From assembly GCF_000420525.1 (NCBI RefSeq), contig NZ_ATVC01000007.1, positions 1 through 56,450 on the forward strand: a DNA stretch of 56,450 bases, written 5' to 3'. Source of the DNA: Aquaspirillum serpens DSM 68 (GTDB taxonomy: Bacteria > Pseudomonadota > Gammaproteobacteria > Burkholderiales > Aquaspirillaceae). Shown piece after piece: positions 1 to 56,450 of the stretch (the first letter of the stretch is position 1; every line of letters begins with the position of its first letter). The notes beneath the pieces are model-generated. The model worked only from the letters and a program-made list of their open reading frames with translations. It did no database searches and was not told the DNA's origin. The translations under genes were made by a program, and so were the position numbers.

Positions 1-61
1 AGCTCCGTAGTGAGTCAGTAACAATTCAAAATTTAAGGGCGTGATACTGTGTGGTTTTTCT

Positions 62-112
62 ACAACTTTATGATCAGCAGGGTCTTTATGCCATAAAGTT
101 GTTGCTTAATGA
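62..112. repeat. Long-spaced inverted repeat
   Basis: The arms ACAACTTTATG (62-72) and CATAAAGTTGT (102-112) are perfect 11-base reverse complements separated by 29 bases. No gene is recognisable in 1-217 around it. It may be a regulator binding dyad or a transcript hairpin belonging to a gene left of the window. Nothing else in 1-210 could be identified. Confidence 0.4.
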
Positions 113-217
113 TGACAGTTGATACATTTTCCTGTCTATCGTTGGGAAACGCGCACCGCACACAATTTGGCATCCAGCCTATCTGCAGTGGCTTGCGTTA
201 TACTTAACAACCTTTTT

Positions 218-256
218 GACATCCTCCCCGGCCTGAAGGCCGGAGATTCCTACGGC
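218..256 (-). mobile_element. IS200/IS605-type right end with terminal hairpin (relic)
   Basis: Read on the minus strand, the segment has the typical 3' end of IS605-group elements. It holds the hairpin CCGGCC-TTCA-GGCCGG (228-243), followed by GGGGAGGATGTCAAA. In intact elements this segment is both the right end recognised by the Y1 transposase and the 3' end of the guide (omega/re) RNA used by TnpB. It directly follows the tnpB C-terminal relic at 259-370. No left end or tnpA is seen, so it is a relic. Confidence 0.65.
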
Positions 257-258
257 GC

Positions 259-370
259 TCAAGCGCGGCATTGAGCCGCACCTGAGTCGCTTCGGTGGGT
301 TCCTGCTGCTGGCGGCATTGCTGCACCGCTCACTTCACAGGCGAACCGAGCGTGTCCCGCCCTTAAAACA
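259..370 (-). pseudogene. TnpB C-terminal remnant (IS200/IS605 family)
   Basis: The minus-strand frame ends with residues resembling the extreme C-terminus of TnpB proteins: a stretch like 'LRAGHARFACEVSG', then 'AAGTHRSDSGA', then a stop just before the element right end. About 35 codons are recognisable. Upstream (370-447) the frame stays open for a while but shows no TnpB motif, and the RuvC and zinc-finger parts are gone. The fragment is therefore a deletion relic, not a functional nuclease. Identification is from remembered C-terminal signatures of this family. Confidence 0.6.
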
Positions 371-568
371 GTCAAAACCACTGTAGTTGTTGCACTGCAA
401 AAAGACAAGCGACTTTGAACTGTGCAACGTCCTGAGTAAACACGCAAAAGATTAAGCCAATTTTGTTGCGCTGTGTCAAAATTGTGACAAGTCTACGCGA
501 TTTGCTTTATGTCAATCGCCCCCAATCTGTCTGCTTCCTTTTATTACCCTGAACACAGAGAGATCACT

Positions 569-1195
569 GTGAAACAAGCCAAATTGACTTTAAAAGGCTA
601 TATCGTTACTGGTTTTTTGCTGTGGCTGCCGTTAGCCGTCACGCTTTGGGTGTTGAATCTTATCATCAGCACCATGGATCAAACCTTGCAATGGTTACCT
701 GGTAGCTGGCAACCAGAACATCTGTTCGGTTTTCACATTCCGGGTTTAGGGTTGCTCGGTGCTTTATTAGTGATGCTGTTTACTGGCATGTTTGCCGCCA
801 ATATTTTGGGGCAGCGCATTGTGCGGATGTGGGAAGCCCTGATGGTGCGTATCCCAGTGGTGAAATCGATTTATTCGAGTGTGAAGCAAGTCTCTGACAC
901 CTTGTTATCTGGCTCGGGGCAATCTTTCCGTAAGGCTTTATTAGTGCAATTCCCCCATCAAGAAGCATGGACCATTGCTTTTCTGACCGGCACACCAAGC
1001 GGCAACGTAGCGGCACACCTCGGCGAAGAAGAGTTTGTCAGTGTTTATGTCCCGACGACACCGAACCCCACCTCGGGTTATTTCATCATGGTGAAAAAAT
1101 CTGCGACACGCGAACTGGATATGTCGGTTGATGATGCGCTGAAATACATTATTTCTATGGGTGTAGTTGCCCCAAGTCACAAGGCGGTGCGCTAA
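569..1195 (+). CDS. DUF502 family membrane protein
   Basis: This is a membrane protein of about 208 residues with two clear N-terminal hydrophobic segments. The first follows '[20 protein letters not shown]'; the second is around '[17 protein letters not shown]'. A soluble part containing '[14 protein letters not shown]' comes next, which is typical of DUF502. I prefer the GTG start at 569, preceded by 'AGAGAG', because the family normally begins just before 'TLKGYIVTG'. An in-frame ATG at 509 would add 20 residues but lacks a ribosome-binding site. It lies 61 bases ahead of aspS, the standard betaproteobacterial arrangement, and is probably cotranscribed with it. The biochemical function of the family is unknown. 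Confidence 0.85.
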
Positions 1196-1256
1196 ACTAG
1201 CACCCTTTGTGTTTTTCATCTTTATAACAACGAATTCGAAAACGAAAGTTCTTGCA

Positions 1257-3062
1257 ATGCGTACCGATTACTGTGGACTCATCGACACCCGCTATCTCGA
1301 CCAAATGGTTACTATCAAAGGCTGGGTGCACCGTCGCCGCGATCATGGCGGCGTGATTTTTATCGACTTGCGCGACCGTGAAGGTCTGGTACAGGTGGTG
1401 ATTGATCCTGATACCCCCGAAGCATTTAGCACTGCCGATAGCTGCCGCAACGAGTTTGTGTTAGCCATCACTGGCTTGGTACGCCGCCGCCCAGAAGGCA
1501 CCACCAACAGCAACTTGGTTTCTGGTGAAATCGAAATTCTGGCAAAACAAATCGAAATTCTGAACAGCGCCACCACGCCACCGTTCCAAATTGATGAAGA
1601 AAATTTGTCAGAAAACGTGCGTTTAACCAACCGCGTGATTGATTTGCGCCGTCCAGCCATGCAACGCAATCTGCGTCTGCGCTACCGTGTGGCAATGGGT
1701 GTGCGTAATTACTTGGATAAACAAGGCTTTATCGATGTTGAAACCCCGATGTTGACACGCTCGACCCCAGAAGGGGCTCGTGATTATCTGGTGCCATCGC
1801 GTGTGCACCCAGGTGAATTCTTTGCCTTGCCACAATCACCACAGCTGTTCAAACAATTGCTGATGGTGGCAGGTTTCGACCGTTACTATCAAATCACCAA
1901 ATGTTTCCGTGATGAAGATTTACGCGCAGATCGTCAGCCTGAATTCACTCAGATCGATTTGGAAACCTCGTTCCTCAACGAGAATGAGATTATGGACATC
2001 ACCGAAGGGATGGCGCGCCATATTTTCCAAGATGTGCTGAATGTTGATTTAGGCGAATTCCCGCGCATGACCTACAACGATGCCATGTATTACTACGGCT
2101 CGGATAAACCCGATTTACGGGTGTCGTTGCAATTCACCGAGTTGACCGATGTGATGAAAACGGAAGAATTCAAAGTCTTCCGTGGTGCAGCTGACATGCC
2201 AAATGGCCGTGTCGTGGCCTTGCGCGTCCCAGGTGGTTCAAGCCTGTCGCGTAAAGACATCGATGATTACACCCAATTTGTTGCGATTTATGGCGCAAAA
2301 GGGTTGGCTTACATCAAGGTCAACGATGCCAGCAAAATCACCAACGATGAAAATAGTGGCTTGCAGTCGCCGATCGTGAAATTCTTGTCTGTCGCCGCCC
2401 TGACCGAAATCATCAACCGCACCGGCGCACAAAACGGTGACATCATCTTCTTTGGTGCCGATAAAGCTAAAGTTGTGAACGAAGCGATTGGTGCTTTGCG
2501 TATCAAAATCGGTCACGAGCGTGGCGAAGCCGGCGGTTACTTTGTCAAAGCATGGCGGCCATTGTGGGTGGTTGATTTCCCGATGTTTGAATACGACGAG
2601 GATGATGATCGCTGGACAGCCTGCCATCACCCCTTCACTAGCCCGAAACCTGGCCATGAAGACTTAATGGAAACCAATCCTGGGGCGTGTTTGGCACGTG
2701 CTTATGATATGGTGCTGAACGGTTGGGAAATTGGCGGCGGTTCTGTGCGGATTCACCGTGCCGATGTGCAAGAAAAAGTGTTCAACGCATTAAAAATCAC
2801 CCCAGAAGAACAGCAGAATAAATTTGGTTTCTTGCTGGATAATCTGAAATTTGGTGCGCCGCCACACGGTGGTTTGGCGTTCGGCTTAGATCGTCTGGTA
2901 ACGTTAATGTGCGGTGCAGAATCGATCCGTGATGTCATCGCCTTCCCGAAAACACAACGCGCACAATGTTTGTTAACACAAGCACCAAACGCAGTGGATG
3001 AGAAACAATTGAAAGAGCTAAATTTGCGCTTACGGCAAAAAGCAGAGACCCCATCCAGTTAA
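1257..3062 (+). CDS. aspS: Aspartyl-tRNA synthetase, probably non-discriminating (AspRS)
   Basis: Class II synthetase that charges tRNA-Asp with aspartate in the cytoplasm. About 601 residues, the normal bacterial length including the inserted GAD domain. The N-terminal OB-fold anticodon domain begins '[13 protein letters not shown]'; motif 2 reads '[18 protein letters not shown]' and motif 3 '[13 protein letters not shown]'. The frame is open upstream to 1167, but the ATG at 1257 matches family N-termini and the earlier start would run into the preceding gene. The anticodon-domain signature is 'RRRDHGG' (His30), with 'RPEGT' further on. This His and Gly combination is known from non-discriminating AspRS that also makes Asp-tRNA-Asn for GatCAB, so an indirect Asn-tRNA route is inferred. 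Confidence 0.97.
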
Positions 3063-3076
3063 TCCCTGATTGAAAC

Positions 3077-3110
3077 GAAAAAGCCAGTATAAACTGGCTT
3101 TTTCGCAAAA
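3077..3110 (+). terminator. Intrinsic terminator after aspS
   Basis: A hairpin with arms GAAAAAGCCAGT (3077-3088) and ACTGGCTTTTTC (3093-3104), loop ATAA, carries its T run within the 3' arm. It lies 15 bases past the aspS stop. Confidence 0.85.
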
Positions 3111-3305
3111 AGATGTCTTAAAACGCTGTGAATATCTTGAACACAATCTCGCCAATCTTTGCGCTAAATCTAATTCCTATCAAATAAATCCTTTCATTCG
3201 CTTTTTAGCTTGGCTATAGTTTTCATCCTGTTGTAGAAAGCAAATGTCATGATATTTTCAGGGTTTTACAAAACCCCATACATAAAAAAGACATGAGGAG
3301 AAAAC

Positions 3306-3446
3306 ATGCTTGGTTGTAACATAAAAATATCTCATCTCGTCCTGTCTGACTTGACTTCTCGGTGTACACTGCAGCATAGCTTCTCAGCAGTTACAACAAC
3401 TGCTTTCCCTTTTTCAAAAGTGGCATGCTCATGTTTTGTCATGTAA
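3306..3446 (+). CDS. Possible small protein of 46 residues
   Basis: A short reading frame starts at ATG 3306 behind a strong ribosome-binding site (ATGAGGAGAAAAC) and ends at TAA 3446. It overlaps the first ATG of the GGDEF frame. The predicted peptide (starting MLGCNIKISHLVLS) has no recognised family and four Cys residues. The rest of 3111-3424 is A+T-rich, with no other gene seen. It could be a leader peptide or a chance frame with a good Shine-Dalgarno sequence. Confidence 0.25.
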   Translation: MLGCNIKISHLVLSDLTSRCTLQHSFSAVTTTAFPFSKVACSCFVM

Positions 3447-3553
3447 CGAAATGGTTCCGGCGTATTTACGGCGACAGTATCAGTCAACACGACTTTCATT
3501 GTCTGCTGACGCCCGCCACGCATTCTTCCTTACTCGCACGGCGCCGCAGCGAA

Positions 3554-4585
3554 ATGATGATTTCGCGAGTGCGCCTAGTTGCCATGCTATTCGCGATTTT
3601 GACGCCCCTATGGGTGGTGGTCGATGCTTTCTTTTTACCTTGGCCCTTGTGGGGATGGATTAGCATTCAACGGGTAGCGGTCAGTATCGCGTTTTGGATT
3701 TTGGTCAAGGCCTATCCTCATTCCTCGCAGATTCAAGATGCTTATCGGGCACTGGCCTTATTATTCTGTATTCCCTCGCTCTTTTTCCTGAGTTCAAACC
3801 TCACCTTAAGCGGCTATTGGGTTGTTGAGATGACCAACAACCCAGCGATTGTTGGCTACACTTTTTTACCATTTGTCATGTTGGCAGGGCTCAGTATCTT
3901 TCCTCTGACTTTCTTAGAAGGAATTTTATTTGCCGCCCCTGCCTTGGTTGCACAAGTGCTGTTTATTGTGTTTGACCTAGGCACGCTGATGAACAATAGC
4001 GGCGATCGTCTGGCAACGTCGTGGCTGTTGGCCTTGATTTCTGGTGTGGCAACCCTAGCGGGGATGAGCCAGTTACATTTAATGCGGCAATTAAACCGTC
4101 AAGCCTCGCACGATCCACTGACCCAATGCTTTAACCGTGCCAGTGGTGAAGAATTACTTACCATCCACTTTCACATCTCGCTGCGGCACCAACGGCCTAT
4201 GTCTTTGGTATTTATTGATCTTGACCATTTCAAATCAGTGAACGACCAATATGGCCATGAAGCAGGCGATTTAGTGTTACGTCAGGCCGCGACGCGGTTG
4301 CGAGAAGCCATCCGCACTGAAGACATGCTGATTCGTTGGGGAGGAGAGGAATTTTTAATTCTGGCCCCCGATACCCCGATCGAAGGCGCATTACATCTGG
4401 TCAAGCGTCTGCGTGAACGAGGGTTTGGCTTACGGCCAGACGGTAGTCCGATCACCGCCAGCATTGGGATTGCTGAACGATCGTTAGACGACAGCAAGGA
4501 AGTCCATGCGCTGGTCGAATTGGCCGACCACCGCATGTACTTAGCGAAAAAAGGGGGACGTGATACCTATGTCTATGAGTCTTGA
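3554..4585 (+). CDS. Membrane-bound diguanylate cyclase (GGDEF)
   Basis: Predicted inner-membrane enzyme making cyclic di-GMP from two GTP. The N-terminal half is a block of about six hydrophobic segments, a MASE-like sensor of unknown ligand. The C-terminal half is a GGDEF domain with 'FIDLDHFKSVND', the active-site loop 'WGGEEF', and 'ASIGIA'. The inhibitory I-site RxxD ('RTED') lies exactly five residues before GGEEF, so product feedback is expected. The frame is open from 3425, but the first 43 residues are not membrane-like, and I place the start at the tandem ATG 3554/3557 just before the first hydrophobic segment. Ribosome-binding sites are weak at both. It is a lone gene. Confidence 0.85.
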   Translation: MMISRVRLVAMLFAILTPLWVVVDAFFLPWPLWGWISIQRVAVSIAFWILVKAYPHSSQIQDAYRALALLFCIPSLFFLSSNLTLSGYWVVEMTNNPAIVGYTFLPFVMLAGLSIFPLTFLEGILFAAPALVAQVLFIVFDLGTLMNNSGDRLATSWLLALISGVATLAGMSQLHLMRQLNRQASHDPLTQCFNRASGEELLTIHFHISLRHQRPMSLVFIDLDHFKSVNDQYGHEAGDLVLRQAATRLREAIRTEDMLIRWGGEEFLILAPDTPIEGALHLVKRLRERGFGLRPDGSPITASIGIAERSLDDSKEVHALVELADHRMYLAKKGGRDTYVYES

Positions 4586-4590
4586 ACGAC

Positions 4591-5229
4591 TCACTGCTGA
4601 ATCACATCTACACCTTTAGGTGGTGTAAACAGAAACTCCCCCGCTTCAATAGCGGGGTTTTTCTTGATATTGCTGAAACTTAAGCGAGTGGTTTGACCAA
4701 AATTATCCGTCAGCACCATCGAGATTAAATTGCCGGTTCGAAACCCCATCCGAAAGTGCCGAAAACCTGACTCGGCTGTTTTGGGTACTGCCTCTAGCCA
4801 TTCCAAACCGTCTGCTTTGCCCAAATTGCGCAATTGGTAATCGCGTTCGATTTCATTCTTTCCTGCCAATAATGCGGCCGGACTAGAGCCCAATGCCTCA
4901 TCCAACTGACGCGAGGTTACCTGCGCCAGCTCACGGTCATACACCCACAATCGCTTACCATCGCCAATAATCCATTGCTCATAGGGCTTTTGGTAAATCC
5001 AACGAAACTTGCCTGGCCGCGATAGCTGTAATGTGCCACGCGCTTGTTCTGACTTTTGGTCGCGACCACTGACTTCTTGCTGAAAATCAGCTTTCAATGA
5101 CTGTGTTTCACTGACAAAACGCTTAAGCTCTGCCACACCATCAGCGAATGCCGACGGTGTTGCCAATAACGACATCAGCGCCAACAGCGCAGGCCAGCGG
5201 CGGCTTTTCTTTACTAAAGCAAATCTCAC
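4591..5229 (-). CDS. lolA: Outer-membrane lipoprotein carrier protein LolA
   Basis: Periplasmic chaperone that takes lipoproteins from LolCDE and hands them to LolB at the outer membrane. About 212 residues: signal peptide (KKSRRW, then 'PALLALMSLLATPSAFA') followed by 'ELKRFVSETQSLKADFQQ', 'GKFRWIYQKPYEQWIIGDGKRLW' split over the strand region, and 'NPAIEAGEFLFTPPKGVDV' at the end, all LolA-like. I place the start at GTG 5229, or TTG 5235 closer behind AGGAAGG. The frame extends further upstream but runs into nadE. It lies 25 bases downstream of nadE on the same strand, so cotranscription is likely. LolA is more often next to ftsK, so this neighbourhood is less usual. Confidence 0.9.
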   Translation of the reverse strand: MRFALVKKSRRWPALLALMSLLATPSAFADGVAELKRFVSETQSLKADFQQEVSGRDQKSEQARGTLQLSRPGKFRWIYQKPYEQWIIGDGKRLWVYDRELAQVTSRQLDEALGSSPAALLAGKNEIERDYQLRNLGKADGLEWLEAVPKTAESGFRHFRMGFRTGNLISMVLTDNFGQTTRLSFSNIKKNPAIEAGEFLFTPPKGVDVIQQ

Positions 5230-5254
5230 GGTCAAACCAACCTTCCTAAAAGTC

Positions 5255-6847
5255 TCAACGGAAACGTTGAGTAATTGGATAACGCCAATCACGGCCAAAT
5301 GCACGGTGGGTAATGCGTGGCCCCACCGGTGCCTGACGGCGTTTGTATTCATTGATTTTGAGGAGACGAGTGACTTTCTCAACCGCTTCGGCAGCGTAGC
5401 CCATAGCAATAATCTCTTGCACTGAACGATTTTGTTCAACATAAGCTTCTAAAATCGCATCCAGAACGGCATAGTCGGGCAGACTATCTTGGTCACATTG
5501 ATCGGGCCGCAATTCAGCACTTGGTGGACGTTCGATAATACGGCGCGGAATCACCTCATCCTGTTGATTACGCCATTCTGACAGGGCATACACCAGCGTT
5601 TTTGCCACATCTTTTAAGACAGCAAAACCGCCGGCCATATCGCCATATAAAGTGGCATAACCGGTGGTCATTTCTGATTTATTGCCTGTAGTGAGCACCA
5701 ATTTACCGGTTTTATTCGATAAAGCCATCAGCAAGGTGCCACGAATGCGCGACTGTAAGTTTTCCTCGGTGGTATCCAATGGCAAATGACCAATCAACGG
5801 GTGCAAAGCCTGTTGAAAGTCCTCGTACATCGGCCAAATATCGATTTCATCGTATTTCACTGCCAAACGCTGCACCATATCGCGAGAATCAACTAAGCTG
5901 ATCTCTGCGGTATAACGGCTTGGCATCATCACTGCATGTACCGCGTCAGCCCCCAGCGCATCCACCGCAATCGCCAGCGTCAGGGCAGAATCGATCCCAC
6001 CAGACAGCCCCAACAACACCCCAGGGAAACCATTTTTTCTAATATAGTCACGCACCGCCAATACCAGCGCCTGATACACACTAGCCAATTCACTCGGCTG
6101 TGTGGTCATCACAGCGGTTTGTGGTGTTACCGACGGGAAATCGATGACGGTCAAGGCTTCGGCAAAAGCCGGTAATTGCGCCACTGTTTCCCCTTCCGCA
6201 TTACAAGCAAACGAGGCGCCATCAAATACCAATTCATCCTGCCCACCAACAGCATTCAGATACACCACCGGCAAACCGGTTTCCTCACAGCGCCACTGTA
6301 CTTGCTGTTGACGTACAGCCAGTTTATTGCGATGGAAAGGAGAGGCGTTTAATACTAATAAAATCTCTGCGCCAGCCTCGGCGACTTCCGCCGCTGGCTC
6401 ACTTGACCAGATATCTTCACAAATCAGTAAACCGACTTGTTTACCCGCGCATTCAAACACCAGAGGCGCAACACCGGGGGTGAAATAGCGCACTTCATCA
6501 AATACCGATTCATTCGGTAAGCGCATTTTGTGATATTGCCCAAGCTGATGACCGTCACGGAACACCGTCGCCGCATTAAAACGTTCTTCACCAAATTGCA
6601 CTGGATGACCAATAACGAGGGTGATGCCATCAATCTCCAATAGTGTGTCTAAACCTTGGCGCACAGCCTGATAAAATGCCGGACGCAGCAATAAATCTTC
6701 TGGTGGATATCCCGTCAGTGCCAACTCGGGAGTCAGCAACAGATCAGCGCCTTGCTCACGCGCAGCAAGGGCAAGTTCTTGAATTCGGGCGGTATTCCCC
6801 GCGATATCTCCCACAACTGGGTTAAACTGAGCAAGAGCAATACGCAT
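5255..6847 (-). CDS. nadE: Glutamine-dependent NAD+ synthetase
   Basis: Final step of NAD biosynthesis: deamido-NAD, glutamine and ATP give NAD+. It has 530 residues, the length of the short two-domain form. The N-terminal nitrilase-type glutaminase has the triad Glu41 ('TPELALTGYP'), Lys107 ('YHKMRLPN') and Cys143 ('LLICEDIWS'). The C-terminal synthetase has the PP-loop SGGIDS at 282-287 and 'TTGNKSEMTTGYATLYGD'. The start MRIALAQFNPVVGDIAGN is standard. The ribosome-binding site is weak. NadC for the same pathway lies elsewhere in the window at 37.7 kb. Confidence 0.96.
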   Translation of the reverse strand: MRIALAQFNPVVGDIAGNTARIQELALAAREQGADLLLTPELALTGYPPEDLLLRPAFYQAVRQGLDTLLEIDGITLVIGHPVQFGEERFNAATVFRDGHQLGQYHKMRLPNESVFDEVRYFTPGVAPLVFECAGKQVGLLICEDIWSSEPAAEVAEAGAEILLVLNASPFHRNKLAVRQQQVQWRCEETGLPVVYLNAVGGQDELVFDGASFACNAEGETVAQLPAFAEALTVIDFPSVTPQTAVMTTQPSELASVYQALVLAVRDYIRKNGFPGVLLGLSGGIDSALTLAIAVDALGADAVHAVMMPSRYTAEISLVDSRDMVQRLAVKYDEIDIWPMYEDFQQALHPLIGHLPLDTTEENLQSRIRGTLLMALSNKTGKLVLTTGNKSEMTTGYATLYGDMAGGFAVLKDVAKTLVYALSEWRNQQDEVIPRRIIERPPSAELRPDQCDQDSLPDYAVLDAILEAYVEQNRSVQEIIAMGYAAEAVEKVTRLLKINEYKRRQAPVGPRITHRAFGRDWRYPITQRFR

Positions 6848-6917
6848 GGCACATTTCTATCGTGAACGGAAAAAATCATTTTACCTTTAGATGCGCCGGC
6901 CGTGTCGCAATTAGCAC

Positions 6918-6946
6918 TTGCCAAAGAGAACTGCCTTCCCTATAAT
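6918..6946 (+). promoter_or_regulatory. Sigma70 promoter of tRNA-Ser
   Basis: TTGCCA (6918-6923), a 17-base spacer and TATAAT (6941-6946) place the start of transcription about 10 bases ahead of the tRNA. Confidence 0.75.
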
Positions 6947-6964
6947 GCGCGTCTTCATCTCAGC

Positions 6965-7055
6965 GGAGAGATGGATGAGTGGTTTAAGTCGCACGCCTGG
7001 AAAGCGTGTTCAGGGTAATACCCTGACGGGGGTTCGAATCCCCCTCTCTCCGCCA
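6965..7055 (+). tRNA. tRNA-Ser (GGA)
   Basis: The acceptor stem pairs GGAGAGA with TCTCTCC, followed by discriminator G and an encoded CCA. The anticodon loop CTGGAAA gives anticodon GGA. The long variable arm ('TGTTCAGGGTAATACCCTGACG' region) marks a type II serine tRNA. The length is 91 bases. Confidence 0.97.
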
Positions 7056-7066
7056 GCATCTCACCA

Positions 7067-7100
7067 GCCCGACAGTTAATCTGTGCGGGTTTTTTGTTTT
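7067..7100 (+). terminator. Intrinsic terminator after tRNA-Ser
   Basis: A hairpin pairs GCCCGACAG with CTGTGCGGGT, with one mismatch and loop TTAAT, followed by a TTTTTTGTTTTT tail. Confidence 0.8.
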
Positions 7101-7152
7101 TAGCAGCCAAATTCCTGCAAAAGCTGCTGCCTCGGCAGCGTTCTTTGGCATA

Positions 7153-7767
7153 ATGTGCGGCATGATTGCTTTCGATGCTTGGCAGCCCATGCTGCCGCCA
7201 GACCTTAACCCAATATTGGCAGACTGGTTACTCACTCCCGATTCCCTAACCAATCGACTTCTAGCCACACACTATCCTTTCAGTGTCCGCTTGATTGGTT
7301 TAAATCACCGTCCACCGACACATGACGAAGCGGCCATGTTAGGACAGGGCGTTGAACAGGTATTGTGCCGCCAAGTGTGCTTACGCCTAGATGGTGAGGC
7401 AGTGATTTATGCTGCCAGTGTATGCGATAGCAGTGATCGTGAATGGTGTAAAACCCTCGATCGTGGCGGTCGATCACTTGGCTTTACGCTATTTGCCGAC
7501 CAAGCGCCATTTAATCGCAGCCCACTGAGTTTTCGCCGTTTACAGCTCGGTGATCCACTCTTCCATGCAGCACTGCCTTTTCTGATCTCGTTGGATGAAA
7601 CACCGTGTTTGTTATCGCTCCCTCGCCCCGATCACTTATGGGCACGACGGGCAGCATTTAGCGCACGGCATGGTGGTCAATTATTGGTACAAGAAGTGTT
7701 TTTACCGACACTGATTGCAAAACTGACACCGGCTCTTTCTCTTTCCAACCCAACTGGTTCCCGTTGA
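7153..7767 (+). CDS. ubiC: Chorismate pyruvate-lyase
   Basis: Removes pyruvate from chorismate to give 4-hydroxybenzoate, the first committed step of ubiquinone synthesis; cytoplasmic. The 204-residue protein has the UbiC pattern: '[11 protein letters not shown]', 'FSVRLIG', a central 'VIYAASVCD...RSLG' region, 'FRRL', 'LWARRAAF', and 'LLVQEVFLP' at the end with the conserved Glu. The start is ATG 7153; an in-frame ATG at 7162 is equally possible and no strong ribosome-binding site separates them. It is 7 bases ahead of ubiA, so substrate production and prenylation are coupled in one operon. Confidence 0.92.
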
Positions 7768-7774
7768 TATTGCT

Positions 7775-8638
7775 ATGCTTGCTCGTGAACGACTCGTGGT
7801 CTATGCCCAATTAGCCCGTATTGATAAGCCAATTGGCACCCTATTACTGTTATGGCCCACCTTGTGGGGATTGTGGTTAGCAGGTAATGGGCAGCCCAAT
7901 ATATGGGTCGTGCTGATTTTTATTGCCGGAACGTTCCTGATGCGGTCTGCTGGTTGTGTTATTAACGACTATGCCGATCGCCATTTTGATGGTGCAGTCG
8001 AACGAACCAAACACCGCCCATTTGCACGCGGCGCTGTCAGTGAACGTGAGGCGCTGTTATTAGCCGCCGGTTTGGCTGCCATCGCTTTTCTGTTGGTATT
8101 ACCACTGAATCAATTAACGTGGTGGATGAGCCTACCAGCGGTAGTATTGGCAGGCAGTTATCCTTTTACCAAACGCTTTTTCCCCCTGCCGCAGGCCTAT
8201 CTTGGTATTGCCTTTGGTTTTGGTATTCCGATGGCTTTTGCTGCATTGAATAACGAAGTACCTCTATTGGCATGGCAGTTGTTAATTGCCAATGTGTTTT
8301 GGACGCTGGCTTACGATACCGAATACGCCATGTGTGATAAACCCGATGATCTCAAAATTGGGATTAAAACGTCAGCGATTACCTTCGGCAATTATGATGT
8401 GTTAGCTGTGATGGTCTGCCACGTCATGTTTCTTGGCATCATGGCCGCAATTGCGGCACAACAGGGCTTAGGGGTGTGGTTTATCGCGAGTCTATGTGCA
8501 GCAGCGGTGTTGATGATGAAACAGTATCAGACCATCCGCCACCGTGAGCGAATGGCCTGTTTTCAAGCCTTTTTGGATAACAACAAAGTGGGTTTCGTGA
8601 TCTTTGTGGGTTTGGTAGCCGACTTTGGTTTACGCTAG
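7775..8638 (+). CDS. ubiA: 4-hydroxybenzoate polyprenyltransferase
   Basis: Integral membrane enzyme that attaches the polyprenyl tail to 4-hydroxybenzoate. It has 287 residues, as expected, with about eight or nine hydrophobic segments. Both Mg-diphosphate motifs are intact: 'NDYADRHFD' (64-72) and '[12 protein letters not shown]' (181-192). The prenyl donor would come from the ispB-type synthase at 34.9 kb. It follows ubiC by 7 bases. The stop overlaps the stop of the convergent gene by a few bases, so there is no room for a separate terminator between them. Confidence 0.96.
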
Positions 8639-9099
8639 TGCTGTCCTGCTAACCAACCAGCTTCAAATGGTAGATGGTAGCGGCGACCATTGGCATCTAA
8701 CGACATCAGCCAATCTTGCCGGCCACTGACACAGACCGGCAAAATCACCTCGGCCGTCCAATGTTGTGCGGTTTTTTGCACAAAGTGATAACGCACCGGC
8801 ACCATCTCCATCCCTACCATGCTAAACAAGGCCGAGGGGGGGGTCGTGCCTGCTTGATCGAGTTGCAAATCGACCACAAAGCGTTGGGTATGCACCGGCG
8901 GACGATCAAAGCGCACCGACAACCCCTCGCTTTGACAACCAGCGACAGGATCAGCACAGGCTACGGTTACCACGGTGGCTTGTTGCTCACCATGTAAGAA
9001 ATGCATCACCATCCATGCTTTTAGCGCGGCAAATAATAATAATGCCACGGCAATCAAAGCCCATTTGCGCGGTGATTGTTGTAGGTTAAACCCCTTCAC
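8635..9099 (-). CDS. Membrane-anchored conserved protein of unknown function
   Basis: About 154 residues. One N-terminal membrane segment ('[20 protein letters not shown]') is followed by a presumably periplasmic domain containing 'CADPVAGCQ', '[13 protein letters not shown]' and '[11 protein letters not shown]'. I recognise no named family; the Met-rich 'MVGMEM' motif and the paired cysteines hint at metal or redox contacts, but that is speculative. The start is GTG 9099, which overlaps the stop of the Nudix/ThiE gene as TAGTG, so translation is probably coupled. The coding strand holds a run of eight C (8836-8843), which could slip. Third gene of the coaD operon. Confidence 0.65.
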
Positions 9100-10049
9100 T
9101 ACCAAGCTCTCCAACCATAACGCATCATGGCAATCCCCTGTGCGCCGTATTTTTGGGCTACTGGTAGTTCTAACGGTGATAACCCGCCTAAGGCATACAG
9201 TGGAATCCGCGTTTGTTGCGATAATGCAGCAAATCCAGTCCATCCCAAAGGCCGTTGATTCGGATGAGTCTGTGTCGCTTGGACCGGCCCCAACAGAGCA
9301 TAGTCACAGCCAAGGCGTGTTGCAGCAGCCAGTTCTGCCGCGTTATGCACTGACGCGCCCACCCAATTCAGTTCTGGGCGAGTGGGTAACGCCATGAGGC
9401 GATGCCGATTCAAATGTACGCCATCCAACCCCCATGCCTGCGCCAGCTCGGGTTCACCATTTAGCACCACTAAACAACCGGCTGGACGACAGCGCGCCAC
9501 AATCTCGGCGGCAAAATCAGCCAATTGTGCAGTAGACATCTGGGGCTCACGAATCTGCACCATACCCACCGCCCGCTGCTGTAAGCCACGCTGTAATGCA
9601 GCCAACGAATGCACGACACCAAATTCTGCTGCACAGGTAATCGCATAAACCGGCGGTAAACTCAACCCACGCAACACAGGGCCATTGGCTGGCAAAACAG
9701 GGCTCACCGATAAGGCCTCATGAGGAAAATGCCAAGCAAATGACTGACCTTCTTTTGCCTGCAAAGTCCCTGTCCATGCTGTCACTCGAAAGAAACTGAG
9801 CTCAACAGTGGCGTGTTCATAAACAAAGTGTTTGTGAATCCACGGTGTGCATTGTTGCACCTGAATGCCGAGTTCTTCTTGTAACTCGCGCTGCAATGCT
9901 GCCAGCGGTGTTTCGCCGGCTTCAATTTTGCCACCGGGAAATTCCCAATAACCGGCATACGGTTTGCCTTCAGGCCGGCTTGCCAGAAAAAAACGGCCAG
10001 CGCTGTCAAATAACACACCAGCGACGACTTTAACGACAGAAACACTCAT
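9099..10049 (-). CDS. Nudix hydrolase fused to a thiamine-phosphate-synthase-like domain
   Basis: About 316 residues. Residues 1-130 are a MutT-type Nudix domain with the full box '[23 protein letters not shown]', first described in full at the GX5EX7REUXEEXGU spacing (split here only by wording). It should clean 8-oxo-dGTP or similar nucleotides. Residues 140-316 form a TIM-barrel like ThiE/TenI ('VQIREPQMS', 'GVHLN', 'GASVHN', '[11 protein letters not shown]', 'ALGGLSP'). The ThiE-like half lacks the usual Lys/Arg-Asp set, so a role in thiamine synthesis is uncertain. The fusion is common in Beta- and Gammaproteobacteria. It starts in an ATGA overlap with coaD and ends in TAGTG with the next gene. 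Confidence 0.88.
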
Positions 10050-10555
10050 GCGCGGCGCTGTCCTTTCGCTTCGGCAAAGTGACGTAATCGTTGATACACC
10101 GGCTCGGGCACATATTGATGAATGACATCTTCCCAACCACGCGGGCCAACCAAACCTTTGACCATGGTTGAAGAGACCTCGGCATACTCACGCGGTGGCA
10201 ATAAGAATACGGTAGTGATGTTTGGATAGAGATCAGAATTCACATAACGCATGGCACGTTCGTATTCATAATCAGAGGCAGTACGAATGCCACGAACAAT
10301 GTAGTTGGCACCAATCGATTGTGCATAATTGACAAGAAACTGATTATCGAACACCTCAACCCGTAAATTTGCATATTGGGTTGTCGTCTCTCGCAGCATT
10401 GCCGCCCGCTCTTCAATCGAGAAAGTACAAGATTTATCAGGGTTCACACCAATCGCAATCACGACTTCATCAAATAATTCGACCGCTTCCTGAATCATCC
10501 ATAAATGGCCATTGGTCACCGGATCAAAACTTCCTGCATAAACAGCGCGCTTCAA
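10046..10555 (-). CDS. coaD: Phosphopantetheine adenylyltransferase
   Basis: Penultimate step of coenzyme A synthesis: 4'-phosphopantetheine and ATP give dephospho-CoA. About 169 residues, with nucleotidyltransferase motif '[10 protein letters not shown]' (9-18) and the second signature 'VSSTMVKGL'. The likely start is TTG 10555, giving [12 protein letters not shown], with AAGGA upstream; no ATG lies in frame at the right place, and the upstream extension to 10633 has no homology feel. First gene of a coupled three-gene operon, divergent from iscR. Confidence 0.94.
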
Positions 10556-10713
10556 TTGACATCCATCCTTAAAGAATTTGCTTAAGCAATGCTTAGCGAA
10601 TGTACCTGTTTTCACAGTGGTAGGGCAAAACATTTTTTGCAGTGCAATATGAAAAAATTGCCGAAAAAACCGAAAGTTGTTACAGCTTTTTTGCCTGCGG
10701 TGGCCACGGGGTA

Positions 10714-10746
10714 TAAGTTGACTAAATTACTCGGATATTTTATGCT
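10714..10746 (+). promoter_or_regulatory. iscR promoter overlapped by a type-1 IscR site
   Basis: A sigma70 promoter reads TTGACT (10718-10723), 17 bases, TATGCT (10741-10746). The 25 bases 10714-10738 match the known [2Fe-2S]-IscR type-1 site (ATAsyyGACTrwwwyAGTCrrsTAT) at 21 positions. The overlap with the promoter fits autorepression of the isc operon. Confidence 0.8.
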
Positions 10747-10782
10747 GTGAAACAGGATTGATACCGGAAGGAAAGCCTAATC

Positions 10783-11268
10783 ATGCGCTTGACCACCAAA
10801 GGCCGTTTTGCTGTTACCGCCATGCTCGACCTTGCCCTACGGCAAGCCAATGGCCCCGTTACGCTTGCCGGCATCAGTGAGCGACAAGGCATCTCGCTTT
10901 CCTACCTCGAACAACTTTTTGGCAAGCTGCGCCGCGCAGCCTTGGTGGAAAGTGTTCGCGGGCCGGGGGGAGGCTATTGTTTAGCCAAAAATACCGAAGA
11001 TATTTCTGTCGCCGACATCATTATCGCGGTAGATGAACCGCTGGATGCAACGCAATGTGGCGGCCAAGAAAATTGCCGTGGCAAACAACGCTGCATGACA
11101 CATGATTTGTGGACTGACCTCAACCGCACCTTATTTGCGTATTTGGCCAATATCAATTTGGCCAGTTTGGTTGAAAAACAGCACCACCATGAGCAAAACA
11201 GCTTGTTACAAGATCGCCGCCCCACAACCCGCAGCGCTGAACACAATCGTGGCCTTGATGCCCGCTAA
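10783..11268 (+). CDS. iscR: Iron-sulfur cluster regulator IscR
   Basis: Rrf2-family winged-helix repressor that senses [2Fe-2S] supply and controls the isc operon. The 161-residue protein begins with the typical '[19 protein letters not shown]'. Its cluster ligands sit exactly at Cys92, Cys98, Cys104 and His107. GGAAGGAAAGCC precedes the ATG. The last 25 residues are polar and variable. Its own promoter contains an IscR-like box, so negative autoregulation is expected when clusters are plentiful. Confidence 0.97.
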
Positions 11269-11314
11269 GTAAATTGATTTTGTGATCGCCAACATCTACA
11301 TGAGCCCAACTACC

Positions 11315-12523
11315 ATGAACCGCCCTATTTATCTCGACTACTCTGCCACCACCCCGCTCGACCCACGCGTCGCGGAAAAAATGATTCCTTACCTCACCGA
11401 ACACTTTGGCAATCCGGCTTCGCGTTCACATGCCTATGGCTGGGAAGCCGAAGCAGCGGTGGAAGAAGCACGCGAACAAGTCGCCCAGTTGGTGAATTGT
11501 GATCCAAAAGAAATCGTTTGGACCTCCGGTGCCACAGAGTCGAACAATTTGGCATTAAAAGGTGCGGCGCATTTTTACCAATCCAAAGGTAAACACCTGA
11601 TTACGGTAAAAACCGAACACAAAGCGATTCTCGACACCACCCGCGAGTTAGAACGTGAAGGGTTTGAAGTCACCTATTTAACCCCACAAGAAAACGGGCT
11701 GGTTGACCTGAAAGTGTTAGCTGATGCCATTCGTCCAGATACCATTTTGGTGTCGGTGATGTATGTCAACAATGAAATTGGTGTGATCCAAGACATTCCT
11801 GCTATCGGTCAACTGTGCCGTGAAAAGGGGGTGTTATTCCATGTCGATGCCGCCCAAGCCACCGGCAAAGTGGTCATTGACCTCAGCCAGTTAAAAGTCG
11901 ATTTGATGAGTTTCTCGGCTCATAAAACCTATGGCCCCAAAGGGATTGGTGCCTTGTATGTGCGCCGTAAACCACGGGTGCGCTTAGAAGCACAAATGCA
12001 CGGCGGTGGTCACGAACGCGGTATGCGCTCGGGTACTTTAGCGACCCATCAAATTGTTGGCATGGGCGAAGCCTTCCGTTTAGCGCGTGAAGAAATGGCA
12101 ACCGAAAACGAGCGCATTCGCATGTTGCGTGATCGTTTGTGGAAAGGCCTATCTGACATTGAAGCGGTGTATTTGAATGGCGATTTAGAACAGCGCGTGC
12201 CGCACAATCTGAATGTCAGCTTTGCCTATGTTGAAGGCGAAAGCTTGATTATGGCGATTAAAGACCTTGCCGTGTCGAGTGGTTCAGCATGTACCTCGGC
12301 TTCGCTCGAACCGTCTTATGTGTTGCGTGCCCTTGGCCGTGATGATGAATTGGCGCACAGCTCGATTCGCTTCTCGATTGGTCGTTTTACCACCGAAGCC
12401 GATGTCGATTTCGCCATCAAGCTGCTGCACGACAAAATCGGCAAACTGCGTGAATTGTCCCCGCTGTGGGATATGTATAAAGAGGGCATCGACCTCTCGA
12501 CGGTGCAATGGGCAGCGCACTAA
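11315..12523 (+). CDS. iscS: Cysteine desulfurase IscS
   Basis: PLP enzyme that turns cysteine into alanine and a persulfide, passing sulfur to IscU and other acceptors. About 402 residues. Motifs: His102 ('TEHKA'), PLP lysine Lys204 ('[10 protein letters not shown]'), and the persulfide loop with Cys326 ('[10 protein letters not shown]'). The C-terminus '[19 protein letters not shown]' matches the IscU-contacting tail of Escherichia coli IscS. I start at ATG 11315 ([14 protein letters not shown]); the frame is open to 11282, but those 11 residues are not family-like. There is no strong ribosome-binding site. Confidence 0.97.
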
Positions 12524-12550
12524 CCTTAAACTCAATTTGGAGAATGCATC

Positions 12551-12943
12551 ATGGCATATAGCGAAAAAGTCCTCGACCACTACGAAAACCCACGCAATGT
12601 CGGCGCCTTTGATAAAGGCGATGATTCGATTGGTACCGGCATGGTGGGTGCACCGGCCTGTGGTGATGTGATGAAATTGCAAATCAAGGTCAATGAACAA
12701 GGCGTGATTGAAGATGCCAAGTTCAAAACCTATGGTTGTGGCTCGGCGATTGCCTCGAGTTCTTTGGTCACCGAATGGGTCAAAGGCAAAACCCTCGATC
12801 AAGCTTTAGCGATTAAAAACACCGCTATTGCTGAAGAATTGGCCCTACCACCGGTGAAAATTCACTGTTCGATTTTGGCAGAAGATGCCATCAAAGCTGC
12901 TGTCAGCGATTACAAACAAAAACATGGCCTGTCTGCAGAATAA
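12551..12943 (+). CDS. iscU: Fe-S cluster scaffold protein IscU
   Basis: Scaffold on which IscS-derived sulfur and iron are built into [2Fe-2S] clusters. The 130-residue protein has all functional residues: Cys37, Asp39, Cys63, His105 and Cys106, plus 'LPPVK' at 99-103, the motif bound by the HscA chaperone. It lies 27 bases after iscS, with TTGGAGAATGC before the ATG. Confidence 0.98.
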   Translation: MAYSEKVLDHYENPRNVGAFDKGDDSIGTGMVGAPACGDVMKLQIKVNEQGVIEDAKFKTYGCGSAIASSSLVTEWVKGKTLDQALAIKNTAIAEELALPPVKIHCSILAEDAIKAAVSDYKQKHGLSAE

Positions 12944-12967
12944 GGCACTTTTTTGGGAGAAGAGATA

Positions 12968-13291
12968 ATGCCAATTACCCTTACCGAATCAGCTGCACTG
13001 CATGTGCAAAACACCCTGCAACGCCGTGGTAAAGGCCTAGGGCTACGCCTTGGTGTACGGACCTCGGGCTGCTCTGGTATGGCGTATAAATTGGAATTTG
13101 TCGATCAGCCAGCCGAAGACGACATCAGCTTTGAATGTCATGGCGTAACCTTGTTCACCGACGCCAAGAGTTTGGTCTATATCGACGGCACCGAGCTCGA
13201 TTTTGTGCGCGAGGGCTTGAACGAGGGCTTTAAGTTCAACAACCCAAACGTCAAAAATGAATGTGGTTGTGGCGAAAGCTTTAACGTATGA
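12968..13291 (+). CDS. iscA: A-type Fe-S carrier IscA
   Basis: A-type carrier that receives clusters or iron and delivers them to apo-proteins. It has 107 residues, identical in length to the E. coli protein, with Cys35 ('TSGCSG'), Cys99 and Cys101 ('NECGCGESF'). The start is ATG 12968 behind GGGAGAAGAGATA; a 5-residue-longer start at 12953 would place the ATG before this Shine-Dalgarno sequence. The final ATGA overlaps the hscB start. Confidence 0.97.
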
Positions 13292-13815
13292 ACTTAAACA
13301 GCGACTACTTCACGCTGTTTGGCCTCAAACAGCAGTTCGCTGTGGACACAGCGGCTTTGGATGCGGCCTATCGGCAAATCCAAAGCCAAGTTCATCCCGA
13401 TCGTTTTGCACAGGCTTCCGACACCGAAAAGCGGCTAGCCTTGCAATGGGCGACACATGCCAATGAGGCCTATCAAACCCTGAAACATCCGATTTCACGG
13501 GGGCGTTATTTGTTACAGCTTGCCGGTGTTGATACCGCCGAAGAGCAAAACACCGCCATGCCGACAGCCTTTTTAATGGCACAAATGGAATGGCGCGAGG
13601 CGATTGAAGAAGCTCAAGCGGGACATAATGTCAGTCAGCTAGAAAAACTGTCTGCTGCCTTGCACGACGATAGCCAAGCACTGATTGAACAATTGGCCGA
13701 TTGCCTCGACCATCACCCTGATTTGCCCCAAGCGGCATTGTTAGTGCGCAAGCTGCGTTTTCTCGACAAATTAGAACAAGACATCAGTGATGCCATTGAA
13801 GGGCTGTTGTTCTAA
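13288..13815 (+). CDS. hscB: Co-chaperone HscB
   Basis: J-domain co-chaperone that brings IscU to HscA and stimulates its ATPase. It has 175 residues: J domain 1-75 with His-Pro-Asp at 36-38 ('VHPDRF'), then the IscU-binding helical domain. It starts in a 4-base overlap with iscA, so translation is coupled. Confidence 0.96.
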
Positions 13816-13872
13816 ACTGCGCGCCAGATTAGACCTTATTCGCCCTCACCCTATCACACGTAATGGATTTTT

Positions 13873-15732
13873 ATGGCTCTCTTGCAAATTGCTGAACCCG
13901 GGCTATCAACCGCCCCCCATCAACACCGTCTTGCAGTAGGTATCGATCTTGGCACCACCCATTCTTTGGTTGCCAGCGTCCGCAGTGGTATCGCATCAGC
14001 TTTGCCTGATGCACGCGGTCGTGTGCTATTACCTTCGGTGGTTCACTATCGGGAAGATCAAGGGGTAGATGTCGGCTATGATGCACGTGCCTGTCAGACG
14101 CAAGATCCACATAACACCATTGTGTCAGTAAAACGGTTTATGGGACGTGGGTTGGCCGATCTCCCTGATGCATCTAGTTTGCCGTATCAATTTGTCGATG
14201 GCCCGGGGATGGTCGAACTACAGACCCGCGCAGGCCGCAAGAGCCCAGTACAAATTTCCGCCGATATTCTCAAAGCCTTGAAAATACGAGCTGAAGCGAC
14301 GTTAGGCGGTGAATTAACCGGCGCGGTGATTACCGTACCAGCCTATTTCGATGACGCCCAACGGCAAGCGACAAAAGACGCGGCAAAATTGGCGGGGCTG
14401 AATGTGTTACGGCTGTTAAATGAGCCGACTGCCGCTGCCATTGCCTACGGTTTGGACAATGCCTCGGAAGGGGTATATGCGGTTTATGACTTAGGCGGTG
14501 GAACGTTTGATATTTCCATCCTTAAGTTAAGCCGAGGGGTGTTTGAAGTGCTGGCCACCAGCGGCGATTCCGCCTTGGGGGGTGATGACTTCGATCAACG
14601 CATTTTTTGTTGGATGCTACAAACGGCCAATCTGTCACAACTGTCTGACAGCGACACCCGTTTGTTATTAACCCATGCCCGCACAGCAAAAGAATCGCTG
14701 ACGGAGCACGAAGAAGCCCTGATTCAAGCGGTGTTATCCGATGGTCGCTGGATTGAACTGACGTTAACGCAAGATTTGTTTAACGACATGACCAAAACGT
14801 TGGTCGAAAAAACCTTGCTCCCTGTACGCCGTGCCCTACGCGATGCCCGCTTACAGGTTGGCGATATCAAAGGGGTGGTGTTAGTCGGTGGTGCCACGCG
14901 GATGCCACATATTCGCAAAGCGGTAGCAGAGTTTTTTGGTCAAACGCCCTTAACCAATCTCGATCCTGACCAAGTGGTTGCCTTAGGCGCAGCGATGCAG
15001 GCGAATGTGTTGGCAGGGAATAAAGTTGACGATGATTGGTTGTTGTTGGATGTGATTCCCTTATCGCTTGGTTTGGAAACGATGGGTGGATTGGTGGAGA
15101 AAGTCATCCCACGCAATAGCACCATCCCTACCGCCCGCGCCCAAGAATTCACCACTTTTAAAGATGGCCAAACGGCGATGGCGATTCATGTCGTACAAGG
15201 TGAACGGGAGTTGGTCAGCGATTGCCGCAGTTTGGCGCGATTTGAGTTGCGCGGTATTCCGCCGATGGTGGCTGGCGCAGCACGCATTCGGGTCAGTTTC
15301 CAAATTGATGCCGATGGTTTGCTGTCGGTCTCTGCCCGTGAATTGTCCAGCGGTGTCGAGGCCAGTATCAGTGTGAAACCGAGTTATGGTTTAACTGATG
15401 AGCAGATTGCCCATATGTTGACCGACTCGTTATCGCATGTGAAAGATGATATTGCTGCACGAAAATTGCGTGAGGCGATTATTGATGCAGAAAGTCTGAT
15501 TGCTACCACGGAAAATGCCTTACAAGCGGATGGTGATTTATTAGCAGGCGAAGAACGCTCGCGCATTGATAACGCCATTGCCGCCTTACGCAGCGCCATC
15601 ACGGCACAAGCAACGGTTGCCATTAACCAAGCGACTTCGCGCCTCAATACCGTCACCGGCGATTTTGCCGCTGCACGAATGGACCGAAATATCCGCCGCG
15701 CCTTGGCAGGGCAGAAAATCACCGATCTATAA
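13873..15732 (+). CDS. hscA: Fe-S cluster assembly chaperone HscA
   Basis: Specialised Hsp70 that releases clusters from IscU in an ATP-driven cycle. It has 619 residues. The nucleotide-binding domain includes '[13 protein letters not shown]', '[16 protein letters not shown]', '[13 protein letters not shown]', '[13 protein letters not shown]' and '[10 protein letters not shown]'. The substrate domain starts after '[14 protein letters not shown]', and the C-terminal helical lid is short. The 57-base gap after hscB holds no terminator. Confidence 0.97.
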
Positions 15733-15743
15733 AGGATGCCACC

Positions 15744-16082
15744 ATGCCAAAAATCATCGTTCTACCTCATGCTGATTTGTGCCCCGAAGGCACCATGTTT
15801 GATGCTGAAAGTGGGCAAAGTATTTGTGATGCCCTACTCGAAAACGACATTGAAATTGAACACGCGTGTGAAATGTCGTGTGCCTGTACCACCTGTCATG
15901 TCGTAGTGCGCGAGGGTTTTGAATCGCTCGAACCGTCGGATGAATTGGAAGACGATATGTTGGATAAGGCGTGGGGCTTAGAGCCAAACTCGCGTTTATC
16001 CTGTCAGGCCATGATTGCCGATCAAGATTTAGTGGTCGAGCTGCCGCGTTATACCGTTAACCATGCCCGCGAGCATCATTAA
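15744..16082 (+). CDS. fdx: ISC-type [2Fe-2S] ferredoxin
   Basis: Adrenodoxin-like ferredoxin that supplies electrons for cluster assembly. It has 112 residues. The cluster ligands are Cys42, Cys48, Cys51 and Cys87, and the extra Cys46 found in ISC ferredoxins is present ('ACEMSCACTTCH'). It is 11 bases after hscA, with AAAGGATGCC before the ATG. Confidence 0.97.
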   Translation: MPKIIVLPHADLCPEGTMFDAESGQSICDALLENDIEIEHACEMSCACTTCHVVVREGFESLEPSDELEDDMLDKAWGLEPNSRLSCQAMIADQDLVVELPRYTVNHAREHH

Positions 16083-16093
16083 GGAGCGACACG

Positions 16094-16288
16094 ATGAAAT
16101 GGACTGATAGCCGTGATATTGCGATTGCTTTAACGGAAACACACCCCGACATCGACCCAACAACAGTCCGTTTTACGGATTTGATGCAGTGGGTATTGGC
16201 TTTAGAGGGCTTTGAGGATGATCGAAAACATTGTGGTGAGAAAATTTTAGAAGCCATTCAAATGATGTGGATTGAAGAAGCCGAATAA
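16094..16288 (+). CDS. iscX: Fe-S assembly protein IscX
   Basis: Small acidic protein that binds IscS and iron and tunes cluster assembly. It has 64 residues, beginning MKWTDSRDIAIAL, with the conserved 'HPDIDP', 'RFTDL' and 'ALEGFEDD' segments. Last gene of the isc operon, 11 bases after fdx, with AAGGAGCGACACG ahead of the ATG. Confidence 0.96.
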   Translation: MKWTDSRDIAIALTETHPDIDPTTVRFTDLMQWVLALEGFEDDRKHCGEKILEAIQMMWIEEAE

Positions 16289-16301
16289 TCCACTCAACAC
16301 C

Positions 16302-16336
16302 GCCCCATTGCCGTATGAGATGGGGCAGTTTTTTAT
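16302..16336. terminator. Terminator between iscX and the island
   Basis: A hairpin pairs GCCCCAT with ATGGGGC (16302-16326), followed by AGTTTTTTATT on the plus strand. It ends the isc operon; the convergent TOPRIM gene stops right at its edge. Confidence 0.75.
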
Positions 16337-17004
16337 TACAGATTTTGAGCAGGAAACACTGCCTTTAACCAATTCACCAAACCGGTATAAAGCGGTGCAG
16401 CAACATCGAGTAGCTTACCCTCTATCGCATAATACAGCCCCTCTCCAGGCTTCTCCTGCCAAGCCAGCCAAGTTGCTACTTCCGCCTTACTTAACCGCAC
16501 AGTTTTAAACTTTGGAGCAGTGAGCGAAGCTACCGTATTTTTAGCCTCAATCAAAAGTGGCTGTTCAGTTAAAGATACGGTTTGTTTAATCCAATCTTCT
16601 AACATACCCTCTGCTGCATTATCTGGCATCACCCATACACCAAAATCGGGTAAACCATCATTGTGTTGGTAGAGCAACCCACCTGTGGCTAAAACCTGAG
16701 GTGATCTGTCATATCCTAAAGAAGCCACTTTTTGGGTAATCTGCTTGATTGTGTTAGAAAATCCACCGCCATCAGAGATTCGATCTGCGTCAACCACAAT
16801 AGCCAATGCTTGCAATCGACCATCGTTTAAGTCATTGATGAGCGTTTCTAGCATATTGAGTATGCCTTGCTTGGTATTTTTACGCCCACCCACTTCAACA
16901 GGTGGCGCCACTCGAACGCCAGCAAGAATAGTATTTGATCGACATAACATTTCAAAAAAAGCCCGATCCGCTTCACCTTCAACCAACAACAAACGGTCAA
17001 CCAT
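16336..17004 (-). CDS. TOPRIM-type protein, DUF3226-like; candidate nuclease of a two-gene defence module
   Basis: 222 residues. The N-terminus 'DRLLLVEGEADRAFFEML' carries a TOPRIM-style Glu (Glu9), and 'LAIVVDADRISDGGG' resembles the DxD metal motif. 'VWVMPDNAAEGMLEDW' follows. This pattern fits DUF3226, a TOPRIM-related family, as I remember it. TOPRIM domains in OLD nucleases, Gabija GajA and PARIS AriB cut or sense nucleic acid. The start ATG overlaps the upstream ATPase stop (TAATG), so the two proteins are almost certainly made together. Nuclease activity is inferred, not shown. Last gene of the island. Confidence 0.75.
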   Translation of the reverse strand: MVDRLLLVEGEADRAFFEMLCRSNTILAGVRVAPPVEVGGRKNTKQGILNMLETLINDLNDGRLQALAIVVDADRISDGGGFSNTIKQITQKVASLGYDRSPQVLATGGLLYQHNDGLPDFGVWVMPDNAAEGMLEDWIKQTVSLTEQPLLIEAKNTVASLTAPKFKTVRLSKAEVATWLAWQEKPGEGLYYAIEGKLLDVAAPLYTGLVNWLKAVFPAQNL

Positions 17005-18164
17005 TAGCGCACCTCAACATCGGCTTGGGTAATGTTGAATAATTTTTGCTCATCAAACACCGTCGCAATCACCCGACCTTGATCGCTAGTTCTTACACTA
17101 CGGCCAACACGGAATAACACACCTTCTATTGCCGTTTTTTCAATTGCAACTTTTGCAAAACTCTCAATGCAATCCCAGCTATGTGTTGTTGCAAATACCT
17201 GAATATTTAATTTTTCCGCTAAATCAAATACCAATTCCCATACTTTTTTCTGCACACTGTAATGCAGCCCATTTTCAAATTCATCAATCAGCAAAAACCC
17301 GCCTTTTGCAGAAAATATTTTGAGTATCAATTGTAAAATACGCAGCATACCATCACCCATGCTATTCAACGGCACAGGCTGATCTTGCCCTGCAAGGCGA
17401 ACTTTTGCAGTTCGGCTTAAGGATTGATTAGAAAACGATTTCTTCTGTTGTTCAGTACGAACAAAGGTAATGTCTAAAAAGTCAGGCGCAATAAGTTTTA
17501 ATGCTGATTTAACAGTATCTTGATGGTTGGTCAGTGCAATTTTATCCCACTCATCGGCTAATTCATCTAACGAAACAAATTGAGTTGGAATGACGTTACA
17601 AGGCAATATATTCAACCCTGAAAGGGGAGGGTAGGCTCTTGTCCGGATTGCATTGATTTTATCAAAACGAATACTAGCATGGTGTCCGTTTTTATGAATA
17701 AAAAGTGCATCCAGTAGTTCGCCCTCTAAATCATCTAGCTGATCTTTTGCAATACGTTTAAGGCGATTTTTAGTAATTTCCTCACCATTCTCATGAATGA
17801 TTTCCGACCATTCTAGTAGATATCCATGCTCAATCGTGAGTCGATTAGCTCCCTCGATTTCACCAATTACAATTTTTGCATCATTATCGGGAAACTTTCT
17901 GCCAGTAAAAAAAGCTTGAAAGGGTATTTCATTATCAAATAGCTCATTGATATTATCAGAGATATAGACACGTTCATCATGACTGGATGCAAGCATTTCA
18001 AGCAAACGTAAATTAGCGTTTCCGGCATAAATACGTATTGCCTCTAGTACCGTTGTTTTGCCAGAGTTATTTTTTCCGACAATTAGATTAACACGGCCTA
18101 GTCTATTAACTTGAAAATCCTCAAGAATACGAAAGTTTTTTATATCAAGTGACTTTAATTGCAT
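17004..18164 (-). CDS. SMC/OLD-like AAA ATPase partner of the TOPRIM protein
   Basis: About 386 residues, an ABC/SMC-style ATPase of the AAA_15/AAA_21 kind. It begins with 'LKSLDIKNFRILED' and Walker A 'VGKNNSGKTT' (29-38). A middle insert of about 200 residues is followed by a signature-like 'NSMGDGMLRILQ', Walker B 'FLLIDEFENGLH' and an H-loop 'FATTHSW'. I start at ATG 18164, six bases after AGGAG; the ATG at 18170 touches that site. The gene is visibly A+T-richer than the isc operon. ATPase plus separate TOPRIM protein is the layout of class 4 OLD (PARIS) systems, but the partner family differs. A 73-base gap with no terminator separates it from the VWA gene upstream. Confidence 0.85.
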   Translation of the reverse strand: MQLKSLDIKNFRILEDFQVNRLGRVNLIVGKNNSGKTTVLEAIRIYAGNANLRLLEMLASSHDERVYISDNINELFDNEIPFQAFFTGRKFPDNDAKIVIGEIEGANRLTIEHGYLLEWSEIIHENGEEITKNRLKRIAKDQLDDLEGELLDALFIHKNGHHASIRFDKINAIRTRAYPPLSGLNILPCNVIPTQFVSLDELADEWDKIALTNHQDTVKSALKLIAPDFLDITFVRTEQQKKSFSNQSLSRTAKVRLAGQDQPVPLNSMGDGMLRILQLILKIFSAKGGFLLIDEFENGLHYSVQKKVWELVFDLAEKLNIQVFATTHSWDCIESFAKVAIEKTAIEGVLFRVGRSVRTSDQGRVIATVFDEQKLFNITQADVEVR

Positions 18165-18237
18165 TTTCATCTCCTAAGAGAAAGCAGAATCATCATAGGA
18201 ATTTAATATTATGAATATCCGTCTGGGGCAGTTTGAC

Positions 18238-19908
18238 TTATAGCACGACCACTTCATCACTGAATGGATCATCAACCCGAGAGCCTGCACACAACACCGA
18301 ATACACCATACAATTCAGCGTGTTTTTTTGTGTTTCGATTGTGTGGAGAAAGGCTGTCGATACGGCGCAATCGCCATCGGAGATCATCAGCACATCGGCT
18401 TTTTTGAAGTTCTCGTGCCGTTTAATCAGTTCAAAAGCACGTTGCAATGGCGTTTCAAAGTCTGTTCCACCACCAAACCCTGTCCCCAAAAACTGCAACA
18501 AACCAGCAAGATCGGCTTTGCCATCCATCGCAAATTCGCGGATTTCTCCACTCGAACCAAACAACAGCACATGCAAAGCGCGGTCTTCACGTTTTAAAAT
18601 CAGCGATATCGCCAGCAACAACGCTTTTGCCCGCAGCAATGGCAAACCGGCCATGCTGCCCGAGGTATCCAAACACGCGACAATCGGCCCTGTTCGTTTT
18701 TTGCGTGTTTCTGTGGTTTCGCCCACACCTAAAGTGATGCCGCTTAATTCGTAGGTCAGCAGGTTTTTCTCGAGCAAGCGCGCAAAAAACAAGGTTTCGA
18801 GGGTGTCATCTTCCAGATTCGACAACTCACTCGGCAACATCCGCATCACATCATCGCTACGGTGAACGCCATGCACTTCGCTTTTGCTGGCTTCAGGAAT
18901 ACGCGACCGTTTGCGGTGTTCTTCGCTCAGATAATGGCGGCCCATTTTGCGAACAAGATCACGAATTTGGGCGTTTTCTTGTAGTTGCTTTGCCAATGCT
19001 TGGAAATCTTCCTGACAGGCTTTTAATTCGCCATACGACAAATCCGCACCAGTGGCACGCAAAAAACCTTCTGCATGATCGTAAGCAGTGCTGATTTCTT
19101 GCAACCACTGGCCGAAACCATCAAGTTTTTTCAACACATCAGCAGGAAGATTTTCGTCAGCGATTTCGCGCTGATAGTCTTGCAACGTGCCCAGTTCATC
19201 GCGAATGCGCGCTATATTGCTGGCGCTCAGCGGCAGGTTTTTAAAAAATTCGTGATGGGCTTGCCAATCTAATTCAGTTGGTTGGCTGGCCGGCGAGGAC
19301 GGGCGGCGAGGCGTGTTGTGTTCGCCGCTGTCGTCGTCCTCGTCATCACCGAAATCATTTTCCCAATCCCACAACCGCCACTTTGTCGCCCCCAAGCGGC
19401 TTTCGGCAGTGCGCTTTAGCTCGCGGATAGTGGGTTCCCATGTGCTATCAATCCAGTTCAATGGGTTCAACCGATCCCACAAAGAAGGCGCACCGCTTTC
19501 AAGCGTTTTCACACATTTGCTAGAGAATTGATGACAGTTTTTAATCACCAAGCCATAAAACGACCGTTCACCGACATCGAATAATGAACGCTCCGCCACC
19601 GCATCATGCCCCACTGCGCCGTGGCGATCACAAGAAACATAGATTTTGCTACCCAATAGGCTTTTTGAAGTGAAGCTATCGGGACTGCTAAGCTGCACTT
19701 CACTTTCAGCAATCCCATCGACCACGATATTAGAGATTTGCCGGCGGCCGACATAAATCCCAGAATGCTCCACCGCCACCCATAAATCACAATACAACAC
19801 ACTCCCCGGCACAGGGCGCACTTTGCTGCGGAAAGTGTTGTCGATGAAATATTTAATGGGTTTTATCCCAAATTTTAGCGCAGCGAATGCAGCAGAAAAT
19901 ATCGTCAT
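18238..19908 (-). CDS. ViaA-like VWA protein with N-terminal LRAT/NlpC-P60-like domain
   Basis: 556 residues. Residues about 30-135 look like an LRAT-type papain-like domain: 'PVPGSVLYCDLWVAVEHSGIYVG' region with His48, and 'VIKNCHQFSS' with Cys125 (compare NCEHF of LRAT). Such domains are thiol hydrolases or acyltransferases acting on lipids or peptides. A low-complexity acidic linker (186-212) follows. Residues 212-556 resemble ViaA: helical region 'DWQAHHEFFKNLPLSAS', then a VWA domain with an intact MIDAS site 'DTSGSM' (414-419), 'GGTDF' and 'ISDGD'. It begins 4 bases after the MoxR ATPase gene. ViaA partners RavA; an LRAT head on it is not something I know from characterised systems. Confidence 0.85.
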   Translation of the reverse strand: MTIFSAAFAALKFGIKPIKYFIDNTFRSKVRPVPGSVLYCDLWVAVEHSGIYVGRRQISNIVVDGIAESEVQLSSPDSFTSKSLLGSKIYVSCDRHGAVGHDAVAERSLFDVGERSFYGLVIKNCHQFSSKCVKTLESGAPSLWDRLNPLNWIDSTWEPTIRELKRTAESRLGATKWRLWDWENDFGDDEDDDSGEHNTPRRPSSPASQPTELDWQAHHEFFKNLPLSASNIARIRDELGTLQDYQREIADENLPADVLKKLDGFGQWLQEISTAYDHAEGFLRATGADLSYGELKACQEDFQALAKQLQENAQIRDLVRKMGRHYLSEEHRKRSRIPEASKSEVHGVHRSDDVMRMLPSELSNLEDDTLETLFFARLLEKNLLTYELSGITLGVGETTETRKKRTGPIVACLDTSGSMAGLPLLRAKALLLAISLILKREDRALHVLLFGSSGEIREFAMDGKADLAGLLQFLGTGFGGGTDFETPLQRAFELIKRHENFKKADVLMISDGDCAVSTAFLHTIETQKNTLNCMVYSVLCAGSRVDDPFSDEVVVL

Positions 19909-19912
19909 GGTG

Positions 19913-22003
19913 TTAAATCCACAGATTGTCTTTCAACTGCAAAGCCAGCAAATCCACCATTTTTTCACCGACTTGGCGTAAAGTTGGAACATTATTTTGA
20001 TGATCCCATCGCCAAACCTGCTCGAAATCCCAACCGAGGGTCAATTCAAAATAACGCTGTGTAAATAGTGCAGCAGCAACGGTTTTACCTTCCTGACCAT
20101 TACCATCATCACCTGTTTGGTTTGAATGACTTTCAATCGAAATATTATGTTCTAAACGGCCACCATTTTTATTTTCTGCAACAATACGGTAATAGCTCAC
20201 CTCAGCCAAAGGGCCAATCGCACAATGACGCACCACACTGTTCCTACAATAATATGCAATCCCGCAACTCAAACTACCGCTTCCAGATACAATACAACGC
20301 TCTACTACAGTTCCACTTTCGAGTGAATGGGCAATGCCACAATATGGTGATCCGTGAACCTTCACTTCACAATCAAGAATCTGGCAATTATTGTATATAA
20401 TGCTATCAAGAAAACAGATATCAGTATCAATATCAGTTAGTGGCCCTCCTGTCGTACGACAACGCGCAATCTGGCTATTTTTTGCTAACCCTACAAAAGA
20501 CCACGCTTCACAATCAAGCAAGGTGCAACCAGTGATGCTGTATCCAATCAATCTCTTTTCTGCTTGACATGCCAGAATGGTTGTTTTTTCTGCATTTAGA
20601 GCAATCGCACTTTCACCAAGCCGGATGTTTTGTAGCTGTGAATTGCGCACGGTATTAAATAGCGGCCTTACGCTGTATTCGCGATCAAGACGAAAACCGT
20701 CCCCCTCGTAATGTCCCTGAAAATCAAATATTGGCCAATCACTAATGGCTGAAAAATCTAGGTCGGCTGTTTGGCGGAAGTGATAGCCTTTTTGTCCGAC
20801 ATCCGCACGCGCCAAATCCATAAAATCTTCCACCGAGCGAATTAACAGCGGATCGTCAGCCGTGCCACTGCCGACAAAACCTTTCACCACTGCGCTAATT
20901 GCAGCACGGTTCGGCTTTTTGCCGATTTCGCTACTTTTTTGAAACGCAGCAACCACCGTTTCACCATCGCTATCCACTTCATAAACCGGAATATTTTTCT
21001 CTTTGTCCATCGGCACCAAACGGCTTAGGCCTTTCAAAGTCGATGTAATGATCTCTCGGACTTTGGGTGCATTATCGGGGTGGTTCCACAAACAATCTTT
21101 CAACAACAACACATCAGACAAATCTACCTCGCGCCGACCATTGCTGGCCGCAGAAACCCGTAGCAATTTAATAATTTTTTTCAAGCGGCGATCAGATAAA
21201 CTCTCACGCGCATCTTCTTGAAAGGCTTGTTTATGTTGTTGCCAAATACTTTGGATGCCTTGAACAATATCATTTGGAATCGTGACAGTTTTCGCAGCTT
21301 GACGTAAGCGCGCTATTTCATGCCGTGTTAAACGATCTTCCGGCGCAAACTCCGGTTCTGTCGTTGTATTGAATAACAATTCAAAACGATCTTCACTGAC
21401 ATAATCCACAAAAATACGCACCAAAAACCGATCATATAAAGCACCTAAAGCCTCATCATCGGTGGGTAATTCATTCGAAGCAGCAATTAACGCCTGTAAA
21501 GGAACAGCTTGGGCTTGAGCGCCATTGTGATACATGCGCTCGTTAAGAATCGTCAATAACGCATTGAGAATAGAAGAACTGGCTTTGAAAATTTCATCTA
21601 AAAAAGCCACATTGACAGTGGGTAAATAGCCCTGAGTATTGCGCTTAAAACGGTCGGCTTTTAATTCGGTAATAGAAAGTGGGCCGAATAATTCTTCTGG
21701 TGTCGAAAATTTGGTGAGCAGATATTCAAAATAATCATGCCCATCTTGATCATCACTTAAGACTTGTGCAATCCGCCGAGCTACCAAACTTTTTCCTGTG
21801 CCTGGAGGCCCAACCAAAACCAAATTTTCCTCGGCTAATACGGTTAACAATGCGGCTTTTAATACCCCCTCACGCTCAACCAAACCCTGATTTAACAAAG
21901 CCAACAGGCGTTGTAGTTTGGTTTTAAAACTGGCGGCTTCGGGCGAAAGCGAAGAGAGAGGGGCGGCAGCGGTCTGTGGACGCGGTTGTAGAACTTGGCT
22001 CAT
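19913..22003 (-). CDS. RavA-like MoxR AAA+ ATPase with C-terminal GLUG-like beta-helix
   Basis: 696 residues. Residues 20-330 are a MoxR-family AAA+ module: Walker A 'GPPGTGKS' (65-72), Walker B 'VAFLDEI' (132-138), sensor-1 Asn177 and Arg finger in 'YDRF' (190-193), closest to RavA. From about 375 the protein changes: 'GSGTADDPLLIRSVEDF', 'YHFRQTADLDFS', 'GHYEGDGFRLD', then about five 20-25-residue rungs with Cys at the turn ('VVERCIVSG', 'VVRHCAIG'), ending 'WRWDHQNNVPTLR'. This is the pattern of GLUG/right-handed beta-helix domains normally found in surface proteins, yet there is no signal peptide. The beta-helix replaces the RavA C-terminal region and is A+T-richer than the ATPase part. 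It probably drives the LRAT-VWA protein. Confidence 0.88.
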   Translation of the reverse strand: MSQVLQPRPQTAAAPLSSLSPEAASFKTKLQRLLALLNQGLVEREGVLKAALLTVLAEENLVLVGPPGTGKSLVARRIAQVLSDDQDGHDYFEYLLTKFSTPEELFGPLSITELKADRFKRNTQGYLPTVNVAFLDEIFKASSSILNALLTILNERMYHNGAQAQAVPLQALIAASNELPTDDEALGALYDRFLVRIFVDYVSEDRFELLFNTTTEPEFAPEDRLTRHEIARLRQAAKTVTIPNDIVQGIQSIWQQHKQAFQEDARESLSDRRLKKIIKLLRVSAASNGRREVDLSDVLLLKDCLWNHPDNAPKVREIITSTLKGLSRLVPMDKEKNIPVYEVDSDGETVVAAFQKSSEIGKKPNRAAISAVVKGFVGSGTADDPLLIRSVEDFMDLARADVGQKGYHFRQTADLDFSAISDWPIFDFQGHYEGDGFRLDREYSVRPLFNTVRNSQLQNIRLGESAIALNAEKTTILACQAEKRLIGYSITGCTLLDCEAWSFVGLAKNSQIARCRTTGGPLTDIDTDICFLDSIIYNNCQILDCEVKVHGSPYCGIAHSLESGTVVERCIVSGSGSLSCGIAYYCRNSVVRHCAIGPLAEVSYYRIVAENKNGGRLEHNISIESHSNQTGDDGNGQEGKTVAAALFTQRYFELTLGWDFEQVWRWDHQNNVPTLRQVGEKMVDLLALQLKDNLWI

Positions 22004-22151
22004 CGTTGGCTCAACAAACAGAAGAATAAAAAACGAATGCCAAGTGTTTCAGAAATAGCTTGCCAAAGCAATTTTTTATGCAAAATGTTTGTAAAAATCT
22101 AAATTCAGCCCACACCACGCCGCTACAGCTCGTACCAAGACGACAACATGC

Positions 22152-22859
22152 TCAAAGCCGAGTCAGCCACAACAGCAGAGGCACTAACACAGCGGTGAGT
22201 ACGCCATTCAGCCCCATCGCCAACCCTGCAAAAGCCCCTGCGCCAGCCGAGATTTGAAAAGCCCGTGCGGTGCCGATGCCGTGACCGGCAATGCCGGAGC
22301 TGAATCCCAACACGATGTCACTGTCCCACTTCCAACGTTGTAGCAAAGGGATGGTCAAAACACAGGCCAACATACCAGTCAAAATCACCAACACCGAAGC
22401 CAACTGCGGCACGCCGCCGATATGTTCTGCAATCCCCATCGCAATCGGTGTCGTCACTGAACGCGGAGCGAGGGTAAGCAATAGTTCACGATCTAACCCA
22501 AACAACATGCCGCTACCAATGCCGCTAATAATGCCAACCGTCCCGCCGATCAGCAGGGCGATTAACAACGGGCCAAGTGCTTTTTGTAAGCGTGGGAGTT
22601 GGGCGTAGAGAGGCACGGCAAGGGCAACGGTGGCGGGGCCCAGTAGGAAATGGACATACTGCGCACCAGCAAAATAGGTGGTGTATGAAGTGCCCGTGCC
22701 AAGCAAAAGGGCAATAATCAAACCATTCGACAAAATAATTGGGTTAGCCAATGGATGGCCTTTACAGCGGCGATTGAGCGTTACCATGCCGCGAAAAGTC
22801 AGCAACGTGACGAATAACCATGTCAGCGGCGACTGCAACATAAATTGCCATGTGCTCAT
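22152..22859 (-). CDS. LrgB/CidB family membrane protein
   Basis: 235-residue polytopic membrane protein of the LrgB (PF04172) family, with 'GTGTSYTTYFAGAQYVHFLLGPATVALAVPLY' split over its first helices, 'APRSVTTPIAM' and 'GIAGHGIGTARAF', all hallmarks. LrgAB/CidAB act in control of murein hydrolases and carry small organic acids such as pyruvate in some bacteria. Its start overlaps the end of the lrgA-like gene by 4 bases. The 148-base gap to the MoxR gene shows no clear gene. Confidence 0.9.
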   Translation of the reverse strand: MSTWQFMLQSPLTWLFVTLLTFRGMVTLNRRCKGHPLANPIILSNGLIIALLLGTGTSYTTYFAGAQYVHFLLGPATVALAVPLYAQLPRLQKALGPLLIALLIGGTVGIISGIGSGMLFGLDRELLLTLAPRSVTTPIAMGIAEHIGGVPQLASVLVILTGMLACVLTIPLLQRWKWDSDIVLGFSSGIAGHGIGTARAFQISAGAGAFAGLAMGLNGVLTAVLVPLLLWLTRL

Positions 22860-23230
22860 GCTTTCCCTCCCAATTTACGCAAACGCCGCAAACGATGACG
22901 CGCCAGTAACAGTTTCAAACTGCCGGCGGTCGCTAAATGGGTGGCAAACAAGGCCACCAGCAAGGTGATTGTCAGTGGCCAAAAAGCGCGTTCTAGCAAA
23001 TCTAAATACTGAATTACTCCCACCCCAGCCGGCACAAACAACAAACCCAACCACGCCATCAGCTTTGGAACATTCTCGCCCAAAAAATGGGGAATGCCTC
23101 GCCGTGTCATCAGAGTTAAAAATAAAAACAACATGCCTAACACCGGCCCCGGAATGGGAAGGCTAAGCGCATGGCTCACCATTTCACCAAACCACTGGTA
23201 GGCAACCAACACAATTAAAGTTTCTAACAT
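22856..23230 (-). CDS. LrgA/CidA family holin-like protein
   Basis: 124-residue membrane protein with four hydrophobic segments. Contains 'LSLPIPGPVLGMLFLFL' and 'LFVPAGVGVIQYLDL', diagnostic for the LrgA/CidA family, and a basic C-terminal tail. First gene of the lrgA-lrgB pair. The Lrp-family gene upstream on the same strand could be its regulator, as lrgAB-type operons often sit beside a regulator, but the sequence gives no proof. Confidence 0.9.
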   Translation of the reverse strand: MLETLIVLVAYQWFGEMVSHALSLPIPGPVLGMLFLFLTLMTRRGIPHFLGENVPKLMAWLGLLFVPAGVGVIQYLDLLERAFWPLTITLLVALFATHLATAGSLKLLLARHRLRRLRKLGGKA

Positions 23231-23361
23231 GGCAATAAAATGAGGCGAAAAGCAGAAAATTGCCGTTAAAAGTGAACGAGGTCAAATCTTTTCACTTTTG
23301 GATGATTGGTATGACCACTATTTCTGTTGACACCTATCCATATTCGGATAGGCGGCGGGGA

Positions 23362-23853
23362 TTAGCTGAGGATAGATTCTAGGTGATTGAGAGGCAGAGC
23401 GGTCGAGCGTTTGACTTCATGTAGCACAAAGCTGGATTTCACATCGGCGACACCTGGGTGTTGCAGCAATTTATCCATCACAAAGCGCGAGAAGTGCTCT
23501 AAATCTTCAAAATACACTTGCAGCAAATAATCCATCTCGCCGGTCATGGCAAAACAGTTAATCACTTCTTGCCAATGTGAAACGGCTTCTGAAAATTGTT
23601 TGGCGTAGGTGGTGCCACGTTTTTCTAAACTGACACGGACAAAGGCCTGTAACCCCAAGCCAAGACGGGCAGGTTCGAGTAGCGCGACATATTGTCGAAT
23701 CACACCCGATTCTTCGAGTTGTTTCAATCGGCGCAAACAAGGCGAGGGAGAGAGAGCAACGGTTTCTGCGAGTTCGACATTGCTTAAGCGGCCATCACGT
23801 TGCAACGTGGCAAGAATTTTTAAGTCGGTTTTGTCAAAGTGTTGCGCGGGCAT
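23362..23853 (-). CDS. Lrp/AsnC family transcriptional regulator
   Basis: 163 residues. An N-terminal helix-turn-helix ('FDKTDLKILATLQRDGRLSNVELAETVALSPSPCLRRLKQLEESGVI' region, residues 6-55) is followed by a RAM ligand domain ('CFAMTGEMDYLLQVYFEDLEHF' region). Such proteins usually sense amino acids and act as octamers. The target is unknown. Downstream, the dyad CCTATCC-GGATAGG at 23333-23352 lies between it and the lrgA-like gene but lacks a T run. Confidence 0.92.
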   Translation of the reverse strand: MPAQHFDKTDLKILATLQRDGRLSNVELAETVALSPSPCLRRLKQLEESGVIRQYVALLEPARLGLGLQAFVRVSLEKRGTTYAKQFSEAVSHWQEVINCFAMTGEMDYLLQVYFEDLEHFSRFVMDKLLQHPGVADVKSSFVLHEVKRSTALPLNHLESILS

Positions 23854-23949
23854 TTTATCGCTCTTCTAAGATGAGTTCTCGATATTTTAATCTATCTTGG
23901 AGGCAATAATATCAATTCATTGCAATAAAGTTGCCATCAGCTTCAACAA

Positions 23950-25212
23950 CTATTCACCAATTTTCAAAGCATTAGCCCAAGTCAGGGCATCGATTTGTGC
24001 CAAGCTGACCCATTCTGGACAAAATCCCTCGGCTTCGATGATGTCAAAGCTACAACCCAAGCGGTGTTCATTTTCGTTTTCCACCGCTTCTGCCACATTC
24101 AGATAAGACACTAAACACCCTCGATGCGACAACAAAGCATAAGAAATATGTGTCGATAAACCGGGGATCTGCCGCAATAATGCTTCGATTGGCATGCCCA
24201 ACAACACCGGCGCTAACGATAATACGCCACATAAAAAAGCCTCATCAGCCAAATCGGGGCGGGTTTCTTGTGCCAATAACTCCATAAGACGCGCACGGGC
24301 GGCGGCAGTACGGAACAGGGGTGTGGGAGTGGCATTGCCGTTATCTTCAACATACAGCAACAACTGTAACCAGCGGGCAATCTGTTTGCGGCCCAGTAAA
24401 GTCACCGCCTGCAAAATCGAATGAATACGGGTACCGTAACCGTAGTGGGCAGAATTGGTCAGACGCAATAGATTCACGGTTAAACTGGGATCGGTTTTAA
24501 TCGTGAGTTCGATATCATGGGTACTGCTGTTATCGTCGTTTAATAAAGCCAACAACTGCATGATCGTCAATCGGGCTGGACTCAGCCCTTGACCACTGAG
24601 CACCGACGGTTTGGCAAAGAAATAACCTTGGAAATAAGAAAAGCCCAGTGCGCGACACATCTCGGCTTGCTCTCGTGTTTCCACTCTCTCGGCCAAAAAG
24701 CGCGCCCCGAAGCGGCGCAGCTGATCTAACAACGGTAGTAAGGTACTTTCCTTGCCCGGGACAAGTGGGATTTTGATGATATCAGCGAGTTCGAGAATCG
24801 GATCCCAAGCAGGGTCGTAATGCTCAAGGTCATCAACAGCAATTAAAAACCCTGCCTTTTTCAATTCAGCACAACGCTTGGCGAGGGCAGGACTTGGCGT
24901 CACATGCTCTAACACTTCCAACACCACTTGCTGTGCGGGTAAGAGACTGATGACTTCTTCAAATAAAAAGGCTTCGTTTACATTCACAAAGCCTTTATAA
25001 CTACCTAGCAAATTCCCCATCGACAGCTCACAAAAAGCATTGACGATGACTTGTGCTGTCGCTTGAAAATCGTTCGTTACCCCCGCATGCAACCCCACTT
25101 GGCGCCTGAACAACAGTTCATAGCCAAATAAACGAAAAGCACTGTCTAAAATTGGCTGTCGCCCAACAAAAATCGGCTGGCGGATTTTAGGGTCGGAGAT
25201 AACTGTTGTCAT
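23950..25212 (-). CDS. Degenerate EAL plus HDOD signalling protein (YuxH-like)
   Basis: 420 residues. The N-terminal EAL-like domain begins 'FVGRQPILDSAFRLFGYELLFR', where the catalytic EALLR is replaced by YELLFR and DDFG by 'VDDLEHY', so phosphodiesterase activity is unlikely and c-di-GMP binding uncertain. The C-terminal HDOD domain includes 'ELTIKTDPSLTVNLLRLTNS' and 'SILQAVTLLGRKQIARW'. Proteins of this build regulate motility or c-di-GMP output through protein contacts. AAAGGTAATTCT precedes the ATG. Monocistronic, as far as can be seen. Confidence 0.88.
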   Translation of the reverse strand: MTTVISDPKIRQPIFVGRQPILDSAFRLFGYELLFRRQVGLHAGVTNDFQATAQVIVNAFCELSMGNLLGSYKGFVNVNEAFLFEEVISLLPAQQVVLEVLEHVTPSPALAKRCAELKKAGFLIAVDDLEHYDPAWDPILELADIIKIPLVPGKESTLLPLLDQLRRFGARFLAERVETREQAEMCRALGFSYFQGYFFAKPSVLSGQGLSPARLTIMQLLALLNDDNSSTHDIELTIKTDPSLTVNLLRLTNSAHYGYGTRIHSILQAVTLLGRKQIARWLQLLLYVEDNGNATPTPLFRTAAARARLMELLAQETRPDLADEAFLCGVLSLAPVLLGMPIEALLRQIPGLSTHISYALLSHRGCLVSYLNVAEAVENENEHRLGCSFDIIEAEGFCPEWVSLAQIDALTWANALKIGE

Positions 25213-25449
25213 AGAATTACCTTTGCACGAGGGAGCAAATCAAAAGACTTCGCCTATCAACTAAAACAACAATGGCATCTTCAAGCATAATGACAAAAGC
25301 AATCTCTTGCAACAAAAATACAAAACTTTATGCCATAATAAATTGTTATTTATCATGGCTGGCCAATCCGCTTGAGGATGCCACATACGCTGTCTGTTGT
25401 CTGACAACTCAAGACAAACACCTCTGAAAAAACTTTTTTCAAAAAAGGC

Positions 25450-25480
25450 TTGACGGCAAAACCGAGTTCGGGTTTAATAC
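25450..25480 (+). promoter_or_regulatory. Sigma70-like promoter of tRNA-Phe
   Basis: TTGACG (25450-25455) is followed after 17-19 bases by TTTAATAC (25473-25480). This is the only signal recognised in the 300-base gap 25213-25512, which is otherwise A+T-rich without a gene. Confidence 0.6.
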
Positions 25481-25512
25481 GGTTCTCGCTGCAGCAACGA
25501 TGCAAGCGAAAT

Positions 25513-25588
25513 GGCCAATTAGCTCAGTTGGTAGAGCAGCGGATTGAAAATCCGCGTGTCCGTGGTTCGATTCCGCGATTGGCCACCA
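25513..25588 (+). tRNA. tRNA-Phe (GAA)
   Basis: The acceptor stem pairs GGCCAAT with ATTGGCC, then discriminator A and encoded CCA. The anticodon loop TTGAAAA gives GAA. The length is 76 bases. A truncated integrase gene lies downstream, so this tRNA was probably an integration site. Confidence 0.97.
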
Positions 25589-25623
25589 CAGAATTAAAAA
25601 GCAGTGCCTAGCATTGCCAAATA

Positions 25624-25660
25624 AACCCAGTAAGAGCCTTGTGCCTACTGGGTTTTTTGC
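25624..25660 (+). terminator. Intrinsic terminator after tRNA-Phe
   Basis: A hairpin pairs ACCCAGTA (25625-25632) with TACTGGGT (25646-25653), followed by TTTTTGC. Confidence 0.85.
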
Positions 25661-25701
25661 TATTCGTGGGCAATCCTTGGCAACAGGGGTAGCAGTAAAA
25701 T

Positions 25702-25753
25702 TTGTGTATAACTTTGTGTATAACTAGAATCGCATGGCAACCGTTATACACAA
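25702..25753. repeat. Triple repeat TTGTGTATAAC ahead of the integrase relic
   Basis: The 11-mer TTGTGTATAAC occurs twice in tandem (25702-25712 and 25714-25724) and once inverted (25743-25753), ending nine bases before the integrase start. Arm-type integrase sites or an autoregulatory operator are likely readings. Confidence 0.6.
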
Positions 25754-25761
25754 GGCCTGCC

Positions 25762-26112
25762 ATGAAGCTAACTGACCCCGTTATCAAGGCAACCAAGCCA
25801 CAAGAAAAACCCTTTACCTTGTCCGATGGTGAAGGCCTTGCATTGCACATCCAGCCCAACGGTTCAAAGTGGTGGCGTTTTCGCTATCGGTTTGACGGTA
25901 AACCCTGTTTGCTGTCTCTTGGCACCTATCCCAGTACTACCCTTAAAGCAGCCAGATTAGAGCGTGACCGCCTGAAAGGGCTAATCAAGCAAGGCATTAA
26001 CCCTTCTGTCCAACGCCAAGAAGATAAATTCATGGCCGCCAAGAGTTCAGCTAATAGCTTTGAATCGGTGGCCCGTGCTTGGTTTGACGGCTGGCAAGGC
26101 CACCAGGTTACA
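25762..26112 (+). pseudogene. Truncated tyrosine integrase (N-terminal arm-binding domain only)
   Basis: The start MKLTDPVIKATKPQEKPF and the following 'LSDGEGLALHIQPNGSKWWRFRYRF' region are the DUF4102 arm-binding domain of P4-type integrases that use tRNA genes. About 117 residues are recognisable, up to 'SFESVARAWFDGWQGHQ', where the core-binding domain should begin. The frame then runs into a strong terminator hairpin and stops at 26184, so the catalytic domain (R-H-R-Y) is gone. It lies 173 bases past tRNA-Phe. A deletion of the former island that brought in a foreign 3' end is the simplest explanation. Confidence 0.85.
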
Positions 26113-26150
26113 ACGCCCGACTTTTTACTAAGTCGGGCGTTTTTCTTTTT
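26112..26150 (+). terminator. Strong intrinsic terminator at the integrase breakpoint
   Basis: A hairpin pairs AACGCCCGACTT with AAGTCGGGCGTT, followed by TTTCTTTTT. It lies inside the out-of-place 3' part of the integrase frame and must have come from another gene. Confidence 0.85.
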
Positions 26151-26151
26151 C

Positions 26152-26177
26152 AGAGCGTTAAATCGCTCTCTTTTCTT
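26152..26177 (+). terminator. Second small hairpin with T-rich tail
   Basis: GAGCG-TTAAAT-CGCTC is followed by TCTTTTCTTTG, two bases after the first terminator's tail. Likely a back-up terminator. Confidence 0.5.
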
Positions 26178-26193
26178 TGTTTAAGATTGTCTT

Positions 26194-26220
26194 GCTATTT
26201 TTAGAACAATCAGTCTATTA
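26194..26220. promoter_or_regulatory. Probable AcuR operator ahead of acuR
   Basis: GCTATTTTTAGAACAATCAGTCTA shares its layout with the dyad ahead of acuI (26877-26906). It ends about 10 bases before the acuR ATG, as expected for an autorepressed TetR gene. The common core is AxxACxATCxGTCTA. Confidence 0.6.
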
Positions 26221-26228
26221 TTTTCCTC

Positions 26229-26867
26229 ATGAATGACACAGCCTCTTTTCCGATCCGTCGGCGTGGGCGGCCTGCGAAGCGGGTTGCTGATCGCTTTGAA
26301 ACCCGCGAAGCGTTGATTCGCTGTGGGGTGGCGGTATTAACGGAAAAAGGTTTTGCTGCCACCGGTATCGATGAAATTTTGAAACAGCTCGGTGTACCAA
26401 AAGGCTCTTTCTATCACTACTTTGCCAGCAAAGAAGCGTTTGGTCAGGCGGTGATTGCAGCCTATGCTGAGTACTTTGCACGCAAGTTAGACCGCTGTTT
26501 CACGGATAGCAGTCGCTTACCTTTGCAACGCATTGCTTATTTTATTGATGAAGCCTGCGCTGGTATGGCGCGTTATCAATTTCGCCGAGGTTGTTTGATT
26601 GGCAATTTGGGGCAAGAAATGGCAGTGTTGCCCGAGGCATTTCGCGAACAACTCGAAGCCGTATTTCAAGATTGGCAACGGCGTTTAGCGGATTGTCTGC
26701 AACAAGCGCAACAACAAGGCCAGTTAGCAGCAGCGATCGACTGTACGCAATGGGCGGCATTTTTTTGGATGGGTTGGGAAGGTGCGGTATTGCGTGCCAA
26801 ATTGGTCGCCAATGACGCTCCACTGCGGCAATTCGCCCAAGTGTTTTTTGCTGCTTTAACCAAGTAA
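26229..26867 (+). CDS. acuR: TetR-family repressor, AcuR-like
   Basis: 212 residues. The N-terminal helix-turn-helix (about 25-70) includes 'TREALIRCGVAVLTEKGFAATGID' and 'LGVPKGSFYHYFASKEAFG'. The ligand domain with 'RGCLIGNLGQEMA' matches AcuR of Rhodobacter, which responds to acrylate/acryloyl-CoA and controls acuI. The acuI-like gene follows. There is no ribosome-binding site before the ATG, and the putative operator ends about 10 bases upstream, so the transcript may have a very short leader. Paired dyads ahead of both genes suggest it represses itself and acuI. Confidence 0.85.
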   Translation: MNDTASFPIRRRGRPAKRVADRFETREALIRCGVAVLTEKGFAATGIDEILKQLGVPKGSFYHYFASKEAFGQAVIAAYAEYFARKLDRCFTDSSRLPLQRIAYFIDEACAGMARYQFRRGCLIGNLGQEMAVLPEAFREQLEAVFQDWQRRLADCLQQAQQQGQLAAAIDCTQWAAFFWMGWEGAVLRAKLVANDAPLRQFAQVFFAALTK

Positions 26868-26876
26868 ATTTTTTTA

Positions 26877-26906
26877 GCTATTTTAAGACGATCGGTCTAA
26901 AAATAG
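26877..26906. promoter_or_regulatory. Palindromic operator ahead of acuI
   Basis: CTATTTTAAGACGATC and GGTCTAAAAATAG form an almost perfect palindrome of about 29 bases between acuR and acuI. It matches the site ahead of acuR, so AcuR binding is the likely function. Confidence 0.65.
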
Positions 26907-26932
26907 TTTGGTTCTACATATGAGGAGAAGCC

Positions 26933-27916
26933 ATGTTTAACGCGGTGATAGTGGATAAGGTGGAAGGGCAATATCAAACAGCCCTTCGGACACTGGATGA
27001 CAGCAGTTTGCCGGAGGGTGATGTTACGGTGGCTGTTCGCTATTCAACCTTGAACTATAAGGATGGTCTGGCGATTACCGGCAAAGGGCCGGTGGTGCGG
27101 AAATTCCCAATGGTAGCGGGGATTGATTTGGTGGGGACGGTAGAAGACAGCCAACACCCCGATATCGCTGTCGGCAGTGAAGTGATCTTGAACGGCTGGG
27201 GCGTGGGTGAAACGCACTGGGGCGGCTTGGCGCAACGGGCACGCTTAAAGGGCGATTGGTTAATTCCTCTGCCAGAAGGTTTAACACCACAACAAAGCAT
27301 GGCCATCGGTACCGCCGGTTATACCGCGATGTTATGTGTAATGGCATTACAAAAGCAGGGGGTAACACCGGAACAAGGTGAAATTGCGGTTACAGGGGCC
27401 AATGGTGGCGTTGGCACGGTGGCGATTGCGCTGTTGGCACAAGCCGGTTATCGCGTGGTTGCTATCACGGGTCGGCCACAAGAAAGCGAGTTTTTACAGC
27501 AATTGGGCGCGAGTGAAGTATTAGACCGCCAAGATTGGAATGCCCCTGGCAAACCGTTGGCGCGTGAGCGGTGGGCAGGGGCGATTGATACCGTTGGTAG
27601 CCACACCCTCGCCAATCTCTGCGCCAGCATGCGTTATCGTGGTGTTGTCGCGGCCTGTGGTTTGGCACAAGGGATGGATTTTCCTGCTTCGGTAGCACCG
27701 TTTATTTTGCGTGGCGTAACTTTAGTTGGGGTGGATAGCGTGATGGCACCGCGTGAAGAACGCTTGCTGGCATGGCAACGATTGGCACAAGAATTAGACT
27801 TGAACAAACTGGCGGCATTGAGTCGTGAAATTGGTTTGAGTGAGGTGATCGCGACGGCAGAGCAACTGTTGGCGGGTCAAGTGCGTGGTCGTGTGATTGT
27901 TGATGTTAACCGTTAA
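26933..27916 (+). CDS. acuI: Acryloyl-CoA reductase (AcuI/YhdH family)
   Basis: Zinc-free medium-chain reductase that converts acryloyl-CoA to propionyl-CoA with NADPH, protecting the cell from acrylate. It has 327 residues. Seen: '[19 protein letters not shown]', '[12 protein letters not shown]', '[15 protein letters not shown]', and the nucleotide-binding '[13 protein letters not shown]', all AcuI/YhdH signatures. TGAGGAGAAGCC precedes the ATG. It follows acuR behind a palindromic operator; the AhpD-like gene is 12 bases downstream and probably cotranscribed. Confidence 0.93.
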
Positions 27917-27928
27917 GAAAGAAACCCC

Positions 27929-28507
27929 ATGTCTGCAGCCATTAGCCGTTTTGCCGTACCTGATTTGAACGAAGTGCCTGAGGATATTCGGGCTCGTATT
28001 GTGGCGGTGCAAGAAAAAGCCGGTTTTGTGCCAAATGTGTTTTTGATGTTAGCTCACCGTCCGGCAGAGTTTCGCGCTTTTTTTGATTATCACGATGCTT
28101 TGATGGAGAAACCCAGCAGTTTGAGCAAAGCCGAGCGCGAAATGATTGTGGTAGCAACCTCTGCCGCAGGCCAATGTTTATATTGTGTTGTGGCACATGG
28201 TGCCGTATTGCGAGTGCGAGCAAAAGATGCGCTGTTGGCCGATCAATTGGCAACCAATTATCGCAAAGCCAATTTAACCGCCAAACAAAGAGCCATGCTC
28301 GACTTTGCTATCAAGCTCTCCACCCGAGGCGGTGAAATCGAAGAGGCTGATTTTGACCTGTTGCGTGAGCAAGGGTTTGATGAAGAAGCTATCTGGGATA
28401 TTGGCGCAATCACTGCATTTTTTGCCATGAGCAATCGGCTAGTTCACCTCACCGGCACCCCACCAAACGAACCGTTCTATTTGATGGGGCGCGTGGCGAA
28501 AGCCTAA
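27929..28507 (+). CDS. AhpD/carboxymuconolactone-decarboxylase family protein (peroxidase-related)
   Basis: 192 residues of the AhpD-like fold, with 'GQCLYCVVAHGA' giving Cys83, Cys86 and His90, the relay residues of alkylhydroperoxidases. 'FVPNVFLMLAHRPAEF' and 'FFAMSNRLVHLTG' fit the 'peroxidase-related' subfamily (TIGR01926-like). Its physiological substrate is unknown. It sits 12 bases after acuI, so it may deal with reactive products of the same pathway. Its stop is directly adjacent to the stop of the convergent histidine kinase. Confidence 0.88.
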   Translation: MSAAISRFAVPDLNEVPEDIRARIVAVQEKAGFVPNVFLMLAHRPAEFRAFFDYHDALMEKPSSLSKAEREMIVVATSAAGQCLYCVVAHGAVLRVRAKDALLADQLATNYRKANLTAKQRAMLDFAIKLSTRGGEIEEADFDLLREQGFDEEAIWDIGAITAFFAMSNRLVHLTGTPPNEPFYLMGRVAKA

Positions 28508-31500
28508 TTAGCCTGCACTATCGGCCTGTTGCAATTCAGCCAATAATTGTCGACAGGCCATTACTGCCGCAGGGAAATCCAATTCGTTCATGGCTTTTTG
28601 CCAGTCAGACCAAGCGGCGAGATCCGGCGGTGGCAGATGTTGACAGATCTGTTGGTATTGATCCCATGCGGCAAGGTTGTTTTGTTCCAACAAGGGCAAA
28701 ATCTCGGCGAGACCTTGTTGTAATTGCTGCTGTTGTGCCGGCGCAAGGGCACTTTGTACGCTAACCGTTGCCGGTGTTCGATGGAGAGCAAGATATTGCT
28801 GCAAATCGGTTACAGTATGTTCTAACAACGCAGCAAGTCTGTCCTGTGCCGCCGGCCAATCGGACAATTTACCGTCTTGTTTTAACTCGGCCTCCAATGT
28901 AGCCGCCTGCGAAGATAACGCATACGCCCCTAATGTCGCCGCCAAACCTTTCAGGGTATGTAATAACCGTTGTGCCGTTGGTGTGTCTTGCTGGTTCAAG
29001 GCAGTAGCTACCTGTTTAACGCAATCTTGTTGATCTTCGATAAAACGCTCAACTAGGGTCAGGAACAGATCCATCGACAGTTGCAACCGCTGTCGCGCAA
29101 GATCGGGGTCAAACTCGGCAGTAGTCGCCGCTTGGGCATGGGGCGTCGCCGTTGGGATCGGCGTCGGCACTGGTGTCCAGCTTCCAATTTTACTGCCACA
29201 GTAGCGTTGAATCGTCCGCACCAACTCATCTAAATCAATCGGTTTCCCGACATGGTCATTCATCCCAGCAGCAAGGCAAGCCTCACGATCAGAAGAAAAC
29301 GCATTGGCAGTCATGGCAATCACGGGGAGGGCTTGATTTCCCATGTCTTGTCTTAAGACACGCGTGGCGGTGTAACCGTCCATTTCTGGCATCTGCACAT
29401 CCATTAACACCACATCAAATGGCCGGACTTGTTGCCGAATCGCTTCTAAACCTAGCTTGCCATTGTTAGCCAATTCGACTTTTGCCCCTTCTTGGCTAAG
29501 CAATTCGCGGGCAATTTGTTGGTTAATACTGTTGTCTTCCACCACCAAAATATGCAAGCCACTCAGTCGTTGCACACGTTGTGTCGGGCTGAGGGCAGGG
29601 GTACGGCTACCATAGTTGGCTTCTGCTACCGCATCAAACAGCATCGAGGGCGTCACCGGTTTACTGAGAAACGCATGGATGACTTCCGGATGTTGGTTGG
29701 CACGGGAGGCAAGTTGTTCACGGCCATAGGCCGTCACCATCATAATCAAACGGGTATTGGCATGGCACAAAGTATGTAAAGCAGTGGCGGTGTCCCAGCC
29801 ATCTTTGGTCGGCATCTGCCAATCAATAAACACGGCATCAAAGCGTAAATCACTGTGTTTGACCAAGGCGATTGCTTGATCGCCACTGTGCGCCTGATGG
29901 GCTTGCCAACCAAACCGACTTGCCATCCGGCTTAATAAATCGAGGGCACCGCTGTTGTCATCGACAAATAACACCCGTAATCCTTGATGAGCTTGTGAAG
30001 GTAGCCGACTGGAGAGGGCATTGCTCTCTTGCTGGTTGAGCGGAAAAGACAAGGTGAAATGAAAACAGCTGCCCTGGTTGAGTACACTGTTAACGCTAAT
30101 TTCGCCGCCCATCAACCCAACCAGACGTTGGCTAATCGCCAACCCAAGGCCAGTACCACCAAAGCGGCGGGTGGTGGACGCTTCTGCCTGTGAAAAGCCT
30201 TCAAAGATAAACGCTAGCTTATCTTCGGCAATGCCAATACCGGTGTCTTGTACTGAAAACGCGATTGTCACTTGTTCGGTATCTTGTTCTACGACCACCA
30301 ACCTAACGACAACTTCACCATGTTGAGTGAATTTCACACTATTACCGGCTAAGTTGAGCAAGACCTGTTGCAAGCGCAAGGCATCACCGCACAGCGCATG
30401 AGGCAAGGCTGGATCGAGGTCGAATAACACCTCGACTTCTTTCTTGTTGCCGAGTGCCGCAGATAAAACCACCGACAAATTGCGTAGCACCTGATCGAGA
30501 CGGAAGGGGGCGGATTCAAGTTCGAGTTTGCCCGCTTCGACTTTAGAAAAATCCAGAATATCGTTCAAAATCCCCAATAAAGACCGCGCTGCGGCCTCTG
30601 CTTTGGTGGCATATTCTTGTTGTTGTCCATCTAGCGCGGTGCGGTGTAGCAGTTGTAACAAGCCCAAAACCGCATTCATCGGGGTACGAATCTCATGGCT
30701 CATATTGGCCAAAAACAAGCTTTTTGCTTCGCTGGCGCTTTCTGCCTCATGGGTCCGGCGGCGTAAAATATCGGCATCAAACTGTCGTTGTTGTTCGTAT
30801 TGATGGCGGCGGTGTTGAATCCAAGCCAGCCCAGCACCAGTCGAGAACACTAACAAGCCAAACACCAGACACAGCCGTTTCACATTGCCCCACCAGCTAA
30901 CAAAGGCCAGTTCATAATCACGCGTCGCGGCAACGACTAAACTTTTATTGAGTTGTAAAAAATCAGGATTCACTGACCGCATTGCAATAAAACGTCGTTC
31001 ACCAGTGGCGTACACTTTCCCCTGCATCACGCTATGGCTGCGGCCACTGGCGCGATGTTGACTAAAAAAAGAGCCTTCGGTATCTAAACGTAAACCTGCC
31101 ATGCCAGGCTGAGGCGGTACCATCAAAAACTGTATGCCATCTTCGTGGGCAATTGAGGTCCACATATCTGGCGTGTTACGAACTGAGTCGAGTAAAAAAG
31201 AGAACTCTTCTGGGTCGAGTGTGGCTGACACAATACCATCAAAAAAACCATCTTCATCCGGCACCATTTTCACCGCATTCATTGAAAAAGTGCCTAACAC
31301 GGTTTGGAAAGGTGGGTTGAGATAGAGTTTCCCGACATTAGGTTCGCGTCGAACAGTGCGGAAATAATCCCGTTTAGCAAAATTCATCCCGATCAATTCT
31401 GGTCGATTCGAGGCCCAGACAATCCCATCTGGCTGAATCACCATAAAAGTTCGCACTCCCGGCATGGCATCGGCAAAAGCACGCAGGCGGCGATTGGCCA

Positions 31501-31789
31501 ATTCACGGCCATGGGGTTGCCTGTTCCAATAGTGAATATCGGTGCGAATGGCAATCAGGGTGCGGTTGACGGCTTCGAGTTGGCGGGTGATGCTGGCCTC
31601 AATCACACGGGTTTGGGCATCAAGCCGTTGCTTCTCGGCATCTTCGATCTGCTGTCGGTCGAGATACAGAAAATAACCTAATGCCGCCGCCAACACCGTC
31701 AGCAACAAAAATAAGCTTAACCATTCGAGATGTTGTTTCTTCTCGAGAGAAGCTGATGGCAGAGGATTGAGGGAAGCGGAGGTCGGCAT
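28508..31789 (-). CDS. Hybrid sensor histidine kinase with two receivers and HPt domain
   Basis: 1093 residues; a full phosphorelay in one protein. The N-terminal membrane helix (about 22-43), a periplasmic Cache-like sensor (45-300) and the second helix (about 304-324) are followed by HisKA with 'ANMSHEIRTPMNAVLG' (His365). HATPase_c has 'DTGIGI' and 'GTGLGL'. Receiver 1 (Asp656, 'FIDWQMP'), receiver 2 (Asp797, 'LMDVQMPEMDG') and an HPt domain with His944 ('LLHTLKGLAA') complete it. The C-terminal linker is Ala/Gln-rich. A separate response regulator is not next to it, so the output partner is unknown. Confidence 0.95.
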   Translation of the reverse strand: MPTSASLNPLPSASLEKKQHLEWLSLFLLLTVLAAALGYFLYLDRQQIEDAEKQRLDAQTRVIEASITRQLEAVNRTLIAIRTDIHYWNRQPHGRELANRRLRAFADAMPGVRTFMVIQPDGIVWASNRPELIGMNFAKRDYFRTVRREPNVGKLYLNPPFQTVLGTFSMNAVKMVPDEDGFFDGIVSATLDPEEFSFLLDSVRNTPDMWTSIAHEDGIQFLMVPPQPGMAGLRLDTEGSFFSQHRASGRSHSVMQGKVYATGERRFIAMRSVNPDFLQLNKSLVVAATRDYELAFVSWWGNVKRLCLVFGLLVFSTGAGLAWIQHRRHQYEQQRQFDADILRRRTHEAESASEAKSLFLANMSHEIRTPMNAVLGLLQLLHRTALDGQQQEYATKAEAAARSLLGILNDILDFSKVEAGKLELESAPFRLDQVLRNLSVVLSAALGNKKEVEVLFDLDPALPHALCGDALRLQQVLLNLAGNSVKFTQHGEVVVRLVVVEQDTEQVTIAFSVQDTGIGIAEDKLAFIFEGFSQAEASTTRRFGGTGLGLAISQRLVGLMGGEISVNSVLNQGSCFHFTLSFPLNQQESNALSSRLPSQAHQGLRVLFVDDNSGALDLLSRMASRFGWQAHQAHSGDQAIALVKHSDLRFDAVFIDWQMPTKDGWDTATALHTLCHANTRLIMMVTAYGREQLASRANQHPEVIHAFLSKPVTPSMLFDAVAEANYGSRTPALSPTQRVQRLSGLHILVVEDNSINQQIARELLSQEGAKVELANNGKLGLEAIRQQVRPFDVVLMDVQMPEMDGYTATRVLRQDMGNQALPVIAMTANAFSSDREACLAAGMNDHVGKPIDLDELVRTIQRYCGSKIGSWTPVPTPIPTATPHAQAATTAEFDPDLARQRLQLSMDLFLTLVERFIEDQQDCVKQVATALNQQDTPTAQRLLHTLKGLAATLGAYALSSQAATLEAELKQDGKLSDWPAAQDRLAALLEHTVTDLQQYLALHRTPATVSVQSALAPAQQQQLQQGLAEILPLLEQNNLAAWDQYQQICQHLPPPDLAAWSDWQKAMNELDFPAAVMACRQLLAELQQADSAG

Positions 31790-31855
31790 AGGCGGGGGGT
31801 CGCTATCGTAATCAAAACACGGGCGGATAGATAAGCCACTATTATGCTGAAAAAC

Positions 31856-32752
31856 TTAACTTTTTGTGTAAGTTGATAAATAAAGCCCACTAAAAATAGC
31901 GATCATGCCGAAGAAATGATAAAAATGTAAAAATTCGTTAAGAAAAAGTGTGGCTAATCCAGCGACAAACAGCGGCATTAAGTGCACAAAGGCGGCGGCT
32001 TTCGCGGGGCCAATTTGACCGACGCCATAGTTGTAGAACAAATAGGCCAATACCGACGGGAACGTACCGACATAGGCAAAGGTGGCCCATGTTGCCAAAC
32101 CTGCAACCGGGGTTCGCCCTGCGAGAAACTCATTGAGAAAAAATGGCAGCAACAACACACTACCCACCGCAGTCAGTGCGCCAAGTAACCCAAGACGGTC
32201 GATGCGAGTGTCTAAGCCACGCAACAATAAGGTATATAAGGCCCAAGAAATCATGGCATTAAATACAATCACATCGCCACGATTGAGGTCGAGTGCCAAC
32301 AGCCGCGCCATTTCGCCATGCGAAATAATCACCAACACCCCAGCAAACGACAAGCCCATACCTATCCCCTGCCGTACGCTCATGCTTTGTTTAAACCACA
32401 GCGCACCAAAGAGCGCGGTCAGAATGGGAATAAAAGAATTTAATAGTGCGGCATTGGTGGCGGTGGTGTATTGCACACCGGTATAGAGCAACGAGTTATA
32501 CCCCGCGATACCAAATACTGCCAATGCCAACACCCGCCACCGTTGCGCCCACAACAGATGGCGATCACGCCAAGAGAGTCGTAAGGCGAAGGGGGCCAAC
32601 ACACTACAAGCCAGTACCCAACGACCAAACGATAATGTCATCGGTGGAATAGCGCCTTGCATGGCGCGGGCGATCACCACATTGCCCGACCAAAACAGTG
32701 CCGTGAGGGTTAATAATAGGTAAGCGAGGGAGGCGGTTTGAGGTTTTTTCAT
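31856..32752 (-). CDS. EamA/DMT-superfamily transporter
   Basis: 298 residues with about ten hydrophobic segments in two EamA repeats ('LFWSGNVVIARAM', 'GRWVLACSVLAPF'; second repeat 'DVIVFNAMISWALYTLLLRG'). Drug/metabolite exporters of this build often excrete amino acids or similar metabolites; the substrate is not predictable. The next gene upstream on the strand is obg; spacing suggests an independent unit or weak read-through. Confidence 0.88.
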   Translation of the reverse strand: MKKPQTASLAYLLLTLTALFWSGNVVIARAMQGAIPPMTLSFGRWVLACSVLAPFALRLSWRDRHLLWAQRWRVLALAVFGIAGYNSLLYTGVQYTTATNAALLNSFIPILTALFGALWFKQSMSVRQGIGMGLSFAGVLVIISHGEMARLLALDLNRGDVIVFNAMISWALYTLLLRGLDTRIDRLGLLGALTAVGSVLLLPFFLNEFLAGRTPVAGLATWATFAYVGTFPSVLAYLFYNYGVGQIGPAKAAAFVHLMPLFVAGLATLFLNEFLHFYHFFGMIAIFSGLYLSTYTKS

Positions 32753-32797
32753 GCAAATTTCCCAAAAAACCGCGCTCCCCCTTCACCCGCTCTCGTG

Positions 32798-34067
<1,270 letters not shown>

Positions 34068-34091
34068 TGGAACAGCTGTCTGGAAGCTGAA

Positions 34092-34370
34092 TTACGCAGC
34101 AGCTTCTTCGCCAGTGTAAGGGGTCACAAACACAGTTTTGCGTTTGCTAGCACCTTTGACTGCGAAAGAGACGTAACCGTCAACTTTTGCAAACAAGGTG
34201 TGGTCTTTACCCATACCGACGTTATCACCAGCGTGGAAACGAGTGCCACGTTGACGAATGATGATGGAACCAGCGGGGATCAACTCGCCGCCGTAAACTT
34301 TGGTACCCAGACGTTTTGCCTGTGAGTCGCGACCGTTACGTGAACTGCCGCCTGCCTTTTTATGTGCCAT
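34092..34370 (-). CDS. rpmA: 50S ribosomal protein L27
   Basis: Large-subunit protein near the peptidyl-transferase centre. It has 92 residues, starting [16 protein letters not shown], with '[10 protein letters not shown]' and '[13 protein letters not shown]'-like core. It is in the standard rplU-rpmA order, 18 bases after rplU, with AGGAGCGTATACAC before the ATG. Confidence 0.99.
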
Positions 34371-34388
34371 GTGTATACGCTCCTGAGA

Positions 34389-34700
34389 TTACTTGGAAAT
34401 CGCGTCGATGCGAATTTCGGTGTAGTTCTGGCGATGGCCTTGATGCTTTTGATAGTGCTTACGGCGACGCATTTTGAAAATGCGGATTTTTTCGCCGCGG
34501 CCGTGAGAAATCACGGTAGCTTGAATCGAGGCGCCTGCAACCAGTGGTGTGCCGACTACAACCTGTTCGCCGTCGGCAACCAACAACACCTCGTTCAAGG
34601 TGATTTGGCTGTCGATGTCTGCAGGTATCTGTTCTACTTTAAGTTTTTCGCCGATGGCAACTTTGTATTGTTTGCCACCAGTTTTTACGACCGCATACAT
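34389..34700 (-). CDS. rplU: 50S ribosomal protein L21
   Basis: 103-residue large-subunit protein, beginning [14 protein letters not shown] and ending with '[21 protein letters not shown]'-type basic tail. The start is ATG 34700 behind ATGGAGTACCAGTC; the frame is open 42 codons further upstream without L21-like sequence. First gene of rplU-rpmA, divergent from the polyprenyl synthase gene. Confidence 0.99.
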
Positions 34701-34863
34701 GACTGGTACTCCATGAGAATAAAAAATCTCGCCACGTTGAGCGAGAAGAAAAGCATTGTACGCAAGTGCCTGAATTCGGTCAAATTTCTGCGCTAATAGT
34801 AGCAAACCATCCGCGTAAGAACACACCCTTGATGCGGCGAAATTCGGCCTATTGGCGGTTTTC

Positions 34864-34871
34864 TGCTATGA
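34864..34871 (+). promoter_or_regulatory. Extended -10 promoter element for ispB
   Basis: TGCTATGAT, an extended -10, lies about 24 bases ahead of the ATG at 34895. No good -35 is visible. Confidence 0.45.
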
Positions 34872-34894
34872 TTGCGCCGTTTTTTGTTCATAGG

Positions 34895-35872
34895 ATGCGG
34901 GCTGTGTCGGCACCGTTGTTTCGCTCTCTGATTGCTGAAGATATGCATGCGGTTGATCGCGTCATCCGCGCGCGCCTCTATTCAGATGTGGTTCTGATTC
35001 GTCAGGTCGCTGAATACATTATTGGTGCCGGTGGTAAACGCCTGCGACCAGCCTTGGTATTGCTGTCGGCGCAAGCCTGCGGTTTACAAGGCCCAGTCGC
35101 ACACGAGCTGGCCGCCATGATCGAATTTATTCATACCGCGACTTTGTTGCATGATGATGTGGTTGACGAATCGGATTTACGCCGAGGTCGAGAAACCGCC
35201 AATGCGCTGTTTGGCAATGCTGCTAGCGTGCTTGTCGGCGATTTTCTCTACACTCGTGCTTTTCAAATGATGGTCAGCTGTCACGATATGCGTATCTTGG
35301 AAGTGATGGCTGAAGCCACTAACATCATTGCGGAAGGCGAGGTATTGCAGTTATTAAATATCGGCAACACCGATATTGATGAACAACAATATCTGCAAGT
35401 CATTCAATATAAAACGGCAAAACTGTTTGAAGCAGCAGGGCGTGTTGGTGCGTTGGCAGCGAAAGCTGATGAAGCCCATATCCAAGCGCTTGCCGATTAC
35501 GGTATGTATTTAGGTACTGCATTCCAGATTATTGATGATGTGCTGGATTACTCGGGTGATGCTGGCACGATTGGTAAATCCCTCGGCGATGATTTGGCCG
35601 AAGGTAAACCGACCTTGCCGTTGATTTATGTGATGCGGCAAGGTGAAACGGCAGATGCTGAATTAGTGCGGGAGGCCTTGCAAAATGCCAGCCGTGACCA
35701 CTTCGACGCCGTATTAGCAGCCGTGCACCGTTCGGGAGCCTTGGCCTATGCGCGGCAACAGGCTGAAGCAGTGGCAGCCAAAGCCATTGCAGCATTGGCA
35801 GTGATTCCAGATAGCCCCGTCAAAACCGCGATGCAAGAATTAGCTCAACTCGCAGTCAATCGAGACGCATAA
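34895..35872 (+). CDS. ispB: Long-chain trans-polyprenyl diphosphate synthase (octaprenyl type)
   Basis: Makes the polyprenyl tail for ubiquinone from FPP and IPP. About 325 residues. Both Asp-rich motifs are intact: 'LLHDDVVDESD' and 'IIDDVLDYSGD', with 'GAGGKRLRP' near the N-terminus. Chain length (8 or other) is not readable; ispB is used because of the divergent rplU-rpmA context. The start ATG 34895 fits; GTG 34904 with AGGA at better spacing is an alternative. Its product feeds UbiA at 7.8 kb. Confidence 0.95.
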   Translation: MRAVSAPLFRSLIAEDMHAVDRVIRARLYSDVVLIRQVAEYIIGAGGKRLRPALVLLSAQACGLQGPVAHELAAMIEFIHTATLLHDDVVDESDLRRGRETANALFGNAASVLVGDFLYTRAFQMMVSCHDMRILEVMAEATNIIAEGEVLQLLNIGNTDIDEQQYLQVIQYKTAKLFEAAGRVGALAAKADEAHIQALADYGMYLGTAFQIIDDVLDYSGDAGTIGKSLGDDLAEGKPTLPLIYVMRQGETADAELVREALQNASRDHFDAVLAAVHRSGALAYARQQAEAVAAKAIAALAVIPDSPVKTAMQELAQLAVNRDA

Positions 35873-35893
35873 AGCAAACCTATCTCCATTAAA

Positions 35894-35924
35894 AAAGCCG
35901 CCCTCAATCGGGGCGGCTTTCTTA
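35894..35924. terminator. Bidirectional terminator between ispB and isochorismatase gene
   Basis: AAAGCCGCCC (35894-35903) pairs with GGGCGGCTTT (35911-35920); A/T flanks on both sides suit termination in both directions of the convergent genes. Confidence 0.85.
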
Positions 35925-36845
35925 TTAGGCGTGGGCGTGTAGCTGTAACGCGGGTTGTCTACCTGCGGCAATCGTCAGCAAGCGGTCGATATTCGGGTGT
36001 TTGCCTGGGGATAAGATCGCATCGAGGGTATGTTCTGCGTACAGTTTTAACCCTGCTTTCGCTGCTTCGCGATCGATCACACCATAATGCCGATGTAAAT
36101 AGGCATAGACTTTCCAAGAACCGGCTTGGCCTGCCTTGTTTTCTAAAGTGAAGCCGGCGCAATTCAGTTGGTGTGGTGCTTCTAATTTGCTTGGCAGCGG
36201 TTCTGTGGTCAGCAATGGCAAAATGTCGCTAAAGGGTTTCCCTTGCAAGGTGGCGCTATAGATCACCCCTTGCTCATTGCCTTGTCGTGATAAACGAACA
36301 TTGCCTTCGACCAGATAGCTTTGGCTCATTTGTCGGAAAAGTGGCGTACCCGATACACGCAAACTCTCGAACAACACCATTTCGCGGGTAACCAGATAAA
36401 TCCCTTCTTGCTCATAGCGGCGCAGCGCGGTTTGGTAGTCGTGTTCGCTACGCGATGCAATGCAATCGCTGACGATAAACACTGTTTTACCTAAGGCCTT
36501 CAATTCAAGCGCGGTCTGTAATACACAAACATGCGCTTCCATGCCACATAACACCACCTGTGGCCGTTCTAATAGGCTACTTGGCAAACAATCGGCCGCA
36601 ACACAAGAAAAGTGCATTTTCTCCACCACCGGTGCATCCGGCGCACATTCGCGTATCGCAGCAACGGTATGCCCAATCCCTTTCGGGTATTGCTCAGAAA
36701 ACACCACCGGCAAATTGGCATCCACCGCCGCTTTAATCAGTTTTCTGACTTGTGTAACGTGGTTCTGTGGGTCGTGAATCGCTGGCAGTAATTTTTCTTG
36801 AATATCAACCACAAGTAATGTGGCTTGATTGACGTCGATTAGCAT
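35925..36845 (-). CDS. Isochorismatase-fold cysteine hydrolase with extra C-terminal domain
   Basis: 306 residues. Residues 1-185 are an isochorismatase-like hydrolase with the triad Asp14 ('LVVDIQEKL'), Lys76 and Cys107 ('GMEAHVCVLQ'). Residues 190-306 are an additional region ('NVRLSRQGNEQGVIYSA', 'WKVYAYLHRHYGVIDREAAKAGL', 'HPNIDRLLTIAAG') that I do not recognise; the usual family length is about 180-220. The substrate is unknown: nicotinamidase, amidase or other roles are possible. It lies alone ahead of tRNA-Arg on the opposite strand. Confidence 0.85.
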   Translation of the reverse strand: MLIDVNQATLLVVDIQEKLLPAIHDPQNHVTQVRKLIKAAVDANLPVVFSEQYPKGIGHTVAAIRECAPDAPVVEKMHFSCVAADCLPSSLLERPQVVLCGMEAHVCVLQTALELKALGKTVFIVSDCIASRSEHDYQTALRRYEQEGIYLVTREMVLFESLRVSGTPLFRQMSQSYLVEGNVRLSRQGNEQGVIYSATLQGKPFSDILPLLTTEPLPSKLEAPHQLNCAGFTLENKAGQAGSWKVYAYLHRHYGVIDREAAKAGLKLYAEHTLDAILSPGKHPNIDRLLTIAAGRQPALQLHAHA

Positions 36846-36871
36846 GTAATGTCCTCATCAAAATAGAGCTC

Positions 36872-36900
36872 TGTACCGAGCCGATGGTAAAAGTTAGAAT
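36872..36900 (+). promoter_or_regulatory. Probable promoter of tRNA-Arg
   Basis: TAGAAT (36895-36900) lies 16 bases before the tRNA, with a weak TGTACC 17 bases further up. Confidence 0.45.
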
Positions 36901-36915
36901 AACGGTTTGGCCGAA

Positions 36916-36987
36916 GTCCCTGTAGTTCAATGGATAGAACGAGGTCCTCCTAAGACCTAAATCTGGGTTCGATTCCCGGTGGGGACG
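36916..36987 (+). tRNA. tRNA-Arg (CCT)
   Basis: The acceptor stem pairs GTCCCTG with TGGGGAC (T-G and G-T pairs included), discriminator G. Anticodon loop CTCCTAA gives CCT. The 3' CCA is not encoded, unlike in the two other tRNAs. The end is three bases from the stop of the convergent permease gene. Confidence 0.94.
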
Positions 36988-36990
36988 TAG

Positions 36991-37665
36991 TTAACGACCG
37001 TCTTTTTTATCATACAAATAGCGGCGATCATCAAAAGTGATCACCCAATGCGGTTTGTACACCACAACAATCGCAATCAACAAACCAGTGGTAAACGCTT
37101 CTGACCACGATAATAAAAAGTAAAAGGCCAGTGCATCGCCAAACAAATAATCAATGGGATAGGCGCCGGCCAACGCCAAAGTAGAGACACCACTCAGGCC
37201 GGTGCAGAACATACTGATTCCACCGGCAAAAAAAGCATTAAAGAAAATATAAATAAAGTAGTTCGGAGGCAGATGTTTTTGTGCCAGTTGCAGGCCATAG
37301 CGGGTAATCAACACCGGCACTACCGCCATCACCAAAAAATTAGGGCCAAACGCCCACCAATCAGCCATGCCATAGGCGGTCACAGCTGCCAACACAATCG
37401 CCATCCCCAACAAGGCCATTGCTGGCCCTGCTAACAAGGTAAAGGCACTTGCTCCGAGTAAGTGATAGGCCAAACCAGGCTGAAACCCACCTTTCAGCGA
37501 CCACAACAACATCAAAACAACACACGCTCCCATCCACGCATTCAAAGCACGGGCATCCAATTTACGCCATTGGATTGACCACGCAGCTTTGAACAACACC
37601 AAACACACCAGCAACAGCGCTAGATACTGTGTCGAAGCATCAAAAAAATGAGCAGGGAAATTCAT
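36991..37665 (-). CDS. CbiM-like energy-coupling-factor transporter permease
   Basis: About 224 residues with six or seven hydrophobic segments, resembling the CbiM/NikM substrate-binding membrane component (PF01891): 'NYFIYIFFNAFFAGGISMF' region and 'LLSWSEAFTTGLLIAIVVVYKP'. Usual CbiM proteins carry Co or Ni with CbiQO, but no ATPase or CbiQ gene is nearby, so solo transport or a remote partner is possible. I use ATG 37665 (MNFPAHFFDAS); an ATG at 37689 adds eight residues. Confidence 0.75.
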   Translation of the reverse strand: MNFPAHFFDASTQYLALLLVCLVLFKAAWSIQWRKLDARALNAWMGACVVLMLLWSLKGGFQPGLAYHLLGASAFTLLAGPAMALLGMAIVLAAVTAYGMADWWAFGPNFLVMAVVPVLITRYGLQLAQKHLPPNYFIYIFFNAFFAGGISMFCTGLSGVSTLALAGAYPIDYLFGDALAFYFLLSWSEAFTTGLLIAIVVVYKPHWVITFDDRRYLYDKKDGR

Positions 37666-37740
37666 AATGGGGCTCTCACAATGCTGCAAAGCATCTCAAA
37701 CTATGGCATACAATCTATTTTTTGCTTCTGATCCAACAAT

Positions 37741-38586
37741 ATGACTGCTTCTCTTCCTGCTTTTCATCACATTGCCGCCCAAGTGGCTCAAGCACTGACA
37801 GAAGACATTGCCAGTGGCGACGTCACGGCTTCGCTGATTCCAGCCGATCGACAGGGACAAGCCCAAGTCATCGCCCGTGAATCCTTAGTGGTATGCGGCC
37901 AAGCATGGTTTAACGAATGCTTTCGCCAGCTCAACCCCGAATGCCAAATTGATTGGCAAGTTGCCGAGGGCTCGACACAAACCGCCAATACCGTCCTCTG
38001 TCACATCACCGGCCCAGCGCGCGCTTTGCTGTCCGCCGAACGCAGTGCACTGAATTTTTTACAAACCTTGTCCGCCACCGCCACCGAAACACGCCGCTAT
38101 GTTGACGCGATTGCAGGGCTGCCATGCCAGATTATGGACACCCGTAAAACACTGCCAGGCCTACGTTTAGCACAAAAATATGCAGTGACAGTCGGCGGTG
38201 GAGTCAATCAGCGAGTGGGTTTGTACGATGGCGTCTTGATTAAGGAAAACCATATTTTAGCAGCAGGCAGCATCACTGCTGCATTAGCACAAGCCAAATG
38301 CGACATTCCGCCGCATATTCCAGTTCAAATTGAAGTGGAAAACCATGCTGAATTAGAAGAAGCCTTAACCGCCGGTGCTACGCTGATTTTGCTCGACAAT
38401 ATGGATTATTCACAACTGCGCCAAGCCGTTGCCCTCACCGCCGGTCGCGCTCAGCTCGAAGCGTCGGGTAATGTCAATTTAGAAACAGTGCGCGAGATTG
38501 CTGCGACTGGAGTTGACCGTATTTCCATCGGTGGCCTGACCAAGCATGTGCAAGCCATCGACCTCTCGATGCGTTTTACGTTCTAA
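37741..38586 (+). CDS. nadC: Quinolinate phosphoribosyltransferase (decarboxylating)
   Basis: Converts quinolinate and PRPP to nicotinate mononucleotide in de novo NAD synthesis. 281 residues. Seen: 'EDIASGDVTA', 'MDTRKTLPGLR', 'QKYAVTVGGGVNQRVGLYDG', 'LIKENH', 'VQIEVEN' and 'EASGNV'. The second block normally reads GGxNHR; here the His is replaced by Gln (NQR), a position contacted by substrate in the known structures. Its partner nadE is 31 kb away in the window. Confidence 0.95.
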   Translation: MTASLPAFHHIAAQVAQALTEDIASGDVTASLIPADRQGQAQVIARESLVVCGQAWFNECFRQLNPECQIDWQVAEGSTQTANTVLCHITGPARALLSAERSALNFLQTLSATATETRRYVDAIAGLPCQIMDTRKTLPGLRLAQKYAVTVGGGVNQRVGLYDGVLIKENHILAAGSITAALAQAKCDIPPHIPVQIEVENHAELEEALTAGATLILLDNMDYSQLRQAVALTAGRAQLEASGNVNLETVREIAATGVDRISIGGLTKHVQAIDLSMRFTF

Positions 38587-38593
38587 CAAAACA

Positions 38594-38618
38594 AACGCCC
38601 CGCTTAATGCGGGGCGTT
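38594..38618. terminator. Terminator between nadC and the zinc-ribbon gene
   Basis: AACGCCCCGC-TTAAT-GCGGGGCGTT is a perfect hairpin. The minus-strand tail (TTGTTTTGTT) is the more T-rich, so it may mainly stop the zinc-ribbon transcript, but serves both convergent genes. Confidence 0.75.
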
Positions 38619-38634
38619 GTCAGTCTTGCATCGA

Positions 38635-38835
38635 TCACATGAATAAGACTTGATCGCCTAAGCGGGCACGAGCTTGCTCGAAGCTTTGCATGCTGCGACA
38701 GGCGGGGCAAATACGATGATTGCCGATGGTGTAAGAAAAATGCTCACCACAGGCCTCACAGCGTGCCACAGCAGGGGCAGGACGCAAACGGCGAGGTGAA
38801 GCTTGGCTAGCAGTAGGGGTCATATTTTCTGTCAT
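38635..38835 (-). CDS. Small zinc-ribbon protein of unknown function
   Basis: 66 residues. After a basic Ala/Pro-rich N-terminus ('SPRRLRPAPAVA') comes a zinc ribbon with four Cys, 'CEACGEHF' and 'CPACRS', 14 residues apart, then a short helix. The start is ATG 38835 behind a strong AAGGAGATAAAATC. The frame is open further upstream (to 38919) but passes the ribosome-binding site and the structured leader, so the short form is preferred. Such single-ribbon proteins are often nucleic-acid or translation associated; no function is claimed. Preceded by a long multi-hairpin leader. Confidence 0.75.
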   Translation of the reverse strand: MTENMTPTASQASPRRLRPAPAVARCEACGEHFSYTIGNHRICPACRSMQSFEQARARLGDQVLFM

Positions 38836-38844
38836 GATTTTATC

Positions 38845-39060
38845 TCCTTGCACATGACGTGTCGTCGGGTGTTCGCAAACAGCGAACAGCGTCAGGGCAC
38901 GATTGCGCCCGAAAGACACGGCGCTTAACCGAGTCTCGGCACTCTGTCGGGGGATGCCCCCAACAGGGAAGGATCGTCACTGGGTAGTTGACGTTAGGAC
39001 CACGGGCCGGTTCGGTGGTGGTCTTTTGCATTGCAGCAAAATTAACGTCAATGTAAAGAA
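38845..39060 (-). ncRNA. Candidate structured leader RNA of the zinc-ribbon gene
   Basis: Read 5'->3' on the minus strand, the segment contains several strong hairpins: GACCAC...GTGGTC; CTGTTGGGGG-CAT-CCCCCGACAG (10 pairs); CCGAG-ACT-CGG; GCGCC...GGCGC in competition with GGGC...GCCC; and TGTTCGC-TGTTT-GCGAACA just before the ribosome-binding site. Outer arms TTGACGTTA and TAACGTCAA also pair. I know no Rfam family that this matches. A cis-acting regulator is inferred; an independent small RNA is possible. No other gene was seen in 38836-39106. Confidence 0.4.
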
Positions 39061-39106
39061 AAATACGGCTTAGCGCAATATGCCAAAGCAGCAATCAGCA
39101 AAAATT

Positions 39107-40237
39107 TTAGCGTAGCTGATTTAATACCTGATAAATCGGATGCAAAATTGCCTCGCCTAAGCGCAAACTACGTTGCCCATTCCAACCATAATCATCATCC
39201 GGCAAGTTGGCATTATCTTTAAACGGCATTTCTAAAGTGAATGCCAAGCAGTCAAATTGCTGTCCCACCCAATTCGTTGCCATCGTCAAATTACCCTGCC
39301 CTGGTGCATCAAGGGCATAACCTTGTTCAATTTGGAAATCAGGACTAGCTTGCATAAAGGCCTGCTTGAACAGTTGTTCTAAACTGGCTAAACGTGGGCT
39401 GTAGTTGGGATTACCTTCACAACCAGCGACAAAGACATAGGGCAAAGCTTCATCGCCGTGAATATCAAGAAATAAATCAACGCCGGTTTCTAACATTTTG
39501 TCGCGCACCAACAACACTTCTGGGCTGTTTGTCAGCGAAGGAGTTTGCCATTCACGATTCAAATTAGCACCCGCTGCGTTGGTGCGTAAATTACCCAACA
39601 CCGCGCCATCTGGATTCATATTCGGTACGACATAGAAAGTCGCCCGATCGAGTAAGGCGCGTGATAGAGGGTCTTGCCAATCAAGCAGACGGCGTAACAA
39701 CCCTTCAACAAACCATTCGGCCATCGTTTCGCCCGGATGTTGACGGGCAATCACCCAAATTTTGTAGTCCGAGCTGACTTCATGACCAATGGTCAGCAGG
39801 TTCATGTCTCGACCTTGTATCGTGCTACCCAAATCGTGCACCTGACACAAACCCGAACTTTGTACCTCGCCAATCAGATTAAGATGTTGTTCCCAAGAAT
39901 AGGGTTCAAAATAAGCATAATAAATACTATTAGCAAGCGGAGTATGATCAATAATCAGTTGGCCAGATTCATAGCGTGTTGGCACCCGAAACCAGTTCAC
40001 GCGGTCGTAGGAAGCCATGGCTTGGTAATCTTCCCAACCCGCCGGATAGGCGGCCTCGGCGGCGTTCAATAACCGCAGGGTGCAATTCTGGTAGGCAGCC
40101 CCTTGCACCCGAAAATAAAACCATTGCCGAATATCGGCGGCGCAGTCGGGCCGTAATTGGAGGCGAATGTCTTCGAATTCGTCGGCGGCAAGGACTTCAA
40201 TACTACCGGCATCAAATGCACTGCTGATTTTGATCAT
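39107..40237 (-). CDS. M14-family carboxypeptidase (cytosolic carboxypeptidase-like)
   Basis: 376 residues. The N-terminal beta-sandwich ('RQWFYFRVQGA', 'MASYDRVNWFRVPTRYE') precedes the zinc-carboxypeptidase domain. Zinc ligands His167 and Glu170 ('RQHPGETMAEWF'), His260 ('DIHGDE') and catalytic Glu336 ('FTLEMPFKD') are all present. This layout matches bacterial relatives of the CCP/AGBL deglutamylases. No signal peptide is seen, so it is probably cytoplasmic. Its substrate in bacteria is unknown. Confidence 0.92.
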   Translation of the reverse strand: MIKISSAFDAGSIEVLAADEFEDIRLQLRPDCAADIRQWFYFRVQGAAYQNCTLRLLNAAEAAYPAGWEDYQAMASYDRVNWFRVPTRYESGQLIIDHTPLANSIYYAYFEPYSWEQHLNLIGEVQSSGLCQVHDLGSTIQGRDMNLLTIGHEVSSDYKIWVIARQHPGETMAEWFVEGLLRRLLDWQDPLSRALLDRATFYVVPNMNPDGAVLGNLRTNAAGANLNREWQTPSLTNSPEVLLVRDKMLETGVDLFLDIHGDEALPYVFVAGCEGNPNYSPRLASLEQLFKQAFMQASPDFQIEQGYALDAPGQGNLTMATNWVGQQFDCLAFTLEMPFKDNANLPDDDYGWNGQRSLRLGEAILHPIYQVLNQLR

Positions 40238-40349
40238 ACTGTCTGCGCAGAAAGCAGGGTTGGCGACTTTCTACGCGCTCCTTTCTCTAAAAAACCACAA
40301 TCTGACGCTATCGTATCGGATACCACCATGGTTTGGCACTAAAACCACA

Positions 40350-40382
40350 CCACAAAAACAAAAACCCGACCGAAGTCGGGTT
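40350..40382 (-). terminator. Intrinsic terminator of the phasin gene
   Basis: On the minus strand AACCCGAC-TTCG-GTCGGGTT is followed by TTTGTTTTTGTGG. It lies 24 bases past the phasin stop. Confidence 0.85.
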
Positions 40383-40406
40383 AGCATGGCCTAACGAGAG
40401 GTCGGC

Positions 40407-40952
40407 TTATTTTTTGTTGCTGGCGTTTTTCACTGCATCAGCAGTAGCGGTGCTAGCAGCTTTAACACTGGTATCGGCAAATTCAGCCACTTGTTTGGCA
40501 GCTTTAGTCATGCTGTCCATTGCGGCGGCAGTTGCAGCAATCGAAGATTTCAGTGCATTAACCGCAGTATCGCTACCCGCTGGGGCATTTTGTGCGATTT
40601 GGTCTAACACAGTAACCACGTTTTTATTGAACTCGCTCAGGTTGTCTTCAGCCAATTTGGACAATTCGCCTTGGGTCTGAGACACCACATCATAGAAGTT
40701 GCGCGAAGCAGCCACTAATTGCTCAACCGAAGCCGCAGCCAATTGATTGACGCGTTTGATGGCTTCTTGATTGTCGGACACGGAAGAAAATTCTTGTGCC
40801 AATTTTGCTTGTTCTTCCAGCGTATGCTTGGTAGTTTCCAACTGCAGTTTAATCAGACGTTCCAAGCCATTGAGCGAAATTTCGCTAAAACGCAGCAGAG
40901 TTTGCAGGCCGTTAGCAGAAACTTTAGTGAACTGTTCGGGGGTGTTAAACAT
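40407..40952 (-). CDS. phaP: Phasin (polyhydroxyalkanoate granule protein)
   Basis: 181-residue helical protein of the phasin family (TIGR01841-like): 'MFNTPEQFTKVSANGLQTLLRFS', 'EISLNGLERLIKLQLE', then Ala/Lys-rich amphipathic helices and the C-terminal 'TATADAVKNASNKK' end. Phasins coat PHA granules and control their size and number. It is divergent from phaR, the repressor that usually controls phasin genes. Confidence 0.92.
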   Translation of the reverse strand: MFNTPEQFTKVSANGLQTLLRFSEISLNGLERLIKLQLETTKHTLEEQAKLAQEFSSVSDNQEAIKRVNQLAAASVEQLVAASRNFYDVVSQTQGELSKLAEDNLSEFNKNVVTVLDQIAQNAPAGSDTAVNALKSSIAATAAAMDSMTKAAKQVAEFADTSVKAASTATADAVKNASNKK

Positions 40953-41439
40953 GACTTCTCCTTTAGCTGAGCGGAAACCGTGACGGTATTTGTTTGATCT
41001 TTGCGATCTATTCTGTTGAGATGCACCTTACCAAGCACTACGCTGCTAATTCAGTAACCCCGATACAGTGGGGTTGGCGGGGGGAGGGAAACCAGAGGAA
41101 ATTCTCTACGATGACCCATTCCTAAGCAGTAGAGCGATTTATTCATCGCCCTAATTTTAAGCTAGGACGACATACGACAACACACAAGTACAATCGCGAC
41201 ACACATTGGCAGGACGCATAAACTCATCATGAACACTGCCAAGTTGGGCTGCATTCATAGAGGCCCATTGTAGGCAGGCTAACAGGGCAGCGTCAAACAA
41301 AATTATTGCACCGCACAGAAATTAGCCTTGTTTTCAAAGTTTTTTCAGTAAGATGACAGCTGCGATGCACAAACCTTTTTATGCTAAAGTCGCAGCTCGA
41401 TCCAGTAGTACGAATATAAAGACTCCGGAGGAAAATATT
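40953..41439. promoter_or_regulatory. Phasin/phaR intergenic region
   Basis: 487 bases between divergent phasin and phaR. It must hold both promoters; GAGGAG-like SD sites are seen at each end (CTAAAGGAGAAGTC for phasin, CCGGAGGAAAATATT for phaR). A loose inverted repeat TTGGCAG/CTGCCAA (about 41204-41264) lies near the middle. No precise PhaR site can be given. No other gene is recognised. Confidence 0.5.
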
Positions 41440-42039
41440 ATGAACAATGAAAAACGTGTGATTAAGAAATATCCCAACCGCCGCTTGTACGATACGGCCA
41501 CCAGTTCTTACATCACCCTAAGTGATGTCAAACAGTTAGTGTTAGAGCAAGTCGAAATTCAAGTTATTGATGCTAAAACACAAGATGACATTACCCGCAG
41601 TGTATTGCTACAAATTATTCTGGAAGAGGAAACCGGCGGTGTACCGATGTTCTCTTACGATGTGTTAACCCGCATTATTCGTTTTTATGGCAATGCAATG
41701 CAGGGCTTGATGGGCGGATATTTAGAAAAAAATCTCGAGTTGTTCGCACAAATGCAACAAAAACTGCAAGATCAAACACGTTCGGTCTATGGGGACAATA
41801 ACGTCTTCACCAGCCCGAATTTGTGGGGTGAATTTATGAAGTTCCAAGGGCCTGCCATGCAAAATATGATGACAAGCTATCTTGAGCAAAGTACCAATAT
41901 GTTTGTTGAAATGCAAAATCAGATGCAAGAAAGAGCAAAAAATCTTTTTAGCGGTTTTGGCTTTCCTGCCAATTATAATCAGCCAAATGCTGAAAACCCA
42001 ATAAATGACGAGAAAGATCCGAATAAACGTAAACCTTAA
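41440..42039 (+). CDS. phaR: Polyhydroxyalkanoate synthesis repressor PhaR
   Basis: 199 residues. The N-terminal PHB/PHA accumulation regulator DNA-binding domain begins 'MNNEKRVIKKYPNRRLYDT', with 'SYITLSDVKQLVLE'; the second domain ('SYDVLTRIIRFYGNAMQGLMG') binds PHA or granules. PhaR represses phasin and itself until PHA oligomers appear. The start is ATG 41440 behind GGAGG; the frame extends 29 codons upstream without similarity. No phaC, phaA or phaB gene is inside the window. Confidence 0.95.
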   Translation: MNNEKRVIKKYPNRRLYDTATSSYITLSDVKQLVLEQVEIQVIDAKTQDDITRSVLLQIILEEETGGVPMFSYDVLTRIIRFYGNAMQGLMGGYLEKNLELFAQMQQKLQDQTRSVYGDNNVFTSPNLWGEFMKFQGPAMQNMMTSYLEQSTNMFVEMQNQMQERAKNLFSGFGFPANYNQPNAENPINDEKDPNKRKP

Positions 42040-42177
42040 TCAGGATTACCACACCTGACATTGAAAATTTCTTTTGCGCATCGTCATGCAAAGCAGTTTT
42101 TGTTGTCATGAGTGTTTTGAATCTCGATATAATGGCCGTCCGCTTTTACAGTTTTTTGTCCACGAGCCTTTAGCCTA

Positions 42178-44697
42178 ATGAAACTTGTGCTTAACAAGAC
42201 AGTCGAGCAGGTCATCTCACCCTCTATTCTGTCCTGTCCCCCCACCACGACCCTGAGTGAAGCAGGGAAAATGATGCGTGATGCCATGTGTGGCTCGATC
42301 ATCGTCATGGACGAGGGGCGCGCAATAGGTATCTGGACCGAAGCGGACGCGCTAGATCTTGATTTTGCCGATCCTCATACCTTCGAGCGTCCCATTTCTG
42401 AAGTGATGAGCAGCCCCGTCAAAACGCTGGCCGTTGGCACACCGTTTTCTGAGGCGGTCATCCGGTTTAAACAGGAACGCATCCGACACTATCTGGTGGT
42501 CAATGCCGAAGGCAGCTATTGCGGGATTTTGTCGCAAACTGATGTCGTGTTAAATCAGGGTGCGGAATTCTTCCTCAAACTCAAAAGCCTCGATTCAATT
42601 CCCTTTGTCTCACCCGAGCCGATCAGCGAACGCTGTAGCTTTGCTGATGCTGTTGCCAAAATGCGAGCAGCGCATCTCGAAGCCATCGTAGTGTTTTTCG
42701 ATGATGGTGCTTATGGCATTTTGACCCAGCGCGATGTGTTGTGGCACCTCAACCAACGCACCACCATCACCCGCGTGGGTGACATTGCGTCACGGCCCAT
42801 GATTACCGCCCGTGCCAGCTCTAGCTTGTATTACGCGCGCAAATTATTGGCAGAAAAACATATTCGCCACCTCGGGGTGACTGATGAGCATGGCGGTTTA
42901 ATTGGGGTTGTCAGTTTCTCGGATATTCTGACCTCGATTGAGCATGAATACGTCAACGAGCTGCAATATGCGCTTAAAGAACGTGATGAAGCCCTCAATT
43001 TGTCGCGCCAAAACCTGCGCTTAGCAGACAAGGTATTTGATTCAACCTTAGAAGGCATTGTGATTACCGATGCCAACGGGATTATCGAAACCGTCAATCC
43101 TGCCTTTACCCGCATCACCGGTTGGCGCAAAGAAGAAGTGTTAGGAAAAAGCCCTCGCATTCTCAATTCAGGCTTACAACCGCCAGAATTCTACCAACAC
43201 ATGTGGGCCAGCTTATACAAGCATGGCGTGTGGGAAGGGGAGGTCACCAACCGCCGCAAAGACGGTAAGCTATACAGCGAACATTTAACCATCACCGGTA
43301 TTCGTGACAACAGCGGCAACTTCACCCATTTTGCCGGTATCTTCACCGATATTACGCAGCGGAAATTGGCTGAAGAACGGCTACATTTCCTTGCTAACCA
43401 CGATGCGCTGACCGGTCTTCCTAACCGCACCTTGTTTATGGAGAGGATGAATCAAGGACTGGCCGCCGCTTCACGCCACCAGCGCCTGTTGGCGTTGATG
43501 TTCTTCGATCTCGACCGCTTCAAATTTGTCAACGATACCCTTGGCCATGCGGCAGGCGATCAGCTATTGAAAACCGTCGCCACTCGCCTAACCAGTTTGC
43601 TGCGCGACAGTGATACCGTAGCCCGTTTGGGGGGCGATGAATTTACGGTGATTTTGGAAGATATTCGCGACATTCAATCCATCGCCCAAGTTGCCAAAAA
43701 AATCATTGATAGTCTGGCTGGCATGATGCGAATTGGTGAACACGATGTCTATGTGACAGCCAGTGTTGGCATCAGTGTCTATCCCGAAGATGGTCAAGAT
43801 GTGCAAACGCTGTTGATGAATGCCGATACCGCGATGTATCGCGCCAAGGAACAAGGTAAAAACACGTTCCGTTTCTTTACTGCTGACATGAATACGGCAA
43901 CCTTGGAACGGATGCGGCTAGAAACCAGTTTGCACCAAGCCATCAATAACAATGAAATGCAGGTGTATTACCAACCCAAATATGAGCTGCGAACGGGCCG
44001 GATGAATGGCCTTGAAGCACTCCTGCGCTGGCAACATCCAGAATTGGGTTTTGTTTCGCCGGGGGAATTTATCCCAATCGCGGAAGAATCGTCGCTGATT
44101 GTATTGCTTGGCCGTTGGGTATTAGACCGCGCGTGTGCCGATGCGCGCCGCTGGTTAGACGAAGGCTGTCTCCCCGGCCCAGTGGCGGTCAATCTCTCGC
44201 ATCGCCAATTAAAGATGTCAGATGATATTGTGACCAATGTGCGCGATGCGTTGGAACAACACAACTTACCTGCACACTGCCTCGAATTAGAAATCACCGA
44301 ATCGGCAGCGATGGAAAACGCCCAAGCCACTGCCCGCACCTTGTCGCGGCTGAAAGAATTGGGTGTCAGATTGGCAATTGATGATTTTGGGACAGGCTAC
44401 TCTTCATTGGCCTATCTGAAACAACTGCCGATTGGAATTCTCAAGATCGACCGCTCTTTTGTGATGGATTTGCATCAAGATCGTGACGATGCGGCGATTA
44501 CCTCAGCCATTATCTCTCTTGCTAAAAGTCTTGAACTGCAAGTGGTGGCCGAAGGCATTGAAAACGTCGAACAACTTAATTTCTTACGCGATAAAAACTG
44601 CGAAAGCGGCCAAGGGTATTTCTTTAGCCGTCCGTTACCCGTTGAAGAAATTGACGAGCTATTACACGAGCAATTTCTGCTACATATCGCACTCTAA
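42178..44697 (+). CDS. CBS-PAS-GGDEF-EAL signalling protein
   Basis: 839 residues, cytoplasmic (no membrane segment). Four CBS motifs in two pairs (about 8-125 and 140-255) could sense adenylates or c-di-GMP. A PAS domain (285-400) contains 'GIIETVNPAFTRITG'. The GGDEF domain is intact: GGDEF 485-489 and I-site RDSD 476-479 exactly five residues before. The EAL domain is intact: 'EALLRW' 613-618, 'DDFGTG' 735-740. Both synthesis and hydrolysis of c-di-GMP are therefore possible, with net output set by CBS/PAS ligands. Transcribed alone. Confidence 0.95.
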   Translation: MKLVLNKTVEQVISPSILSCPPTTTLSEAGKMMRDAMCGSIIVMDEGRAIGIWTEADALDLDFADPHTFERPISEVMSSPVKTLAVGTPFSEAVIRFKQERIRHYLVVNAEGSYCGILSQTDVVLNQGAEFFLKLKSLDSIPFVSPEPISERCSFADAVAKMRAAHLEAIVVFFDDGAYGILTQRDVLWHLNQRTTITRVGDIASRPMITARASSSLYYARKLLAEKHIRHLGVTDEHGGLIGVVSFSDILTSIEHEYVNELQYALKERDEALNLSRQNLRLADKVFDSTLEGIVITDANGIIETVNPAFTRITGWRKEEVLGKSPRILNSGLQPPEFYQHMWASLYKHGVWEGEVTNRRKDGKLYSEHLTITGIRDNSGNFTHFAGIFTDITQRKLAEERLHFLANHDALTGLPNRTLFMERMNQGLAAASRHQRLLALMFFDLDRFKFVNDTLGHAAGDQLLKTVATRLTSLLRDSDTVARLGGDEFTVILEDIRDIQSIAQVAKKIIDSLAGMMRIGEHDVYVTASVGISVYPEDGQDVQTLLMNADTAMYRAKEQGKNTFRFFTADMNTATLERMRLETSLHQAINNNEMQVYYQPKYELRTGRMNGLEALLRWQHPELGFVSPGEFIPIAEESSLIVLLGRWVLDRACADARRWLDEGCLPGPVAVNLSHRQLKMSDDIVTNVRDALEQHNLPAHCLELEITESAAMENAQATARTLSRLKELGVRLAIDDFGTGYSSLAYLKQLPIGILKIDRSFVMDLHQDRDDAAITSAIISLAKSLELQVVAEGIENVEQLNFLRDKNCESGQGYFFSRPLPVEEIDELLHEQFLLHIAL

Positions 44698-44700
44698 TCC

Positions 44701-44730
44701 CCCGCCGCCTAGGCGGCGGGTGTGTCTTGC
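44701..44730. terminator. GC-rich 20-base palindrome between convergent genes
   Basis: CCCGCCGCCT-AGGCGGCGGG is a perfect palindrome just past the EAL stop, with the E22-esterase stop at 44731. The T run on either side is weak. Confidence 0.55.
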
Positions 44731-45819
44731 TTACGCCAACAAGAACTGCTGAATTTCTTCGCTTAATTCTGCAATTGCATTCACACCATCCAAATGTCCG
44801 CCGCTGCCTTGCAAGGTCAGCCAATAGACAGTTTTTCCCTGTGTTCGCAGCCAATTCGCTGCCGCCAAAGCACGCTCTGGATATAACAACAAATCACTCT
44901 CGGCAGCGATAAACAGCAAGGGTGCGGTAATCGTACGCGCATCGCCTTGTTGCAGATCTTCTAGCAAGTCATAGCGTTGATTTGCCCGGACTAAATACAA
45001 GATGGCATTGGGATCGGACAATGCTGCCGTCTCCGCCGCACGCTTTTGCAAACTATGGAGAATCGAAAACTCACCTTGGTCGTTTTTGCGACGGCCAAAG
45101 ATGGGGTTGAGATAATCAGGGTGCAGTGCGTCGAGCACAATTTGACGAATACACGCTTGTAACCCCTGCTCAGGTCGGGTTTGACCGTAGTATTGCCCTT
45201 GCTGCCAATTAGGATCCAGACGAATCGGTGTTGCCCATTGTTCAGTTCGCTCGATTAAATAGGCATCTGACGATAAGCCAGCCGGAATCACCGCAATCAC
45301 CTTACCGACTTCATCAGGATAAGCCGCCGCCCACGTCAAGGCCTGCATCGAACCCATTGATGGCCCTGCCACCGCGTACAGCGACTCAATCCCGAAATGA
45401 CGCAAGACTTGACGTTGTGCATTCACAAAATCACGCATCGTGATTTCGGGAAAATCCATCGCAAACGGTAAGCCGGTGGCAGGGTTGATCGCCGCAGGGC
45501 CGGTAGCAATGGCGTTGAGGTTCTGGTTGACCAGTGTATCGCAACAAATCACAAAAAATTGATTGGTATCAAACGCTTTATCAGGGCCAATCAAACTATC
45601 CCACCACCCCGGCAAAGGATCGTCTGGTTGATAGCGACCCGCCGCATGGCTGTTACCAGAAAAGTAGTGGCACACTAAAATAGCATTGCTACGCATTTCA
45701 TTCAGTGTGCCATAGCATTCATACCCTAAATCAAAATCTGGTAACGCCACACCATCCACTGTCACAAAATCACGAATACGCAGACGCTGTTTTTCTACCA
45801 AGGGCAAACTGGACATCAC
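44731..45819 (-). CDS. MetX-like alpha/beta hydrolase (E22-type putative esterase)
   Basis: 362 residues of the homoserine-acetyltransferase fold. Nucleophile Ser154 ('AGPSMGSMQAL'), Asp ('AESDLLLYPE') and His ('GGHLDGV') form the triad. The 'LGYECYGTLN', 'HYFSGNSHAAGRY' and 'GWWDSLIGP' motifs fit the E22 MetX-like esterase subgroup. The true MetX signature residues around 'GGSxGGMQA' are changed to GPSMGSMQA, so acetylation of homoserine is doubtful. It overlaps no gene and could start at Met1 or Met2. Confidence 0.82.
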   Translation of the reverse strand: MMSSLPLVEKQRLRIRDFVTVDGVALPDFDLGYECYGTLNEMRSNAILVCHYFSGNSHAAGRYQPDDPLPGWWDSLIGPDKAFDTNQFFVICCDTLVNQNLNAIATGPAAINPATGLPFAMDFPEITMRDFVNAQRQVLRHFGIESLYAVAGPSMGSMQALTWAAAYPDEVGKVIAVIPAGLSSDAYLIERTEQWATPIRLDPNWQQGQYYGQTRPEQGLQACIRQIVLDALHPDYLNPIFGRRKNDQGEFSILHSLQKRAAETAALSDPNAILYLVRANQRYDLLEDLQQGDARTITAPLLFIAAESDLLLYPERALAAANWLRTQGKTVYWLTLQGSGGHLDGVNAIAELSEEIQQFLLA

Positions 45820-45865
45820 GACGCCACCTCAAAGCGATAAAATCAGCATCATGCCGCGTTCAGTG

Positions 45866-47191
45866 TCATTTGACCAGCGTACCCCTATCTTGCCCATCGA
45901 CCCCCAATGCCCGTAACAATCCCCGTGCCTTATGGCGGGTTTCTTGTAATTCACGTTCGGGATCGGAGTCCGCCACAATGCCAGCGCCAGCGCGGAAACG
46001 CAGCTGATCGCCTTCCATCATAAAGGTGCGAATTAGGATATTGCTGTCTAAGCGCCCATCGTGATTGAGATAGCCCAAACTGCCGGTATAAGCACCGCGA
46101 GCCGTGGTTTCTAACTCACGAATAATCTGCATACAACGCACTTTAGGACAACCGGTAATGGTGCCACCGGGGAATAAAGCACGGAACAGTTGCAAGACAT
46201 TGATGTTGGCTTGTAAGCGCCCACGGATGTTCGATTCGATATGATGCACAAAGGGATAACTGGCGACAGTCATCAACTCATCGACTTCGACCGTCCCCGG
46301 CACACAAATCCGGCCTAAATCGTTACGCTCTAAATCAATCAACATCACATGCTCTGCACGCTCTTTCAGGCTACCAATCATATTGGCTTTCAAAGCCGCA
46401 TCCTGTTCCGGATCACTCGACCGAGGATGGGTTCCTGCAATCGGGCGCGTATCGGCCCAGCCTTGACGTACCCGTACCAATCGTTCAGGTGAAGAACTGA
46501 CAATTGCCTGATGTGGATTAAATTGCCATAACGCCGAGAAGGGCGCAGGGTTGGCATGTCGTAAGGCGGCAAAAACATCTATTGCTTGCTGTGATGGGGC
46601 TAATGTCGCTTGCCACTGTCGCGAGAGATTGACTTGGAAGACATCCCCTTCGCGGATATAACGCTGTACCTTCACCACACCTTCAACAAACGCTTCGGGA
46701 GGGTCTTCGCTCAATGCCGTCATGGTGAGGGCAGGCGCCTGCCAAGTCGGTACCGAAGACACCATCTGCAGCAGTTGTTGCAATTCAGCTTCTGTTTCAG
46801 CGACAGCATAGGCTTGTTGCTGTTCACGATCGACCAAAATTGCCGCTGGAATCCGCGCTAAGGCTGCCAAAGGAAAAGCATCGGCATAGGGTGCTGGTAC
46901 CGTTGGTTCGAACTGATGTAACACCTCATACGCCAAATAAAACACCCAGCCACCGGTAAAAGGCAAAGGTGTGTTCAGCGGAGAGGTATTTGCCACCACC
47001 GGCAAGGCGGCTAAAGCTGCGAGCAATTCACTGCCCTCATGTTGCTGAAACAAGCGGGTGTGGCGTGGCAAAGCAAACAAAATATCCCACCCCTGATGAG
47101 CCACCGATTGCAGCAAAGTCGGGAATACCGCAGGAGAATGAGCATGCAGGGCGTGCAAATCAGGAGTGACAGCGAAAGTATGAGTAAACAT
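45866..47191 (-). CDS. pabB: Aminodeoxychorismate synthase component I
   Basis: 441 residues. Chorismate-binding enzyme that makes 4-amino-4-deoxychorismate for folate with a PabA glutaminase. Motifs: 'SPERLVRV', 'TRPIAGTHPR', 'RAEHVMLIDLERNDLGR', 'GGTITGCPKVRCMQII' and 'RAGAGIVADSDP'. The classic PabB Lys of PIKGT is Ala here (PIAGT), as in anthranilate synthases; the rest resembles the PabB of Pseudomonas and Betaproteobacteria. TrpE is the alternative, but no TrpE N-terminal LLES motif was seen. A terminator separates it from fabF. Confidence 0.8.
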   Translation of the reverse strand: MFTHTFAVTPDLHALHAHSPAVFPTLLQSVAHQGWDILFALPRHTRLFQQHEGSELLAALAALPVVANTSPLNTPLPFTGGWVFYLAYEVLHQFEPTVPAPYADAFPLAALARIPAAILVDREQQQAYAVAETEAELQQLLQMVSSVPTWQAPALTMTALSEDPPEAFVEGVVKVQRYIREGDVFQVNLSRQWQATLAPSQQAIDVFAALRHANPAPFSALWQFNPHQAIVSSSPERLVRVRQGWADTRPIAGTHPRSSDPEQDAALKANMIGSLKERAEHVMLIDLERNDLGRICVPGTVEVDELMTVASYPFVHHIESNIRGRLQANINVLQLFRALFPGGTITGCPKVRCMQIIRELETTARGAYTGSLGYLNHDGRLDSNILIRTFMMEGDQLRFRAGAGIVADSDPERELQETRHKARGLLRALGVDGQDRGTLVK

Positions 47192-47198
47192 GCAGAGC

Positions 47199-47236
47199 CA
47201 AGAAAAAATAAAACCGCCGTGAGCGTATCACGGCGG
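47199..47236 (-). terminator. Terminator after fabF
   Basis: On the minus strand CCGCCGTGA-TACGC-TCACGGCGG is followed by TTTTATTTTTTC. It lies 40 bases past the fabF stop and overlaps the space before pabB. Confidence 0.9.
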
Positions 47237-47275
47237 CCAGAGTGGGCAAACTATTCACCCGAATTGCAGCGTCTT

Positions 47276-48538
47276 TTAGACTTTCTTGAACACCAACGTC
47301 CCGTTAGTGCCACCAAAGCCGAAGGAATTGGAGATCGCTACATTCATCTTCATGTCGCGGGCTTGATTCGGCACATAGTCCAAATCACATTCACCAGCGA
47401 TATCTTGTTCGAACAAGTTAATGGTCGGCGGCGCGATTTGGTGATACAGCGCCAAGATCGAATACACCGCTTCGACACCACCAGCACCGCCCAAGAGGTG
47501 CCCTGTCATCGACTTAGTCGATGAGATCGCCAGTCGACTTGCATGGTCGCCAAACGCAATTTTTAGCGCGCGGGTTTCGTTGGCATCGCCCAATGGTGTC
47601 GAGGTGCCGTGAGCGTTGACATAATCAACCTCATCAGGCGCCATCCCTGCATCTTTCAGGGCATTCAAGACACCCCGAGCAGGGCCTTCGGCATTGGGTG
47701 CGGTGATGTGGTGAGCATCCGAGCTCATCCCAAAACCGACTAATTCAGCGTAAATTTTGGCGCCGCGTTTCACTGCATGTTCGTATTCTTCCAATACGAC
47801 CACACCCGCACCTTCACCCATCACAAAACCATCACGGCCAGTCTCCCAAGGACGAGACGCGGTTGCCGGATCATCGTTACGTGTGGAGAGCGCTTTCATG
47901 GCAGCAAAACCGCCAATCCCAAGGCGGGTAATCGCCCCTTCTGCTCCACCAGCCACCATCACATCGGCATCGCCATACTGAATCAATCTTGCCGCATCAC
48001 CGATACAGTGTGCACCAGTGGTACATGCGGATACGATGCCATAGCTTGGCCCTTGAAAGCCTTTGATGATCGAAACATGACCCGCAATCAAATTAACCAA
48101 CGAACCTGGGATAAAGAAAGGCCCAATTTTACGCGGTCCCCCTTCATATAACGCCACCCCAGTTTCTTCGATCAATGGTAACCCACCGATACCCGAGCCG
48201 ATATTGACCCCAACTCGTGTTTTATCCAAATTGGGCAGGTCTTCTAACCCAGCATCGGCAACCGCTTGAAACGCTGCCGCAATCCCATAATGAATAAACA
48301 CATCCATCCGGCGGGCTTCTTTTGGTGAAATGTAATCACCAATGTTAAAGCCTTTTACCTCACCAGCAATTTGACAAGCAAGGTCGCTGGCATCAAAGCG
48401 CGTGATACGGGTAATGCCAGATTGGCCAGCCACGATATTGGCCCAGCCAGTCGCGATGTCGTTGCCAACTGGGCTAACTTGCCCAAGACCAGTAATCACA
48501 ACTCTGCGTCGTGCCAAGGGAAACTCCTTTATTGACAT
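47276..48538 (-). CDS. fabF: Beta-ketoacyl-ACP synthase II
   Basis: Elongating condensing enzyme of type II fatty-acid synthesis. 420 residues. The Cys-His-His triad is Cys172 ('SACTTGAHC'), a His in '[11 protein letters not shown]' and a His in '[11 protein letters not shown]'. The start is ATG 48538 ([20 protein letters not shown]). It follows acpP by 264 bases, which include a terminator, so it probably also has its own promoter. Confidence 0.97.
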
Positions 48539-48730
48539 CTATCCCACTGATGTAAGGGGAACTTTGACCGCGTGTCTTAAATCTGGTTAAACCAGCCAAG
48601 CTTACGCCGTTGTTTGACATCATCTGTCACCCACAAGCCCGAAAATCTTACCGCACTTGCCACAGGCACATTGAAACGGGCAGTGGGAGGCTGTTGACAG
48701 CTAAAACGATTGTTTGAGTTGGCCAGACAG

Positions 48731-48790
48731 CAAAAAACCTCTGCCGTTGTTGAATGTGTGCAAACAGCACACCGGCAGAGGTTGATATTC
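48731..48790 (-). terminator. Terminator after acpP
   Basis: On the minus strand AACCTCTGCCG and CGGCAGAGGTT pair over a long nested loop that itself has GTGTGC/GCACAC arms, followed by TTTTGCTG. The rest of 48539-48730 holds no gene. Confidence 0.8.
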
Positions 48791-48802
48791 CGGCAAGCGG
48801 AA

Positions 48803-49045
48803 TTACTGCTGGTTCTGGTGCTTGTTGATGTAGTCCACAGCTTGTTGCACTGTGGTGATTTTCTCTGCTTCTTCGTCTGGAATCTCACAACCGAATTCTT
48901 CTTCCAGTGCCATCACCAGTTCCACCGTGTCGAGAGAGTCGGCACCCAGATCATCGACGAAAGAAGAGTCGATTTTGACTTCTGCTTCGTTGACGCCCAG
49001 TTGTTCTGCGACGATCTTTTTAACACGTTGTTCGATGTTTTCCAT
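48803..49045 (-). CDS. acpP: Acyl carrier protein
   Basis: 80-residue acidic carrier of fatty acyl chains. The phosphopantetheine site is Ser in '[13 protein letters not shown]'. It begins [16 protein letters not shown] and ends with an acidic helix. It stands between fabG and fabF, with good ribosome-binding site (AAAGGTTTACTCCAA). Confidence 0.99.
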
Positions 49046-49173
49046 TTGGAGTAAACCTTTCCCTTTTTATGGCGGGCTGCAAAAAACCGCGCCATTCTAA
49101 CAAAAAATCCAGAAAAAAAATGCTTATCCGCACAATTGCTTGTGCAACAAGCGCTGGCAACACTGCACAGCGA

Positions 49174-49914
49174 CTATACCATTAACATACCACCATTGAC
49201 ATGCAAGGTCGTACCCGTGATATAACCCGCGCGAGAAGAGGCCAGAAACGCGACCGCATCGGCAATATCTTGTGCTTCACCTAAGCGACCCAGCGCAATT
49301 TGGCCTTCGAGTGCTGTTCGCTGCGCTTCTGGTAGCGCAGCAGTCATATCGGTGGCAATAAAGCCCGGTGCAACGCAATTCACGGTGATATTGCGGCTAC
49401 CGACTTCACGTGCCAAGGATTTCGAGAAACCGATAATAGCGGCCTTAGCTGCAGCATAATTACACTGCCCAGCATTCCCCATCACCCCAACGACAGAGGC
49501 GATGTTGATGATACGGCCCCAACGCGCTTTCATCATGCCGCGCAATACGCCTTTCGAGAGACGATACACCGATTTAAGATTGGTCTCCATAATGGCATCC
49601 CAATCATCGTCTTTCATCCGCATTAGCAGCTGATCGCGGGTGATACCGGCATTATTCACCAAGATCGCCACTGCACCATATTTTTCTTCGACAGCAGCCA
49701 AGAGTGTATCCACCCCTTCAGCACCGCTTTCGGTACGGAAGACCATGCCTACGCCACCGCTGGCCGCCAAACGCTCGCTGATCGCAGCAGCGCCGGCTTC
49801 AGACGTAGCCGTCCCAATCACCACAGCGCCCTCTGCCGCTAAGCTATCAGCAATGGCGGCACCAATACCGCGCGAAGCACCGGTGACCAGTGCGATTTTT
49901 CCTTGCATCGACAT
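49174..49914 (-). CDS. fabG: 3-oxoacyl-ACP reductase
   Basis: NADPH-dependent SDR that reduces 3-oxoacyl-ACP. 246 residues with 'TGASRGIG' (11-18), 'NNAG' (87-90) and the triad Ser140, Tyr153 and Lys157 ('NYAAAKAA'). It lies five bases after fabD and is in the fabH-fabD-fabG-acpP order. Confidence 0.98.
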   Translation of the reverse strand: MSMQGKIALVTGASRGIGAAIADSLAAEGAVVIGTATSEAGAAAISERLAASGGVGMVFRTESGAEGVDTLLAAVEEKYGAVAILVNNAGITRDQLLMRMKDDDWDAIMETNLKSVYRLSKGVLRGMMKARWGRIINIASVVGVMGNAGQCNYAAAKAAIIGFSKSLAREVGSRNITVNCVAPGFIATDMTAALPEAQRTALEGQIALGRLGEAQDIADAVAFLASSRAGYITGTTLHVNGGMLMV

Positions 49915-49919
49915 CTTGA

Positions 49920-50852
49920 TTACTCCGCTAATGCGGCCATCGCCGCTTCAATCGCTGCTGCATCGGTCAAAGCCAAAGTATTGACCGCTTTATCAATGCG
50001 TTTGCCCAAACCAGCCAAAACCTTACCCGGCCCACATTCAACATGCTGCGTCACCCCTTGGGCGACTAAGTAAGCAATGGTTTCTGTCCAACGCACCGGT
50101 TGATACAGTTGACGCGCCAAAGTGTCACGAATGGCAGCGGCTTCGGTGTACGAGGCCACATCGGCATTGTGAATCACTGGAATCGTTGGGGCATGGAGAG
50201 GCGTCTCAGCCAATGCCAATGCTAACTTTTCTGCTGCAGGTTGCATCAGCGCACAATGCGAAGGCACTGAAACCGGCAAAGCTAAAGCACGTTTTGCGCC
50301 ACGTGCTTTACACGCCTCAATCGCGCGATCCACGGCGGTCTTTTGTCCGGCAATCACCACTTGTCCCTGCGCATTTAAATTCACCGCAGACACCACCTCG
50401 CCCTGTGCAGCTTCGGCACATGCAGCCATAATATCCGCATCTTCCAAGCCCAAAATAGCAGCCATCGCACCGGCGCCTTCGGGCACAGCGCTTTGCATCG
50501 CCTCAGCGCGTAAACGCACCAATTTGACCGCATCAGCAAAAGCCAAACTCTCCGCCGCTACCAAGGCACTATATTCACCCAAACTGTGTCCAGCCAACCA
50601 TTGCGGTTTTGCACCGCCGGCGGCCAACCATGCACGATAAATGGCCACCCCTGCCGTTAACATCAAAGGTTGGGTGTTCACGGTTCGGTTAATCGCATCA
50701 GGCGTTTCTGCCTGTAACATCGCCCACAAATCCTCGCCCAGCACAGCAGAGGCTTCTTCAAAAGTGGTTTTGACCAACGGGAAGGCGCTAAAACCATCCA
50801 TCATTTTCAGGCTTTGTGAACCCTGACCCGGAAACAGAAACGCAAATGCCAT
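49920..50852 (-). CDS. fabD: Malonyl-CoA:ACP transacylase
   Basis: Loads malonyl groups onto ACP. About 310 residues. 'FLFPGQGSQS', the active serine Ser90 ('GHSLGEYSAL') and a catalytic His ('VPSHCALM') are present. The start is ATG 50852, behind AAAGGAAGAAAG; the frame is open 9 codons further. Confidence 0.97.
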   Translation of the reverse strand: MAFAFLFPGQGSQSLKMMDGFSAFPLVKTTFEEASAVLGEDLWAMLQAETPDAINRTVNTQPLMLTAGVAIYRAWLAAGGAKPQWLAGHSLGEYSALVAAESLAFADAVKLVRLRAEAMQSAVPEGAGAMAAILGLEDADIMAACAEAAQGEVVSAVNLNAQGQVVIAGQKTAVDRAIEACKARGAKRALALPVSVPSHCALMQPAAEKLALALAETPLHAPTIPVIHNADVASYTEAAAIRDTLARQLYQPVRWTETIAYLVAQGVTQHVECGPGKVLAGLGKRIDKAVNTLALTDAAAIEAAMAALAE

Positions 50853-50879
50853 CTTTCTTCCTTTGTATGAGGCGAACAA

Positions 50880-51842
50880 TCAATAACGCAGCAGCACCGA
50901 GCCCCACGCAAACCCACCGCCAATGCCTTCTAACATCACTAACTGGCCACGTTGAATCCGGCCATCGCGCACTGCGGCATCCAAAGCCAGAGGAATCGAG
51001 GCAGCAGAGGTGTTGGCTTGCTGTGGCAGAGTAACCACCACTTTTTCCATCGGCAAATGTAAATGACGCGCTGTGGCTTCAATAATGCGTAGGTTAGCCT
51101 GATGCGGCACCAACCAATCGAGCTCAGATTGTGCAAAACCAGCTTGTTCTAAGGTGCGAGCCGCTAATTCTGATAAGGCTTTGACAGCAAATTTGAATAC
51201 CGCTTGACCATCCATATACAGATAAGGGCTACCGACAATCTGTCCATGCTGCATGCTGGCTGGCACATTCAGAATCGACCCAAAGCGACCATCCGTGTGA
51301 ATGTGACAGCCGAGAATCCCTGTCTCATCATCCGCCACCAACACCGCCGCCCCTGCGCCATCGCCAAACAACACACAGGTACGACGATCATTCCAATCGA
51401 GAATGCGCGAGAAAGTCTCGGCCCCAATCACCAATACACGATGCGCTTGTCCACTACGGATAAAGGCATTCGCAGTCGAGAGTGCATAGACAAACCCAGC
51501 ACACACCGCCGCCACATCAAAAGCGGCAGCTTGCGGTGTCATCCCTAATTTTTGATGCACAATACTTGCCGTACTGGGGAATTGCATATCCCCTGAAGCC
51601 GTTGCAACAATCAACAAATCAATGTCAGTGGCAGCAAGATTGGCAGCGGCTAAGGCGCGTTGAGCAGCAATCACGGCTAAATCACTGGTTTTCTGATCAT
51701 CCGCAACAATGTGGCGAGCCTGAATCCCAGTACGACTGACAATCCATTCTTCGTCACTGCCAATACGGGGGGCAAGTTCGGCATTGGTCAGCACACGCTC
51801 AGGGAGATAGCTGCCAGTTCCAACAATACGTGCATAGGTCAT
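50880..51842 (-). CDS. fabH: Beta-ketoacyl-ACP synthase III
   Basis: Starts fatty-acid chains from acetyl-CoA and malonyl-ACP. 320 residues with Cys114 ('[10 protein letters not shown]'), His247 ('VPHQANLRI') and Asn277 ('QQANTSAAS'). The last motif normally begins YGNTSAAS; here QANTSAAS keeps the catalytic Asn. Overlaps plsX by 4 bases at its start. Confidence 0.97.
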
Positions 51843-52891
51843 GGGCTGATTTCAGTTTGGAGAAGGTCTGCGGATGCCGCACAGTGTTGTAACTGTTGTG
51901 CGACCTGTTCAGTAATATGTTGACTTACATTGGCACGCACTTCATCGAACGCTTGTTGCAATGCACACTGAAAGCCAAACGAATCGGTACCGCCGTGGCT
52001 TTTCACCACGATACCGCGTAAGCCAAGCAAACTTGCGCCATTATAACGGCGCGGGTCAACCCGTTTTTTAAAATGGCGCAATACCGGCAAGGCCGCCAGC
52101 GCACATAAACGAGCCCACCAAGTACGGGTGAATTCTTCGCGTAAGAAGGTTGCCACCATGTGGGCCAAACCCTCTGAGGTTTTCAATGCAACGTTACCGG
52201 TAAAGCCATCGCACACCACCACATCAACGGTGCCGGCGTAGATATCATTCCCTTCGACATTACCGTAGAAATTCAATGCCGATTGCCGGAGTAACTCCGC
52301 CGCTTGTTTGACAATATCATTGCCTTTAATGTCTTCAGAACCGATGTTCAACAAGCCGACGGTTGGCGCAGCTTTATTGTGCAAGCCACCAATCAGAGAT
52401 GCCCCCATGATGGCAAACTGTAGTAGCTGCGCGGGTGAGCTATCGACATTAGCACCCAAATCGAGTATACAGGTCTCGCCTTTGAGCGTTGGCATCAATT
52501 TGGCAATCGCTGGCCGATCAATTCCGGGTAAGGTTTTTAAAACAAAGCGCGCCGTTGCCATCAAAGCGCCGGTATTACCCGCCGACACACAAGCTTGAGC
52601 ACGACCTTCTTTGACCAAGTTAATGGCCACCCGCATCGAAGAATCTTTTTTATTTTTTAAAGCAATTTGCGGCAATTCATCCATCTCAACCACCTGACTC
52701 GCGGCATGAATGGTCAGCCGAGGGTGATCGCGAAGATGGGCCTTTTGTAGTTGGGCAGAGATAGCCTCTTCTTGTCCAACTAAAATCAGATGGACGTCGG
52801 AATGCTGTTCGAGAAAGGCCAGTGCCGCTGGCACGGTGACGGCAACGCCAACGTCGCCGCCCATTGCATCAATGGCAACGGTTAGGGTCAT
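51839..52891 (-). CDS. plsX: Phosphate acyltransferase PlsX
   Basis: 350 residues. Makes acyl-phosphate from acyl-ACP for phospholipid synthesis. '[11 protein letters not shown]', '[14 protein letters not shown]', '[18 protein letters not shown]' and '[16 protein letters not shown]' are the family motifs. It couples translationally to fabH and follows rpmF after a hairpin. This is the typical rpmF-plsX-fabH order. Confidence 0.97.
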
Positions 52892-52906
52892 TTGAGTAAG
52901 ACGCGG

Positions 52907-52942
52907 GAAAAGTCAAGCCGTGCGAAAGGCACGGCTTGACTG
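52907..52942 (-). terminator. Hairpin between rpmF and plsX
   Basis: AGTCAAGCCGTGC and GCACGGCTTGACT pair over a CTTTC loop, with only a short T run (TTTTCCC). It may attenuate or process the rpmF-plsX transcript rather than end it. Confidence 0.6.
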
Positions 52943-52987
52943 GGTTGATTCGGCCTGAAACTCAGTCCATGCCGCCGGAGCAAAAGC

Positions 52988-53167
52988 TTATTCGCCTTTT
53001 GCTTTCACGACTTTGCGGCCACGGTAGAAACCGTTAGGGCTGATGTGGTGGCGCAGGTGAACTTCACCGGTGGAAGCTTCGACTGCCAAAGCAGGGGCGG
53101 TCAGAAAGTCGTGGGCACGATGCATACCGCGCTTGGACGGGGATTTTTTGTTCTGTTGAACAGCCAT
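52988..53167 (-). CDS. rpmF: 50S ribosomal protein L32
   Basis: 59 residues: [18 protein letters not shown] at the start, '[18 protein letters not shown]' and 'GFYRGRKVV' after it. It has the standard L32 length and sequence. It is preceded by AAGGAGTCATC and follows yceD by 26 bases. Confidence 0.99.
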
Positions 53168-53193
53168 GATGACTCCTTGAAACGGATAGGGTT

Positions 53194-53691
53194 TTACTCG
53201 GGCTGGCGTTTCAGGCTGGCCAGCACGGCAAAGGGGTTGGGGCGTTCGGCACGGCTGCGCTCCAGTGCCGCATTGCCACAGTTTTCGTGGCGCGGCGCTA
53301 TCGGCAGGGCCAACAGCACTTCGTCTTCAATCAACGCCTCTATATTGAGTTCTTCTGTTGCAACAATCGCATCTAAACTCTCGTCCATTTCACAGGCCGA
53401 CTCGAGGCGAGCCTCAGAGGTAAAGAGTGTGATACGGCTGTCAACATCAAGCGAGAACGGCATGGTTTCGAGACAACGTTGGCAACGCAAGGTCAGTACG
53501 GTTTGAATTTGCAAGCGCAAAAAAGGACGCGACAAGGTATCGATATCACCTTGTAGCGACCACACCAGCTCACCATCAGTAGCGGCCAGTTCCTCGACCA
53601 CTCGTGCCAGCTTAGCCAATGCTATGCGGCCACTGCGGCTTTGCCGATCTCGGGCAAATGAGAGGCTGTCGATCAAAATCGGGGTTGACAT
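53194..53691 (-). CDS. yceD: YceD/DUF177 family protein
   Basis: 165 residues. The family is linked to 23S rRNA accumulation and always sits before rpmF. Visible: '[14 protein letters not shown]' with its CxxC, 'SACEMDES' and '[11 protein letters not shown]', of which the two Cys pairs may bind zinc. It is divergent from maf with overlapping promoters. Confidence 0.92.
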
Positions 53692-53733
53692 AAACCGCGC
53701 ATGATATAATCCAGCGCTTTACCTTGTCAAAGA
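53685..53733. promoter_or_regulatory. Overlapping divergent promoters of yceD and maf
   Basis: On the plus strand the extended -10 TGATATAAT (53702-53710) serves maf; TTGACA at 53685-53690 is only 14 bases away and may not count. On the minus strand TTGACA (53730-53725) precedes TATCAT with an 18-base spacer for yceD. Confidence 0.5.
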
Positions 53734-53745
53734 AAACGCATACTT

Positions 53746-54336
53746 ATGTCCACCACACCCCGTTTAATCTTGGCTTCGACCTCTCCCTTTCGCCACGCTT
53801 TGTTAGCTCGTTTTGGACTGGATTTTGCCGCTATTGCACCGGACTGTGATGAGACACCACTGGCCGGTGAAACTGCCGCCGCCACAGCACAACGCCTCGC
53901 CCGCGACAAAGCCAAATCACTGGCTCATGCTTATCGACAAGCCTTGATTATTGGTTCGGATCAGGTGGCGCTGTTAGAGGGGCAACAACTGGGCAAACCC
54001 GGAACGCACGAAAAAGCTGTTGCCATGCTTCAAGCCATGCGTGGCCAGACAGTGGCCTTTCATACCGCGCTCTGTCTTTTCAATAGCGCAACCGGACACA
54101 GCCAAGAGATGGTGGATATTACGCGTGTGGTGATGCGTGACTACAGCGACGCACAAATCGCCGCCTACCTTGCCCGCGAGCCGGATGCGCTGCGCTGTGC
54201 TGGAGCAGCAAAAAGCGAGGGTTTGGGCGGTGCGTTGATCGAGCGCATTGAATCGACCGACCCGAACGCCTTAATTGGGTTGCCTGTCTTTGCTTTGATT
54301 GGCTTTTTGGCAGCCGAAGGGCTTGAGGTATTGTAA
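53746..54336 (+). CDS. Maf-family nucleotide pyrophosphatase (YceF-like)
   Basis: 196 residues. House-cleaning enzyme that hydrolyses modified NTPs (YceF prefers m7GTP). 'LILASTSPFRHALLARFGL', 'IIGSDQVALLEG' and 'GLPVFALIGFL' are typical. The position next to yceD-rpmF matches YceF in E. coli. Its stop overlaps the next start as TAATG. Confidence 0.92.
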   Translation: MSTTPRLILASTSPFRHALLARFGLDFAAIAPDCDETPLAGETAAATAQRLARDKAKSLAHAYRQALIIGSDQVALLEGQQLGKPGTHEKAVAMLQAMRGQTVAFHTALCLFNSATGHSQEMVDITRVVMRDYSDAQIAAYLAREPDALRCAGAAKSEGLGGALIERIESTDPNALIGLPVFALIGFLAAEGLEVL

Positions 54337-55043
54337 TGGCCACGCTATTTCTGATTCCAACACCACTGGGTGAGATGCCAATGCCCGATTGGCTCGCACC
54401 CGCGCAGTTACAGCGGGTACAACATTTACAGCATTTTGTGGTCGAAACAGCCAAAGTAGCGCGCCGCCATCTGAAAACGCTGGGTTTGCACACCCCATTG
54501 CAGCAATTATGGTTACAAGAGCTGAATGAACATACGCCAGATCATGCCGTTGCTGCGTTATTAGCGCCGCTACAAGCTGGGCACGATGTGGGATTGATTT
54601 CTGATGCGGGTTGCCCCGGCATTGCCGACCCGGGGGCGAAATTAGCAAAGCGTGCGCACCAAGCCGGTTTTACCGTCTGCCCACTAGCGGGGCCCTCGTC
54701 GATTGTTTTGGCTTTAATGGCATCGGGTTCGGATGGGCAGCGTTTTAGTTTTCATGGTTATTTACCAGCGGATACCGCCACACGACAGCAAACGTTGAAA
54801 CAGTTGGAGCAGCGTTCACGCAAAGAAAAGGCGGCACAGTTATTTATTGAAACGCCCTACCGCAATATGGCGATGATCGACAGCTTGTTACAAACGCTGG
54901 CCCCTGACACACGTTTAACGGTGGCCTGTGATCTGACTCTCGCCAGCGAGACGATCATCAGCCAACCCGTGGCAAAATGGCCACGCAATCAGGTTGACTT
55001 TCACAAGCGACCTGCTTTATTTATTGTAGACTCAACCCAATAA
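54336..55043 (+). CDS. SAM-dependent methyltransferase of the RsmI/tetrapyrrole-methylase family
   Basis: 235 residues. 'LFLIPTPLGE', 'GLISDAGCPGIADPGAKLAKRA', 'VCPLAGPSSIVLALMASG' and 'QRFSFHGYLP' are signatures of the RsmI-like group that 2'-O-methylates 16S rRNA C1402. The length is slightly short of RsmI (about 280), so it is the RsmI-like paralogue. It is coupled to the maf-like gene through TAATG. Confidence 0.9.
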   Translation: MATLFLIPTPLGEMPMPDWLAPAQLQRVQHLQHFVVETAKVARRHLKTLGLHTPLQQLWLQELNEHTPDHAVAALLAPLQAGHDVGLISDAGCPGIADPGAKLAKRAHQAGFTVCPLAGPSSIVLALMASGSDGQRFSFHGYLPADTATRQQTLKQLEQRSRKEKAAQLFIETPYRNMAMIDSLLQTLAPDTRLTVACDLTLASETIISQPVAKWPRNQVDFHKRPALFIVDSTQ

Positions 55044-55087
55044 GCATAAACGCTATTTTCCCTAACCTCTGATGAAAGAATTTCAAC

Positions 55088-55612
55088 ATGGCCTCTGTCA
55101 ATAAAGTGATTTTGGTAGGCAATCTGGGACGTGACCCAGAAGTTCGGTATATGGCCAGCGGTGAAGCGGTGTGCAATTTCAGTATTGCCACAACGGATAC
55201 ATGGAAAGATAAAAACGGCCAAAAACAAGAGCGTACCGAGTGGCACAATATTGTGATGTATCGCCGTTTGGCTGAGATTGCTGGTGAGTATTTGAAAAAA
55301 GGCCGTCCGGTGTATATCGAAGGCCGTTTGCAAACCCGTAAGTGGCAAGATAAAAACGGCCAAGATCGTTACACCACAGAGATTATTGCTGACCAAATGC
55401 AGATGTTAGGGGGGCGTGACAGTGGTGGAATGGGCGGTGGCTATGATGCTGTGCCACCGATGATGGAAGATAACGGTTATCACGCGATGCGTGACGATAC
55501 GCCCCCCGCCCGCCCCAGCGCACCCCCACCCGCCCCACGCCGTCAAGCCCCCGCGCCAATCAGCAATCAGCCGGCGAATTTTGACGATATGGACGATGAT
55601 ATTCCGTTTTAA
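55088..55612 (+). CDS. ssb: Single-stranded DNA-binding protein
   Basis: 174 residues. OB-fold (1-110) with '[20 protein letters not shown]' and '[21 protein letters not shown]', then a Gly/Pro/Ala-rich linker, and the acidic tip 'DDMDDDIPF' that binds partner proteins. The start is ATG 55088 with GATGAAAGAATTTCAAC before it. No intrinsic terminator follows; REP copies come next. Confidence 0.98.
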
Positions 55613-55643
55613 ATCTCAATTTATTTAAACGGATTTTTATTGA

Positions 55644-55759
55644 GTGGACGCGCTACGATTATCTCAACCCGAATACTGGTGTGGGGTCAATAAGCGTAGC
55701 GCATCCACCAACCAAAAGGAATACACCGGCGTAGGGCGAATAAGCACAGCGCATCCACC
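55644..55759. repeat. Three REP copies ahead of the RAYT gene
   Basis: Copies at 55644-55665 (inverted, GTGGACGCGCTACG), 55685-55709 and 55734-55759 (both ending AGCGCATCCACC). The consensus AATAAGCgtAGCGCATCCACC is repeated again downstream of the transposase gene. The arrangement of one inverted and two direct copies is typical of REP/BIME groups. Confidence 0.8.
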
Positions 55760-55780
55760 AACACCTGCCCAACTTCAAAC

Positions 55781-56299
55781 ATGAGCAACTATCGACGAGC
55801 CCAAAGCCCGGGCGGAAAATATTTTTTCACCGTCGTGACAAAAAACAGAAAACCATGGTTTAACAACGAAAATCATATTGATTGTTTACGGCAGGCTTTC
55901 AGGCAAACATTGCTTGAAAAACCTTTTATCATTGAAGCCATTGTAATTTTACCGGATCACCTGCACTGCATTTGGCAATTACCGCAGGGTGATAGCGATT
56001 TTTCATCTCGTTGGCGAGAAATAAAGAAACGCGTATCACGAGATTTAGATAGACAGACCAATCACAGAAATGAACGCCAAGTATGGCAACGCCGATTTTG
56101 GGAACACCAAATTCGTGATGAAATAGATTGGCAAAATCATTTAGATTACATTCATTTTAATCCAGTTAAACATGGCCTAGTACAGCAAGTTAAAGATTGG
56201 CCGTGGTCATCATTTCATAAATTTTTCGCTAAAGGCTGGTATCCGAACGATTGGGGTTACCCGTTACCGGATATAGTAAAGCAGATGGAGTTTGAGTGA
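55781..56299 (+). CDS. REP-associated tyrosine transposase (RAYT)
   Basis: 172 residues, a Y1 transposase of the TnpA-REP type. 'SPGGKYFFTVVT' opens it; the HUH motif is in 'PDHLHCIWQLP' (His-Leu-His), and the nucleophile Tyr lies in 'HLDYIHFNPVKHGLV'. 'WPWSSFHKF' closes the domain. Such proteins are single-copy, domesticated enzymes thought to spread REP sequences. REP copies lie on both sides. It looks intact. Confidence 0.93.
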   Translation: MSNYRRAQSPGGKYFFTVVTKNRKPWFNNENHIDCLRQAFRQTLLEKPFIIEAIVILPDHLHCIWQLPQGDSDFSSRWREIKKRVSRDLDRQTNHRNERQVWQRRFWEHQIRDEIDWQNHLDYIHFNPVKHGLVQQVKDWPWSSFHKFFAKGWYPNDWGYPLPDIVKQMEFE

Positions 56300-56306
56300 G
56301 TAATTT

Positions 56307-56450
56307 GGTGGATAAACATAGCGCATCCACTCCGCCTTCTGCTGCCGTGTTGCACCTTTGGTGATCTGAATGTTTACGTACGGCATGGAATTGCCGAAAA
56401 AAAAGATTGCGAAACAAATAACGTAGGGGGGATAAGCGTAGCGCATCCAC
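56307..56450. repeat. Two REP copies after the RAYT gene
   Basis: Copies at 56307-56330 and 56427-56450, both ending GCGCATCCAC, match those upstream. The second is cut by the window end. Nothing else is recognised in 56300-56450. Confidence 0.8.

Follow-up and report, generated by a model that had tools for sequence, protein, structure and literature searches.

Gene pair and its chassis

The window analysed here, a 56,450-nucleotide stretch of Aquaspirillum serpens DSM 68 (contig NZ_ATVC01000007.1), carries two open reading frames on the minus strand that lie 4 bp apart and encode a MoxR ATPase (19913-22003) and a VWA protein (18238-19908). The genes and their core domains are:

19913..22003, minus strand: first of the two genes, encoding a 696-aa MoxR AAA+ ATPase of the RavA subfamily that ends in a beta-helix
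21035..21928, minus strand: AAA+ module and lid, residues 26-323, RavA homologue (profile-profile comparison, PDB RavA match)
21788-21811, minus strand: Walker A GPPGTGKS, MoxR residues 65-72 (sequence)
18238..19908, minus strand: LRAT-VWA protein, second gene of the pair (556 aa)
18709..19266, minus strand: helical region of the VWA protein, residues 215-400 (ViaA match from residue 291, ahead of the VWA domain)
18241..18696, minus strand: VWA domain with intact MIDAS, residues 405-556 (Pfam, alignment, VIA)

The reading frames, Walker A motif and four-base gap given in the initial annotation held when the coordinates were re-checked, and so did its proposals of RavA/ViaA kinship and an intact MIDAS. 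The ATPase has an AAA+ module, lid and Walker motifs of the RavA type, and it matches Pfam bpMoxR (9e-59) and AAA_lid_8 (5e-20), NCBIfam RavA (PRK13531, 6.5e-75, restricted to residues 28-315), ordinary RavA by hhalign (probability 100, E 8e-85, with homology ending at residue 323), and RavA in the PDB (E 1.5e-83). Its partner matches VWA_2 (7e-9) and, over residues 291-511, NCBIfam ViaA (PRK10997, 9.1e-40); its VWA domain resembles that of Rpn10 (VIA Z 15.9), and the MIDAS residues D414-x-S416-x-S418, T482, and D511 are invariant across 16 sequences. Both proteins fall far under the NCBIfam equivalog cut-offs, scoring 253 bits against 681 for RavA, a cut-off for the whole protein including the LARA arm, and 137 bits against 500 for whole-length ViaA. 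The pair is a MoxR-VWA system on the RavA-ViaA chassis, in which the ATPase belongs to the RavA subfamily and the partner is ViaA-like. It shares with RavA-ViaA, whose proteins bind anionic phospholipids (PMC9489729), the AAA+ core, the helical-VWA half of ViaA, the gene order, and intact Walker and MIDAS motifs, but it has a beta-helix in place of the LARA arm and an LRAT domain N-terminal to the ViaA part.

A putative LRAT-family thiol enzyme at the head of the VWA protein

The following features lie N-terminal to the ViaA-type helical-VWA part:

19360..19869, minus strand: LRAT-family (permuted NlpC/P60) head, residues 14-183 (profile, hhalign, alignment)
19765-19767, minus strand: LRAT head H48
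19729-19731, minus strand: LRAT head N60
19555-19557, minus strand: LRAT head Y118
19534-19536, minus strand: LRAT head C125
19513-19515, minus strand: LRAT head C132
19831..19902, minus strand: amphipathic N-terminal helix, residues 3-26 of the VWA protein, possibly in contact with the membrane surface (hydrophobic moment)

Profiles and alignments identify this region as an LRAT-family domain, a putative thiol enzyme with its catalytic residues complete. Alone, the window protein matches Pfam LRAT (PF04970) at a sub-threshold E of 0.026; a profile from the 16 pair sequences matches free-standing LRAT proteins (E 8.5e-13 to 1e-25) that clear the PF04970 cut-off by themselves, and profile-profile comparison of the head with LRAT gives a probability of 99.3 and an E of 1.3e-20 (hhalign). 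H48, N60, Y118, C125, and C132 are invariant in 16/16 pair sequences, and His48 and Cys125 are also invariant in all 13 free-standing relatives, which agrees with the LRAT/NlpC-P60-like domain centred on these two residues that had been proposed from the sequence. The catalytic His, Tyr, and Cys occur in permuted order with a polar third residue, Asn60 in the pair and Glu or His in the free-standing relatives. The permuted His...Cys order, conserved Tyr, NCxxF motif, and Cys+7 (here C125/C132, a feature also of LRAT; PMC3142127) are shared with the permuted NlpC/P60 lipid enzymes LRAT, HRASLS, and Tox-Act1 (PMC3142127, PMC12994826), from which the head differs in its fusion to a VWA co-chaperone and in Asn60. 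AlphaFold modelled the LRAT core with poor confidence over residues 81-160 because the alignment of 16 sequences was shallow, and the VIA list for this model consists of VWA domains. The N-terminal helix has a hydrophobic moment of 0.42-0.66 (16 sequences) and a hydrophobicity below transmembrane grade.

Among permuted NlpC/P60 proteins, one bacterial toxin acts as a phospholipase on PG and PE (PMC12994826). The head could instead be a peptidase or amidase that, on activation, cuts either a protein of an invader or the MoxR partner itself, the latter for example at the NIWL tail that is invariant at the MoxR C-terminus. The superfamily includes peptidases, and the terminal MoxR motif DLLxQQIxxNIWL is strikingly conserved, but characterised permuted members act mostly on lipids (PMC12994826) and the head is nearer to LRAT than to PPPDE in sequence, and we regard such an activity as very improbable.

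A beta-helix in place of the RavA arm

The tail of the MoxR protein has three parts:

20684..20887, minus strand: cap at the N-terminal end of the beta-helix (residues 373-440), conserved as GSGTxxDPLLI...DVGQKGYxFxQTADID...W...F.G.YDG (alignment, AlphaFold model)
20144..20683, minus strand: rungs of the beta-helix (residues 441-620), hypervariable; a regular rung spans about 19 aa, with Cys at its position 9 (AlphaFold model, alignments)
19916..20086, minus strand: cap at the C-terminal end together with the terminal motif (residues 640-696), conserved as QRYFExTLGWDFxxVWxWD...P.L ... DLLxxQIxxNIWL (alignment)

The RavA homology of the MoxR protein stops where the LARA arm starts, and after residue 323 the arm is replaced by a beta-helix. 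From about residue 373, the AlphaFold model is a right-handed beta-helix, with pLDDT mostly 70-95 over residues 371-520 and 531-620 and about 44 at 521-530, and the tail aligns with IgA1 protease (VIA Z 19.7, rmsd 3.1, 237 aligned). The beta-helix of the initial annotation was thereby recovered and its 'GLUG' label was not: GLUG (PF07581) did not appear among the Pfam matches listed, up to E 1 for the MoxR of the window and up to E 0.01 for three relatives. The Pfam Beta_helix family (PF13229) matches only at E 0.02. The layout is best explained by the variable beta-helix sitting at the position of LARA (for LARA function in RavA, see PMC6987120). By eye, the HLW[IL] of the RavA post-LARA helix resembles the NIWL at the MoxR terminus; hhalign gave no significant second match between that helix and the terminal motif.

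Hypervariability of the rungs

Between orthologous loci, the LRAT domain, AAA+ module, and flanking caps are 93-99% identical, whereas identity in the rungs is about 40-60% and indels are numerous. In loci L019 and L022, identity is 98% for LRAT, 97% for AAA, and 93% and 99% for the caps, against 48% with 44 gap columns for the rungs; L019 and L020 share 99% of the AAA and 40% of the rungs, and L015/L017, L016/L018, and L020/L021 show the same contrast. In ordinary RavA pairs, the tail tracks its own AAA domain (76% vs 70%, 82% vs 71%). All 49 rungs are distinct and retain their scaffold positions. Rung dN/dS is about 0.25-0.5, above the flanks in computable pairs yet never above 1, and positive selection is therefore unsupported.

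The variability could reflect relaxed slippage of the repeats without any part in recognition, the caps holding the fold while the solenoid drifts in length and surface. The 57-bp tandem units in L016 and a dN/dS below 1 are what such drift would give, but the divergence is uncoupled from the flanks at the DNA level in several independent pairs, the scaffold residues of the rungs and both caps remain under constraint, and L018, L022, and the window have no DNA-level tandem repeats, which makes this explanation improbable. The host genome gave no match to reverse transcriptase (RVT_1) in a search with positive controls, ruling out a diversity-generating retroelement (DGR) as the source of diversity, and a search of the same genome for a second beta-helix store that could act as gene conversion donor found only one copy.

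The hypervariable rungs, which are new here, look like a diversifying sensor, and they lend real support to the sensor role suggested earlier for the beta-helix. MoxR/vWA systems with DGR-diversified sensors have been proposed as antigen sensors (PMC10907252) and likewise combine a hypervariable ligand-binding domain with a MoxR/vWA setting, but here the variable beta-helix is fused to the ATPase and variation appears to arise by rung turnover or exchange.

Distribution and neighbourhood

A search for co-occurring homologues, as had been suggested, found the two-gene unit with both unusual ends in 15 further loci, in freshwater Methylococcales, Burkholderiales, and Marinospirillum. The MoxR gene is upstream of the VWA gene in all 15, three of them with small insertions between the genes, and ordinary RavA/ViaA pairs found in parallel have neither LRAT head nor beta-helix. 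The pair, apparently single copy, occurs in 8 of 201 genomes of one family and in 0/5 others in the window's family, and the tree rejects monophyly of Burkholderiales (p-AU 0.006). By these patterns, the pair is rare, accessory, and horizontally moving rather than a widespread core-genome RavA-ViaA locus of the same domain composition. Phage and plasmid collections gave only matches to the ViaA/VWA half, none covering 80% of the query, and neither the fused form there nor the pair in viral contigs was found; a phage, plasmid, or viral origin was rejected on these searches. In the relatives examined, hscA-fdx and lrgAB lie apart, and there is therefore no clean empty site. Scans for promoters and terminators gave no more than expected by chance.

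Two genes neighbouring the pair have PADLOC matches:

17004..18170, minus strand: AAA_15/OLD-like ATPase, PDC-M38A, outside the pair (PADLOC 9e-157)
16336..17004, minus strand: DUF3226 protein, PDC-M38B, outside the pair (Pfam 5e-48, PADLOC 1.4e-83), with a weak OLD-like TOPRIM match

A four-gene system was rejected, as these two genes are missing from 17/17 related loci; by this comparison, AAA_15 and DUF3226 (PDC-M38) evidently form a separate module. Placement in defence islands was not borne out among relatives: 85 neighbour proteins compared with PADLOC gave no consistent signal, the sole scorers being a Dcm-type methyltransferase and a DpdF/RecQ-like helicase signal. Neither pair protein has a meaningful PADLOC match to defence models.

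The pair's neighbours are mostly housekeeping genes, as might be expected of a chaperone for envelope or respiratory stress in the manner of RavA-ViaA. The beta-helix of such a chaperone would dock onto a variable client, surface- or polysaccharide-related, and its LRAT head would trim or remodel lipids in assembly, with no role in conflict. The related RavA and ViaA have respiratory complexes and membrane lipids as their targets, and beta-helices often bind polysaccharides, the best fold matches including lyases and tailspikes. However, a rare, patchy, and horizontally moving pair fits this role poorly, and rungs that are half different in near-identical loci would be needless for a fixed client; we consider it unlikely. 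We think it still less likely that the head adds or removes an acyl group on a specific client recruited by the beta-helix and unfolded by MoxR/VWA. Permuted NlpC/P60 enzymes have been proposed to cut fatty acyl-amino acid linkages (PMC3142127) and VWA MIDAS sites bind extended peptides (PMC7159879), but in none of the 15 loci is a client gene linked to the pair.

Discussion

The MoxR-vWA ternary conflict systems of the VMAP, iSTAND, FtsH, and beta-propeller types (PMC7159879) resemble the pair in coupling adjacent MoxR and vWA genes to an extra enzymatic domain, in their patchiness, and in the bpMoxR match. Unlike them, the pair has no gene conserved beside it across loci as a third component (VMAP, iSTAND, FtsH, or beta-propeller protein), and its Walker A is canonical rather than GXXXTAKS. 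The terms LRAT, lecithin, and acyltransferase are absent from the main text of that study (PMC7159879). We found no description in the literature consulted of LRAT joined with MoxR/vWA in this manner, in keeping with the initial statement that no characterised system has this set of domains.

The reading that we tentatively prefer, at somewhat less than an even chance, is a ligand-gated, membrane-associated thiol acyl-hydrolase or transferase, in which the beta-helix recognises a ligand and the AAA+/VWA machinery controls the LRAT head, plausibly in conflict. A hexameric ATPase would present beta-helices, in place of LARA, at the tips of its arms, where they would recognise a changing ligand. 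ATP-driven remodelling would be relayed to the VWA partner, and the LRAT head, freed or repositioned at the inner membrane, would hydrolyse or transfer acyl chains, most likely of phospholipid. The likeliest setting would be conflict with phages or other invaders, in which recognition leads to membrane damage or dormancy, because the cassette-like diversity of the recognition surface would be the product of an arms race. Against this reading, the loci show no defence-island context, third component, or separate effector, the neighbours are mostly housekeeping genes, rung dN/dS does not exceed 1, and the fused form is missing from the phage, plasmid, and viral collections searched. A more specific version, possible although on the unlikely side, is a compact receptor of an immune-like kind. 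In it, the LARA arms of an AAA+ ring would have turned into cassette-diversified beta-helix recognition domains that switch on LRAT-VWA as a tethered membrane phospholipase, and rung turnover or recombination, not a reverse transcriptase, would generate the diversity.

MoxR-vWA ternary conflict systems are largely predictions. To our knowledge, an account of sensing and action in MoxR-VWA pairs has long been lacking, and we know of no catalytic output for RavA-ViaA, which touches lipids and respiratory enzymes. The pair joins in one two-gene unit a chassis of known structure with candidates for catalytic output, the LRAT thiol site, and for input, the hypervariable beta-helix, and Cys125 mutants and rung swaps could therefore probe output and sensing separately. 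If the rungs are recognition cassettes, the pair would represent a diversifying sensor on an AAA+ machine without a diversity-generating retroelement.

Two genes related to RavA and ViaA

The paired genes lie four bases apart, and the two reading frames, coordinates, and spacing given in the initial annotation hold on the window DNA:

19913-22003 (-), MoxR ATPase gene, RavA subfamily, 696 aa
18238-19908 (-), VWA protein gene, 556 aa

The RavA/ViaA kinship proposed there is likewise confirmed. The MoxR protein matches Pfam bpMoxR (9e-59), AAA_5 (5e-26), and AAA_lid_8 (5e-20), the NCBIfam RavA model (6.5e-75, restricted to residues 28-315), and RavA in the PDB (1.5e-83); comparison with ordinary RavA places the end of this homology at residue 323. 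The VWA protein matches VWA_2 (7e-9) and, over residues 291-511, ViaA (9e-40), and its MIDAS residues are intact. The cut-offs for RavA or ViaA equivalogs are not reached, which rules out that assignment. No LRAT domain is present in the remaining VWA matches in the class, which are of the standard RavA/ViaA type, and their RavA partners, where readable, lack a beta-helix. The window family therefore forms a separate branch that has had its two ends replaced jointly.

The beta-helix tail and the LRAT head

After residue 323, the MoxR protein runs through a linker, a conserved cap, the rungs, and a conserved C-terminal cap to a strongly conserved terminal motif, DLLxQQIxxNIWL. The beta-helix anticipated for this tail is borne out by the AlphaFold model, which is right-handed (block pLDDT mostly 70-95, dipping at 521-530) and finds its best matches among solved structures in beta-helices (IgA1 protease, Z 19.7, rmsd 3.1, 237 residues). 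The likening of its rungs to GLUG is not supported by Pfam, whose GLUG model matched neither the window protein nor three relatives. Regular rungs span 19 residues; position 9 is always Cys and position 6 usually Ile. No two of the 49 rungs collected are alike, and those of one relative (L016) appear in the DNA as 57-bp tandem units.

Pfam LRAT scores the window VWA protein below threshold (E 0.026). A head profile (residues 14-183, 16 sequences) retrieved the free-standing proteins L033 (8.5e-13) and L100 (1.2e-25) in genome searches, both of which exceed the Pfam LRAT cut-off on their own (2.4e-10 and 2e-9), and profile-profile comparison gave a probability of 99.3 (E 1.3e-20). These profiles and the invariant residues uphold the original reading of an LRAT head with His48 and Cys125. 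The AlphaFold model, built on a shallow alignment, is poor across the catalytic core, so the assignment of the head as an LRAT fold rests on sequence profiles. Every residue of the catalytic set known from permuted NlpC/P60 enzymes (PMC3142127) has an equivalent in the head: H48, N60 (the third polar residue), Y118, and C125. C132 lies seven residues beyond the catalytic Cys, the spacing found in LRAT, and none of these five residues varies among the 16 sequences. The 13 free-standing relatives all keep the H, Y, and C but have E or H at position 60, which is Asn in every fused head (16/16). An amphipathic helix precedes the head in every relative (moment 0.42-0.66) and may contact the membrane.

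The nearest free form of the head module found here is a 156-aa LRAT protein (L100:5959-6429) with the FIDNxFRDKV start and WRxWD end of the fused head. A gammaproteobacterial free-standing LRAT family (L033-L042) has members mostly of about 160-200 aa, many beginning with a hydrophobic stretch, MxLPLLWLGAA, that suggests membrane attachment.

Hypervariability of the rungs

Among orthologous loci, rung divergence is decoupled from that of the rest of the protein pair. Between relatives L019 and L022, identity is 98% in the LRAT head, 97% in the helical region, 97% in AAA+, 93% in the cap, and 99% in the C-terminal cap, but 48% in the rungs, with 44 gap columns; dS is 1.76 in the rungs versus 0.13-0.59 elsewhere. 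Values of dS above 1 within repeats are also overestimated, because non-homologous rungs become aligned with one another. The pairs L020/L021, L015/L017, and L016/L018 behave similarly, and DNA identity falls from >90% to about 45-67% inside the MoxR gene before returning to 97%. In control comparisons of ordinary RavA, tails follow the AAA+ domain (76% vs 70%; 82% vs 71%). Because several independent MAG pairs share the pattern, an assembly artefact is unlikely, though not impossible. L019 shares 99% of its AAA+ module and 40% of its rungs with L020 while its LRAT head is nearest to that of L022, so the genes look mosaic. In the rungs, dN/dS is above that of the flanks but <1; the sequences thus show turnover or exchange of rungs, not positive selection.

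Distribution and genomic neighbourhood

A single search with the VWA protein across 84,980 species genomes gave 17 loci, 15 of them with full-length relatives (55-65% identity across the whole protein, including the head), and in all 15 a MoxR gene lies upstream on the same strand. The hosts are freshwater MAGs of Methylococcales, Burkholderiales (Polaromonas, Rhodoferax, Malikia, Sphaerotilus, Massilia), and Marinospirillum; six labelled just as uncultured proteobacteria belong to the family of the Methylococcales hosts. The distribution is patchy: 8 of 201 genomes within one host's family, none of the five others in the window's own family, and no further full-length match in 369 genomes of the class, with one copy in every genome where the head was detected. 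Monophyly was rejected for the Burkholderiales copies (p-AU 0.006), so the two-gene unit appears to move horizontally; it was not rejected for the Methylococcales copies (p-AU 0.077). Plasmid, phage, and viral collections yielded no fused copies.

Three relatives carry inserts exactly between the two genes:

L015, 4453-4923, IS200-like transposase gene
L017, 7113-7852, Gp49/HTH toxin-antitoxin pair
L024, 4365-4667, MqsA/HTH antitoxin-like gene

In another relative's genome (G805), a break near residues 153-169 interrupts the MoxR frame (L025:772-2882), and a second contig opens with a partial VWA end (L031:1-642), possibly through decay, a second copy, or an assembly fault.

Two further features flank the window pair:

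16336-18170 (-), the pair's strand, AAA_15 ATPase (PADLOC PDC-M38A, 9e-157) and DUF3226 protein (PDC-M38B, 1.4e-83)
25513-26184, tRNA-Phe, then truncated integrase N-terminus (Arm-DNA-bind_3, 3e-25, 160 aa)

The former, a neighbouring candidate defence module (PDC-M38), is separated by 67 bp from the LRAT-VWA gene upstream of it, and its genes are absent at every relative's locus. The latter, about 3.5 kb upstream of the pair, is what remains of an integrated element. Relatives' neighbours are mostly housekeeping genes; among 85 neighbour proteins, PADLOC matched a Dcm-type methyltransferase and a DpdF/RecQ-like helicase signal. Loci L019-L022 share a conserved upstream spermidine-synthase-like membrane protein, and each carries different genes downstream of its VWA gene.

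Relation to known systems and possible function

Ternary MoxR-vWA systems have a third gene, whereas the window pair has none. Some MoxR-vWA conflict systems carry DGR-diversified putative sensors (PMC10907252); the window's host genome gave no reverse transcriptase (RVT_1) match, which rules out a DGR as the source of diversity there. The pair appears to be a previously undescribed form of the MoxR-VWA couple, neither a RavA/ViaA equivalog nor a ternary system. We found no description of it in a literature search that left most subscription journals and supplements outside its reach, and a listing in a supplement is possible.

RavA has LARA at its arm tips for partner binding (PMC6987120), and both it and ViaA bind anionic phospholipids and affect lipid homeostasis (PMC9489729). 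Permuted NlpC/P60 domains work on acyl groups, and one is a PG/PE phospholipase toxin with essential His and Cys (PMC12994826). In the window pair, the beta-helix may replace LARA as the recognition tip and the AAA+/VWA couple may gate the LRAT head, which upon ligand binding would attack membrane lipids. A role as a stress chaperone is a serious rival to this proposal. MoxR-vWA couples have been proposed as switches of conflict systems (PMC7159879), and the diversity of the rungs makes biological conflict the likeliest setting for the pair.
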